From Mytilus galloprovincialis (Eukaryota; Mollusca; Bivalvia; Mytilida; Mytilidae): a stretch of DNA of 64,000 nucleotides. Location of the stretch: positions 50,720,833 through 50,784,832 of the forward strand of contig NC_134851.1 in the NCBI RefSeq assembly GCF_965363235.1. The letters run 5' to 3'. Positions 1 to 64,000 of this stretch are shown here, one piece after another; position 1 is the stretch's first letter; every line of letters begins with the position of its first letter. The position numbers were made by a program, and so were the translations under genes. A model generated the notes under the pieces. It searched no databases. It was given only the letters and a program-made list of their open reading frames with translations, and was not told where the DNA came from.

Positions 1-3000
1 GTTGGTACATCCCAGATACACAATGTGCCTAATAAAGTGCCAGTTGCTGCATAATTTTGTCTGCAAAAACAGGAATAAATCATTTTCTTAAGCTTGTTTT
101 GACATGTTTGTTTTTTTATATCAAGATCAGAGAATATCAATTGACCTATATTTATAGGTTTCATAATGAGTGAGAATTAGATATCGATTGATATCAACTC
201 GAGCCTATGGCGAGTTTATTATTATTGAAATTAAATAACGAGAGTTGATATCAAGCGATATCTAATTCTCACAAGTTGTTAAACCTATTTCTCTTATGGC
301 AAAAAGTTGTATGTGCGTGGCCTATTTGTTGCGAGTTGTGTTGCTACGGCCGTTTTTCTTTGCAACGCGTACTGATCTTTCTCTTATGGTTGGGGCCTGT
401 TATCTAATTTGTAACAAGTGTATTGACACGTTTTTCTACAATAATTAACAAATAACTCACTTGTTGCGCCTTAAAATCTTCTTTTTATCAAATTTTATTA
501 CATTCTGAAGCGGCACAGAAGCCAGAAAACGCCCGGTGTTTATGTATGACACCGGAAGCATACCTATGACGTCACGTAGTGTAGGGACCAAAGAAGATAA
601 CATCTTTTCGCGGAATTTTCTTTAATGAAGATTTTACACTGAAATTGTGATTGAAATTTAATTATGAACTTGTTTTGCATTAGAATAGAGATAACTGTTT
701 TATATTTGAAGCTTTGCGGACGTCCATCGGTAAAGCAGACGAAAATCGCGAAAAGAAGAAGTAAACAATCAGTTGTCAAGAAAAAAAGTAGTCCCGGCAT
801 GACCTTTTCCAGTGAATAATGACCTGATCAACGGCCAATGAAAATATTGGAAATTTACGAGATAAGCCAATCAAATTAATGTAACTTTGATATCACTTTT
901 TCATATCACACTCCGTACGGTGTGATACGAAAAATATCTATTCACGTGGGAGTTAGATAACAGGCCCCAACCATAAGAGAATTAAATATATCCCTGTCCC
1001 TGATAAAAGACCATGCAATATTGTAATAATTAAATATAGAAGTTATATGTAAATTTTTAAAGGTTTAGTTCCTTCTCTTAACATATCCAAAACATATATT
1101 GCAACTGCATCATCACTGAGCTGATAACCAAATCATTTTGGTCAGCATAATGTGCAGAAATTTTTTATTGGAAAAAATATTTAAGATCTATGCAGTACAG
1201 TTATTTTTTGGGAAGTTTTCTCTGTAAACTTACATTTTAGAAAATCCACATGTTTCCACAGAGTTTTCATCTGTTGATTCTTTATTCTTACAATCTAATG
1301 ATCCTAGGAACTACAAAATGAAACAAAACGTAAAAATATTTGTAAGGCTTCCGCAGAACCCAGTGTCTCGCCTACTTTTGCTGTAAATTGCAGGATCAAC
1401 AAAAATGAGGGAAAAAATCAATAAAAATATTCCGCTTGATACCATGTTTGGATTGTAGGAAGCTTCTGTCCAAGTTTGGTAAAAAATCCTGGATAGTTTA
1501 TGAATCTAATAAATGTTTTAAAAACTTTAACTGCAGACTGGATGTAATGTTAACTGGAAGAAAAACTATGTCCATTTATAAGTAAAATACAGATATACAG
1601 GTACAAAATATTAACAAAATTTCCTTCTAGATACTAGCATAATCATAAACAAGCTTCTGTCTTAGTTTGGTACAAATAAAAAATAGTATAAGAAAGTTAT
1701 CAAAATTTTTTAAAATTTAACCACAGAGTGAATGTGTTGTTTCCTGGCAGAAAAAAGTCCATTTAAAGTAAAATATGGAAAAAATGGATGTGTCATTTTA
1801 CAAAATTTACTTCTGGATACTATCTTATGATCATAAACAAGCTTCTGTCCAAGTTTGGTATAAACCAAGGATAGTTTAAGAAAGTTATTAAAATTTTAAA
1901 AACTACAACCACAGAGTGATGTAATGTTTTCCCGCAGAAAAACTAAGTGCATTTATAAGTAAAATACGGAAAAAATGGAATTTTATTTTCACAAAATTTA
2001 CTTCTGGATACTATCTTATGATCATAAACAAGCTTCTGTCCAAGTTTGGTAGAAATCCAGTATGGTTTAAGAAAGTTATTAAAATTTCAAAAACTTTAAC
2101 CACAGAGTGAATATTTGTGGACGACGCCGCCGCCGACGATGGAATGTAGGATCGCTTAGTCTCGCTTTTTCGACTAAAGTCGAAGGCTCGACAAAAACAT
2201 GTAAATAAGGTAAATGAATTTGAAGAAAAATGCAAAATAACAGATACATTATAATACTTTGAATGTTTCAAATTTAACTGACTCTTACAATGAGATAGAT
2301 TCAAATTCTAGTTTCTGCCATTGCTAATATCTGTTTACAAACTGTGATCTAAATTTATTCTGATATGACATTCATCTTTCACTTTGTGAACAACACTGTG
2401 ATATAATTCTCGATATATCTATATACTTTTAGCGCAGACTCTGAGATAAAATATACCTCCCATAATATTTAAATGTGCACAATACCTTGCCTGTATTAGC
2501 ATTGTACAGCCTACTGGTTACATCTGTTGATCCAGTCATAATTCTAGCGTTGTCATGGTGACAATCCATACAAACTACAGAGGACCCATGTCCTTCCCGA
2601 CCTTTAAAATATTAATTGTCTTACACATTAAGTAGAAATTGTGATGGCATGAAAAATTATACCAATAATCATACTTTATGTATCATAAGTTACTCAAATC
2701 TTATCATTTAATTCCTTTAGTTGATTCTGATCTTTTGGGCGAGTGCTCATTGTCAACAGAATGATATTTGAATCAAGATATTGATTTAGAAATAAAGGAA
2801 GATTTTGAACATGTTCATGTATTTGCTGTTTCTCTGTTGAGAATACTTAATCCAGAAGACACAGACTGGGTGGCTCAGTATTTGGATGACACAGTTAGCA
2901 AAATTGACATATTTTCTTTGGACTGTTAACTTTGACTGTTTGGAGCTACATGATGTAAAAGTGAAAATTTGAATATTTTTAGCTTAGATGTTGTGAGGTA

Positions 3001-6000
3001 CCCATGGGTGATGCCTAACACTTAACAAATACTAAGTAATCTACAGCCTGATTTCCATTACAATATTGGGTCCATTTGGTATCAGAATAATTTAAATTTA
3101 AATTTCAATCCTCATATCTATGATTAGTTTATTCAAACTTATCAAATGTATTTCTTGTGCTTATTTGGATCTATATTGTGTTGCTTATCCAGACTTTTTT
3201 CTATGCTAAAACCAAGTAACATTTTCAGATTTTTCATTCAAAATGCAGCTCAATTTCTCTTCTTGGCTAATACAAATTCATTGACTGGCTAGAACACCAG
3301 TATTGAAAACCAAATCTGAAGTATCCAACAACCAATCATTTGATTTCCATCGAAGTATAACAATGGTTGGTTTTCTAGTTAATATATTACATACTGTGAA
3401 AGTACAGTCGAACCTCGTTGTGTCGAAAACTCGGATGAGTCGAAGTAATTTCTTGGTCCCGGCATAATTCCTGTTTGATCAATGCATTTTAACCTCTGAT
3501 GAGTCGAACTTGGATGATTCAAATTCTCGGTTAAGTCGAGGTAATTCTTAAGTCCCGTCGATGTAAAACATGTATAAACATGCATCTAGTTTACAGAAAT
3601 CACATATTGGTATTTCATAAATTTCAAATATATGACGTCACACTCGACCTCGGATGAGTCGAATACTTTCGTCTGGTCCCTTCGACTTCGACACAACGAG
3701 GTTTGACTGTACTTTAATTCGTGGGTGTCAATTTTCGTGGTTTGAACAATATTTATATGTTTGTGGGTTTTTAAATTCTTGGATTTTAGTTTTCAAAAAA
3801 AAATAATTGAAAAATTAAAGCCTTTAGAAACGAAGGTTACAAATAGTCTGGATTGAAGGAAATTGCAAAGTAAACATGTAAATTGCAGTGATAACACTAA
3901 TTAACCCATGATAAAGTGATCAACAGATAAAGACCATCAAAGTTGTTAATTAGGCCATAAACATGTCGCCTAAAGAATACAGTAACATAAACAAATGCTT
4001 TAAACGTATCTTGAATTGTCAAATAATTCTTATCAAAATCAATTACTCATATGTACGAGAAGTATGAGGATGTAAAATCAACACTTCATCATACTAACAT
4101 ATCAATACCGGAAATCTGACTTTCATCGATCAAAAATATTTTTTATGAGAATTAAAAGATCAAAAGTTTTACAGTGTAGGTTATTAAAGATAAAATAGGT
4201 ATAATCCTGCATGCGGTTGTAGTTCTGTGACTGCTATTAAAGTATTCTCAGATTTGGTGTTATTCAATATATTCTCTAGATCATATCAGTAGTCAAACCT
4301 ACCGATAAGGGGATCTTTCAATGTCTTGATTTGAACAATGGTTGTTTTATTTTGTTCGACACTTAAATTCTTGGATAAAGTCATCCACGAAAACCATGAA
4401 AATTTGTACCCGACGAATAAAAGTACTTTCACAGTAAATAACTCAAAATAACATGAATATAACTAAATCCACTGCTATAAATTCAAAACCAAACAAGACT
4501 GGTCATGAGCAATCATTCTATAAATATAAACTGGACTTAATACTATCAAATCAGGATTGAGACTTGAAGAGGTAAGTATCATTCCTGTTTCTGTAATCCA
4601 TGGGGTATTTTACAATCATTTAAAACCCCTTGCACATTGTGCTGCACAAGTAACTGTAATTTCTAAAGGCTATCTGACTTTAATATCAGTCTCAGTATTT
4701 TCTTTTAACTTTAAAATCCCATAGTATTGTCAAGGCCCTTTTGGGTTTTAATGCACTCAAACATTTGATAGTTTTTGGTTTTCCAAATTTATGGTCCCCA
4801 GCATATCAAATGGTTATTCCAGAAAAATGGAAGGAAATCATTACTTTTAATTTTTACAATATTTGCCAAAAATGGAAATTTCTTTTCTCCACTCACCTGG
4901 ATTAAAACTGTGCAATGTGTTTACGTCTTTTAAATCCCAAATCTTGACTAGACCATTGTCATAACCAACACAAAGTCTTTTACCTAAAAACACATTTTTT
5001 TTTCTAAATTATATTCATACTGCAACTGTATCATTTGTAAATTTGAACTAAAATGATGAAACAAACATTTATAAAGTATAATCACTTATCGAATTAAGGG
5101 CAACAGTCCTTTTGCACCAATTACTGATTTTCAGGGGTATCATTTGCACCAAATTTTGTTTTTTAAATGTATCAATTGATTCAATATTCGGAACTCATTT
5201 GCGCCAATTTACCTGTACACATATCTATCATAAGTATTAATGATTAGTATATATTTATTCTTATTTTGGCTTTAAAAGTATCATATGTTCGGAGATATTT
5301 CACCATGAAGATGCACCATTTTTGGCGCAAACGGATTTCTCCCAAATTAAAGACTAAAACTATGTTTCTAAACATTGCAAAAGTAAAACAGTTATCTGTC
5401 ACATAAAAACATAAAAGTTTTAGTCTCTCTAAGGATATTCAACAAAGGACACTCTCCATCATTGAAGATGAGAATAGAATTGATGACAAAGGACACTCTC
5501 CATCATTGAAGATAAGAATAGAATTGATGACAAAGGACACTCTCCATCATTGAAGATAAGAATAGAATTCATCATTGAAGATAAGAATAGAATTGATGAC
5601 AAAGGACACTCTCCATCATTGAAGATGAGAATAGAATTGATGACAAAGGACACTCTCCATCATTGAAGATAAGAATAGAATTCATCATTGAAGATAAGAA
5701 TAGAATTGATGACAAAGGACACTCTCCATCATTGAAGATGAGAATAGAATTGATGACAAAGGACACTCTCCATCATTGAAGATAAGAATAGAATTCATGA
5801 CAAAGGACACTCTCCATCATTGAAGATTAGAATAGAATTCATGACAAAGGACACTCTCCATCATTGAAGATAAGAATAGAATTGATGACAAAGGACACTC
5901 TCCATCATTGAAGATGAGAATAGAATTGATGACAAAGGACACTCTCCATCATTGAAGATAAGAATAGAATTCATCATTGAAGATAAGAATAGAATTGATG

Positions 6001-9000
6001 ACAAAGGACACTCTCCATCATTGAAGATGAGAATAGAATTGATGACAAAGGACACTCTCCATCATTGAAGATAAGAATAGAATTCATCATTGAAGATAAG
6101 AATAGAATTGATGACAAAGGACACTCTCCATCATTGAAGATGAGAATAGAATTGATGACAAAGGACACTCTCCATCATTGAAGATAATAATAGAATTGAT
6201 GACAAAGGACACTCTCCATCATTGAAGATGAGAATAGAATTCATGACAAAAATCTCTGTTTTGTTGATCTTGTATTGCTGATCATTCAGTATGTTCAGGT
6301 TCTCTCTAGCTTCTTTACTTTTTTGCTCAAAACACACATAAGAGGGTTTAAAAAATCATCTTTAAAGGGAATCACTCCTACAACTATATTGAAAAAAAAA
6401 TGACTTAGTAGATCTTGCCTTGCTGATCAATTTGAAATTTAAAGTGTCTATTTATCTATTTCCATGACATAAGAAAAATCAAATTAGAAACTATTATGAA
6501 ATACACAATTTTCACAAAATAGGTAAAAATTATTACATTGGTGAATTAATATGATACAGTACATTTAGAGACTTACTACGACGATAGTCGGACTTCTTAC
6601 ATGTCCGTCATCTCATCTCGGACATTTCGGACATATGTCCGACAGTCATAAATCAATTATTTGTCAGGTACAGCTACCTACATGACCCCTTTCATCCTTA
6701 ACCGACACTAAAGACCAGCACGTGTTAATCGATCTGTTACGGTTGAACGCTTTTTATCTACCTGTGTAAACCAGGAAATGGTTTTTAAACATGATCATTA
6801 TTTTATTCTGATGTAATTGACGGAAAATGATATAGATGTATTGTACAATGTAGCTTTATTACAATATATTTTAGTTTTGTCGTGTGAGATAATTTGTTTT
6901 TCTTTTTTTTCTGTTGGTAACACTTTTAATTGTTTTCCATCTTGATTTTTTTTATATATAATTTGTACTTTTTAACTTCATGAACTAAATGTACTTAATG
7001 TCTTTTTACGTTTTATACCAATAATAAAGTCGATTTTGTTTTGCCTATTAATATTTTGGAAAGAACACAATAAATTATGTCCATGAAGTCTATTATTCAT
7101 GAATAAGCCACACTCTATTAACTATAACCGTGGGAAAATTACGGCAATAAATATATTAAGAATTCGACATATTTATGCCAATTAAAAACTTAAGACGATT
7201 TAAAAACATTACTTTCGTGGTCTATAAATCTTTTGCTGGTCCTTGAATTTTACGATTGCATACCATGCATATATTATAATAAAACCAAGGTGTTCAATTG
7301 ACACAAGTTGTCGATTCCCACACAATTAATTTTATGACCGGATGTAGAACAGAAACATCGTAGTATTGTAATCCTATAATAAATAGGTCAATTTATTTTC
7401 ATACAATGTGTACCGGTAATGTTTTGGAATTATGCTTCTGATCAAAATAATAGTTATATTGATAAGTTGTACATGTTTTGTATCGTTTTCTTTGTAGATT
7501 AAAAAGCAGAATTTAATTGGTCTTTTTGTATTTTTTTTCTTCTTCTCGGAATTACAAGGTTGTGTGAATAATTTTATTTTGGTTTTCGTTTCAATTGATT
7601 CAAAATGTAGAATGGTAAGAGTATGGATGAGAATATGATTTTTTCGGGCACCAAAATTCGTAATCAAAACCAACGGAAAAACCGTAATTGTCAACACCAA
7701 CATTAAAGAGATTAAAACTTGTCCTGAATATACAAAACTTGCCACTGGACGTCAAACAATCATCTATCATTTAACAAAGTCTATATTTTATCAACTAGAT
7801 TAATACGATGTATGGTTGTATCATAATTTATTTTACCTCAAAAATTCAAATATTTAATCAACAATATTAAAATATTAAGATAACACAATAAAAAATCATC
7901 AATTGTCATCAATACACAAATGTCATTTACTTCTTCTGTTGGATGGGACGACGTAGAAACTGGTTGATTTTCTCAATCACCATAGCGGTGTATGCTGAAT
8001 CTAAAGTCACACTTGGATAGAATGCAGTTACATATCGTCGTAGATATTGTTTTCTGGTGTCGTCTAGTGGTCTTTTATTCAACTTTCCACCGCCTCTATA
8101 GGAAAAATACACCCTAAGATTGTCTGCAGTAAAGAGTTCTTGAAACAAATACTTTAATAACGAAACGGCAAAAGCTCCAGGTGTGGTCGAGCTGCTTGCT
8201 GCTTGGTTTAGGTCATTTTCTGACAGACGAACTCCCTCTGGAATGTCCGCGAATAGGTGCATGGGTACGGATCTTACTGTTGTGGGTGCTGTTGGAGTTG
8301 TAAGAAATAAAGGCATGACTGGTGCAATAGAAGGAGTAACTGGTGTATCTGGTCTTTCATCTCTAGTAGGAGTATCAAAGTCTGGGAGCTGGCGTTGGTG
8401 GAAAGTTGGAGTTCTTGGCGTAGTTGGAGTAGGAGGTGCAGTCAAACGGAATGATTGCTGTCTTTGCATGGCCACCAGGTAGTCGATTTTCTGATTTTGC
8501 GAAAGAATAATACGTTCCATCTCTGTCTGCCTTGCGTTGTATATTTCCAACTGTTTATAAATAGCGGCCAGAGTTTTCTGTATAGTAAATGCAGTTGGTT
8601 CTGCTTCTGTTGGAGTAGGTGTTGGTACAATTGGTGAAGTTGGAGTAGGTGTTGGTACAATTGGTGAAGTTGGTGACGGCGCTTCTAGGTGCAACGGCAG
8701 TTGTGGAGAGATGGAGGGTGAACGATAGGCATATGGATCGTGAATGCCTTCTTCCATACTGAGTAAAACGGCCTCTTGTCTGGGTTTCTTTGATGTAGTG
8801 GTTTTAGGCATTTTTTTTCTTTTGCGTATAACATATGGTGACGCTACTGGTGATGCTACTGGTGATGCTACTGGTGATTGCGGCGATGAAGAAGTTGGAG
8901 AAGTTACTTCTGAGTTTTCTGTCTCTTTGGTTTTCATCTGGAGATATTCACCAGTATCTATAACTTCTGCAGATTCAGGGGAACTGGTACTGTTCCCGTA

Positions 9001-12000
9001 CATCACTGGGTATCTACTGCCTACTCTTACACGACCTTCGGTCATAATCTTAATTCTTGGACAGGTATAACGAATACCATCATCATATTTTACTAAGAAG
9101 TGAGAATACTCTCGTGTAGCGGCTCTGGATGACATTGTTAAACTAATACAGCTGATCGTTTGAGCGGTCATATTTATACTTAAATGATAATTTATGATAT
9201 CAACTCATGTGTTAAAACAACATTCTTTGAAGATAAGATTGATCAAAACAGCTTTTCAATTGAATTTATTTTTAACAATGTACCCAGCTTGTGTGATTAC
9301 GCTTAAACCAGTTGATATTCGGAATAAAAAAAAATAATAGGGCAAACAATGGTATTAACGGATTAAACATTGATTTTGATTAAACCTGGCTTCTTCCTTA
9401 ATTGGTTATACATAATTTGATTGAATTAATTACCACATAAATTATATTTCATTCAAAATTTAATATTTTTTACTATTAATTTTTTGTCTTTTTAAGAAAA
9501 ATACGTAATTATCTAATTATTCAACAAAAAGTAAATTAAGAAAATAGCAATTACAATATTGTGTGGTTATTTTTCTGCATGTAAATTTCAATAAAATAAA
9601 TTGTTTATTTAATGGAAAATAAAAATAATAAAGTTATACTATGAAATTATAAATGAACGCCAAATATTTTATATTAAAGTCAATTAAAATAGATAAATGA
9701 AAGGTAAATTCAAATCAATAAGATTATTATTTTCTTTATTATACATATTTTATATGTGTCAGGTAAACCCCCAAAGGCAATTGTCAGTTGTGATGTCGAC
9801 ATGTGTATTCAAAAATACAAATGTGGGACCACGATATTAACCCTTCTACAGTACATACATGGACCCCTTACAATTAACATGTCATTTTAGAATGACTTTA
9901 TAAAAAGCTCCTAAAAATATTTGCATCAGTACAGTTCAATATTGCGTTTGTCAGTTTTAAATTATTTTATTAATTTTATACAACTCATATATAAACATGA
10001 CGACATACAATCAATTTCTTGTCATTAAATAACATTTCATATTATAAGTATTCTATAACAAGTCCGTGAATTACGGCTTATCAGGTGCAAATCAAAATTT
10101 AATCATGCATTACAATCTAATGTTCGATTGTCGGAAACGTAAATTTTTTGACACGATGCAAACAAATTCGTAATTATATAATTAAATTAAATTAATCAGT
10201 AATAATTATTAATTCATAAAATGAACTTGACCTCATTCATTTTATAAAAGATGTTTTCTAGCTGACAACAATTTACAAAATCCTGCCGACAGCACGAGCT
10301 AATATTGGCGGTAAAATACTCAACGGTAAACACTAGTTATATCAATGGGTCCGATTGCCAGGGTCAAATAAGTGTATTGATTGATGAAAACCTAAAATGA
10401 TAAGGCTCTTACGGGTATGGAGATGTGGGAATTAATTTTTTTTACAACATATTTATTTCCCCGATTTTGAAAAATGATTCAGTTAGTAGGATTGAACAAT
10501 TTGGATGTGTATTTAAAATGTTTCTTTTTTAGAAATTTTTTATGCATTCACAAAAAATAATTATCCTTTTCTGTTTATTCAGCCGTAAATTCTTTCATAA
10601 AATGGTTCCGCTGATCTAGGTCAAATTCCAGTGATTGACATGAGAAAATAAACGCAGAGGCTCTTACGGGGAATATGAAATCGGAAAAAAAATTAGTTTA
10701 AAGTTTAAAACTGATTAATTTCCAAAGTTTTCAGTGAATAACAATTGTTTTGTACATGACTTATATCTAGCATGATGAAATATCTAACTAAGCTGAAATA
10801 AACAATTTCAATGTTCATATTTTAGCTAATAAGTAAAAACTGAAATATTTTTTATCCGTAATTTCATTCATTAAAACGGTGAAATATGTTACAGGATGTT
10901 ATCGTTCATTAATCTATAAAATGTACAGGTAAGATTACAAATTTATCAATCACAGCTACAGATTAATTTACGACCTTCCAACAAGGTATTACACAGGTAC
11001 ATCACTGCAGGGGTAATTACAGTCCGGCGGATGTCCGACTTGTCTGTCTTCTTGTCTCATTGGGACATATATAGGAGCAAGACTTAAAATGTACTGTATT
11101 TGTACACTTTGAATTCTTTGATAAGTTAAACCATAAATATTTTTCTTCGTTTGAATCCTTTGATTAGTTATACTATAAATGTTGTTGAACTGTCAGCTAC
11201 ATGTGTGAGTTTTTATCATCTCTTGCATCAATATACATTTATTTAACCTACCATCTGGTAAAATGTTTCCACAATTTGCTGTACATCCAGGTCCTTGAAA
11301 TGTTTTACAATCACCACTTGGCACCTTCCACATCCAAACATCTCCATCAGTAGTCCCCAACAACAAGACATTAGCAACAGGGTGCCATTGTAACCACTGA
11401 AATACAAGTATTCATAAATGTTTAACAAAATGTTATCTTAACTTTAAACCTTAACACAGGAATTCAGTTTGTCACAAAAATAAAATACAAAAAAAAAACC
11501 ACAATGTTGTAATACCAAGTTTTGTTTTAAACTTACTCTTTAGACCATTATGCAAGTCTTCTCAATTATTTATATTTTTTATCAGGGATCTTTAGTGGGT
11601 ATAAATTTTACTTGCAATCATAGCCAACCAAGTAAAAACTTATATATGTCCATATTAACCAAACCCTGATTGTCATGGTAATAAATCTGTCATAAGGTAT
11701 TGCATAAAATCCATATGGCCATCCAAGTATGAACAGTTTTCATGACCAAGACTAAGAAATGGTGATGACTTTTACTTACTTCTGTATCAGAACACTCAAA
11801 TGACCAGACTTCTTTCTTAGTTTCTATGTCATATACTCTGATGACACCACTTAAGTCAGCCATGGCTACCATACTACCATCAGGACTAAATCCAACACAT
11901 GTTACAGAATCCTTAAAACCTAAAAAGTAAACATGGTATAAAAATATTTTCTGCTATATTTTGAAATGTGATATATGTAATTATATAACATCATTGTAAA

Positions 12001-15000
12001 TCTAAGATATAGATTTAGCCACCTTTAAACAATTGGCATCATAATAGAAATCACACCATAAGGCCACACTTAAAAATATTTTGGTTTGCCTGAACACTAC
12101 CCAACATGGAGACAGTGGGTAGTGTGGCTAGGCATTTTCTTTATTTTTCGGCAAAGAGAAATTTAAGTATCAGATGATGTTTAAAAGTCTTCATGGCTAT
12201 CTGAATAAAAAAAATTTATAACTGGACAATAAAAGATTTTGAGTAGGCATCTATTTTTTGGGTAAGTAGGGTTAGGGCAAACAAACCTATTCTTTTTTAT
12301 GGCCTAAGTGATACTAAAAATTGTAATAAATTACAAACAAAGAAGAAAAAATGAAAAGCTATATTAAGCCAGATAAATATACAAGTATTAAAGGTGAGAA
12401 ATACCAACAATATATGTATGACCATAACATACTCATCTAATTTTATGTTTCAAAATGAAAAACTTTTCTCAAATGTTTCAATGCTGCATGGATGTTTCTA
12501 TCTTCAATTTTTGTGATAAAACATACAGTTATCAATATACTAGTGAGCACTGAAGGGTGAAGATTGCATTCTTTTTGCAACCGAAATAAAACTTAATCAT
12601 TGCATTGTATCAGGCATTGATGTAGTTGGTTCAATTATAATTATAGCCAAAGAAAGGTAACTCAAATTCAACAAAAACTTGAACCCTTTCACCGATTGCT
12701 GCCCAGACAGAAGATACTCTGAGACAATGGCTTTCCTGGCTACTATTACTAAAGTGGGAGATCTTCATAATAAATGTCAATAAAAACTTGTTTGTAGTTA
12801 TTTGTGTATTTATTTCATTCACTAACACTATGTTCACAGTTTAGTTCATGTTTTGATAATTTTTTCCTCATAAAATATTAAAATTTTCGGCATTATCTAG
12901 GTGAAATTCTCAAAATTCTGCTGCTATTTGACCCCAAATCGTAATTTTTTAATCCAAAACGGCAAAATTTTGAAAATTTTATGAGGATGAACAAATCCCT
13001 CACACTGAACGATGTCCATTAAAAGTGTTTTGTACATAAAACAACATTTTATGTCAAAAAAGTATACTAGTTTGGCTTCAATTCTACCATATTCTTTCAA
13101 AAAAAAATGTTCCCTTATTTCAAATTCTTGTAAATTCCTTAAATTTCCTCAGATTTTGACACGGTTTTCAACAAACGGAAGCGCCATGTTTACACTTTCA
13201 TCCGGGTATTCATCAAAAAAAGATAACCAATGTCTGCACTGTTCTGAGCGGGAAATATAAAACAGGTATTCTGATCCCGGTAAAATGGGACTCATCGTCA
13301 GCTGTCTGAAGCGTAAATCCCTGTAAACCGGGACTCATCGGCGAAAGGGTTAACAGTGAAATGCTTGATTTTTTTAGAACAGATACAAGATTTGTTACAT
13401 TTTATTACTTAAATATCTGAGTAAATATTTGGTTGAAAAATTCATGTTTAGGATGAACTGAATGGTGTGTTTATTTTCTTCTCAAAATTATTGATACAAT
13501 CTGGAAAACTGATAACTTTCACTGATAACTTTCACAAATTGAAAGGTTTCCAATGATTACCAAATCATCTCCCACCTTACAGCAACATTCAAAACTCTCC
13601 TTAGTCCTGAACAGACAAATATTCTAACATTACATACCATTACATTCCATAATCTGTTCTCCAGTATTGGCTGACCAAACAAACCCTCGATCATCTTGTC
13701 CACCAGTAACTACAAGATTACTTGACTTCTTATCAACAGACACAGTAAATACAGCATCTTCAAGTAAAATAATGAATTCAAGGATATATATCCAATAGAC
13801 GACAACTAAAGTGTAATTTAACAAATTAACAAAAGGAAATTTAGAGGTCAGCATACAATATTCATTATTCAATATAACACTTGCAAAATATGACAGATGT
13901 GTACAGTGTGTCAAGCTCTTAACTGATCAGAGTCAATTTTGTTATAATATATATATACAAATTATCATTTATGTACTTATCTTATGTTCTTCTTCATTAC
14001 TTTCTTTGTTTTTTCCAGCATTGGTAAGTGTGTTTATTTTAATTTCATTATGTAAAACTTCCTGTTTCAGTTTGTAATGATAAAACACATTGCAATTGGA
14101 TGAGCAACACTTAGTCAAGTCACCTTAACTACAAATGTACATAAATTTCTCCAACATTTACAGGAATCCACCCTTTAAAAAAATTTGTTGTGCACCAAAA
14201 ATCTGAGATATGTCTTTTTAAAGATTGATTTGTCAGCTAACATGGCTAAAGAAATTACCTGTATGTTGCTTAAACACAAAAGAAGAGCTGTCAATCAAGC
14301 CATCTGCCCCACCTTCTTCTCCAACCTCTTCATCACCATCTTCAATATCGATACTGTCTAAGTTCTCTAAAAGTCCTGAAATAACATAACGGTTACAAAA
14401 CTGGAAATTAAGAAGACAAGATAATGTCATTTTTTACTGTAAATAAAAATATTTAAATTTTTCGTGTGAAATAAAGATAACAGCTACCAGTACAAATGTA
14501 TATCCTTTTCAAATAATATGTGTTTTTTCTATTTTTGATAAATTTGAACTATAAACAAATTGACGAAGAGTTTCCAACCATACATATTGCGTAACCAACA
14601 TATGCTATCAATTCTTCAATCTCAATCTGTCTGTTTAACTCTTTCATATGTTATATATTTTTCATAAAATTCTTCTCACTTTAAGTTTGAAACCACTATG
14701 TTTTATATGTGCTTTGAATATTTTAACATTGATAATATTTATAATTCTGAAGGAGATATTTTGATACATTTCTTAAACAATAAACAGTTAACTATTAGAA
14801 AATAAACTGCTCCCCAGAGCACAGCTGGAAACAACTGAAGAGGTCCAACCCTGAGAGCAAAAATGGACAAAATATTCAGCTTGATACAGTTCTGAATTTG
14901 ATTTCTAATAATATATTTGACACATTATATGTTTCTGACACTGAATAAATGTAGTCAAAGTACTTGAAATTGGTTATACATGTATGATTTGAATTTATAC

Positions 15001-15910
15001 AGCTGTGTGCTCACAGTTTGGTTCATAAAATACAACCATGAATCTGATAACAATTAATGTTAATGATTTCAAAGGCAGAAATTGACGATTTTTCCGTGAT
15101 TAAAACGGCAGGGCGCCCGAGGTATGGCAGAAAAGAAGCACAGGCGTCAATAAAAAGGGCAGGCAGTGCCCTGTTCAAACTTTTTAACTAGAACACTGTA
15201 ACTGATGGACCGACAACTGTACACCATAATATGTCCCGTAAACTGTAGAAATCCAAACCTTTGACCTTTGACACATTGTACTAATGAACTCAAAATCGTT
15301 CAAACTTTTTTTTGTCATGTTTTGAATTCCTGCATTTGCGCAGAATGCAGAAATCTACTTCCTTCTTCCAGTCTTGTTGTCTTGAGACTTTGAGTAGTTT
15401 AGTAAAATATAGGAACTCAAGGAACACAATACCAATATTTCATTTTTAATCTTTAATATGAATTGATGTTTCTTTGTTTACATTGAACATGACGTCATAA
15501 CTAAAATAACGTCACAAGTAAAATCCCTAACAACAGACCAAAAATCGGAAACGTTACGGTATTTCTGTTTCTTTTTTTAACAAATATATTATTTTACCAA
15601 AAAAATAATTCATACAGACTTCGTCCCCTTTCACAGGTAATGCCTGCGTCATATTATTTGTTTTGGTCCGTCGTCGTTTTTTTTTTCCATTGCGTTTCTA
15701 TTTTCCGACTTACAAGTTTCGTATACCAGAAGGAAGGTGTGACACTGACAGCAACACATCAAATAGTGAAAATACAACATGATTAATGATTAAATTAAAA
15801 TCTTCATCTACTTTACCGTCTCCTTCGTTGATTTCAATTATTTCCACTATTTCATCTTCGTCAAATTCGAAGTCTGCATCACCAGTATCATCCACATTTT
15901 CGTTCTCCAT
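1..15910 (-). CDS. AAMP: AAMP (angio-associated migratory cell protein), WD40-repeat protein, 3' end outside window
   Basis: Nine coding exons with GT-AG junctions and matching phases are visible: 15817-15910, 14259-14375, 13638-13757, 11780-11919, 11252-11396, 4897-4983, 2486-2601, 1234-1310 and 60 down to 1 (continuing off the edge). The protein opens with an acidic stretch ([10 protein letters not shown], then [16 protein letters not shown]), like the acidic AAMP N-terminus. WD40 blades follow: [93 protein letters not shown] and [13 protein letters not shown], in the order of vertebrate AAMP. About 318 codons are present; the usual length is ~430. The ATG at 15910 is preferred because its context is GAGATGG; an in-frame ATG at 15955 would add 15 residues. 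AAMP is a cytosolic/membrane-associated protein linked to migration, and its yeast counterpart Sqt1 is a chaperone for ribosomal protein uL16. The introns are loaded with mobile DNA, none of which interrupts an exon. Confidence 0.92.
171..271. repeat. Inverted repeat / hairpin, ~33-bp arms
   Basis: Arms 171-203 and 239-271 are about 30/33 identical in inverted orientation (core GATATC...CTAATTCTCA) with a 35-bp AT-rich loop. It sits just left of the 379-981 element. A further TCTCTTATGG at ~290 repeats the first bases of that element's terminus, which suggests an older or related insertion. Confidence 0.55.
379..981. mobile_element. 603-bp terminal-inverted-repeat element in AAMP intron 8
   Basis: Positions 379-407 (TTCTCTTATGGTTGGGGCCT...) are a perfect 29-bp inverted match to 953-981. 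The interior has no convincing ORF. It contains a CRE-like TGACGTCA near 567 and a palindromic cluster TATCACACTCCGTACGGTGTGATA close to the right end. No clear target-site duplication is visible, so the superfamily is not assigned. Confidence 0.7.
1462..2220. repeat. ~190-bp tandem repeat, about 3.5 units, with GC-rich CGCCGCCG tail
   Basis: Units begin at GCTTCTGTC... near 1462, 1653, 1841 and 2032. Each holds 'AGTTTGGTA', 'AAGAAAGTTATTAAAATTT' and 'CCACAGAGTGAATGT' blocks. The last unit runs into a GC-rich module (CGCCGCCGCCGAC, then CTTTTTCGACTAAAGTCG). A cousin of that module occurs at 49688-49750 with GCGACAAAAGTCGCAGGCTC. The shared module marks this as a dispersed family whose 5' part has amplified locally. 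Confidence 0.7.
3394..4434. mobile_element. Outer TA-flanked MITE (CTGTGAAAGTAC termini), interrupted by a second MITE
   Basis: Left terminus CTGTGAAAGTA (3394-3404) resumes at 3712 (CTTTAATTCGTGGGTG...). It is matched in inverse by 4423-4434 (GTACTTTCACAG) and the region leading to it (CCACGAAAACCATGAAAATT). TA dinucleotides flank both ends (3392-3393, 4435-4436), as for Tc1/mariner-like insertions. The right arm is continuous; the left arm is split exactly at a TA by the 3405-3709 element. No transposase ORF is present. Confidence 0.75.
3405..3709. mobile_element. Inner 305-bp MITE (CAGTCGAACCTCGTTGTGTCGA termini) nested in another MITE
   Basis: CAGTCGAACCTCGTTGTGTC at 3405 pairs with the reverse complement of ACACAACGAGGTTTGACTG ending at 3709. 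TA is duplicated at 3403-3404 and 3710-3711. The terminal motif and TA target fit a Tc1/mariner-pogo-like non-autonomous element. Several GATGAGTCGAA motifs recur inside both arms. Confidence 0.8.
5443..6248. repeat. Higher-order minisatellite: 44+44+25-bp units (113-bp period)
   Basis: Sixteen copies of GACAAAGGACACTCTCCATC are present. The basic unit is 44 bp (ending GAAGATRAGAATAGAATT). A truncated 25-bp unit (CATCATTGAAGATAAGAATA...) is inserted at intervals, giving a 113-bp higher-order period (for example 5459/5572 and 5861/5974). Reading through the array produces a ladder of ~64-codon ORFs that are artefacts. It lies in AAMP intron 5. The unit resembles an internal part of the dispersed repeat at 55003-55882. 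Confidence 0.9.
7927..9171 (-). CDS. Single-exon BEN-domain protein (414 codons)
   Basis: This is an uninterrupted ORF. Residues ~21-60 form a compact segment ([26 protein letters not shown]) resembling the small N-terminal module of invertebrate BEN proteins. Residues 90-190 are low complexity, with PVAS x3 and a duplicated [11 protein letters not shown] basic nuclear-localisation-like stretch (RKRKKMPK...KKPRQ) lies at 116-132. A helical, coiled-coil-like segment spans ~198-240 ([20 protein letters not shown]). A BEN domain occupies ~318-409, ending [12 protein letters not shown] and [14 protein letters not shown] domains bind DNA and recruit chromatin repressors, so a nuclear DNA-binding role is inferred. 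The better start is probably Met13 (9135; [10 protein letters not shown]), because a TATAAATA box (9178-9171) overlaps the first ATG. AATAAA for this strand lies at 7832-7827, ~95 bp past the stop. It is the only large single-exon ORF in an intron of AAMP and lies inside the TIR-bounded block. Confidence 0.72.
   Translation of the reverse strand: MTAQTISCISLTMSSRAATREYSHFLVKYDDGIRYTCPRIKIMTEGRVRVGSRYPVMYGNSTSSPESAEVIDTGEYLQMKTKETENSEVTSPTSSSPQSPVASPVASPVASPYVIRKRKKMPKTTTSKKPRQEAVLLSMEEGIHDPYAYRSPSISPQLPLHLEAPSPTSPIVPTPTPTSPIVPTPTPTEAEPTAFTIQKTLAAIYKQLEIYNARQTEMERIILSQNQKIDYLVAMQRQQSFRLTAPPTPTTPRTPTFHQRQLPDFDTPTRDERPDTPVTPSIAPVMPLFLTTPTAPTTVRSVPMHLFADIPEGVRLSENDLNQAASSSTTPGAFAVSLLKYLFQELFTADNLRVYFSYRGGGKLNKRPLDDTRKQYLRRYVTAFYPSVTLDSAYTAMVIEKINQFLRRPIQQKK
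9153..9178 (-). promoter_or_regulatory. TATA box plus initiator-like site for the BEN-domain ORF
   Basis: Minus strand reads TATAAATA at 9178-9171, and an initiator-like TCAGCT has its A at 9153, about 25 bp further on. A start there would place the ATG at 9171 upstream of the mRNA and make 9135 the first ATG. The spacing is read from sequence; transcription is inferred. Confidence 0.45.
12062..12304. mobile_element. Harbinger-like MITE, 243 bp, TAA target duplication
   Basis: The termini are inverted GGCCA...TGGCC, followed by related 'TTTGGTTTGCC' / 'GGCAAACAAACC' blocks. They are flanked by TAA at 12059-12061 and 12305-12307. A GG-start terminus and a 3-bp TWA duplication are typical of PIF/Harbinger derivatives. 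The arms have diverged, so the copy is old. It lies in AAMP intron 4-side DNA (between 11919 and 13638). Confidence 0.55.
12855..13350. repeat. AAMP intron 3 repeat-like block
   Basis: Inverted TCCTCATAAAATATT (12866 region) and AAATTTTATGAGGA (12975 region) form a foldback. Further right, two related GGGACTCATCG motifs (13288, 13331) follow CCCGGTAAAAT/CCTGTAAACC. It looks like a decayed dispersed element; no ends or duplication could be fixed. Confidence 0.35.
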
Positions 15911-16171
15911 CTCTTTTTTACATACAATAAATTTTAAATCTTTAATTAAAAGCATGCACGTGTTCTTTATTTTGACATTTCTGTCAAGTAAAATGCAAAA
16001 TTTTCTTCTATATTATAGAGGATTCTACGTTTAAAAAAACATTGAAAAGACCCAGACTAGAACTTTAAGTCAGAGTCATTTTTATGGTTTAAACTTCGCT
16101 AAAAAGCATTGAGCTGTGAACAACTAATATTACATTGACGATTACGAAATCTAACAGATTCTATTTACAAA
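15911..16171. promoter_or_regulatory. Divergent (bidirectional) promoter region between AAMP and the 60-aa gene
   Basis: Only 261 bp separate the two start codons, which point away from each other, so both promoters must lie here or overlap the first exons. A CACGTG E-box is present at 15957-15962 on both strands. No TATA box stands out. A shared promoter is inferred from geometry. Confidence 0.6.
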
Positions 16172-18988
16172 ATGGGTTTCAAGCTAACTCACAACCGCAA
16201 AATTATCGTAGCATGGTAAGTTGGATTTCAGTGTTGTATAATCTAAATTTTTATTTAAAACTATTGATAAGGATGATAAAAAATCCCCCGAAAAAATACC
16301 AAGGTCAATAAATGAGAAGTTCCAACCTCCTGCCCAGAGGTTTTTTTTTTCTACAGATAATACAGTAAAATAATTTTACAATGCTTCTTAATTTAATAAT
16401 GTTGCAATTGAAAAGAATTTCATAAAAATAATAAAGGGATATGCATTGTAGAATAACAATTGTTACAAACATTCTATATACAGATATATGCTTATGTAAT
16501 TTTTGCAATTTCCTGAATACCTTTCCCATGTAAAAACAGGTAGGTATCAGGTTCGTTCGCGACCAATACACCTTCGCACCCTACACGTTCGCACCTCGCA
16601 CGTTCGCACCCAAGGTCCGTTCGCACCCAATTTTAATTCAAATTCCAGTTGAATAATTGAAAAATCATGATTGTTTTAAAATAAATTGCTTTGGTGTAAA
16701 TACTGAATGTATTTAGCTTGGTATGAGTAAAACATTGAAGATTTAAAATGAAAACCACAAAAGATAATTGTTTAAACAGCTTGCGCCCTTTGATCTGAAA
16801 CAATGAAACAATAAAATATAGCAATACACTATTATAACCAAAACATGATAAAATTTATTCAGCACACAAAAAAAACCGTAGTCAGAATCTCACTTTATTT
16901 TGAAATAAGTCAATGAAACAAAGTTATAGCAATAAACTAACCAAAACATGATTAAGAGTTATTCAACACAAAGTAAAATATTGACAGAATCCCACTTTAT
17001 TTAGAAAGGATTATCATTTTTTTAACAATACACTATCCAAAACTTGATTAAGATTTATTCAACACAAAAAAAAAATGCTGTCTTACTTTATTTTGAGACA
17101 ATGACAACAAAATAATATACTTGTACGAATACAATTGCCAAACCTTGATTACAGAGTTATTAAAAACAAAACCAATTAAAATTGGGTCGAACATGCATAC
17201 ATGTTACGTATGATGTAGGTTGTGAATGGACTTTGGGTGCGAACATGTAGGGTGCGAAAGTGAAAGGGAGCGAAAACAAGTGGGTGCGAATGTAAATGAG
17301 TGCGAATGGACCCAGATTCAAACGGTCACACTGATTAGTGACAAGAAGAATTAATTTAGCAACAATAGCGACAAGAAAACAAAAAAATATGATTATCAAA
17401 ATTAATATACATGATATACAATGTATTAAAAAATATGCAAATTTAGAAAGGGGAGGGGAAAGCATAAAATTGATCATGGATCTGTTTTTCTATTGTGCCT
17501 GTGTCAGTTTTCTATGATGAGCTCCATCAATTGATAACAATAACAAAACTATTGATATTTCATTTTTGGGTTATAATTAAAGGTATAATATATATTTTCT
17601 GAAAAAGAAATACATTTTGTATATGCGACTAGAGAAGTAGTTGATTTTTTCTCCAGTTTCTCCATAGAAGCAATGAGTTCTTTCATTGTAAATCTTATCT
17701 TTTTTTTTTACAAAATAATTAATAGAATTTATATTAGAGATCATCATTATTAGTCTTTAGGTTTGCACTCTGTCCTTCTGTCTTTCTCTCAGCTGTTTGT
17801 CTGCCTGTCCACCCCATCAGTCTGACAAATCAGTTTTTCAGATTTTTTTTCTTCATGCTTGAAGATATTGATTTGATATTTTGTGTATTGTTTAATCATG
17901 ACAAGTTACAGGTCAAGTTTGATTTTTAAGATTTTATTTTTTCTCCTTCTTTAGTTAAAGCCCTTTCCCTAGATTTTATTGATGAAAGACTTATTAATTA
18001 CTAGATTTCTGTTCAAAGGACAATAACTCCATTTTTATAAAGATTTGTAAAATTGATTGTTGTAAGATAAATTTGACATTAAAATTGATTGTTTTAAGAT
18101 AAATTTGACATTTTGTTTTTTTTTTCCCTTTTCTTTAATCAATTGTTTGAAGAATTTAGTAGTAGGTGTGTTTGTTATTTTATGTTGTTTACACCATGAC
18201 AAGTTAATGATCAAGTTAGAATTTCATTCTATTACAATGATATTTTAACTGGTAGGGGACTATCTACATGGTGTATTACCATGCAATACTCACAGAATGC
18301 TTGTTCATGTTATTATGGTTTTATTACTCTTTTTTCTTTTGTCTGTCTAGTTCCCTAATCAAATCATGACCAACTATGATATATTCAAGGCTCTGTTGAC
18401 CATGTTGATTAAAATAATCATTGGCGGATCCAAGGGGGGGGGGGGGTCCGGGACTTGGAACCCTCTCTTTTTTTTGGCCGATCAATGCATTTGAATGGGG
18501 ACATATAATTGGAACCCCCCTTTGTCCTGGGTTGGGAACCCCCCTTTTTTAAATGACTGGATCCGCCCCTGATAATTTATTATACTGTATATGGATTTTC
18601 AGCATTTTCAACAGAAATCTTAACTAAAGTGAACATCAAATACACCTGTTGAAATTTATTAGCACTATTATTTATATTATCACGATTATTGTGAAACCAG
18701 TTATAACAACAACATGTGAGTTATTGCTGCAACAATTTAATGAGATCCACCTGTCATCAGCAGAAAATCAATTAAATACAGTATATCACAAAAAAATACA
18801 AAATTAGGATGTGATAAATTACTTCACAATGTTTTTATTATTATTTTAGGGTTACAATGTTTATTGTTGGACCAATAGGATTTCTTGGTGTTGTACAGAA
18901 CGTTAATGGTCAACGAAAAGAAAGAATGTACTATAAAAGAGTGTTACAACAAGAAGAAAGACAAAAAGAATTGGAAGGACAGAGATGA
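16172..18988 (+). CDS. Two-exon gene for a 60-residue single-pass membrane protein
   Basis: Exon 1 is 16172-16215 (ATGGGTTTCAAGC..., donor GTAAGT) and exon 2 is 18850-18988 (acceptor TTATTTTAG, stop TGA). Together they make 183 bp, in frame across a split TG|G Trp codon. The protein has a basic start (MGFKLTHNRK), one hydrophobic helix at about residues 11-30 (IIVAWVTMFIVGPIGFLGVV), then a charged, coiled-coil-like tail (QRKERMYYKRVLQQEERQ). This basic-TM-charged helix plan is common among tiny mitochondrial inner-membrane assembly factors. There is a faint resemblance to PET117 in layout (K-hydrophobic-GV...QR), too weak to name it. An AATAAA lies at 19152-19157. The gene is head to head with AAMP; its 2.6-kb intron holds the GTTCGCACC repeat block and a 153-bp MITE. 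Confidence 0.75.
16554..17312. mobile_element. Inverted-repeat element with GTTCGCACC arms and ~100-bp internal tandem repeats
   Basis: The left arm (16554-16630) repeats CGTTCGCACC and ACCTTCGCACCCTACACG. The right arm (17231-17312) is the inverse (GGGTGCGAACATGTAGGGTGCGAA). Between them, 16795-17165 holds four diverged ~100-bp tandem units, each with 'CAAAACATGATT', 'TTATTCAACACAAA' and 'CTTTATTTTGA'. There is no ORF of note. It lies in the intron of the 60-residue gene. Confidence 0.6.
18419..18571. mobile_element. GGCGGATCC-family MITE, copy 1 (153 bp)
   Basis: Runs from CATTGGCGGATCC to GGATCCGCCCCTG, flanked by ATAAT on each side (18414-18418, 18572-18576). The inside has G- and C-runs and GATCAATGCATTTGAATGGG, shared with the copies at 22440, 42961 and 51216. 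Confidence 0.75.
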
Positions 18989-19189
18989 AGTTATGACTGA
19001 CAATGTATAATATGTATTTTATGACTGGAAGTCAGTGGAAGGATGTATGAATGGAAATAATTTATTGTGAAAAAACATGACACATTTCAACTTGAATCAC
19101 TTTATAGTGTATATATATATGTTATTGTATGTCTTTTATAGTATGAATAATAATAAAAGAAGTTAAACATTTACATCAAAATTTGTTTG

Positions 19190-20480
19190 TTTTAATTCAG
19201 GTAAATGTAGAAATTCTTTTCAGTTTACTTGCCCCAAGACTGTATAAGCTAATAATGTCACTTGGCAACTGCAATCCATGGGTCAGTTATGTGTGTAAAA
19301 AAAATCTACAATGTATTTACTGGCACTAAATTTAGAACAAAAATATCTGGTGTTTAGCTTCAAAGGATTATAATTTCAGTAAGAGCCAAATAAAACTTGA
19401 GTGCTTTGAAGGATTTCAATGTTATTTGTGTATCCACCACCAGAGAGTGACTGTCCCATATAGTATTCGAGTTTGAATATTTAAGGTCAATGCTGTCATT
19501 TTGTGAGCTCTGCTTGCAGTACCTCAGTTTGAAAAGGGAAGTAATTCCAGAAAATAATGTCTATCCTTCAGGGATATTAATTCCATTTTGAAATATTAAT
19601 GCACCAAGAGATAATTTAGTTAGGTACTGTTTGTGAGTCAGTAATCCAATGACACAAACAACTTTTGACAAAGTTCCCTAGTTTGAAAAGCTTTACCTTT
19701 GTCAATTTAATTTTTGACATTGAACTCTCTAATTTAAAGAATACAATAGGTATTGTTCTTAGCAGATTTAATTCACTTGGACCTTTAAATTTCTCCTAAA
19801 AGATTTTTCACTCATGTATTAATTTACCAGAAGAAAATGATTTTCTACAAAATAGATAAAAAAAATATATGTATCTACAAAATTGCATGTGATGTTGTTT
19901 TTTTAATCTGTTCAATATACATACTGATTAATCATAAACACTTATTTTCTGAGAAAATATTTAACATTGTTCCTATTGAAATGTGTTTGTTCACTCATTG
20001 AATTTTAAACATTGTCATTTTCTAGTTATTATATGTCAAACACGTTCAGAAAACCAAATTTCAATAGAAACAATGCTGAAAATTTTATCAAAAATCAACT
20101 TCTAATCAGTGTTTATATTTAACAGATTGATAATATATTATTGATATAAAATAAATACAACATCAATAGCATGCAGTTTTGTGAGTTGATTAATACATGT
20201 ATAATTGATAATTTTTATTCTGCAAGTAAATTTATAATTGATGAGTAATGGCTTTCTAAGGGTTCCAGTGAATAAAAATCCAAAGAGAACAATAGCTATT
20301 ATAAAAATGAAGATGAGATGTGATTGCCAATGAGTCAATTTCTAAACAAAAGATCAAATGACATAGAAATTAACAACTTTTAAGTTACAGTATGGCCTTC
20401 AACAATGAAGAAAAAAAATTTGATCAATGGTTTGCCATCTACATCAAATTTTCAAATGACGCAAAAATAACAAGTGAAAC
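19190..20480. other. Intergenic DNA between the 60-aa gene and the COA1 3' end, part 1
   Basis: No coding exon was recognised. 19600-19860 and 20010-20300 contain pieces of the same dispersed repeat that recurs at 24500-24800 and 26290-26480 (ACCTTTAAATTTCTCC...AAAAG, TTTACCAGAAGAAAA). 20285-20420 carries a minus-strand piece of the 'CTCATTGGCAATCATACCAC' family. Confidence 0.4.
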
Positions 20481-20500
20481 TGAGCTACTGCTCACTGATG

Positions 20501-20953
20501 ATACCCCCGCCGCAAGTGGATAATATTAATAGTGTAAAAATATGCAAGTGTTCGGTAAACAGGAAGTTGTCGAGTGATGAATCTGAAAACGCATCACACG
20601 GTATAGCTGACTTATATAAATCCTGAAACCAAATTTCAGAAATCCTTGTATTGTAGTTCCTGAGAAAAATGTGACGAAAATTTTCAACTTGGCTATCATG
20701 TGTAAAATCAGACAAGTGTTCGGTAAACAGGAAGTTGTCAAGTGATGAATCTGAAAACGCATCACACGGTATGGCTGACATATATAAATGTTGATACCAA
20801 ATTACAGAAAGGGTGGATGTGTAGTTCCTGAGAAAAATGTGACGAAAGTTTCATGGGACGGACTGACTGACTGACTGACTGACGGACGGACTGACGGACG
20901 GACTGACAGACAGAGGTAAAACAGTATACCCCCCCTTTTTTAAAGCGGGGGTA
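20501..20953. mobile_element. Inverted-repeat element with two 168-bp tandem units and a GACT/GACG microsatellite
   Basis: ATACCCCCGC at 20501 is matched inversely by GCGGGGGTAT ending ~20953. Two units starting CAAGTGTTCGGTAAACAGGA lie at 20545 and 20713 (168-bp period). A TGAC/GGAC microsatellite spans ~20862-20912. Apparent minus-strand ORFs follow the tandem unit and are not genes. Confidence 0.6.
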
Positions 20954-21099
20954 TAAAAATTTTAAATGCCTTATAAACCAAGCATATAGCTACCATTTAT
21001 ATAGAAATGTTGTTCTTTTAAAAAGGGAAGTAATTTTCCAACATTATTGTATTTTCTTAATATTTTCCTGCATGGGTTAAATCAAACAAGTTATCAATG

Positions 21100-22960
21100 A
21101 AATTCGAAAAAAAAAACCTTACATAACAAAAAACTTGAGTATGAACAAGTGGTTATTATTAATCTAGTCACAACATCTGGAAAACATAATTTTGCTGCAA
21201 GGGAGCACCTGCTTTTCTTTTCCATTATTGAATTTATGTTGAAAATGTGGTAAATGAAGGTTTTACTATAATTTTCATTGAGGTCGAGGTCAGATGAACC
21301 CTGCTCGATAGACATGTACAAGTTACAATTATACTATACATGAAATATATTTAACCTAATGTTTTTTGGTATCAGAGAAAGGTTCTTAATTACGAAAATT
21401 GAAAATTAACCAAAAAAAACATGAAAAAAAGGTCGTGGTAAGATGAACCATGCCAGACAACATGAACACCATGCAATCGCTCAATACATCTAATGTATTT
21501 TACTTATTGCTTACAGTATCTGAAAACTTTAAATTGACAAATGAACCATTAAAATGAGGTTGTGGTCAGTTGAAACCTGCAAGATGGACATGTACATTTC
21601 TTACACCAAATATAGTTGACCCCTTGCTTTTTGGTTGCACTTATAAATACGATAAAATTCCACCATAGGAATTACTTATATGGCTAAAACTATGAAGCTT
21701 CACAAATTTATTATATCTTGGAATGAATAGTTCATATACACAACTGTTTTATTAGCCAAGTACAAAACATTAAGATATGTGGCGTAATTTTCAATATTTA
21801 TATGCCTTGAACTTCTAGGAGTTTAAAACTATGCTGATATTCTGTACTACCCCTCTCTTTACTTTCAGTCTTCCTGAGAATGTCTGCTGTCCAACAGTGT
21901 TTATAATGGTCAAATTCCCAAGTCTCTATGGGTGGAACAAAGAGATCATATCTGGGAAAAAATAATATCTATGAATATTCATCATCTCACATAAAAAGCT
22001 GTGGTTGGGTAAATCGGTTGTATTTACAAGGTGTAACCTATAGTATTTGATAAACAGACAAAACCATGAAAAATTAGTGTTGACCAATGAATCATAAAAA
22101 AGAAATAAAGGTCTGATGAATCCTGCGAGACCATTGTACAGCACTAAAATCATTCCATACACCATATATAGTTTACATGTGCTCATAGCATCTGAGATAC
22201 AGACTTGGCCATGTGTAACCAGAGAGGATAATTCTAATCACTGTCTCCACTGGGACCCCTCTGTTACAAGGCAGCATTTTTACTGACTGAGCTAAAGAAG
22301 TACTCCCTTAGCTCAACTGCTGACAGCTGATTAAGTATCTACTAATGAAGGAAAGCAACTGGCCACACTTTCTTCCCTCTAAGAGTTGTCATACCATTAT
22401 GACTCTGGCACACATACCCTAACTAAAAGTCCTCTTAAACAGTGGCGGATGCAGGAATTTTCGAAAGGGGGGGTGCTAGCCCAGGGCAAAGGGGGGGTGC
22501 AGGGGGGGTGCAAACATATGTCCCGATTCAAATGCATTGATCGGCCAAAATAAAGGGGGGGTGCGGACCCCCGGAACCCCCCCTCTGGATCCGCCACTGT
22601 CTTAAACCACCATAGTTTTTTAGATTGACACCAAATATAACCAGAGAGTATTATTCTACATACAAAATCATTTTAACCCAAACCTGTGATCTCTGTGTTA
22701 CAAGGCAGCACTTTGTGACTGGGCTAAAGAAGTAAAGGGAAGCAATCCTGTCACCCATGAAATGAGATTGAGTTCAGATGGACATGTAGAAATTCACATG
22801 ACAAAAAAGAACAATCATTTTTCAAGTAGTTTCTAAACCAGGAAAATGAGGTAAAAGACAATTTGAGGGACATCTTCCAGATGGAATCTTCATAACATAA
22901 GGCATCTGCATACAAGGTATGAAGCATCCAGATTTTCTACATTCTAAAATATAAAACTTT
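21100..22960. repeat. Degenerate ~150-190-bp dispersed/tandem repeat (GAGGTCAAGGTCAGATGAACC family)
   Basis: Recurring blocks are 'AATGAGGTCGAGGTCAGATGAACC', 'GACATGTACA...TTACAAT', 'CCATACACCAAATATAGTTGACC' and 'TTATAGTATCTGA'. The same family forms a clearer array at 48780-49645. No gene was recognised. Confidence 0.6.
22440..22599. mobile_element. GGCGGATCC-family MITE, copy 2 (160 bp)
   Basis: CAGTGGCGGAT...ATCCGCCACTG with TCTTAAA on both flanks. By eye it is identical over all 160 bp to the copy at 51216-51375, which implies recent movement. It contains several G7 runs and GCATTGATCGGCC. Confidence 0.85.
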
Positions 22961-23929
22961 AAACAAATAGTTAAATGCCAATGCTGCCAGATTGTTATCC
23001 TTGTATCTCACATTCTGCAACTTTCTTGGTAGGCAAGACAAAAACCATGTTACAAAATTTAAAATGAAAAAATTGTAGATTGTCAAAGGGAGATAATTTA
23101 TGTTTTCATAAGGTATATAGTATACAAAAACAGGATACAATTAAAATGTCAAAATGATGTCTTTCCTTTTGATAATGTAAAATAAAAAGTAACCAACTGG
23201 TCAGAAAAATTATAAATCAGCTAAGAATAAGAGAAATTTTCATATAAGGTGTCAAAACTTTATATATTCTGTCATAACATATTGTTTATGGTTATTTTAT
23301 CAATTTATGAGTTATTTGATTTAAGTTCTACAATGGTCAAAATATGATTATGATGTCAAATTTTATTGCTTTCCTCTGAATTTCCTATTGTGATATCAGG
23401 AAAAAAGGCTACCATGCCTGGCCCTAAAGATGTTACATTGAAAGAAGATAGCTTTCTGCAGATCATTGAAAAAGAAGTATTAAGATGGTTTGCACATTAG
23501 GGAAACAGATTCAATCACCAAATCTCTTCAATACGATATTACTCCGCTCTTGACTTTAAAATTTAAAAAATCTAAAGCAACCTGAGCCTCATCTTTTGAA
23601 TTTGAAAACTGAACTGTTTCAGGTAGAGATGAAGTGGTAGAGTCTATTTGTATAAATAACATCACAGTCATCACAGTACAAAGAGGTATTTTGTTATGAC
23701 ATCATTAGGTATTAGCAGAAACCCAAACAGCCAAATGTTTTATTCTTTCTTTTATCAATTTATTTCTTCAAACAAAGATAAAAACATATCCGTACCACAA
23801 ACAATCACAATATTTTGCATTTTTATACAAAAATCCACAAACTTTCAAATCTTTATAGAAGTACACAATTTAATGTTATAATGTATTGGTATATAATGAT
23901 AAATTAAATATATTATATTGAATTGCTGT
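22960..23929. other. Intergenic / COA1 3' flank
   Basis: AT-rich sequence without a recognisable exon. TTTATT motifs near 23737-23765 could serve as the COA1 poly(A) signal on the minus strand. No repeat stands out. Confidence 0.35.
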
Positions 23930-26900
23930 TTAAGTCAAATTTTCTTTTGTTTCTGTATCTGCATGTAGTTTACTTTTGCCAACATAAAATGTCCACTGTT
24001 TTGAATTATCAGCTCTTCTGAAGTCCAAACTATCAACTTCCCAACTGAAAAGATAAAATAAGTCAACTCATTAAAATATTTTTGTATTTTTGAAATTTTA
24101 GTTATGCTAAATAACCTACTCCATAGAAATCTAGAAAATCTATTATAAATTTATATATTTTTACCACAAAATATTTAAAGGGGCACTGCACAAATGTAAT
24201 ATAAAGAATTGAAATATATTAAAATTCTCATTTCCTGCATATTCGTGCATTAATGAGACAAGTTGTTCAGTCAAAATTGGAAAAACATTGTCATTTAAAG
24301 GGCAATAACTTCAAGAAGGAATCATTTAATGATTTCCACAATGTTAATCTCGTCTTGCTGATCATTTTTACTGTCCGCAGTTTCTCCCTATCTATTTTAG
24401 TTTTCAAGAGATAGGCAACAAATTTTTTTAAATGGAAAAAATTGTCATTTTGGGATAATAACTTTTCTTATTGCGAACCAAATGATACCGGTACCTTTCC
24501 ACAGATTTACCTGCAAGTTAGCTGTCGATTTAAACTTTTGTAAGTTCTATTGTTCCATCTAACAAATACAATAGCTCTTGTTCTCTGTTTAGTTTATTCA
24601 ATGGGACCTTTAAATTTCTTCCAAAAGAAATCGATCACTCACTGATTAATTTACCTGAACAAAAAATTGAACTGTCAATAATGAAAATACATGTACAAAT
24701 AAGGAATCACAGAACTGCATGTGATGTTGTATTTATTCAATATCAATATTTAATTTGTTTAATATAAACACTGATAAAACATTAAAAGTTGATTTCTGAT
24801 CAAATTTCAATATTTAACTTATTAAAATTTGCTTTTTTGGTGTGTTCACAAATAAAAACATGATGTTTAAATTAAGGTCTTCATAAATGTATTCATTATA
24901 ACTGAACGACCACAAAAAACACGCAAATTATTTGAAATAGTAGTAAAAAAAATTAGGAAAATAAACTTTTTAAAATTGAATTAGTGTTTATATTGAAACG
25001 ATTGAAAATATATTATTGTTATAGAATACTAGAGGCTCTAAAGAGCCTGTGTCGCTCACCTTGGTCTATGTGAATATTAAACAAAGGAAGCAGATGGATT
25101 CATGACAAAATTGTGTTTTGGTGATGGTGATATGTTTGTACATCTTACTTTACTGAACATTCCTGCTGCTTACAATTATCACTATCTATAATGAACTTGG
25201 CCCAGTAGTTTCTGTGGAAAATGTTACCGGTAGTAAAAATTTACAAATTTTATGAAAATTGTTTAAAATTGACTATAAAGGACAATTACTCCTTAGGGGG
25301 TCAATTGACCATTTTGGTCATGCTGACTTATTTGTAAATCTTACTTTGCTGAACATTATTGCTGTTTACAGTTTATCTCTATCTATAATAATATTCAAGA
25401 TAATAACCAAAAACAGCAAAATTTCCTTAAAATTACCAATTCAGGAACAGCAACCCAACAACGGGTTCTCTGATTCATCTGAAAATTTCAGGGCAGATAG
25501 ATCTTGACCTGATAAACAAGTTTACCCCCGTGTCAGATTTGCTCTAAATGCTTTGGTTTTTGAGATATAAGTAAAAAACTGTGTTTAACCTCTATGTTCT
25601 ATTTTTAGCCATGGTGGCCATCTTGGTTGGTCTGGGGGGTCATGCCACACATTTTTTAAACTAAATACCCCAAAGATGATTGTAGCCAAGTTTGGATTAA
25701 TTTGGCCCAGCAGTTTCAGAGGAGATTATTTTTGTAAATGATATATAAAATTTACGAAAAATGGTTAAAAATTGACTTAAAAGGGCAATAACTCCTAAAG
25801 GGGTCAACTGACCATTTTGGTTATGTTGACTTATTTGTTAATCTTACTTTGCTTAACATTATTGCTGTTTACAGTTTATCTCTATCTATAATAATATTCA
25901 AGATAATAACCAAAAACAGCAAAATTTCCCTAAAATTACCAATTCAGTGGCAGCAACCCAACAACGGGTTGTCCAATTCATAGGAAAATTTCAGGGCAGA
26001 TAGATCTTGACCTGATAAACAATTTTACCCCATGTCAGATTTGCTCTAAATGCTTTAGTTTTTGAGTTATAAGCCAAAAACTGCATTTTACCCCTATGTT
26101 CTATTTTTAGCCATGGCGGTCATCTTGGTTTGTTTGGCGGGTCACGCCACACATTTTTTAAACTAGATACCCCAATGATGATTGTGGCCAAGTTTGGTTT
26201 GATTTGGCTCAGTAGTTTCAGAGGAGAAGATTTTTGTAAAAGTTAACGACGACTGTATCACATGCAGTTTAAGGGAGTTTAAACATGTATTTCAATCAAC
26301 AAACAAGATATTTTTTTGGTCAGGCAAATTAATCAATGAGTGATAGATTTCTCCTAGAAGAAATTTAAAGGTCCCAAGTGAATAAACTACATAGAGAACA
26401 ATAGCTATTGTATTGTTTCAATGGGACAGGTAAACTTGCAAAAGTTTAAATACCTTGGTCAAGAGCAGACGACTCTGTGGTAAACTTTCATTTGGTTTCG
26501 CAATAAAAGTCATCTAACAGTTTTGGTGTAAATAGACAGTAGGTAGATGTCAACATTCTGAACATTTCTGCTTCATCACATTTTTTCTATAAATAGTGTT
26601 GATAAAACATGCATTTTACCTGTTTGTTCCACAGGCACTTGTCTCAGAAAAAAATTTCCCATATACCTTAATATAACACAAGGTACTTAACTGGCATTTT
26701 AGAAAAATGTCAGGTGGTAACGAAGTTCTGTTATATGCCGCTTTATAGGCTGTCAACCCCACTAAAACTTGTTATATCGTAAATCTAAATTGATTTATCT
26801 TTACAATGGTGTATAACATGCCTACATTTGTTGTCGGAATCATCCATGGTAATCCTGTAGCAACAACAGTAGGCGTGTTATACACCATTGTGAAGATAAA

Positions 26901-29900
26901 TCAATTTAGATTTACGGCACAACAAGTTTTAGTGTGACAGCCGACACACTGCATTTTTAATGGAATTTCGTCACCGTATGACATTTTTCAAAATCGCGAG
27001 TTGGGTACCTTGTGTTATATAAAGGTATATAGGGGGAAAAAAATTCTGAGACGAGTGCCTGTGGTTTGTTCAGTTTATGCCTTGTCCTGCTAAGCTGGTT
27101 GCCAAGCCGGGTCATCTGACACATTTTATAAACTAGATACCCATATTGGCCTTGTATGGTTTAATTTAGCCCATAAGTTACAGAGGAGAAGAATTTGTAA
27201 AATCTAAGGGACCACAGAAGATGTAGGCAAAGCTGAAACAGTAGCAGAGTGTATTTACCCTGGTACCAAGTAATAATTACACTTACTCATCATCTATTGT
27301 TGGTCTGCTACATTTTGTTAATAGGATGCCATTCTTTTTCGTACCATGAAGTGGAATTGAGAGCTGAAAAAAAGAAAAATAGAGATGAGAAAATGAAATA
27401 ACAATAATATTTGTAGTCATTTTTTGTTTTTGCAAAGGTGCTATATATATAGTTTTCAGAATAATAACATAACTCTTACAACATGTACAGGTAAATTTTT
27501 GATGGTTGCAGTCATTTCTGCATTTTGAGAAAGATCTTGAAAATCTTATCATTTTTGCTGTAAAAGTTCTGCCCATCTATCATATTTTGACTCAAAAACA
27601 TAAAAATTAGTTAAATTTCATCATTTACAGATAATAACTCTTATGTACCTTTGCGTTCTATCTTTAGACACTGCCTCCAAATTGGTTGATTGGCAGGAAT
27701 AAGAAACACAAACTTTATACTAGATTCCCCTAAAGATCATTCATCCCATGTTTGATTGAAGTTGTCATGGTGGTTTCAGAGGAGTACAATTGTTGAAAAC
27801 TTAATTTCACTTGTTGCTGCATGGATTTATACATATGTATCATTGTCTTGTCAAAATTTACTTACCTGAGCAGAAAAATCATCCACTTGTGTATATGGGT
27901 CATTAAGTTCCACTGTGTCAGCTGTGATGGGATCTCCTAACAAATCAACAACAGGCTGGTATCCTTGCAGAAGATTTACAGACTTTTTAAAATGTTCTGA
28001 ATTTACCATAAATACTGTAATTATAAAATATATTTTGTGAAAATTCTTCTTCAAAGTAGCAACCATCTGATTTGTAGAGATGGAAAAGAATATCAGGATT
28101 CTGAATTAATATTGTATTCATTGCAATTTTATACCGCTACACTGACAACAACACTTAAGTAAACTGCATCTTTGCAATTTTAGGAATATTTTATTTTCTT
28201 GGGTGGTACAACCTAGAATTCTATTCTATACAAGACATAAATACAAATGAACATTTTAAGGAACATGTATGTAAAACAGATCGAAGACTGTTAATTTTTG
28301 TGTCATTTGGTCTCTTGTGGAGAGTAATTTGTCTCATTGGCAATCATACCACATCTTCTTTTTTATACTAAGCATTGAAAATTAATAGAAAAATCCTAAT
28401 TTTTCTAATGTTGACAATGTTTTAATATGTTTACCCTTGAGTCTAGTCTAAAATAATTCTGTAAATTCAGAAATTATTGCATGCATTTATTATTGCGATT
28501 TTGTCATTTCAGACTTAAATTTGATTTAATTTTTACGATTTTGAGAAAAGTCCTGTTTAATTCATATACAAAATATTTCAAAATGCAAGTTTAAATTATT
28601 ACTTTTACAACTCGGTTGCATTTTTCGCAATATTAAAAACCTCGATATAATTTCTGAATTTACAGTAATTATAATTTGCCAATTTTATTTGAAATTTTAT
28701 TGGCCAAGTATAAAAATTGTTTATACAATTTTTCAAAATAAAATAAGCCCCAGAAATGGAACAATTAACATGATAACAAAACATGATGATAAAAAAGAAT
28801 ATCTTTTCGTGTGAGGATTAAATAAAAGGTAACAATTAACCGTGTAGGTCTCATCACGATTCACGATTGATTTTTTTTGTCAATCAGGATTCACAGAAAA
28901 TAAATTTTCATGATCACGGATCACGAAAATATTAATAACTAGAGGCTCTCAAGAGCCTGTGTCGCTCACCTTGGCCTATGTGCATATTAACAATAGACAC
29001 AGATAAATTCATGACAAAATTGTGTTTTGGTGATGGTGATGTGTTTGTAGATCTTTCTTTACTGAACATTCTTGTTGCTACAATTATCTCTATCTATAAT
29101 GAACTTGGCCCAGTAATTACAGTGGAAAATATTTTCTAAAAATTTACAAAAATTTACAAAAATTTACAAAAATTTATGAAAATTGTCAACAATTGACTAT
29201 AAAGGGTAATAACTCCTTAAGGGGTCAATTGACAATTTTGGTCATGTTGACTTATTTGTAAATCTTACTTTGCTGAACATTATTGCTGTTTACAGTTTAT
29301 TTTTATCTATAATAATATTGAAGATGATAACCAAAAACAGCAAAATTTCCTTAAAATTACCAATTCAGGGGCAGCAACCCAACAACAGGTTGTCCGATTC
29401 GTCTGAAAATTTCAGGGCAGATAGATCTTGACCTGATAAACAATTTTACCCCCATGTCAGATTTGCTCTAAATGCTTTGGTTTTTGAGTTGTAAGCCAAA
29501 AACTGCATTTTACCCCTATGTTCTATTTTTAGCCATGGTGGCCATCTTGGTTGGTTGGCCGGGTCACCGGACACATTTTTAAACTAGATACCCCAAAGAT
29601 GATTGTGGCCAAGTTTGGATTAATTTGGCCCAGTAGTTACAGAGGAGAAGATTTTTGTAATAGATTACTAAGATTTACGAAAAATGGTTAAAAATTGACT
29701 ACAAAGGACAATAACTCTTAAAGGGGTCAACTGACCATTTCAGTCATGTTGACTTATTTGTAAATCTTACTTTGCTGAACATTATTGCTGTTTACAGTTT
29801 ATCTCTATCTATAATAATATTGAAGATAATAACCAAAAAACAGCAAAATTTCCTTAAAATTACCAATTCAGGGGCAGCAACCCAACAACAGGTTGTTCGA

Positions 29901-32530
29901 TTCATCTGAAAATTTCCGGGCAGATAATTCTTGACCTGATAAACAATTTACCCCTGTCAGATTTGCTATAAATGCTTTGGTTTTTGAGTTATAAGCCAAA
30001 AACTGCATTTTACCCCTATGGTCTATTTTTAGCCATGGTGGCCATCTTGGTTGGTTGGTCGGGTCACGCCACACATTTTTAAAACTAGATACCCCAATGA
30101 TGATTGTGGCCAAGTTTGGTTAAATTTGACCAAGTAGTTTCAGAGGAGAAGATTTTTGTAAAAGTTAACGACGACGGACGACGACGACGGTGGCCAAGTG
30201 ATGGGAAAAGAAAAAAAAAAATCTGTAGAATAAACGGATCAAGATAGCAAAATTGCGCCATCACGAAGAACGAAAAATAACCCATCAGGCCCCTCATAAT
30301 TTGTGTATTTAAATATTTCTCCACATCCTTAACCAGACAATTAAATCTAAATTATTTAAAAAGCTCAGCAGGCTTCATGTTTTCAATATCAAAATCTAAC
30401 TTTCTCTATCATTTGCACTATTTTCACATTTCTTGATCAGTTTGAGAAAAATATTTCTCTTCACTAGTGACAAATCTGTTCTCTGCAAAAGATTCGTCGA
30501 TGTTAAGTTGTCTTGGTTTCTTCTCAGTTTTTCCTACATGTATTGTGTAACGTCATGAAAAAAGTCAACCATGCCTCACTCAGAGGTCGTCATTTAGAAA
30601 GTGCACAACTTTCTTCAAATCTTGGGAAAGGAAGGATATATATCATTGGAGAAAAGATTCCACCACTATAACTTGTGATTTGGGATATTTCTCTTGTCTC
30701 GAAAGTTAAATTTTAATTTTTTAAAAAGCTCTGAAAGCCTCACACTTTAAAAATTTAAATTTAACTGTCTAGAGTGGAGAAATATCGTATCACACTTGCT
30801 GCAGTTGTGGAATATATATATAAAAGTCTAAAAAGGATTCTACACGTACCACTACAGATATGTCTCCGGTGAAGAAATAGCATAACACTGGAAGATCATG
30901 TATATTACAATTACTTGATGTCATGGAAGACTGGTCATTATATATGGATAATAATATATCCTGGGACACATTATATCTCGATTTTGCCAAAGCTTTCGAT
31001 AAAGTGCCACATAAAAGATTACTAAAGAAACTGTATTCATACGGTATTCGTGGATCTATATTAGAATGGATAACTGACTTTTTAACTGGACGTCGACAAC
31101 AAGTTGCGGTGAAAGGGGAAAAATCTGAATGGCAAAATGTAATTAGTGGAGTGCCCCAAAGCAGTGTACTTGGACCTGTTCTTTTCATTATATTCATAAA
31201 TGATTTACCAGATGTTGTGGAGTCTATAGTAAAAATTTTCGCAGACGATACTAAAATTTATGCACCTACTTCTAAGTCTGATGTCTTACAGAATGATCTA
31301 GATGCCCTCTACGATTGGTCCAAGTTATGGGACATGAAATTTAATGTGAACAAATGTAAACAAATCCATTATGGAAGAAATAATCCTGAAAATGTTTATA
31401 CCATGAACAATATTGATATCATTAAAGATGAACAAGAAAAGGATCTTGGAATTATTTTTCAAAATGATCTTAAATTTTCTCAACATATATCAAGTAAAAT
31501 AAATAAAGCCAATAGTATACTTGGGCTAATTAACCGAACTTTTATCTTTAAAGATCAATATACATTTTTAAGACTATACGTTGCGTTGGTACGACCACAC
31601 GTGGAATATGGAAATACAATATGGTATCCGCATTTAAAGAAAGATATTAATGCTGTAGAAAAAGTGCAGATGAGAGCAACTAAATTAATTCCTGATATAC
31701 GACATTTAAGCTATGAAGACAGATTAAAAGTACTTAAACTACCTTCCCTAACTCACAGAAGGCGAAGAGGTGATATGATACAAGCTTTCAAAATATTAAA
31801 AGGATTCGAAGATATATCTTATGAAAGATTTTTTACTGTCATCAGTACAAATACCCGTGGGCATAATTGGAAATTAGCAAAACCTAGATGTAACACTTCT
31901 TTTCGATTAAGACATTTCTCACAACGAATTATTAATGATTGGAATAACCTACCAGTTGAAGTTATTTCATCAAAAACTGTGGAAGCCTTTAAAATTAGTA
32001 TAGACCGTCATTGGGAGTCAGTCATGTATCAGTTAAGAAATTGATGAGGACACAAATAGTTTTCTATATAACTTTTTAATTGTGTGAAATATTGCACCAA
32101 ATCATGCAGGATTGATGATTGTATCAGTTTTGAAAGTGTACCAAAATAGGGTGGGCTAAAAAGGATAGGATCCTTCCATATGAGCCCCACAACGATCTTA
32201 CAGGTATCTTACACTTGTTGCAGTGGTGGAAACTATAACATAGTGGTAATGTGACATCATTTGAATAGTGAATACTGAAAATTTGGTGTTTGTAGCATTA
32301 ACTGGTAGAAATTACACTTCAGGACATATATTCATTTTAAAATATAAGAAACAGAATTAGCAATACAAAATTAAAAGGTTTGAGAGGTTATCATAATAAA
32401 GTCTAAAAATCTACACTTTAAAACACCGTCTAATACCTCGATACTTGTCTCGAGCTGAAATTTGAGCGTATGTGTATGCAGCACCAATCGATAGTCCTAG
32501 AGCTGCGAAATGCTTAAGATAGTTCTTCAT
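23930..32530 (-). CDS. COA1: COA1 (cytochrome c oxidase assembly factor 1) homologue, four exons
   Basis: Exons are 32437-32530, 27866-27996, 27287-27363 and 23930-24044. All have GT-AG borders and sum to 417 bp (138 residues; human COA1 is 146). The N-terminus MKNYLKHFAALGLSIGAAYT gives a positive patch plus a single membrane helix. The rest is the COA1 fold: LLGDPITADTVELNDPYTQV, then FSAQ|LSIPLHGTKKNGILL, then DWEVDSLDFRRADNSKQWTF, matching the family pattern LG.PI...I.L.D...(A/S)QL.IPV.G.K..G.L...W.(L/V)..L. COA1 is an inner-membrane factor for early COX1/complex IV (and complex I) assembly, related to TIM21. Introns contain large dispersed repeats and foldbacks, and intron 1 holds a LINE fragment on the opposite strand. 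Assignment rests on motif order recalled from the family. Confidence 0.85.
24190..26480. repeat. Inverted repeat pair enclosing a CTAGAGGCTCT dispersed repeat copy
   Basis: The sequence around 24530-24660 (ACTTTTGTAAGTTCTATTGTTCC, CAATGGGACCTTTAAATTTC) returns inverted at 26310-26460 (GAAATTTAAAGGTCCCA, CAATGGGACAGG). Between them lies the dispersed repeat at 25029-26255. This suggests one repeat family flanking or hosting another, in COA1 intron 3. Confidence 0.45.
25029..26255 (+). repeat. ~1.2-kb dispersed repeat, CTAGAGGCTCTAAAGAGCCT family, copy 1
   Basis: Starts with the palindromic CTAGAGGCTCTAAAGAGCCT, then GTGTCGCTCACCTTGGTCTA. Two ~480-bp internal units follow (GGGTCAATTGACCATTTTGG, CTTACTTTGCTGAACATTAT, ATAACCAAAAACAGCAAAAT, CCATGG(T/C)GG(C/T)CATCTTGGTT). 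It ends GAAGATTTTTGTAAAAGTTAACGACGAC. Related copies lie at 28939, 33813, 34209 and 55003. Confidence 0.8.
26629..27064. mobile_element. Near-complete foldback element (~436 bp)
   Basis: CCACAGGCACTTGTCTCAGA at the left is inverted as TCTGAGACGAGTGCCTGTGG at the right. Homology continues through TATATACCTT(A)TATAACACAAGGTA, ACTAAAACTTGTT and TAAATCTAAATTGATTTATC to a centre near 26845 (GTGTATAACAYGCCTAC). The whole unit could form a long hairpin. It has no ORF and lies in COA1 intron 3. Confidence 0.75.
28459..28665. mobile_element. ~207-bp MITE with CTGTAAATTCAGAAATTAT termini
   Basis: Inverted CTGTAAATTCAGAAATTAT / ATAATTTCTGAATTTACAG is flanked by TAATT on both sides (28454-28458, 28666-28670). 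Partial relatives occur at ~50310 and ~60390-60475. It lies in COA1 intron 1. Confidence 0.7.
28939..30195 (+). repeat. ~1.25-kb dispersed repeat, CTAGAGGCTCT family, copy 2
   Basis: Same order as copy 1: CTAGAGGCTCTCAAGAGCCT at the left, two internal units, and a right end AGTTAACGACGACGGACGAC. An array of AAAATTTACA lies near 29140-29170. The ~80-codon minus-strand ORF here is a repeat reading frame. Confidence 0.8.
30896..32044 (+). pseudogene. 5'-truncated non-LTR retrotransposon reverse transcriptase (373-codon ORF)
   Basis: The ORF from 30923 is the C-terminal part of a Jockey/CR1-type reverse transcriptase. It has the palm motif LYLDFAKAFDKVPHKRLLKK at residues 17-36, SGVPQSSVLGPVLFIIFIND at 75-94 (usual GVPQGSVLGP; the G is S here) and the catalytic FADD at 106-109. 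A C-terminal tail of the common type follows (LRLYVALVRPHVEYGNTIWY, ...RHFSQRIINDWNNLPVEVIS). The frame runs back to RSC.LQLLDV but meets a TAG just upstream. The fingers region, endonuclease and ORF1 are absent, so this is a dead fragment. It lies on the plus strand in COA1 intron 1. Confidence 0.88.
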
Positions 32531-33220
32531 TTTGCAATATGCGCTATTATTTAAACTTGATTAAAAGACTTCTTGTCGAAAGTACGACCTCATGACTTTC
32601 AGAATTAATCAACACTTTACACAATATTTTCAAGGGACATGCTAAAATACAGCACGCTGTATTAAATAAATCCAGAAAACGATGACGAAGACTGCAAACT
32701 GCATGAAAACTGATCATCTTTGAAAGACAATGCTGAATTTCAAGTTCAAAATTGAATCTGACTAGCAACAAAATCTAAAGGTTAACATGTTTTATCAAAT
32801 AAGGCATACATGTGAAACAAGCACATGTGAATTGGAGCCAAAACATACAACATTAGTTTTTATATAACTGATTATTGATTATACCATTTATCTTATATAA
32901 GATGTCAAACATTATTTGAAAAAATACATGAATATATAAATAGTTAGATTCCTCCATTCATATGGACCTGGAGAGCATCATTCGTATAAATTTACAAAAG
33001 TTGGGTCCTACTAAAAAGCGCCAGGGAGTGCCTGGGTGAAGAAAAAGCGCCTGCGGAAAAGAAAAATTGCCCGCGGAAGAAAAAAAAAGATGCATGAGGA
33101 AGATATATAGATTTTGTATTGGCACGAGAGAACTTTGTGTCGATGAAAGTTTAAAGCACATTGTTGTTTTTTTTAATTTTATACAAGTATTTTGCAAATT
33201 CAGATAATAGACAATTGTAA

Positions 33221-33501
33221 GGGAGCTACCATTTGATTTTTAGGGGGGGGGAGCTAGGATGAAAAATTTTGTCCTGCATTTTTTTTTAGCTGTAATCTCT
33301 GTCCTGCCTTTTTATTTTTCACTCTGTTCGGTCCTGCCTTTTTGTTTTTAGTTTATCCTGACTTTTTTTTACCTAAATTGTCGTCCTGACTTTTTTTTTT
33401 GCAAGCGTCTCATCCTGCCTTTTTTTTTACTCAAAAGTCCTGTCCTGCCTATTTTTTCAAATTTCATCCTAGCCCCCCATAAAAATCAAATGGTAGCTCC
33501 C
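33221..33501. mobile_element. Harbinger-like MITE, 281 bp, TAA target duplication, internal TCCTGCCTTTTT array
   Basis: GGGAGCTACCATTTGATTTT at the left is inverted as AAAATCAAATGGTAGCTCCC at the right. TAA is duplicated at 33218-33220 and 33502-33504. Between them, TCCTGCCTTTTTTT-like units repeat about eight times at ~30-40 bp spacing. Confidence 0.8.
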
Positions 33502-33812
33502 TAATAAAGCACAAAAACAAGTACAAATTTTTCAATTTTTAACAATAATATATATGAAAACTCTTTCGAAAGTGTTTTCTAAAACGATATCAAAATGAAA
33601 AATGCAAAAACAACTTATTTTTCACAGATAGATATTTTTGACATCAGAAATTATTTTTCTTGAACAAATTAATTTGTTTAAAAGTCAATGTGTAATAACA
33701 GAATCAAATTGGTAATTGGCAAAATGGACTTCAAGTGTGTTTAATAAAATACAAAACTTTAAAAAGTGTTCACCATCCAGTTGCAAATATTAGACCTCTA
33801 CGGGCACAGCTG

Positions 33813-34208
33813 ATTTTTTAGCTCACCTGGCCTGAAGGGCTAAGTGGTTATTACCTTGAATACTATAATAGATAGAGATAAACTGTAAACAGCAATAATG
33901 TACAGCAAAGTTAGACCTAAAAATAAGTCAACACGACCAAAATGGTCAATTGACCCCCTAAGGAGTTATTGCCCTTCATAGTCAATTTTTAACAATTTTC
34001 ATAAAATTAGTAGATTTTCACTAACATTTTCCACTGAAACTACTGGGTCAAGTACATTATAGATAGAGATAATTGTAAGCAGCAAGAATGTTGAGTAAAG
34101 TAAGATCTAAAAAGCACATCATCATCACCAAACCACAATTTTGTCATGAATCCATCTGTGTCCTTTGTTGACCAAGGTGAGCGACACAGGCTCTTTAGAG
34201 CCTCTAGT
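33813..34208 (-). repeat. CTAGAGGCTCT-family repeat, truncated minus-strand copy
   Basis: Reads inversely from AGGGCTAAGTGG... to AGGTGAGCGACACAGGCTCT and GAGCCTCTAG. It contains one internal unit only. It is directly abutted by another minus-strand copy at 34209-34934. Confidence 0.75.
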
Positions 34209-34934
34209 TCGTGAATCTTAGCAATCTATTACAAAAATCTTCTCCTCTGAAACTACTGGGCCAAATTAATCCAAACTTGGCCACAATACTCTTTGGGGTA
34301 TCTAGTTTAAAAAATGTGTTCGGTGACCCAGCCAACCAACCAAGATGGCTGCCATGGCTAAAAATAGAACATAGGGGTAAAATGCAGTTTTTGGCTTATA
34401 ACTCAAAATCCAAAGCATTTAGAGCAAATCTGACATGGGGTAAAATTGTTTATCAGGTCAACACCTATCTACCCTGAAATTTTTAGATGAATCGGACAAC
34501 CTGTTGTTGGGTTGCGGCCCTTGAACTGGTAATTTTAAGGAAATTTTGCAGATTTTGGTTATTATCTTGAATATTATTATAGATAAAGATAAACTGTAAA
34601 CAGCAATAATGTTCAGCAAAATAAGATCTACAAATAAGTCAACATGATCAAAATTGTCAATTGACCCCTTGAGGAGTTATTGCCCTTTATAGTCGATTGT
34701 TAACAATTTTCATAAATTTTAGTAAATTTTTGTAAATTTTTAGGAAATAATTTTCACTGTAATTACTGGGCCAAGTTCATTATAGATAGAGATAATTGTA
34801 GCAACAAGAATGTTCAGTAAAGAAAGATCTACAAACACATCACCATCACCAAAACACAATTTTGTCATGAATTTATCTGTGTCCATTGTTAATATGCACA
34901 TAGACCAAGGTGAACGAGCATTGAGAGCCTCTAG
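34209..34934 (-). repeat. CTAGAGGCTCT-family repeat, minus-strand copy
   Basis: Contains the usual internal blocks in reverse (TCTTCTCCTCTGAAACTACTGG, CAACCAAGATGGC) and ends GAGAGCCTCTAG at 34934. The apparent 88-codon plus-strand ORF is a repeat reading frame. Confidence 0.75.
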
Positions 34935-35519
34935 TTTTTAAAATAACCATGATAACGAAATATACATTTTCATGGAGAAAAATATCCTTTATGATTCTTC
35001 TATATACTCTTGTTTATATTTACTTACTTAAATGTAAAAGTGCAACAACACTATCTAACCACTTTATTTAGATATAGCATCGTAAATATCCTGTTTTATA
35101 TTAAGGACAAAACAAGCAATGATTATTTTTTTTATTAAGGAAAACATGAATTATTAAAAATTGTATTTATTCTCCCCGCGCTTTTTTTCTTCCCAGGGCG
35201 CTTTTTAGTAGGACCGCAAAAATTAGTATAAAAGTCTTTGGATAATTATACCTTAACTTAATGCTTTGTTAATTGGCAATTACCTGGAACCTGTATAAAT
35301 TTATAAAAAAAAAAAATGAGATAGGAAATTGGGAATATGTCAAAGAGCAAAAAATAACACAAGGCCACCAATGGGTCTTCAACACTGACAACACAGAGAA
35401 AATCCCGCATACAAAGGCAGGATTTAAACAGCCTGACCCCTTAACAAAAATGTTTACAAGTTCAGGAAAATGAAAAATTGAAATGAACCAAAATTTAAAT
35501 AAATATATACAAAACTAAC

Positions 35520-35862
35520 AAACATGACAAAGGCCAGAGGCCTCTGACTTGGGAGTTCGGTGTTCAATAATGCATTACCATAGAAGATAATTCATTTGCT
35601 AATCTGACTGACAATGACAAAGTTATATATACTTAACCCATCAACACCAACACAAGGGAATAAACTAGGATCCTTTATTAAAAAGTCAATGGAACTGAAG
35701 ACAGGGGACCCTTTAATATTTACCTGAATTTCAATTTGTATATATATATTGAGTTACTTAGTTATTGTCTTCATTAGTTTTTGTTGTTGTTATATGTCAC
35801 AAACTGTAAAGTTTATATGACAATAAAACTTTGAATTGAATTGATTTGAATTTAATAATGAT
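35520..35862. repeat. Dispersed repeat fragment next to the 56-bp array
   Basis: GACAAAGGCCAGAGGCCTCT...GACTTGGGA is the inverse of the CCCAAGTCAGGAGCCTCTGGCC block at 45948-45976, so this is a minus-strand copy of that family. It ends next to the minisatellite whose unit comes from the same family. Confidence 0.55.
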
Positions 35863-36759
35863 GAAACATGTGTTGTTAGATCTTAACCCTCCTCTATACC
35901 TCAAACCAGTGTATGGAATAAACATGTGTTGTTAGATGTTAACCCTCCCCTATACCTCAAACCAGTGTATGGAATAAACATGTGTTGTTAGATCTTAACC
36001 CTCCCTATACCTCAAACCAGTGTATGGAATAAACATGTGTTGTTAGATCTTAACCCTCCCCTATACCTCAAACCAGTGTATGGAATAAACATGTGTTGTT
36101 AGATCTTAACCCTCCCCTATACCTCAAACCAGTGTATGGAATAAACATGTGTTGTTAGATCTTAACCCTCCCCTATACCTCAAACCAGTGTATGGAATAA
36201 ACATGTGTTGTTAGATCTTAACCCTCCCTATACCTCAAACCAGTGTATGGAATAAACATGTGTTGTTAGATCTTAACCCTCCTCTATACCTCAAACCAGT
36301 GTATGGAATAAACATGTATTGTTAGATCTTAACCCTCCCCTATACCTCAAACCAGTGTATGGAATAAACATGTGTTGTTAGATCTTAACCCTCCTCTATA
36401 CCTCAAACCAGTGTATGGAATAAACATGTATTGTTAGATCTTAACCCTCCCCTATACCTCAAACCAGTGTATGGAATAAACATGTGTTGTTAGATCTTAA
36501 ACCTCCTCTATACCTCAAACCAGTGTATGGAATAAACATGTATTGTTAGATCTTAACCCTCCCCTATACCTCAAACCAGTGTATGGAATAAACGTGTTGT
36601 TAGATCTTAACCCTCCTCTATACCTCAAACCAGTGTATGGAATAAACATGTATTGTTAGATCTTAACCCTCCCCTATACCTCAAACCAGTGTATGGAATA
36701 AACATGTGTTGTTAGATCTTAACCCTCCTCTATACCTCAAACCAGTGTATGGAATAAAC
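35863..36759. repeat. 56-bp minisatellite, 16 units
   Basis: The unit is GTGTTGTTAGATCTTAACCC followed by TCCCCTATACCTCAAACCAG and TGTATGGAATAAACAT. ACCAGTGTATGGAATA occurs 16 times. Variants alternate (CCTCTATAC versus CCCCTATAC; ATGTGTTG versus ATGTATTG), and from about 36250 onward they alternate regularly, giving a two-unit (112-bp) period. It lies upstream of the FASTKD-family gene. Confidence 0.9.
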
Positions 36760-37264
36760 AAAACAACATCAATATGCACAGTAAATCTCAGTTTAAAGAA
36801 GTTGAAGTTGGATGTCAGAATATGTAACAGAAAAAAATAGGCAAAATGAGGAATCAGGATGATCGATACATAAAGTAACAAAGGACTACTAGCATTTACT
36901 AACATGACAGCTTAACTATATTGAGAAAATGAAAGCAATCTTTACCCTACACTGCTTACATGTACATTTTGTACTATGATAACTTAATGTTATGAACAGT
37001 TTTACATACATGACATATCAGATGTATTGGAAAATGCTGTAAACCAACTAATTTTCTAAGGCCATTTATTTTAACAACTTACATGATTAAAAAATATAAC
37101 TGGGATTCAAATCGACAGGAAAACGTAAAATTTGGATCTTACATACTAAAAAAATGAAAATTTTCAGCTTTTCCTTCTGTTTCATATATGAAAAACAAGA
37201 CCTAAGTTTGCTCCCTGACTCTGTAATGAATGGTATGCTATTTCTCTTTGCAGATGTGATCATC

Positions 37265-37300
37265 ATGGGGTACAAAGATGCTGTAAAATTGTGCTGGTAA
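37265..37300 (+). promoter_or_regulatory. Upstream ORF in the 5' leader of the FASTKD-family gene
   Basis: A probable 5'-UTR exon opens after TTCTCTTTGCAG (acceptor at 37252-37253). In it, ATGGGGTACAAAG (37265) encodes 11 residues and stops at TAA before the main ATG at 37327. An even shorter ATG-TGA occurs at 37254. These could lower translation of the main frame. Confidence 0.4.
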
Positions 37301-37326
37301 AAATTAAACAGGATACCTCTGTAAGA

Positions 37327-40300
37327 ATGGCACTGAATCGATTATGTATTCCTTGGTCTAAGGTGCCTCGATGTTCGGCGATATATAACTGTTTACTTAC
37401 AAATCAAACTTGTCTGCAATATCAAACATGTGAAAAATCAGGTTACAGATTTTTAACAAAATCATCTAAAGTATTCTCTAATACTAATTCAGAGAATGTT
37501 GTTGAAAATAAAATTGCTGATAACTCAAGTGTTTTAGGACGTCAGTTACTTCATCCAACTGGAATGACAGAAATTCTAGCATGTGAAAGCAGTAAAGCTC
37601 TTCTATCACTTGCTTCAAGAAAAACACAAGATTGGAATTTCAATCCCACTGACCTTGTTCCTATTTTCAGTCACCTTGAAGATATTGTTTATGAAAAAGA
37701 ATTAACTCACCTGTCTTGGCTATATGGAGAAAGGAAAATTGCATTTCAACAACTTGTTTATAATAAGAGATTACAGACTGATGTAAATACTCCACTGCAG
37801 GGACCAGAGTTCACACAACTATTACATTCTCTCTCAACAAGTATAGATGACTTAGAAACAGAACATTTAACAGAAATTTTATCTGCAGTTGCTCATCTTG
37901 GAGTGCCTTTGTCAAATGTTACATGTGTTGACATTCTTAACCAAATTTTAGACAAGTCTGCATCATTTTGTTGGTCAGATTTCAGACATATTGTTCCCTT
38001 AGCAATGGAAGGTGCTTTAGGAAATAGAGAAATCATATTTAACATGCTTATTTATCCAAAATTTCATGAACTGATAAAAAATAGTGGTTTAGAAGGACAG
38101 AGTCGAGATATGCTTCTTTCTTTTCATCCTTTACTCCTTCGAGCTGCAGACAGGTATCCAGTAGATATTATAATCAAATGCATGAGAAAAATTGCATCTT
38201 TAACTTCAGAGGAAGTTTTCAATGATCATGAGGTAGCTGTAGATATGTTTGATTTGATGGTTAATTTTGCAAAGGATGATGGTCATAAGAGTCTTCATTC
38301 CTCTGATGTGATGTTTCAGCTTTTTATCAAGATCTGTTTGAGGTCTGCTGAAACAATTGTAGAAAATATTGATGACGTAGAACCATATAACTACAGAACA
38401 ATCAGAAAAGGCGTTTGGATTATCAATCAGTGCATTTTCTTTTACCCAAAACAGTTAACTGACATATTTAATTTACTTGAAAGCGCATTAACCAAAAAAT
38501 GTACTGAATTACTTGATAAAGAAAATTTAACTTCAGCAGAAGTCAGCTATGCAATTCCTCATGTTCAGAATTTAAGAGAATCTGTACATGGTGAGAAAAT
38601 AGAACAGACTTTAAGGAAATGTTTGAAAGATGCTGATGGTTATATTATTAGCCATTTGGCGTATAATATTCATAGAGAAAATGTCAGCATGGATTTCATT
38701 TACGACCTAAACAATATTTGTTTAGAAAGGTTAACTGAAAAATATGACAAAAAAATTGTACGGTATTTAGGTTTCAGTACGAGGAATGATATAGAACCAA
38801 TCAGAAATCAACTTGTATCCAAACTACTGCACATGTTCAAACACAAAACTTACAGTACCACAATGACTTGTCGACTCGGGGCTTCACTTATACTGCTTTC
38901 ACCAGAGATAGACCCTCCTAAGTTTGTAATCAATGACCTTATACAAGCTATTCCAAGGGCAGAGGTCAAGGACATATTTTTCATAGCAGTATGTTTCAGA
39001 AAAATGTTTAGACAACGAAAAAAGGAGTTTTATCGATATTATGGAGATTTAATGATGGCAATAAATAAATCTGTTTCAGCCAAAATCCACCAAGATCGAC
39101 AACTTGATACATTAACCCGACATATAAACATGATGATCTCTTGTGACATACCTTTGTTGAGAATGGACAATGAAGCCATTATACAATTCTCTAGAATGCT
39201 TCCTGATGTGGCCAGAAACATGACCATGCTTGAGTTTGGACATCTTCTACGGAGGATTTCAGTAACGGCCTACTATAATGAGGAGCTACTTCATATACTA
39301 GAAAACTATGTTATTAAGAACAAAGACAACATATTGATAAAACACTTGATCTATGTTCTTGGTTATATGGAGGAAACAGGATATGAAATCAAAGAGCACA
39401 ATTTTGAATCTGTATGTTTGGAAATTCTGGACCGGAGTTTTGATGAATTATCTCAATATGAACAGATTGATATAGTCTTAGACCTGTGTACACTACAAAT
39501 ATACCCAGAGAAATACATTCATCATATATTCTCTTTGGAATTCTTTAAGCGGTTAGGCGATTTTATTAATGGTATGTACAATGTATATATTAAGAGATAT
39601 TGGATACATGTTAGTTGGAAAGCCACCAACAACCAATTATATTTAGAGGTTACTGCTAGTGGTCTCTAACAGTAAGATTGAAGTGACCAGTCAACTTCAA
39701 ATGGCCTAAAAAGTAAAAAGTAATAAACAATTTGCTTTTTTAGCTATAAATTTTATAAATGTTAACGCTGTCTTTATGGAAAGTGGCACTATGATATTGT
39801 CAATAAATAGGAATATTATGTTATATTATATAGGACAAGGATATTTTGTAAGTCATGACACTATAGACACTATACAAGATTCCATTTTTCAATTCTGTAA
39901 TTTGATCTTGAAATAGTTTGATCCTATGTTACGAGAATCAAACAATCTTATATTCAACAACAAAAAATACAAGAAGATTTGGTATGATTAGCAATGAGAC
40001 AATTCTCCACCAGAAACCAAATGGCATATATCTTAAAACTACCAGTAAGTCAGGTGACATACAATATTTTAATCGATAAATTGCCAACAGTTAAACACTT
40101 AGCATTCAATCCAGATAATTGTTCAATGGGAGAATTTATTTTCAAGAACTAAATGTTTATTTATCTTATCTGAAATAATCCCCAATTGTACTTGTATTTC
40201 AGGTCTAAAAGATGAGCAAGAAGTGTTAAGGATAAGGTTAGCCTTGGCCAATCTAAACAGAACAGTGGTTATTGATTGTCCACAGTTTAATATTCCCTGG

Positions 40301-43300
40301 ATCATGAAAAAGTTTCCACCAGGTAAGACAGAGTTAGGAAGATTCTACCATTGCATCAATTGTGATATGATATATATATATATTGGAAGATGTGGTACAT
40401 GTGGTATAAGTGTCTTCACTTGTCAGAGACAGCTAAATTTTCAAATTTCTAACGAGAAACTCTCCAAAGGTTTTCAGTATTTTAAAAATTTTAACTGTCA
40501 AGATTTGGTAGTGAAATCTGTTCTTCTAATGATTTTAAGACAATATGTTGACAAACTTAACTTTTCTTTTTCAATTTGTTTTCAATTGCCTGCAAAATGT
40601 TGTGGTCTTACTATGAACCGTCATCACGTATAGTCACCTTTTTTTGGTGAATTCATTAAAGATATTTAGAGGAAAGCAAGAAAATTAAATGTCATGATTG
40701 AATCAAATCAATGAACCATAAAAGTTACCATATCATACCTTCTTCTTTTTGGTACATGTACATAGAAATTATTTTCTTGAATTCATAAACCTGATAAAAC
40801 CTTATGAACACAATTTGAATTTGTTTAAAGGATAGCAAATTAAGTAAGAGAATAGAGACAAATCGGTTATTAGTTATGTTAGGCAGGCAATTTTGTCTGT
40901 TGCTGGAAGAAAGATTTTTGATCACATGCCTACATGTTTCAAATAGGTGGCTTCAAGTTTTATCTTTCTCAAATTCATTCTATACTATAGAATTTGTCTG
41001 GAACTACTTATAATTTTCTGTAATATTTATATACTAGTTAACACTTTTTAGTAGATGTATTTATAGTATTTGCATTTCTCTCTCTCTAGAATTTAAAGTT
41101 GAAAGTACAAAGACATTTAGACGAAGAAGATTTGAAGATTTAGAATCAGTGATTCATTCAGTATTAGGGAGTGAAGTGTTTTACAACAGAGCAGATTTTT
41201 TGCCATACAACTACATTGGTGGTAAGATTCATAGTTATGTTTTTGATGCCCACTGACTCTTTTGACAGAGACATATATTGTTATCTTTGTCTGTTATTTC
41301 ATCATTCCCAATTCAACAGTTATGAGATATAAGAAGAAGAGTTATTAGTGCCAATGAGACAACTCTCCATCCAAGACACAGTTTGTTAAAGTAAACCATA
41401 ATAGGTACTGTCTTCAACTTATAGCCTAAGCTTTCACTGAACAGCAAACTATAAAGGGCCTAAAAATGACTAGTGTAAAACAATTTAAATAGGAAAACCA
41501 ACTGTCTTATTGATATAAAAAGCAAGAAACAAAAATTAGTTATGAACCACAGCAACAGACATCAACCACTGAACAACAGGTTCCTGACTTTGGTCAGGTG
41601 CAAACAAATGCAACAAGTTTAAATGTTTTAGCAGGCGCCAACCTTCACCCTAACCTAAACCAGTAGTATAACATTACAACATAGAAAGACACACTGTAAA
41701 ATATCAATTGAAATTTTTTAAGTCGATCAAAAAGAAATATTAACAAAACAAGTAAACATACAGTACAAATAAATTTGATCTATGACACAATATGATTACA
41801 ATATGTAAAACAATGTATCCATAACAATGTCAGAAAGACAACTATAAATTTAAATAAAATGGCATTAAATGAAATAAAGTACACATGCACTAGCATGACA
41901 TATTTTAAATTTAGGGCCAGTTTATTTACCTTTTCCTTTTAATATGTTATAAATATTTTGCCAATATTCATTTATTTCCAGCAGTAGATATGACTAGTAT
42001 TTACTAATTTAGTGTTGACATTGTTGTACTTAGATTCTATAATTACATGCAAGATAAAAAAGATTATATGTTTGATTTCATATTTTTGCCTGTTTGAATA
42101 GAAAATATAACAAAAAATAAAAAATCATTTATTTATCAATTCATGCTTCATGTATCATAATCAAATAACTTTTTCAATTTCTTCCTCCAAAGATTTTGTG
42201 TTTTATTTGGATAAAGACAGAAAACCTGTGGAATACAGAAAAGGAAAATATTCAAGGGATCCATCTATACAAAGGTTTGTTAAAATATTGCAGCTTACCT
42301 GAATAAAAAACACTTTGTGAGCTATTGCCATTACTTGCTGTTTGTTGTACTATACCTTTAAGCTTACAACACTAAAGGGTCAAGTATGCTATTTTCTTCA
42401 CTTGGTGTCCATTATCTTTGGTAGCCCATTATTATTTACAAAAATACTCTTCTTTGAAACTACCAGGTCAAATGAAATCACACTCGGCCACAATCATCAT
42501 TGGGGTATCTAGTTTAGAAATTGTGTCTGATGACCTTGCCTGCAATCCAACATTGCCAATATGAGGTAATATGAAAGTTATCTATTATGATAAAAACCAT
42601 GATAGATATTAAAAAAATCTGATTGATGAGATCTACCAACTGCCGATTTACATCAAATCTGTCAGGCAACTTCTTATTGTCCTTAAATGATGAATTTTAC
42701 CAATTGTTTTCTCTTTAGTCTATTATGTTGAAAATGGTAATAGATAAAGAGAAACATTAATAGCAAAAAATGATCTACAAGGAAAGATCTTCAAATAATT
42801 TAGCATGAACATGGCTGAAATGTCTCTCCTGAAATTGGTTTCCATTCTCTATCTTATGTTTGCCTCAACCAAATGTTATAAAACTTGTACACAATGCTTA
42901 TTACTACACAATAAAATTCAATTTTGAATTTGGATAGCATCACCTTCACCGTTCTAGAGGCATTGGCGGATCCAGGGAGGGGGGGGTTCCGGGGGTTGGA
43001 ACCCCCCTTTTTTTTTGGCCGATCAATGCATTTGAATGGGAGCATACAGCTGGAACCCCCCCTTTTTAAAATGGCTGGATTCGCCCCTGGGAGTTTTGTC
43101 CTCTACAAATGGAAAAATTGATATTTTTTTCGTTTCTGTTCTCTAATTTAAGTTTGCCTCAACCAAATGTTATGTTATCTCAAATAAGCAAAGATGACAA
43201 GTGTTAGTGTGGGCAATATTTCATATAACACAATTTTTATCAACCTTTAATTATTACAGTCCGAGAAAACTTGGAAAGCAAAAATCATTCACAAGACAAC

Positions 43301-45192
43301 ATCTACAACTAAGTCAACAAGGGGCGAAATCATTGGTCATCTCTTGGTAAAAAAAGTAAAAATACCAAACTGCAAGTAACAGACAGTACTTAGTTATTGC
43401 CTTAAAAAGACAATTTTAGCAATAGTTGGATATTTTTTGCATACTATCTTGAAAATTTAATAGATTGATAGAGATTGAAAAATGACCAACAAGACAAGAT
43501 TGAAAGATAAATTATTCATGTATGTCCAAAATTGCCTGTCAACTCCTTACAGCAGTAAATGTCCTTAAGGGGTTATTGCTCTTAAATGACACTTTTTGAC
43601 TATTTTCATGTTTCTTTTGCAATTGTATTTTGGTAGAAGAACCTGTCAACTACCAAGCTTATCAGAAAATCTACAAAATAATATGTAACCATGTGCTTTT
43701 ACTTTCTGGGAGACATGTACAAGGAACCTTAATTTTGATGAAATGTCTTAAATTTCAACCCCATCTATCTCTTAAAAAAGAATATTTTTATTACATATTT
43801 GAACTGGCTATGTGAAAAATAATTAGTATCAATATTGTTTTGTATGTCCTTAATATACATGTTAAGTACAGGGAGAAAGGAATTTCTTTCCAGAAAAGAA
43901 ACTTTGCATTATGTAGGTAACCAAATAATGTTTTCAAATTATAGGGTAGTTGTATTATATATGGATCAAAGACATTTCTGCCTGAACAGTCGACGATTAG
44001 TTGGTTCATTTAAAGCAAAGATCCGTCATATACAGATGTCAGGATCTCATGTTGTAGAGGTAAAAAGAAATTTATCCTTACAAATTGTGACTTGGATGGA
44101 AAGTTGTCTCATTGCCACTCATACCACATCTTCTTATATCTATTTAAACAGATATAATTATTTTACTTGTGATAATAGGATGGTAAAACACCATTGACAT
44201 TGACAAAATATCTAATGTTTTCTAGGGGTGAACAAGATAAAATGCTTTACATGTTTTGTAACCCTGCTATATTTTTCTTTGCTTGTCGGAAGCCAAGTTC
44301 CTAATTCACTGGTTGATATTTGTTTTTATCTGATATAAATGTTATTTATGGCCCTTTACTTGTTGGCATTATTGTCATTTGCTGTTTTTTAAAACATTTG
44401 CTTTATATACCACATCTCCTGAACGCTATATTTATAGTTGTTAATTATTGATTGATTGTATTAGGCCAAATAAAAAAGTATGTGTGGTTCCAGATACATC
44501 TGTAAAAAAGTTAGGGTAGTTAGGTAGGGATTATTTTTTATTTTATGTTTTTTTTTTTACATTGAGTCTATGGGAGCAACATTCTGACTTTAACAGTGCT
44601 TAATGAAAAATGACAATAAAATCTTTAGGGTATGCTATTTTTAAGCCGAAAAAGTAGGGACGGTAAGGTTACTGGAACCACACATATATTTTTATTTGGC
44701 CTTAAAGAGAGTTTTAACCTTAAGAGAAAAAATACTATTTGTAATACACAATGTACTTTCAATTATAGAAAATTGAAATTATATGCGCACTACCATAAAG
44801 GTTCAGACCCTGTCTTTTCACCAATCACCATAGCAAGTTTTTTAAAAAACCTTTTTCTTTGAGTGTCCTGCTTTAATTTTGTTCAGTAGCTCTTGTTTCA
44901 TCTGGAAGGATAGGGGTCTGTTTAAAGGAATAATGTTATACATGTGTTTATCTGTTTCATAAGTTACATTTTCTAAACTAGTTATTTCTTGAAAGTTTAA
45001 GATAATCATGATAATCTTAGTAATTAATAACATTATTCATCAAATAGTTTAAAGGGCATTACAGGAAAGTTTTGGTGACTATATGATATGATTTGTTTTC
45101 TTCAGATTCCTGTATTTGAATGGAATTCCATGGCACTCTCATCAAAAGAATCTAAAGAAAAGTATCTTAGGACTAAAATGTTATCATTCTGA
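37327..45192 (+). CDS. FAST kinase domain-containing (FASTKD) family protein, seven coding exons, 955 aa
   Basis: Exons are 37327-39571, 40203-40322, 41090-41221, 42193-42274, 43260-43346, 43945-44059 and 45106-45192, with GT/AG borders and a total of 2868 bp in frame. The start is the ATG at 37327 (MALNRLCIPWSKVP...), followed by a basic, mitochondrial-presequence-like segment. The frame extends upstream only through non-ATG codons. The long first exon encodes helical-repeat sequence. The FAST_1-like region ends YEQIDIVLDLCTLQIYPEKY, FAST_2 contains RLALANLNRTVVIDCPQF and IPWIMKKFPP, and the C-terminal RAP domain reads VVLYMDQRHFCLNSRRLVGS...HVVE|IPVFEWNSMALSSKESKEKY. Family members bind mitochondrial RNAs and control their processing and stability. 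Size and RAP ending lean to FASTKD1, but the paralogue is unproven. An AATAAA lies ~50 bp after the stop. Confidence 0.88.
39965..40050 (-). repeat. Fragment of the CTCATTGGCAATCATACCAC dispersed family
   Basis: GATTTGGTATGATTAGCAATGAGACAATTCTCCACCAGA is the inverse of the family's 3' block. A longer minus-strand copy in the same gene is at 41325-41600. Plus-strand pieces are at 28300-28370 and 44080-44145. Confidence 0.55.
41325..41600 (-). repeat. CTCATTGGCAATCATACCAC-family copy (SINE-like), minus strand
   Basis: Contains, inverted, the family blocks TGTCTCATTGGCACTAATAA, GGGCCCTTTATAGTTTGCTG and the left part CTAGTCATTTTTAGGCCC. A longer set of homologous copies lies at 53620-53935, 54240-54740 and 61745-62025. 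Confidence 0.55.
42961..43089. mobile_element. GGCGGATCC-family MITE, copy 3 (~129 bp)
   Basis: CATTGGCGGATCC...GGATTCGCCCCTG with G-runs, C-runs and GATCAATGCATTTGAATGGG. The terminal palindrome has one decayed base and the duplication is unclear. It lies in FASTKD-family intron 4 (42275-43259). Confidence 0.7.
44464..44701. mobile_element. Harbinger-like MITE, 238 bp, TTA target duplication
   Basis: GGCCAAATAAAAAAGTATGT...GTGTGGTTCCAG is inverted at the right as CTGGAACCACACATATATTT...TTTGGCC. TTA is duplicated at 44461-44463 and 44702-44704. It lies in the last intron of the FASTKD-family gene. Confidence 0.8.
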
Positions 45193-45879
45193 GGGGAACA
45201 AAGTTCATGCCAGACAAAACAAAGATTTTTATAAAAAAATAAATAAAAAGCATCAATTATTTTAAAGATTTTTAACTTTTTTAGTTTAGGTATCACCAGA
45301 GTTACTTCCCATTTATTGCCTGTCATCTTGCTATTGTCCATTTTCTGACATTTCAGGCACTACAGATATTAAAAAATCTACTGATAATTGTGAGTCACAA
45401 TTCCCTCAAATAGCAGTTTTGTAAGAGCGTTAACATAAATGTTGGGACTGCATTTATGTTCTGACTTTGTTCTAAAACAAAAGGAGTAATACTTAAAATA
45501 AAATAAATTAACACTCATGTAATTTTGTCATCAGTATTTGTGCTAATGTCATTTTCATGCATTGATTAACACAATATACATGCTGATGACAAAAAATTAC
45601 TTGAAAAGATTTGAAACCTGTTTAAAAATTCATCATTTGTGGATCAATACACATGACTCCTTACAATTCACATCTTGTTTGTTGTAAGTACTGCAATTAA
45701 TTCTGGTATCATAGAATATATTTTAAAACCAACAAACTTGAGGCAAGTACATGTTGCAGGTTCAATTTCTATTGGTCAAAACATTATTTAAGAAGTTATC
45801 ATCTTCTGACATCAGACTCGGACTTCTCTTTAACTGAATTTTAATGTGCGTATTGTTATGCGTTTACTTTTCTGGATTG

Positions 45880-46330
45880 GCTAGAGGTATAGGGGGAGGG
45901 TTGAGATCTCACAAACATGTTTAACCCTGCCGCATTTTTGCGCCTGTCCCAAGTCAGGAGCCTCTGGCCTTTGTTAGTCTTGTATTATTTTAACTTTTAG
46001 TTTCTTGTGTACAATTTGGAGTTTAGTATGGTGTTCATTATCACTGAACCAGTATATATTTGTTTAGGGGCCAGCTGAAGGACCCCTCCGGGTGCGAGAA
46101 TTTCTCGTTGCATTGAAGACCTGTTGGAGACCTTCTGCTGTTGTCTGCTCTATGGTCGGGTTGTTGTCTCTTTGGCACATTCCCCATTTCCATTCCCAAT
46201 TTTATCAGTATTATTCCATGTTATTGCACGAAGATGTCTAAGATCAACTAAACGATTGACCATGATCATCAACAAACAGTTATCTCCCATGTTCAGTACA
46301 CACTCCACTGGTAAATAATCTTATAAATCC
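45880..46330 (+). repeat. Dispersed repeat (GGTATAGGGGGAGGGTTGAGATC ... CCCAAGTCAGGAGCCTCTGGCC family)
   Basis: The order is GGCTAGAGGTATAGGGGGAGG, GTTTAACCCTGCCGCATTTT, CCAAGTCAGGAGCCTCTGGC, GAAGGACCCCTCCGGGTGCG, ATTGAAGACCTGTTGGAGAC and GGGTTGTTGTCTCTTTGGCA. Its first ~50 bp match the inverse of the 56-bp minisatellite unit at 35863-36759. No protein is convincing. Confidence 0.6.
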
Positions 46331-46559
46331 TAGGGGTAATGGATCAAAGGACTAATTTGAACAAAGTTTTTGACCATCATTTCAATTCACTTTTTCGTCT
46401 TGAATGTGCTACAGCTTGATTTGTTTGTGAAATATTTATTCTTCAAGGTTTATCACCAGCCCAATAGTCAGCACTTATGTGTTGACATGAACTCTCATTG
46501 CTTTGGTCATAATTATAAATTAACTGTTTACAAAACTTTCAGTGTTTGAAAAAGTAAGG

Positions 46560-47765
46560 CTTTTCTACCTGCCTGTTTAACTTATTTTGATTCGAGCGTC
46601 ACTGGTGAGTCTTTAGTAGACAAAACATGCATCTGGTGTGAATACAAAATTTTAAACCTGGTATCTATGATAAGCTTATTTTGTTGTGGATAATCATGCC
46701 AAGTTTTCATTACTAAACTCCAATGGGTATGAAAGAAATGACATAATTTTAGTGCATATGCACAGATGGGTAATGGTTGAGGTAAACCTTCTTGTAGTGG
46801 AGAATAATCACTTAACTCTGAGAGGTTTTAATGTTAGAGAGCAGAAATAGTGTGTGATTGATACACACAAATAAGCACTGAAAGACAAGCTGTTCACTTA
46901 AGACTCCCGTGATGCTTCAGTTTTTCACTTTCACAAAAGTGTTTCGTTATTTGCCATGGTGTTGTCAATTTCTGTCAAGTTTTGAATGTCCGTTTGATAT
47001 CTACTGCCTCATTTGTTTTTACATGTGTCTGAAATCTGTGCTAACAATTTAGCTGAGAAATGGATTTGAAAATATTGGGCAACCACATATACTTATGCCA
47101 GCTCACATGTGTTTAATATTGTCTAAGTCAACAGCATCAGGTTGAGAAATCATATCAAAACTTATCATAAAATAGAAATTTTACTATTGTTTGGTTAGAT
47201 ATTTATTTTTTTTAAACACTGAACTTAATAATTTGTTTGTATTTGGTTGAAGACTTATTATCATATAATGACCAATGTTTTCACTAAGGTCAATTTTGAG
47301 AGGCTTACTTTGACCTTGACTTTTCAAGAAGATAATTTTTTGATTCCTGTTCATAGTGTAGGCTCTTTATAACATTGGCAGGCATTATACTTGTCAATAT
47401 CTTTACACTGAGTGTTGTGTTAACATGAATTTTCATTGATATGGTATTAATTATAAATTAACTGTTAACAAATAGTTATCAAAGGTACCATGATTATAAT
47501 TTAGTATGCCATACGCGCGTTTCGTCTACATAAGACTCATCAGAGACGCTCATAAAAAAATATTTATAAAGCCAAACAAGTACAAAACTTTGATATTTTG
47601 AAATACTCAGGCTTTTCTACCTCAGGAATAGATTACCTCAGCTGTATTTGGCAATACTTTTAGGAATTTTTGATCCTCAATCTTCTTCAAATTCGTACTT
47701 TTTTTTGTCTTTTTAACTTTTTTAGATTCGAGCGTTTCTGATGAGTCTTTTGTAGATTAATTTGA
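46560..47765. repeat. Dispersed repeats around GATTCGAGCGT...GATGAGTCT
   Basis: GATTCGAGCGTCACTGGTGAGTC (46594) and GATTCGAGCGTTTCTGATGAGTC (47723) are copies in one direction. ACGCGCGTTTCGTCTACATAAGACTCATCAGAGACGCTC (47513) is an inverse copy, so 47500-47760 forms an inverted repeat. A related piece is at 56290-56345. No gene was recognised in this intergenic stretch. Confidence 0.5.
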
Positions 47766-48182
47766 CGCTAAAAGTAGCAGAAAATGACCGTTTGACGCCT
47801 GGTGGTAAAGGGCATTACCACTCTCTTATATGACATGTCATTTGTAATGAATTTTATACTAAGAAGTGGAATTAATTTGAACGGTTTCATTAAACATGGA
47901 TGAAGGATTAATAAAGCTATTCTCCGGAAATCAAATTTCACAAATATTTCATTAAGTACATCTGACCTCTACCTTTGACCTACTGAACCGAAAATCATTA
48001 GGTGTCTTCATTACCCTAATGCCTTTACCTTCATAAGTGTCATTTAAATCCAGATGGCTAACTGAAGTTTACTCCAGAAACCGAATTTCAACTAAAACAT
48101 TTTCATTAAGTACATATGTGATATGACTTTGATCTACTGACCCTAAAATCTATAGGTGTCCTCCTAGCCTCTAAAACCTTCA

Positions 48183-48480
48183 GGGGACCTCAGTGGCCGA
48201 GAGGTTTAAGTAGTTTCTACAGTAATCACTAGCCAGCCAACACTGAGGTTGTGAGTTCGAACCCTGCACTTGCGAGTGCACTAGACGCAACTCTTAATTG
48301 ACTAGAATTGTCAGTTTAGCTATCGAAGGTTGGTGGTTTTCTCTAAGTACTCCGGTAAATATCCATGGCTGAAATTAGTTTGAATTATCACCTACGCCAT
48401 ACAGCCTCGATGTATTTGAGCTTTTGGTTTCACCATTTGATTAAGGACTTTCTGTTTTGAATTGTCTTCGAAATTCAGTA
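48183..48480 (+). mobile_element. tRNA-derived SINE
   Basis: The head is tRNA-like: GGGGACCTCAGTGGCCGAGAGGTTTAAG contains a good box A (TGGCCGAGAGGT). About 50 bp on, GAGGTTGTGAGTTCGAACCC is a near-ideal box B (GGTTCGAAYCC type). The layout with a long variable region is Leu/Ser-like. A non-tRNA body with CTCTAAGTACTCCGGTAAATA follows and fades into a T-rich tail near 48480. No flanking duplication could be fixed. Confidence 0.8.
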
Positions 48481-48779
48481 TTTTTGTTATTTTACTTTAT
48501 TATATCAACAGCAATAACAGTCCTGGCAGATGCTTCAGTTTTACACCAGAAGGGATGATTTTATTCTATCTAATGTTAATTCAATAATTGGAAATGTATG
48601 GAAACATGACTTCTTCATTTAAGAACTTATAAATTTTTATTTTACTGATCCCTACACCATATTTTATATAAACAAATAAAATATAACAAGAGTGCACACG
48701 CTGAAATGTCTCCCATTCTTTACTAATCATTGATATTAAGTTGATAGTCCTAGATATAAAGCTTTATTACAGCTTTCAC

Positions 48780-49645
48780 ATAAACTTAAATTTAGCCAAG
48801 AAAACTAAACATTGACCAATAAACCATAAAAATGAGGTGAGGGTCAGATGAACCATGCCAGGCAGACATGTACAGCTTACAATTCTTCCATACAACAAAT
48901 ATAGTTGACCTATTGCTTATAGTTTAAGAAAAACAGACCAAAACACAAAAACTTAACACTGAGCAAAATGAGAAATGTGAAAATAAGGTCAAGGTCAAAT
49001 AAAACCTGCATGACTGACATATAGATCATAACATATTTCCATACACCAAATATAGTTGACCTATTGCATATAGTATTAGAAAAAAAAACAAAATTCAAAA
49101 ACTTAACGTTGACCACTGAACCATAAAAATGAGGTCAAGGTCAGATGACACCTGCCAGCTACACATGTACACCTTACAACACCAAAAATAGTAGACCTAT
49201 TACATAAACTATAAGAAAATCAGACCAAAACACCAAAACTTAACTTTGACCATTGAACCATGAAAATGAGGTCAAGGATGACTCCTGTCAGTTGGACATG
49301 TACACCTTACAGTCCTTCCATACACCAAATATACTAGACCTTTTGCTTATATTATCTGAGATATGGACTTGACCACTAAGACCTAACCATGTTTACTGAT
49401 CCATGAAATGAGGTCGAAGTCAAGTGAAAACTGGCTGACGGTTATGAGGACCGGCAAGGTACGCATATACCAACTATAGTTATCCTATTACTTATAATAA
49501 GAGGGAATCTAACATTACAAAAATTCTCAACTTTTTTTCAAGTAGTCACTGAACCATGAAAATGAGGTCAAGGGCATTGGTCATGTGACTGACGGAAACT
49601 TCGTAACATGAGGCATCTACATACAAATTATGAAGCATCAAAGTC
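48780..49645. repeat. Array of ~150-bp repeats, GAGGTCAAGGTCAGATGA family
   Basis: Five to six monomers each contain 'TTGACCANTGAACCATAAAAATGAGGTCAAGGTC' parts, 'GACATGTACACCTTACA' and 'CATACACCAAATATAGTTGACC'. The array runs into the CGCCGCCG/GCGACAAAAGTCGC module at 49688-49750. It is related to 21100-22960. Confidence 0.7.
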
Positions 49646-50997
49646 TTCCACCTTCTAAAATATAAAGCTTTTAAGAAGTTAGCTAACTCCGCCGCCGCTG
49701 GATCGCCATCCCTATGTCGAGTTTCTGCGACAAAAGTCGCAGGCTCGACAATAGTAACAAACTGTAATGCATTTCCCATTTGTGGTTAAACTGATTTAAA
49801 CTCAATATGTTATCAAAGCATATGACAATAGGATAGAAACATACAACTAAATAGTTCCTACCACACATTGGAAGACCAATGAATTTTCATATTCTAATTT
49901 CTTTGGTGAGAAAATTAGTTATAAAAAAATTGCTCGATGTTATAATGTGCTGGTATGATTGTCATTTTTCTTTTTCCCATTTTGTTGACGATTAATAAAA
50001 TAATTATAAGTCATTTTTAATTCAAAGCAGTACTGAAAGCATTGAAAATGTTTTAGCGACCCATAACATGAAGTGAGTCTTAATATCACATTTTTTAAGC
50101 AAAGATTTCCAAAACACCTTATTGTAATAATCAAGTATTTTATATGTTTATCAGTTACCATTTTTACAATTTTGTGATGTGGTTCTACCTGTCACATTTT
50201 TTTTCTATTCTGTATCCATTAATTTGTTTGTCCCTTAATATGTTTACATGGTGAAAATAAAATGTATTTGGTCATTATTCTGAATTACTTAAGGTTGTTG
50301 TCCTATTTATACTGTAAATTCAGAAATTATTGTGTGCATTTTTTTAAAAGATTGTCGTTGAAAAGACAAGAAATCGATTTCTAGAAAATCTGATTGTTCT
50401 CGTTTTTCATATGGATTAGACCGTTGATTTTCATGTTTGGTTTTATACTAGTCATTTTTGGGCCCTTTATCTTTATAACTTGCTGTTTGGTATGAACCAA
50501 GGCTCTATATTAATCTATAATGGTTTACTTATTAATTTTTTTTTACAAATTATGACTTGAATAGAGAGGCACTCATACCACACATTCTTATATCTATGTA
50601 GATATATGTATAACTAGGTATATGTATAAGTGATATCAGAAAGCAAGTTGTTATCATTGCAATAATCACCAAGTCACATTATTAGCTTTTTTTGGGAGGT
50701 CAGCTATTTAAAATAAGCATGATATGTAATGCTCACAAATAATTACAATATTCTTCAAATATGTCAAAAAGAAAGAAACATAGGGACACAAAAACAAGAA
50801 AGACATCTTTTATGGTAAAACGAAACATGAAAACATTAGGTAGATTTATTTCATAAACAATTGAAGATTTGTAATTATCAAATAATAACTAATACAAACT
50901 ATAGATAAATCTCTTTATCAAAATCTACCATGCACAAGCTTTGTAATTTATTGATAACAATATACATCATCATTATGTTGGGCAGTGTAGTATTATT

Positions 50998-51160
50998 CAG
51001 TGGGGGATCCAGAAATTTTCATAAGAGGGTTCCACTGACTGCCTAGGGGGGGGGGGGGGGGATTCCGTCACGCTTCAGTGATTCCCTATATCACCAACCA
51101 AAATTTTTCTGAAAAGGGGGTACCCGGACCCCCTGCCCCCACTCCCTAAATCCGCCTCTG
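50998..51160. mobile_element. GGCGGATCC-family MITE, diverged copy 4
   Basis: CAGTGGGGGATCC...AAATCCGCCTCTG, flanked by TTATT on both sides (50993-50997, 51161-51165). A G-run of about 15 lies at ~51047. The matching position in the duplicated segment (~60575) lacks it. Confidence 0.75.
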
Positions 51161-51215
51161 TTATTGGCACTAAATTTAAAAACACATTAAAAAATGAACA
51201 GTTTAAACAATAACG

Positions 51216-51375
51216 CAGTGGCGGATGCAGGAATTTTCGAAAGGGGGGGTGCTAGCCCAGGGCAAAGGGGGGGTGCAGGGGGGGTGCAAACATATGTCCC
51301 GATTCAAATGCATTGATCGGCCAAAATAAAGGGGGGGTGCGGACCCCCGGAACCCCCCCTCTGGATCCGCCACTG
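51216..51375. mobile_element. GGCGGATCC-family MITE, copy 5 (160 bp)
   Basis: Identical by eye to 22440-22599, flanked by TAACG at 51211-51215 and 51376-51380. It inserted ~55 bp from copy 4 and is absent from the paralogous segment near 60.6 kb. Confidence 0.85.
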
Positions 51376-51629
51376 TAACGTATTGATTAAATTAACTCTT
51401 AAACAAAGAAAACATGAAATAAATTTGCAGTAGCACATATGAAAAAATAAAACACCAGAGAAACCAATAAAAACATAAAAAGAATAACCAAAAACATTAA
51501 TTTTATATCATGATCTGGTTCTTTTTTTTTGTTCATAACTTATAAGTGTATTCTCATACACTTGTAGTAAAAAGGGACAGAACACTATTCCAGGAAATTA
51601 TTCTTAAAACATGTGGTTGGATTATGTCA

Positions 51630-52892
51630 TTACTTATTTTTATAATTTTCTTCCATTTCTAAATGGTCTATAAGTCCTGATGTATCTTCTGTATGTATGG
51701 TAGCTTCTTCTGTCACCCGGATGTACTCATAGAAATATGCAATGACCATAAATATCATAATGTCTACTAACATGATCACTGCAAAGAAGAAAAATTCTAC
51801 AGCCTGCAAAATACAGTAAACTGATGTCAGTAAAGAAACTAATAATGACGAAAGGAACTAAACTGTAATTTTTCATATCTTAAGAGTTTTGTTATGCTTC
51901 ATTTTTCATATCCTAAAAGTTTAGTTATGCTTCATTTTTCATATCCTAAAAGTTTTGTTATGCTTCATTTTTCATATCCTAAAAGTTTTGTTATGCTTCA
52001 TTTTTCATATCCTAAAAGTTTTCTTAAGCTTCATTTTTCGTATCCTAAAAGATAATGCTTCAGTTTTCATATTTTAAAAGTTTCGTTATGCTTCATTTTC
52101 CATTGGCTTAAAGTTTCGTTATGCTTCATTTTTCATATCCTAAAAGTTTTCTTAAGCTTCATTTTTCGTATCCTAAAAGATAATGCTTCAGTTTTCATAT
52201 TTTAAAAGTTTAGTTATGCTTCATTTTTCATATCCTAAAAGTTTTGTTATGCTTCATTTTTCATATCCTAAAAGTTTAGTTATGCTTCATTTTTCATATC
52301 CTAAAAGTTTTCTTAAGCTTCATTTTTCGTATCCTAAAAGATAATGCTTCAGTTTTCATATTTTAAAAGTTTCGTTATGCTTCATTTTCCATTGGCTTAA
52401 AGTTTCGTTATGCTATGTTTTTCATATCCTAAAAGTTTTGTAATGCATCATTTTTCGTATCCTAAAATTTGTTATGCTTCATTTTCCGTATCCTTAAATT
52501 AAGTTTTGTAATGCTTCATTTTTCATATCCTTAAAGTTTTGTAATGCTTCATTTTTTAAATAACTTATAAACCCTGTGATATTTGTGTGGCAATCATAAT
52601 TTTATATCACCATAGAATCAAAATAAAAAAATGTAATCTTGATTTCATATAAAACAGAGGTAAAACATATCACTTTTCTAAGATGGACAACCCAAGCTAA
52701 AAATACATTTTCAGTTTTCTGTTTGATGTATAAATATTTTTGTCAAACAGTTTGTTATGTGCAATTTTAAGAGTATTATCTCACCTGACTAGAAAATAAT
52801 TGCATTTCAAATATTATTGCAACAATCAAATTACCAAAGGCTTGGTTCATTAGAAAGACTGCCTGGATAAAAGATTTCATGGACTTTGGTGC
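51630..52892 (-). CDS. Second copy of the last two exons of an SLC15/POT-like transporter (cassette A)
   Basis: Exons are 52785-52892 (APKSMKSFIQAVFLMNQAFG...) and 51630-51803 (AVEFFFFAVIMLVDIMIFMV ... stop). They have the same lengths (108 and 174 bp), phases and splice sites as cassette B at 60852-61488. They encode the last two membrane helices and cytosolic tail of a proton-coupled oligopeptide transporter. Differences from B are few (for example AVFLMNQ/AAFLMNT, FEMQLFSSQ/SEIRLFSNQ) and the tail TEEATIHTEDTSGLID is unchanged. No copy of the preceding exon was found between 52893 and 60851. It is therefore either an alternative 3' terminus of the same gene or a partial duplicate. Confidence 0.75.
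51868..52556. repeat. ~33-bp minisatellite (TTATGCTTCATTTTTCATATCCTAAAAGTTTTG)
   Basis: About 20 units of ~30-33 bp. Variants (CGTATCC, CATTGGCTTAAAG, short AGATAATGC) recur in blocks, giving a higher-order pattern (52060-52200 and 52310-52400 repeat the same variant order). It lies in the intron between the two exons of cassette A. The equivalent intron of cassette B has no array. Confidence 0.85.
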
Positions 52893-53619
52893 CTGTAAAC
52901 AAAAGAAAAACTACATTCAAATTGACCCAGTTTAGGCAGAGTATATGTGTTGTTTCGAAAATTTAAAGAAACCATTTAGAAAAGTTAAGTGTTGTTTCTG
53001 TGGTAACTCAGCCTCATAGACGATATAGATACATTTAGATATATATTTTGGTGCTGTTGGTTTATTGGTTCATTTGTCACTTCTCCATATAACATTTTAT
53101 TATAGTCTTCTTAAAAAAATGTTACCGTAATCTATTCAAATAGAGAGAGCATTGATCTCATACAATGTAGGTAAACGTATTAATGATCTAATTAGTCATA
53201 AATAGAAAAATTAGATAACTCTATATCCAAGTACCGGTGTCTTCCCGATTGTCCCACTTTTTGAAATTACAGGTAAAAAAGTAATGAAATTTTGTGGGAC
53301 AATTGGGAAGTTTAAATGTGGGACAATTGGGAACCGTTTTTATGGTGATTAATTTGTTTTTATAGCTTGTTGTAGTTAATCAAAGGTTATTAATCAACAT
53401 GATCAATGTAACTTACAAAATATGAAAAAAATAAGAACAAATAATATTTAGATATTTTATTTTACTCATAGTACATGTAGTAGGAACAATTGAAGTATCA
53501 TATAATATAATATGAAGTCTTTAAAAAACAAATATTCTTAGATGCATATTTTTCTATTTAGTTTTTATTTGCGTTGAACTAGAGGTCAGTAACTGTGAGT
53601 ACTCTCAGATCTGTACTTA

Positions 53620-53935
53620 GTGTCTTTGTTGTGGTGATGTCCCAAGTCAGGAGTCTTTAGTTCAGTGTAGGTCGTTTGTTGCTGTGTAACATATTGTTTT
53701 TCTTTCATTATTTTGTACATAAATCATGCCATTAGTTTTCTTGTTTGAATTTTTTACATTTGTCATTTTGGGGCTTTTTTTGTAGCTATGTGGTATGGGA
53801 TTTGCTCATTGTTGAAGGCTGTATGGTGACCTATAGTTGTTTTAATTTCTGTGTAATTTGGTCTGTTTGGGAGAGTTGTCTCTTTTGGAATCATATTACA
53901 TCTTATTTTTTATGGAAGTCTTGCTCTTCTTTATA
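53620..53935 (+). repeat. CTCATTGGCAATCATACCAC-family dispersed repeat, plus copy
   Basis: The order is CCCAAGTCAGGAGTCTTTAG, TTTTGGGGCTTTTTTTGTAG, TGGTATGGGATTTGCTC, TTGAAGGCTGTATGGTGACC and GAGAGTTGTCTCTTTTGGAA. It is the same family as 61745-62025, 50400-50600 (plus) and 54240-54740 (minus). It is probably a SINE-like element; the 5' promoter is not visible. Confidence 0.6.
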
Positions 53936-54239
53936 GTTGGTGAAGAGTCCTGTTGACTGCAAAATCTACCTTTAATAGTGCTTCTTGGAAAGTCTGATCT
54001 GGCAAAATTCTAGCTAGACAGCAGCAAATTTACAGAAAATTTGGTGCCGGTACAAGAAATGATTGTACCAAAAGTATGTTGTGCATCCCATATATTTTTT
54101 TTTCTTTACAAATATCTCTAATATGTATTTTGTCAATCATTTATAACAAAGAAGTTGTCTGAAATAAAAAGATTTTTGTTCTAAAATTTTTTTTTAAAAG
54201 TGGGACAATCAGAAATAAACCCAAGTAACAATGTGAAAA

Positions 54240-54740
54240 GGGTACCGGGGTAATTAATTACAACCTTCAACATGGAGCATTGGCTCACATCGAACAGCAA
54301 GCTATAAAGGGCCCCAAAATGACTAGTGTATAAACAATGCAAATGTAATCTATATAATAAAGACAACAGTAGTATACTGGTGTTCAAAAGTCGATTTTCA
54401 AAAATTGATTAAAAGAAAACAAATCCGGGTTACAAACCAAAAACCGAGGGATACACAATTTTATCTAGTAAAACAAATGAACAACAGGAACACCGAAGTG
54501 CAACAACAACAAACGCCACCACACATAGAAACGGATTATTTGATAACAACTGTCAAATTCCTGACATAGTACAGGACATTTTAAGAAAAAATGATGGCTT
54601 GTACCTGGTTTAATTGCTAGCCAAACCTCAAGCTTTATGATAATGTTGAAAAATATCGCTGAAATGACAACCCTTAATAAACGAGCAACACTTATGTACA
54701 ACAGCAATCGACAATCATTAAACAACAGGTTTCTGGTTTA
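54240..54740 (-). repeat. CTCATTGGCAATCATACCAC-family dispersed repeat, minus copy
   Basis: Inverted family blocks: ATTGGCTCACATCGAACAGC, AAGCTATAAAGGGCCCCAAA, ATGACTAGTGTATAAACAAT, AAACAACAGGTTTCTGG. The minus-strand ORFs here have no family resemblance. Confidence 0.55.
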
Positions 54741-55002
54741 AGTATTGTTAATTTTACCTTATCTTCAACAGATGTTTAAAAAAAGAGGCACGTGAAATCA
54801 CAAATCTAGAAGTCGCACAACGAATATTAGACAATGCCAGTCTGGTAAAATTCCAGACTCAGTTGGAATACTGTACAAACAAGAAGAGACTGTCAACATA
54901 ATAAAGTTCAAATAATAATAATTCTGAAATATAGGTCAAAAGCGCTTTTCTATTCTGATTTGTCAAAGCAAATGTTACAATAACGTTTCCTAATTAAACT
55001 AG

Positions 55003-55882
55003 ATGCTCTAAAGATCATGTGTCACTCACCATGGTCTATGTGCATATTCAACAAAGGATACTCTTCAAAATTGTAGACAAGAATAGAATTCATGACAAAC
55101 CGTCAGTCTGGCAAATCAGTTTTCCACACTTTTTTCTTCATGCTTGAAGATAATGATTTGATATTTGGTGTATTGTGCTTTATATTGACATGTTACAGAC
55201 CAAGTTCAATTTTTTTCCGGATCTGATGATTTTGTGCAGAGTTATGTTACTTTGACTAAAATTCACTAAAACATAGTTTTCCGCTCCTTTTTTGTCCTTC
55301 TTGAAGATATAGATTTGATAATTGGTATATAGTTTTATCACAAGTTACAGATCAAGTTCGATTTGTGATCCGTACTGATGATTGTGTGCAGAGTTATGGT
55401 CCTTGGACTTAAAAAAATCACTAAAATAATCCACACTTTTTTTGTCATGCTTGAAGATATTGACTTGATATTTGTAGTAAAGTTATAGATTAAAATATAA
55501 TTTTGTTTTAATACAATGAATTTTTAACCTGTTTTATTACTTTCATGCAATTTGTACCCAAATAATCTTCATTTAAGGCCAATCACTCCTACTAACTTTA
55601 ACCGCAAAATTGACCGCCTTGTCATATTTTCTCTATTTATAACAATTTCAAATAGACAAAAATTGCATATTAACCCTATGTTCTATATTTAACCATGTCA
55701 GCCATCTTGGTTGGCTGGCTTAGTCATCAAACACAGATACCCTTAATTGATGATTGTTGTCAAGTTTGATAAAGTTGGCCCAGTAGTTTCAGATGAGAAA
55801 ATTTTTGTATAATTTAACAGACGACGACAGATGCAATGTCATGAGAAAAGCTTCATTGGACCTTTGGGCCAGGTGAGCTAAA
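55003..55882 (+). repeat. CTAGAGGCTCT-family dispersed repeat, diverged copy
   Basis: Starts CTAGATGCTCTAAAGATCATGTGTCACTCACC and ends CATTGGACCTTTGGGCCAGGTGAGCTAAAAA. Its 5' part has TATTCAACAAAGGATACTCTTC and AGACAAGAATAGAATTCATGAC, the segment most like the unit of the 5443-6248 minisatellite. The middle shares the 'TCATGCTTGAAGATATTGATTTGATATT' block with 17840-17890. Confidence 0.65.
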
Positions 55883-56261
55883 AATTAACAGAAACATGAT
55901 GTTTTTAATCAGTTAATTTTACGTTCTAGAGGTGTTAAACCAACAAAAAACATCCATTTTGATCTCGTACATTGTACAAAATACATCTGACATTGTAATT
56001 TTAATTGTGTACCCATGTTCTTATAAAAATAATAAATATTAACAAAAAAACATTCAATCCAGCATGTTAATGATTCAGACCTTGATCAATAACCTCAGTA
56101 TGTCCCTAAAAATCAAATAGATCATCCTTTCATTGAATAAATAATTAAGTCATCACTGTTTTGACATCATTTCAGGATGGCATTTGATTTCTGAACAGAA
56201 GTTTACTAAAGGAAAACATATTATCTTCAACACCACATGACAGAGGTCAAGCCACAAGTCT

Positions 56262-56642
56262 GATAATAACATTAACGGTACCAATTTTCCTGCACCAGAT
56301 GCGCATTTCGACAATACATGTCTCTTCAGTGATGCTCGTGGCCAAAATATTTGAAATCCAAAGCTTATATAAAAGATGAAGAGCTATAATCCAAAAGGTC
56401 CAAAAAGTATAGCCAAATCTGTGAAAGGAATCAGAGCTTTGCATGAGGGAGATACATTCCTTAATTTATAATAATTTCTAACATTTTGTAACAGCAAATT
56501 TTAATAACACAAAAAAATCGTATTTTCATGCCAGTACCGAAGTACTGGCTACTGGGCTGGTGATACCCTCGGGGACTAACAGTCCACCAGCAGAGGCATC
56601 GACCCAGTGGTAGTAATAACATTAACGGTACCAATTTTCCAG
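56262..56642. repeat. Direct repeat of TAATAACATTAACGGTACCAATTTTCC around a 350-bp spacer
   Basis: The ~27-bp block occurs at ~56265 and ~56615. Between them are a GCACCAGATGCGCATTTCGACA...GATGCTCGTGG dispersed module and a CAGTACCGAAGTACTGGC palindrome. It could be short terminal repeats or a tandem duplication. Confidence 0.5.
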
Positions 56643-56699
56643 TGAATGCAAGATATAATATTACTGAACCCAATTTCATAATTGGGAGCCAGGATATTT

Positions 56700-58580
56700 A
56701 AGATTAAATATTTGAGCTCTAACATGTCCCCTTTTGTCACCTTCAACAAGCTTTGTGCTACACTATGTTCAACGGATTCTTTTATAAAGTTTAATGATGA
56801 TTGTCATAAAGAGATATATCAATTGGAAGGATTAAATGCTTGATATATTGTATTGGAACCTGCATGTTATTGAAGACATTTGCCATCTAAAGGATTTTTT
56901 GTTAATGTTGTTGTTTGGTTGCTGTCTCATTTGCCTTTACCAAACTTTTACTTTTATTTATAAATGAATAACAACACAGCTTCACTTAAATTTTTTTAAT
57001 TATGAAGATCAAGTATTGACATCAGTGTGGTACAGATTTCATTTCTCGTAGGATTTCAAGATCTGAACAAAAATAACTCATGATGAAAAAAAGTAATACA
57101 ATAAAAACATAATTTTCTAAGAAGGAACCAGATCACCTGGAAAAATTGAATCCCTAACTAAACTAAATATAAATAAAATATGTAAATTTCTACCATGATA
57201 ACAAGCTTGAAATAACATACATACTCAAAATAGAAAAATATAAAATAATTAACATGAAATTATATTTAAAAAAAAACTTAACACATAACAAATATAATAT
57301 CAACTAACTTTATATAAAAATATATTTACTCTTTCAGACAAAAGTATTAGATCTCATAAATTAATATCTACATATGTAGTACTCATGGCAAAACCATTCA
57401 CCTATAGGAATGATTTAATTTTGTTCTAAACCTACAATAAAAGATCATGTTCTAGAAGAACTTGTGACTATTTTTTTTTATCAATCAATTTTAAAATTAC
57501 TAGTTATTCAAAAAGAAACAAAATAATATCCAAATGGAATTTTTAAACAAAATATCAAATGTAAATTTTACAACTATCTAGGTTTAATTAATAATTTTCT
57601 GGAACTGATATAGATGTCTTAAAATATGTTAAAGTTTCAGTTATTCATTCTTTAATTTTGACAAGTCATCACTTAATTTAATGTTTAATTAAAAAATAGG
57701 ATACATTTGATCTTATCCTTCTTTGGATTGTTTCATCATCTGATCACCTTATTTATAGGATTTCGAGATTACAAGAAAAAAAAATCAGCATGAGAAAATA
57801 AAAAAGAACCATGAAAAATGTGAATAATTTTGTACAATAAAAAGATATTTTATATTAACAAATGGCTAAAAAAAAGTCTTTTTCTTCTTGCTGTAACAGC
57901 TTTTCATAAAAATACAAGTATTGCATAAAAAGATCAACAAATAAAAAAACAGATGAGTTCAGTTTTTAATAAACATATTATGCAGCAATAAATTTTATCT
58001 AATACCCTGTCATTTTGATAATGTATTTATAAATTGTCTTTTTCACTTAATATTCTGTAACATTTAAACCTTATGTCAAACAAATCATTGTAGGAAATAA
58101 TGTAGACATTATAAAGTAGCATTATTAAAAAATTACATTAACACTTTACAATGAGGTTTACTATATCAACATATCAACTATATCTGACACAAAATTTGCA
58201 AACTTCAAAAAAAAAAACAGGAATGTAATGAAAAAAAAACAAAAAAAAAAACATTCACAACCTTATCTATTTCCTCAAAAGAGTAAAAAGCTAAATCTTC
58301 TTATTCAGATTCATTAAGATTCAAGTAGATTCGATATTCTTTAGATTCATTTTTACATATAGTAGTTGAACTAATGCAGCATTTCAAGAGAAATAATCTT
58401 TTTTATATTTTTATACAATTGATACTTATAACATAAATTTTAAATTGCTCTCTCTTTAGTATGAAGATATTTGCAGATTGATTTTGATGACATGCATTTG
58501 ACAGTTTCAATTTTCATGGTTTCATTTTAAAGTTTAATCTCTCATGTAGAAAAATGAAATCTTCATTTGCACACTGATAC
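56700..58580. other. AT-rich intergenic/intronic stretch
   Basis: No exon, RNA gene or element could be supported. There are long A and T runs. If both SLC15 cassettes belong to one gene, this is intronic; otherwise intergenic. Confidence 0.35.
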
Positions 58581-58745
58581 ATATATATTTTACTGATCCC
58601 TACACCATATTTTACATATACAAATAAAATATAAAATAATATATAAAAATAACAAACTTTATTGCATTTTCCAATTTGTGGTAAAACTTATTTTTAACTA
58701 AATATGTTATCAAAGCATATGACAGGAGAACATATATATGTGTAA

Positions 58746-59688
58746 CCAAGGAGGTTATATTAGAAGGAGAGAGAACGAAAGACGATAATTACACATAAAA
58801 TGTTACCGACTTTTCTGTAAGTGGGTGTTAATAAGTTGAGATCGACTCTGTCACAGAGGGTGATTTTGTCCTAATTACATGTATTTTAATTTTAATTATA
58901 CCCGAGTAAGAACAGAAACACCCGAGGTGTCATAAACTGACCGGATATACAATTATTGAAATGTTAATCAGATTTTTTGTGATATTTTTTATTATGTAAT
59001 TAAAAATTAAAATTTAATGTTAAAAGTAAACTTATTACCAAGAGAAATTAAACGAATATCCGTCTCATTGCCGTCAATGTTAATATCAACAGTCATAACA
59101 GAAATTAAGTCACTTTTACGATGTTCCCGATAAATTTCTCTATGTTTCAATTGCAAATATTCCTTCCGGTCGTTACCGGTCACCGTAACTAAAGTACTTT
59201 GCATATTCGTATATTTTCTATGATTATTACCTGCCAATTCTCATAAGCAGAAATTGACAGGTGAAGCGAAAATCTTTGTTTAAACCAATGTAGTGTTGAA
59301 TAAAAATCGCTCACTAACTTTCCTTTAAACCCTCATAACTTTGTCATTTCTTTATCTTTTTTCACCGTAGACAGACGGTTGATTTTGAAATTGAGCATCA
59401 AATCTTTTTCCAAATCATAAACACCTATCCACTGCACTGTAACTAAAAATACACCTGAACTTTAATGACCCAGTCACTGATAACAATCACGTGACATATG
59501 CAATTTATCTAATAGCCCAAACTACCCGCGGTAACAGCCAGGTACATCAGAGGGCCATGTCAAGTGGGTGATAAACATGTCGGTTTCTTTATAATTTTAT
59601 CAGTTTTCTCTGATCGAACTGCTATCCTGGGGATGCTAATTTTGTATCAAGCAGAGTGTTCACTCTCCTTCTAATATAACCTCCTTGG
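58746..59688. mobile_element. 943-bp TIR element with 5-bp TGTAA duplication and a small ORF
   Basis: CCAAGGAGGTTATATTAGAAGGAGAG at the left is inverted perfectly at the right (59663-59688). TGTAA flanks both sides (58741-58745, 59689-59693). The paralogous DNA at ~49820-49850 lacks it, so it inserted after the segmental duplication. It carries a 76-codon minus-strand ORF (59007-59237). Confidence 0.8.
59007..59237 (-). CDS. 76-codon ORF inside the 943-bp TIR element, function unknown
   Basis: Starts MAGNNHRKYTNMQSTLVTVT and ends with a compact tail (DINIDGNETDIRLISLGNKF). It is not recognised as a transposase. The mix of charged and beta-prone residues looks more protein-like than the shadow ORFs around it. 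It could be an exon fragment carried by the element, or chance. Confidence 0.3.
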   Translation of the reverse strand: MAGNNHRKYTNMQSTLVTVTGNDRKEYLQLKHREIYREHRKSDLISVMTVDINIDGNETDIRLISLGNKFTFNIKF

Positions 59689-60851
59689 TGTAACTAAATA
59701 CATGGTATTTCCTACCACAAATTGGAAGATACATGAATTTTCATATTATGATTTCTTTGGTGGGAGATTTGGGTTATCAAAAACTGCTATATGTTATAAT
59801 GTCCGATACGTTTATCTTTAATTTTTTTCCCCATTTTTCACAATCTATGAAGATAATTATAAGTCATTTTCACATTCAACAGTATGGACAACATTGTAAA
59901 TGTTTTGGCAATCCGTGTCATTACATTGATGATTCTTAAAATACTGAAATGGAATGATTTAAAAGTATCGTCTATGTTTATCAGATACTATTTTGCAATG
60001 TGGATCAAGCTGGCATACTTTTCTATTCTGGATTCATTAATTTTTTTTTTACCAATTACTTCATGATAAAGTTTGTAGTCATTATTCTGAATTATCTTAT
60101 GTAGTGTCCCTGTTTTTACTCAATCTGACAATATATGCTCTGTAATTTTCTACTCTATTTTTGACCAGCTGATTTCAAATAAGGAGGATATATATCATCA
60201 TATAATCCAATGCTCATATCATTCATCACAAGATGTGGGGTATATGTCAATGAGACAGAAAACCAAATGACACAAAAAACAAAAAGACATCTGTAAAGGT
60301 AAATCGAAACCTCAGGTTGATGTAGTCATAAACAATTTAAGATTAGAACTCAGTCATAAAATATTAACTAATAAAACAAATATAAATAATTTCTGAATGC
60401 AAGTTTAAATTATCAGATTTAACCCTGTCACATATTTTGAAATAATAAAAAAGATTGCAATTATTTCTAAATTTACAGTAATAAAACACTAAATAATCTC
60501 ATAATTAAAACCTGCCATGCACAAATATATTGGTAACAAATAAACATTATAATCACGTTTGGCATTGTGGTAGTATTAATTTTGCAATCCGCCTGGCTTA
60601 GCACCAAATCTGAACACACATTACTTTTGAACAAAGAAAAATTGAATTCAATTTGCAGTAGCATTCTAAAAAATCACAAAATATATCAGAGAACTTGATT
60701 AACAGCATATAAGAATAATCCAAAACATAAACTTTGAATTATAATGTTTTTTCTTCTTCATTAAAATGACATTACTATACTATACTCTTTTAAAGGGACA
60801 AAAGACATACACCAGGAAATTATTCTTTTAACAAGTTGTCCAATTATTGCA

Positions 60852-63378
60852 TTACTTATTTTTATAACTATCTTCCATTTCTAAATTATCTATAAGTCCT
60901 GATGTATCTTCTGTATGTATGGTAGCCTCTTCTGTTACCCTGACATACTCATAGAAATAAGCAATGACCATGAATATCAGAATGTCTATTAACATAATCA
61001 CTGCATAGAAGAAAAACTCCACAGCCTGCAAAATACAATAAACTAATGTCATAAACATAATACAATAAAAAAAATCTCATTAACAAATTACAATAAACAA
61101 ATATGAAAGGCACCACTGATTAGGAAAGGAAATATATTCTTTAAATCCTCAAAATTTTGTTTTGTGTATAAAAAATATTATTGGCCGACATCACCATAAA
61201 ATCAAAATTCAAAATCAGAACTTGATGTCATTAAAATGATTACAAAAATATCATTTTTCTAAAATGGTTAAATCAAGGATCATCATTGCCAAAACTATTT
61301 GTCCATTTTCAGTTACACAGTTTGTTATGTAAAATTGTACAAATATTATCTTCATACCACATCTTCCTTTTATATCTTACCTGATTAGAAAATAATCGGA
61401 TTTCAGATATTATTGCAACAATTAAATTGCCAAAGGCAGTGTTCATTAGAAAGGCTGCCTGAATAAAGGATTTCATGGACTTTGGTGCCTGTAAACAAAA
61501 GAAAAACTACATTAAAACAATTAACCAGTTTTAACAGAATATAAGAGTTTTTTTGATAATTTAAACAGAAACCATTTTTAGAAAAAAGTGGTTTCTGTGG
61601 GTACCCAGCATCAAAGGTAAAATAGATACATGTAAATATTTATTTTGGATGCTGTTGACTTACTGATTCAAATATATCTACTTCATATCAAATCATTTTT
61701 ATGTGATTCCGAATTCATAGATAAACATTAATATAATCATATTGCACCTGTCCTAAGTCAGAATACTGATGTTCATTGGTTGTTTTCTGTTTATGTGGTT
61801 CATAAGTGTTTCACGTTTCCTGTTTTTTATATAAATTAGACTGTTGGTTTTCCCCTTTGTATGGTTTTACACTAGTAATCTTTGGGGCCCTTTTTAGCTT
61901 GCTGTTCAGTGTGAGACTTGGCTCTGTGTTGAAGATCGTACCTTGACCTATAATGGTTAACTTTTATAAATTGTGACTTGGATCGAGAGTTGTCTATTTG
62001 GCTCTCATACCAAATCTTCCTATATTAAAATAATATTGATCTTATACATCGAAGGCAGACAAATTAATGATGTCATTAGTTATAAGTATTGCTGTATACA
62101 GTATCTTCTACTGAAGTTTAAGAAAAGTGGCATAAAATCTCAAATCAAGAAAAATAACAATGAATGTTTAGACATTAATAAAATTCTGACTCAGTTGGTA
62201 TATAATAATAATAATGTAATCTTAAAGTCTTTAAGTATCATCAAGCACCATGTGTCTCATCTTGTAGATTTATAAATGGCATATAAGACAAAGTTTAAAT
62301 ATCAACCAACCTAAATAATATGTAACAAAAAATCTATGCACATAACATATAGCTAAAATTCAAGACATCTTCAAGCAGGAAGTGACTGCACAACAGAAAA
62401 TAAACTTTGTTTAAAGATACAACTCATCATGATTAGTTCCTAACCAAATAACATATCATTCCTCAATACAGAAGTTGGAAAAAATGTAACAAAAATCATC
62501 TTACCTCCTATATATTTCTAGGACTATCATTGGTTAAAAGCGACCGTGTGGAGACCATGTATATTTAATATGGGCATGGTTTAATGTGAGACACAGTTAG
62601 TATTGGTATATATCTCTTTAAGAAAAAAACACGACGTTGAGGAAAAATCTGAAAACACGGACAACAGACAAAGAAATTGATGATGAATGATTGAAAAAAA
62701 TGCAGAAAACACATGAAAAGGTGATAAATCATTATTGTTGGCATTTGTTTTCATATTGACCAAGAGTTTGTTATATTGAAGACTTGTTCACCTTGATAGA
62801 ACACCAATCAAAAGGTTCCTAAATGACACATATTAAGATAGTCTGCAAGATATATTTGTTACACAAAGTGCTATTGGAATTTACTGACCCTATACATGTA
62901 TATAACATATAAGGTCAGTCACTTATATTATTCCACTGCTTATACATAATGGTAGTTCAATCAATATTTGATTGGTTGAGACTATCCCAAGTCATTGAAC
63001 AAATCTTTATATTCCCCTCTGAAATGTCAGGACTAAATCAAGGGAGGTAATCTGCAGTTATTGTAAATAAGTAAACAAGTAAACAATGCATAGGCAGTGG
63101 AATAACACATTCATTTCCCTTGGCCTTGGTAGATATGAAGATTTAATCACCCTTATTTTTGGGTGAACAAATCTTCATATCTTCCTCTGGCAAGGGAAAT
63201 AACTGTATCATATTGAATGCCAAATGGTTTATAAAATAATAATCACCTGTGAATATCCAAACGAGAGACCAGTAATTGAGAAAAGAATTTCCCCCACAGT
63301 TATAACTATATACTGTGGTACCATGACCAACATAGACAAGGAGTTCTGTTCTACACTGGTGAATAACATTAGGTTTGT
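60852..63378 (-). CDS. SLC15/POT-type oligopeptide transporter-like gene, 3' exons (cassette B plus preceding exon)
   Basis: Three exons join in phase 0: 63247-63378 (TNLMLFTSVEQNSLSMLVMV, PQYIVITVGEILFSITGLSF, GYSQ), 61381-61488 (APKSMKSFIQAAFLMNTAFG...) and 60852-61025 (AVEFFFYAVIMLIDILIFMV ... stop). The PQY..(I/L)T.GE..FS.TGL.F.YSQAP..MKS run is the late-membrane-helix signature of animal PEPT1/PEPT2. Then come an 'AFGN' helix, a last helix and a 35-residue acidic tail. The products are plasma-membrane proton-coupled di/tripeptide carriers. Upstream exons are beyond the window. The first exon here is also unit 1 of a 95-bp tandem array, and the last two exons have a second copy at 51630-52892. 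Confidence 0.82.
61745..62025 (+). repeat. CTCATTGGCAATCATACCAC-family dispersed repeat inside cassette B upstream flank
   Basis: The order is GTCCTAAGTCAGAATACTGA, GTTTTACACTAGTAATCTTT, GGGGCCCTTTTTAGCTTGCT, GATCGTACCTTGACCTATAA, GAGAGTTGTCTATTTGGCTC. The homologous flank of cassette A (around 53120) lacks an insertion at this exact spot, so it arrived after duplication. Confidence 0.6.
62930..63103. repeat. Foldback: inverted ATTCCACTGC termini
   Basis: ATTCCACTGC at 62930 and GCAGTGGAAT ending 63103 form the ends of a ~174-bp foldback. It is followed by a strong hairpin at 63132-63181 (GATATGAAGATT...AATCTTCATATC, loop including CACCC/GGGTG). Both are in the SLC15-like intron. Confidence 0.5.
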
Positions 63379-64000
63379 CTGAAATAAACAACAGTTATAA
63401 CTATACACTGTGGTACCATGACAAACATAGACAAGGAGTTCTGTTCTACACTGGTGAATAACATTAGGTTTGTCTGAAATAAACAACAGTTATAACTATA
63501 TACTGTGGTACCATGACAAACATGGACAAGGAGTTCTGTTCTACACTGGTGAATAACATCAGGTTTGTCTGAAATAAACAACAGTTATAACTATATACTG
63601 TGGTACCATCACAAACATGGACAAGGAGTTCTGTTCTACACTTGTGAATAACATAAAGTTTGTCTGAAATAAAGACAACAGTTATAACTATATACTGTGG
63701 TACCATCACAAACATAGACAAGGAGTTCTGTTCCACACTGGTGAATAACATTAGGTTTGTCTGAAATAAACAACAGTTATAACTATATACTGTGGTACCA
63801 TCACAAACATGGATAAGGTTCTACACTGGTGAATAACATTAGGTTTGTCTGAAATAAACAACAGTTATAACTATATACTGTGGTACCATGACAAACATGG
63901 ACAAGGAGTTCTGTTCTACACTGGTGAATAACATCAGGTTTGTCTGAAATAAAGAACAGTTATAACTATATACTGTGGTACCATGACAAACATAGACAAG
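63301..64000 (-). repeat. 95-bp tandem array derived from an SLC15 coding exon and its splice acceptor
   Basis: Units start (plus-strand TATAACTATA) at 63301, 63396, 63491, 63586, 63683, 63778, 63866 and 63961, so spacing is 95 bp with one 97 and one 88. On the minus strand each unit reads TGTTTATTTCAG (a full 3' splice site), then exon sequence from TNLMLF through VMVPQYIVIT, then the next TGTTTATTTCAG. Only unit 1 continues into the rest of the exon (VGEILFS...) and its donor. Because 95 is not a multiple of 3, extending the exon by one unit from the next acceptor brings a TAA into frame. The array continues past the window. Confidence 0.9.

Follow-up and report, generated by a model that had tools for sequence, protein, structure and literature searches.

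Seventeen tandem splice acceptors at a coding exon of a peptide-transporter gene in the mussel Mytilus galloprovincialis

Introduction

Minisatellite-like tandem duplications of an intron/exon boundary have been described in amphioxus as "mirages", in the genes BflGb6, BflGb9, Adh3, TnC and PGBD5 (PMC3087553, PMC3902484). According to the passages of these reports on splicing, RT-PCR suggested that splicing was regular (PMC3087553), and aberrant mRNAs were reportedly not generated (PMC3902484). For lancelet PGBD5, an extra exon predicted within the repeats was omitted by the authors (PMC3902484). In human segmental duplications, internal tandem repeats are described as minisatellites that may alter gene structure at exon-intron boundaries (PMC2812944). 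Earthworm metallothionein was considered as a further parallel but set aside, because the repeats in the relevant part of that report are intronic (PMC12783039). Among the matches listed for queries on Mytilus, molluscs and bivalves, in which subscription journals are thinly covered, there was no report of splice-site arrays in a mollusc.

Here we describe an array of this kind in a 64,000-nucleotide stretch of Mytilus galloprovincialis DNA (the window, C14:50720833-50784832), which is low in GC. An earlier sequence-only reading of the window had proposed that the acceptor and part of a peptide-transporter exon had become a minisatellite. Coordinates above 64000 are window coordinates continued (ext.) into the adjoining loci L005-L008.

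Results and discussion

The transporter gene and its array exon

A peptide-transporter gene of the SLC15 type lies on the minus strand. We located 12 of its exons, a count that covers neither the 5' end nor every internal exon; AG precedes each of them, and GT follows every one that has a donor. The exons at its 3' end are as follows.

63247..63378, minus strand: true array exon, 132 nt, phase 0, encoding TNLMLFTSVEQNSLSMLVMVPQYIVITVGEILFSITGLSFGYSQ
63246-63241, minus strand: its donor GTGATT; acceptor 17 is directly upstream of the exon
61381..61488, minus strand: next downstream exon, APKSMKSFIQAAFLMNTAFGNLIVAIISEIRLFSNQ, 108 nt
60852..61025, minus strand: terminal coding exon, 174 nt including the stop codon
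52785..52892, minus strand: second copy of the penultimate exon, a local partial duplication
51630..51803, minus strand: second copy of the terminal exon, from the partial tandem duplication of the last two SLC15 exons

The nearest located upstream exon ends at ext. 68208 with ...SLDLIK|GTGGGT in phase 0, with which the array-exon frame TNLML agrees. When the array exon was joined to the next two exons, the product matched SLC15A1 (E=1.6e-27) and the Pfam profile PTR2 (E=2.1e-12, 47.1 bits against a cut-off of 27). The peptide-transporter identity that had been proposed from the letters was therefore borne out by the PTR2 profile for the three joined exons, but not for the open frame of the array exon alone, which reached 21.9 bits (E=9.6e-5), under the curated cut-off. 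A rough join with further exon pieces from 68 kb to 85 kb matched SLC15A1 in several stretches (E=2.2e-81). Judged from these matches, the array exon is a real coding exon of an SLC15/PTR2 (POT) peptide transporter. Just downstream of it, at window positions 63107-63200, there is an imperfect fold-back (a long inverted repeat), which may be a small MITE-like element.

Both exons of the partial duplicate are open and may form an alternative 3' end of the gene. A 33-bp minisatellite occupies window positions 51868-52556, within the intron that separates them. In the genome search, neither the array exon nor, beyond the partial duplicate, the pair of last SLC15 exons had another close copy. An array-free paralogue that could serve as an outgroup was thus not obtained; besides the partial copy, the search gave weak matches on C9, C6 and C2 (E 0.19-5.65).

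It might be supposed that the transporter has decayed, or that its transcripts omit the 132-nt exon. The length of the exon is a multiple of three, so that skipping would preserve the frame, and the reading frame is known in pieces (the 12 exons) and not as a whole. However, the array exon and the following two exons are open, the further exon pieces match SLC15A1 as described above, and comparison of the last two exons with their duplicates gives dN 0.068 versus dS 0.321. The array exon moreover holds a stretch that is conserved with SLC15A1 in the alignment (PQY..GE..FS.TGL.F.YSQ). We consider a dead gene or a skipped exon very improbable.

Structure of array 1

The part of array 1 in the window (63296-64000) was detected by Tandem Repeats Finder with a period of 95, 7.5 copies and 93% matches. 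The array extends 909 bp past the window end, and as a whole (ext. 63296-64909, about 1.6 kb) it consists of 17.0 copies of 95 bp with a score of 2879, by which chance is ruled out. It contains 17 splice acceptors, namely 16 decoys and the true one.

63378 (true), 63473, 63568, 63663, 63760, 63848, 63943, minus strand: array 1 acceptors in the window (first exon base)
64038-64894, minus strand: ten array 1 acceptors beyond the window

Read in the 5' to 3' direction of the gene, the acceptors are 64894, 64798, 64703, ..., 63473, 63378. Their spacing is 95 bp in 13/16 cases and 96, 88 and 97 bp in the rest, in agreement with the unit length that the sequence-only reading had given. That reading had counted at least eight tandem units, which is correct if the partial eighth is included; the acceptor junctions in the window number seven, and the full array has 17 units. 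It had also put about 78 bp of the exon into each unit, a figure to be replaced by 83 bp of the exon head plus a 12-bp intron tail ending TTTATTTCAG. That is, the unit spans the intron/exon boundary together with the splice signal, as a mirage does. Likewise as in a mirage, the authentic copy, acceptor 17, is still joined to the full 132-nt exon. Its donor is GTGATT, and the view that the gene-proximal unit alone leads to an intact exon and donor has held. The multiplication of 3' splice sites is evident as well: AG is intact in 16/16 decoys. The native intron (...TTTTATTTTCATGTTCTTTATTTCAG) precedes the first acceptor.

At the array junction, three bases (TGT) are common to the exon and the native intron. 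This microhomology makes the previously suggested origin by replication slippage plausible, and from it we infer slippage or microhomology-mediated duplication. A DNA search of the 1.385-Gb, 331-contig assembly, in which the best candidates were scored, found array 1 in a single place. Tandem arrays often cause assembly errors, but the units of array 1 differ from one another in their variants and in length (88, 95, 96 and 97 bp), the edges of the array are clean, and its size is small. We therefore give almost no credence to an assembly artefact.

We think it probable that array 1 is a boundary-duplication minisatellite of which the last acceptor is the coding one and the decoys are ignored, and that it is one of many such passengers which the genome tolerates. 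Such an array would start with a tandem duplication across the intron/exon boundary, comprising the exon head and the intron tail, and slippage or unequal exchange would then expand it to 17 units. The copy still continuous with the remainder of the exon would stay coding, and the other 16 units would now be intron.

Consequences of decoy use and choice of the acceptor

The length of the exon depends on the acceptor that is joined to the donor: it is 132 nt from the true site and 1648 down to 227 nt from the decoys. As had been predicted from the shift of frame by extra units, all 16 decoys lead to a premature stop. In 13/16 the stop comes after 34 codons; the other three reach it after 66, 15 and 98 codons. 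It lies 125-1450 nt upstream of the exon donor, and 12/16 decoys encode the identical start TNLMLFTSVEQNSLSMFVMVPQYIVIT. Since two further coding exons lie downstream of these stops, nonsense-mediated decay (NMD) would be expected by the general rule. Any leak to the decoys would thus give a prematurely terminated transcript that is probably degraded.

This geometry, which is the usual one for NMD, might be put to use as a splicing rheostat: some transcripts would use the decoys, meet a stop in 15-98 codons and be degraded, and the repeat number would tune the output and vary between individuals. The intact AG of all decoys accords with this idea, as does the GTAAG kept by 28/28 donors of array 2, which is described below. 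However, units whose length is not divisible by three are likely to produce stops even when they serve no function, and the amphioxus mirages are reported, in the passages on splicing, without aberrant mRNAs. We regard the rheostat as unlikely.

Next, the strength of the acceptors was compared by a weight matrix trained on 13 acceptors of the transporter gene and its duplicated exons. The true acceptor scored 3.3, the first 3.5, and the remaining fifteen -1.4 to 4.0; the matrix separates sites poorly, because the leave-one-out scores of the training sites range from -8.0 to 15.0. At -25 to -5, the pyrimidine count was 17/21 in the first acceptor, compared with 13/21 in the true one and 13-14/21 in the remainder. 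Strength as an explanation for use of the last acceptor was thus rejected, since the scores from the matrix of 13 acceptors do not favor the true site. In addition, the acceptor located on the native intron is the first and not the last; what precedes the 12-bp intron tail of the true site is former exon. Because the true acceptor does not rank above the decoys and the native intron belongs to the first, the choice must rest on something else, and because the array 1 sites score alike, it must come from exon length, position or the order of transcription. The selector of the last acceptor is most likely exon definition, by which the spliceosome would pair the last acceptor with the donor over a 132-nt exon and ignore the decoys with their much longer exons. 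What speaks against our preferred explanation is that tract and order favor a decoy: the pyrimidine tract is best at the first acceptor, which is also the earliest to be transcribed.

The former exon upstream of the true acceptor would now have to supply the branch point, for which the motif TTATAAC is a candidate. This bears on the idea that the array is an intermediate of intron gain, in which exonic units with splice sites would be recruited as new exons and the repeats between them would become a new intron. Such a course has been modelled for amphioxus globins (PMC3087553), and human tandem repeats have been discussed in a similar sense (PMC2812944), as far as the relevant passages go. 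On the other hand, no new intron was seen in array 1, and no strong donor was seen by eye within the 95-bp unit. An intron-gain intermediate seems highly unlikely.

Other arrays at splice sites

Repeats at splice sites were also found elsewhere in the transporter gene and in the gene next to it.

L006:9125-L007:1321 (ext. 82293-84489), minus strand: array 2, donor side, transporter gene, 77-bp units, 28 donors
L006:3912-4192 (ext. 77080-77360), minus strand: decayed triplication, transporter exon ...YKKIPPTGNLIGRVFKCIF, after which its 3' end recurs twice in decayed form
L008:4448-4861, plus strand: array 3, donor side, EF-hand exon of the neighbouring gene, 82 bp x 5

The source exon of array 2 (84562-84421, minus strand) ends ...GGGTAGATACAG|GTAAGT and is followed by the 77-bp units. 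Its donors all read GTAAG[T/C]TA; the last of the 28 is at 82358, after which a shortened last copy has no donor. Nine of the 27 later donors were translated through, and an immediate stop was met in 9/9. The exon of array 3 matched the EF-hand (E=8.4e-8), and its five donors are spaced by 81-83 bp. In the decayed triplication, whose exon starts at 77360, the first copy retains the GTAAGT donor and the second does not.

In 103 kb, 12 arrays picked out manually in the Tandem Repeats Finder tables made up 8.2% of the sequence; three of them edge in a recognised coding exon, and the other nine were judged by eye. Minisatellites at window positions 5442-6250 (44-bp units) and 35864-36760 (56-bp units) had no exon that was recognised by eye at their edges.

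To estimate how frequent such arrays are, 20 stretches of 10 kb were sampled, all within 0.5-13.8 Mb of C14, the contig of the window itself. When a period of 25 or more, two or more copies and a length of 100 bp or more were required, there were 29 arrays, covering 15.5% of bases. Tandem satellite filled one 10-kb stretch entirely (L012:6-9999) and most of another (L026:3-7203), with smallest periods of 38 and 72. Array edges were crossed by 75 open-frame rows, of which 73 were run against Pfam (one duplicate and one long repeat frame were left out). Two of the 73 frames gave E<=0.01: one matched Chitin_synth_2 (1.4e-8), the other NTP_transferase (0.0021), the latter short of the profile cut-off. 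The same method recovers two of the three previously known arrays at this threshold, and is thus not fully sensitive.

L010:6262-6905: array at a chitin synthase-like exon, acceptor side, 7 acceptors at 92 bp
L011:4489-4753: array at a nucleotidyl transferase-like exon, acceptor side, 4 acceptors at 71 bp

Accordingly, 2/29 sampled arrays are acceptor-side arrays in other genes. Both have an intact exon at the edge, and stops follow from 6/6 decoys of the 92-bp array and 3/3 of the 71-bp array. One full exon is likewise kept at the edge of array 2, array 3 and the decayed triplication. The rate of 2 per 200 kb (95% Poisson range 0.24-7.2) would mean about 1,700-50,000 splice-site arrays genome-wide, provided that the sampled C14 stretch is typical. 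Splice-site arrays are apparently common in this genome. Since arrays fill 8-15% of the sequence, their overlap with splice sites need not exceed random placement. The view of array 1 as a singular event does not agree with a second array and a decayed triplication in the same gene, one array next door, the two among the sampled arrays and the amphioxus precedent.

Two apparent regularities were dropped. Unit lengths of 95, 77, 82, 92 and 71 are never multiples of three, which has a probability of about 0.13 by chance. The small intron share of the unit, taken as a sign of non-random origin, lost weight when the 92-bp and 71-bp arrays came in (shares judged by eye).

Variation among the repeat units

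The variation among units was analyzed by tests of synonymous excess and of invariant runs, both post hoc, that is, conceived after the data had been seen. In array 1, 10/12 distinct base changes among the 16 decoys were synonymous (null mean 3.75, P=0.0001; indels not counted), and when changes in the same codon were read together the count was 9/12 or 8/12 (P=0.002, 0.012). No such excess was seen in the other two, with 11/41 for array 2 (null mean 11.2) and 4/17 for array 3 (null mean 3.8). The contrast of array 1 with arrays 2 and 3 gave P=0.002 (9/3) or 0.014 (8/4).

In a mirage one would look for inner units that evolve in concert and for a boundary unit that stands apart. The true unit of array 1 has one base (F>L) that is absent from all 16 decoys, the total difference being 1-6 positions. 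Units 1-10 apart had on average 2.2-3.3 mismatches, and those 11-16 apart 3.3-5.0, a weak trend from few pairs. Distance-dependent similarity of the units amounted to just a weak rise in mismatches past ten units.

In array 2, 38/77 positions vary across 27 units, with the shortened donorless last copy left out. The longest invariant run is the donor ACAG|GTAAG (8 core positions P=0.003; such a run anywhere P=0.055). The donor is also the longest invariant run in array 3 (positions P=0.09, run length P=0.87; only four units). No invariance effect was seen at the acceptor in array 1 (P=0.63), where the exon part contains the longest run (P=0.95). Three non-exonic control arrays gave run-length P values of 0.16, 0.82 and 0.24.

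The synonymous excess of array 1 and the invariant donors of array 2 are unexpected for a pure passenger. The excess is what one would look for if decoy splicing gave a defined truncated transporter, with the start shared among decoys as an alternative C-terminus kept by selection. Constraint would then be expected solely on the decoy in use and not on all decoys, and recent copying from a selected exon explains the excess equally. Further, the product would be without the end of the protein, and its mRNA is a candidate for NMD. We hold such a C-terminus to be scarcely likely; the simplest account of the excess is recent copying from the exon itself, which is under selection. A wider proposal is that splice-site minisatellites are pervasive, in the thousands, that their decoys are under selection (the donor motif is kept in 28/28 and 5/5), and that repeat number is a fast-mutating splicing dial varying between individuals. 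This we judge quite doubtful. Our preferred reading of array 1 remains a neutral passenger whose last acceptor would be the one in use.

Significance and comparison with known systems

The 17 near-identical acceptors and 28 near-identical donors in one gene amount to a natural experiment on how the spliceosome chooses among equals. Such arrays, if the small sample is a fair guide to their frequency, could lead gene annotation astray, and could supply new introns and variation between individuals.

Multiplication of splice sites by a minisatellite is also found in IFI6 (6-16/G1P3); the unit there is short, the donor is the site multiplied and the repeats are reported in transcripts, unlike array 1. 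The variable human repeats average 30 bp x 4, occur in recent paralogs and are in some cases retained within exons, as the passages on them describe (PMC2812944).

The amphioxus mirages, as far as the passages on these genes describe them, share with the mussel arrays that the authentic exon is kept, that several genes are hit and that both acceptor and donor sides are involved, although amphioxus belongs to another phylum. The arrangement of BflGb6 is identical to that of array 1, and the mussel unit lengths (71-95 bp) fall inside the 10-160 bp given for amphioxus. The two differ in the number of units: BflGb6 has 3-6 and PGBD5 up to 7 and 6, compared with 17 acceptors and 28 donors in the mussel. 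AG or GT is described for many but not all amphioxus repeats, whereas it is present in all mussel units counted, the one exception being the truncated copy at the end of array 2. The amphioxus mirages were examined for splicing and length polymorphism, while the mussel arrays are known from the DNA of one assembly. Array 1 thus matches the amphioxus mirages and is of a kind already described; what is unusual is the number of its splice sites and the fact that one gene carries two arrays together with a decayed triplication.
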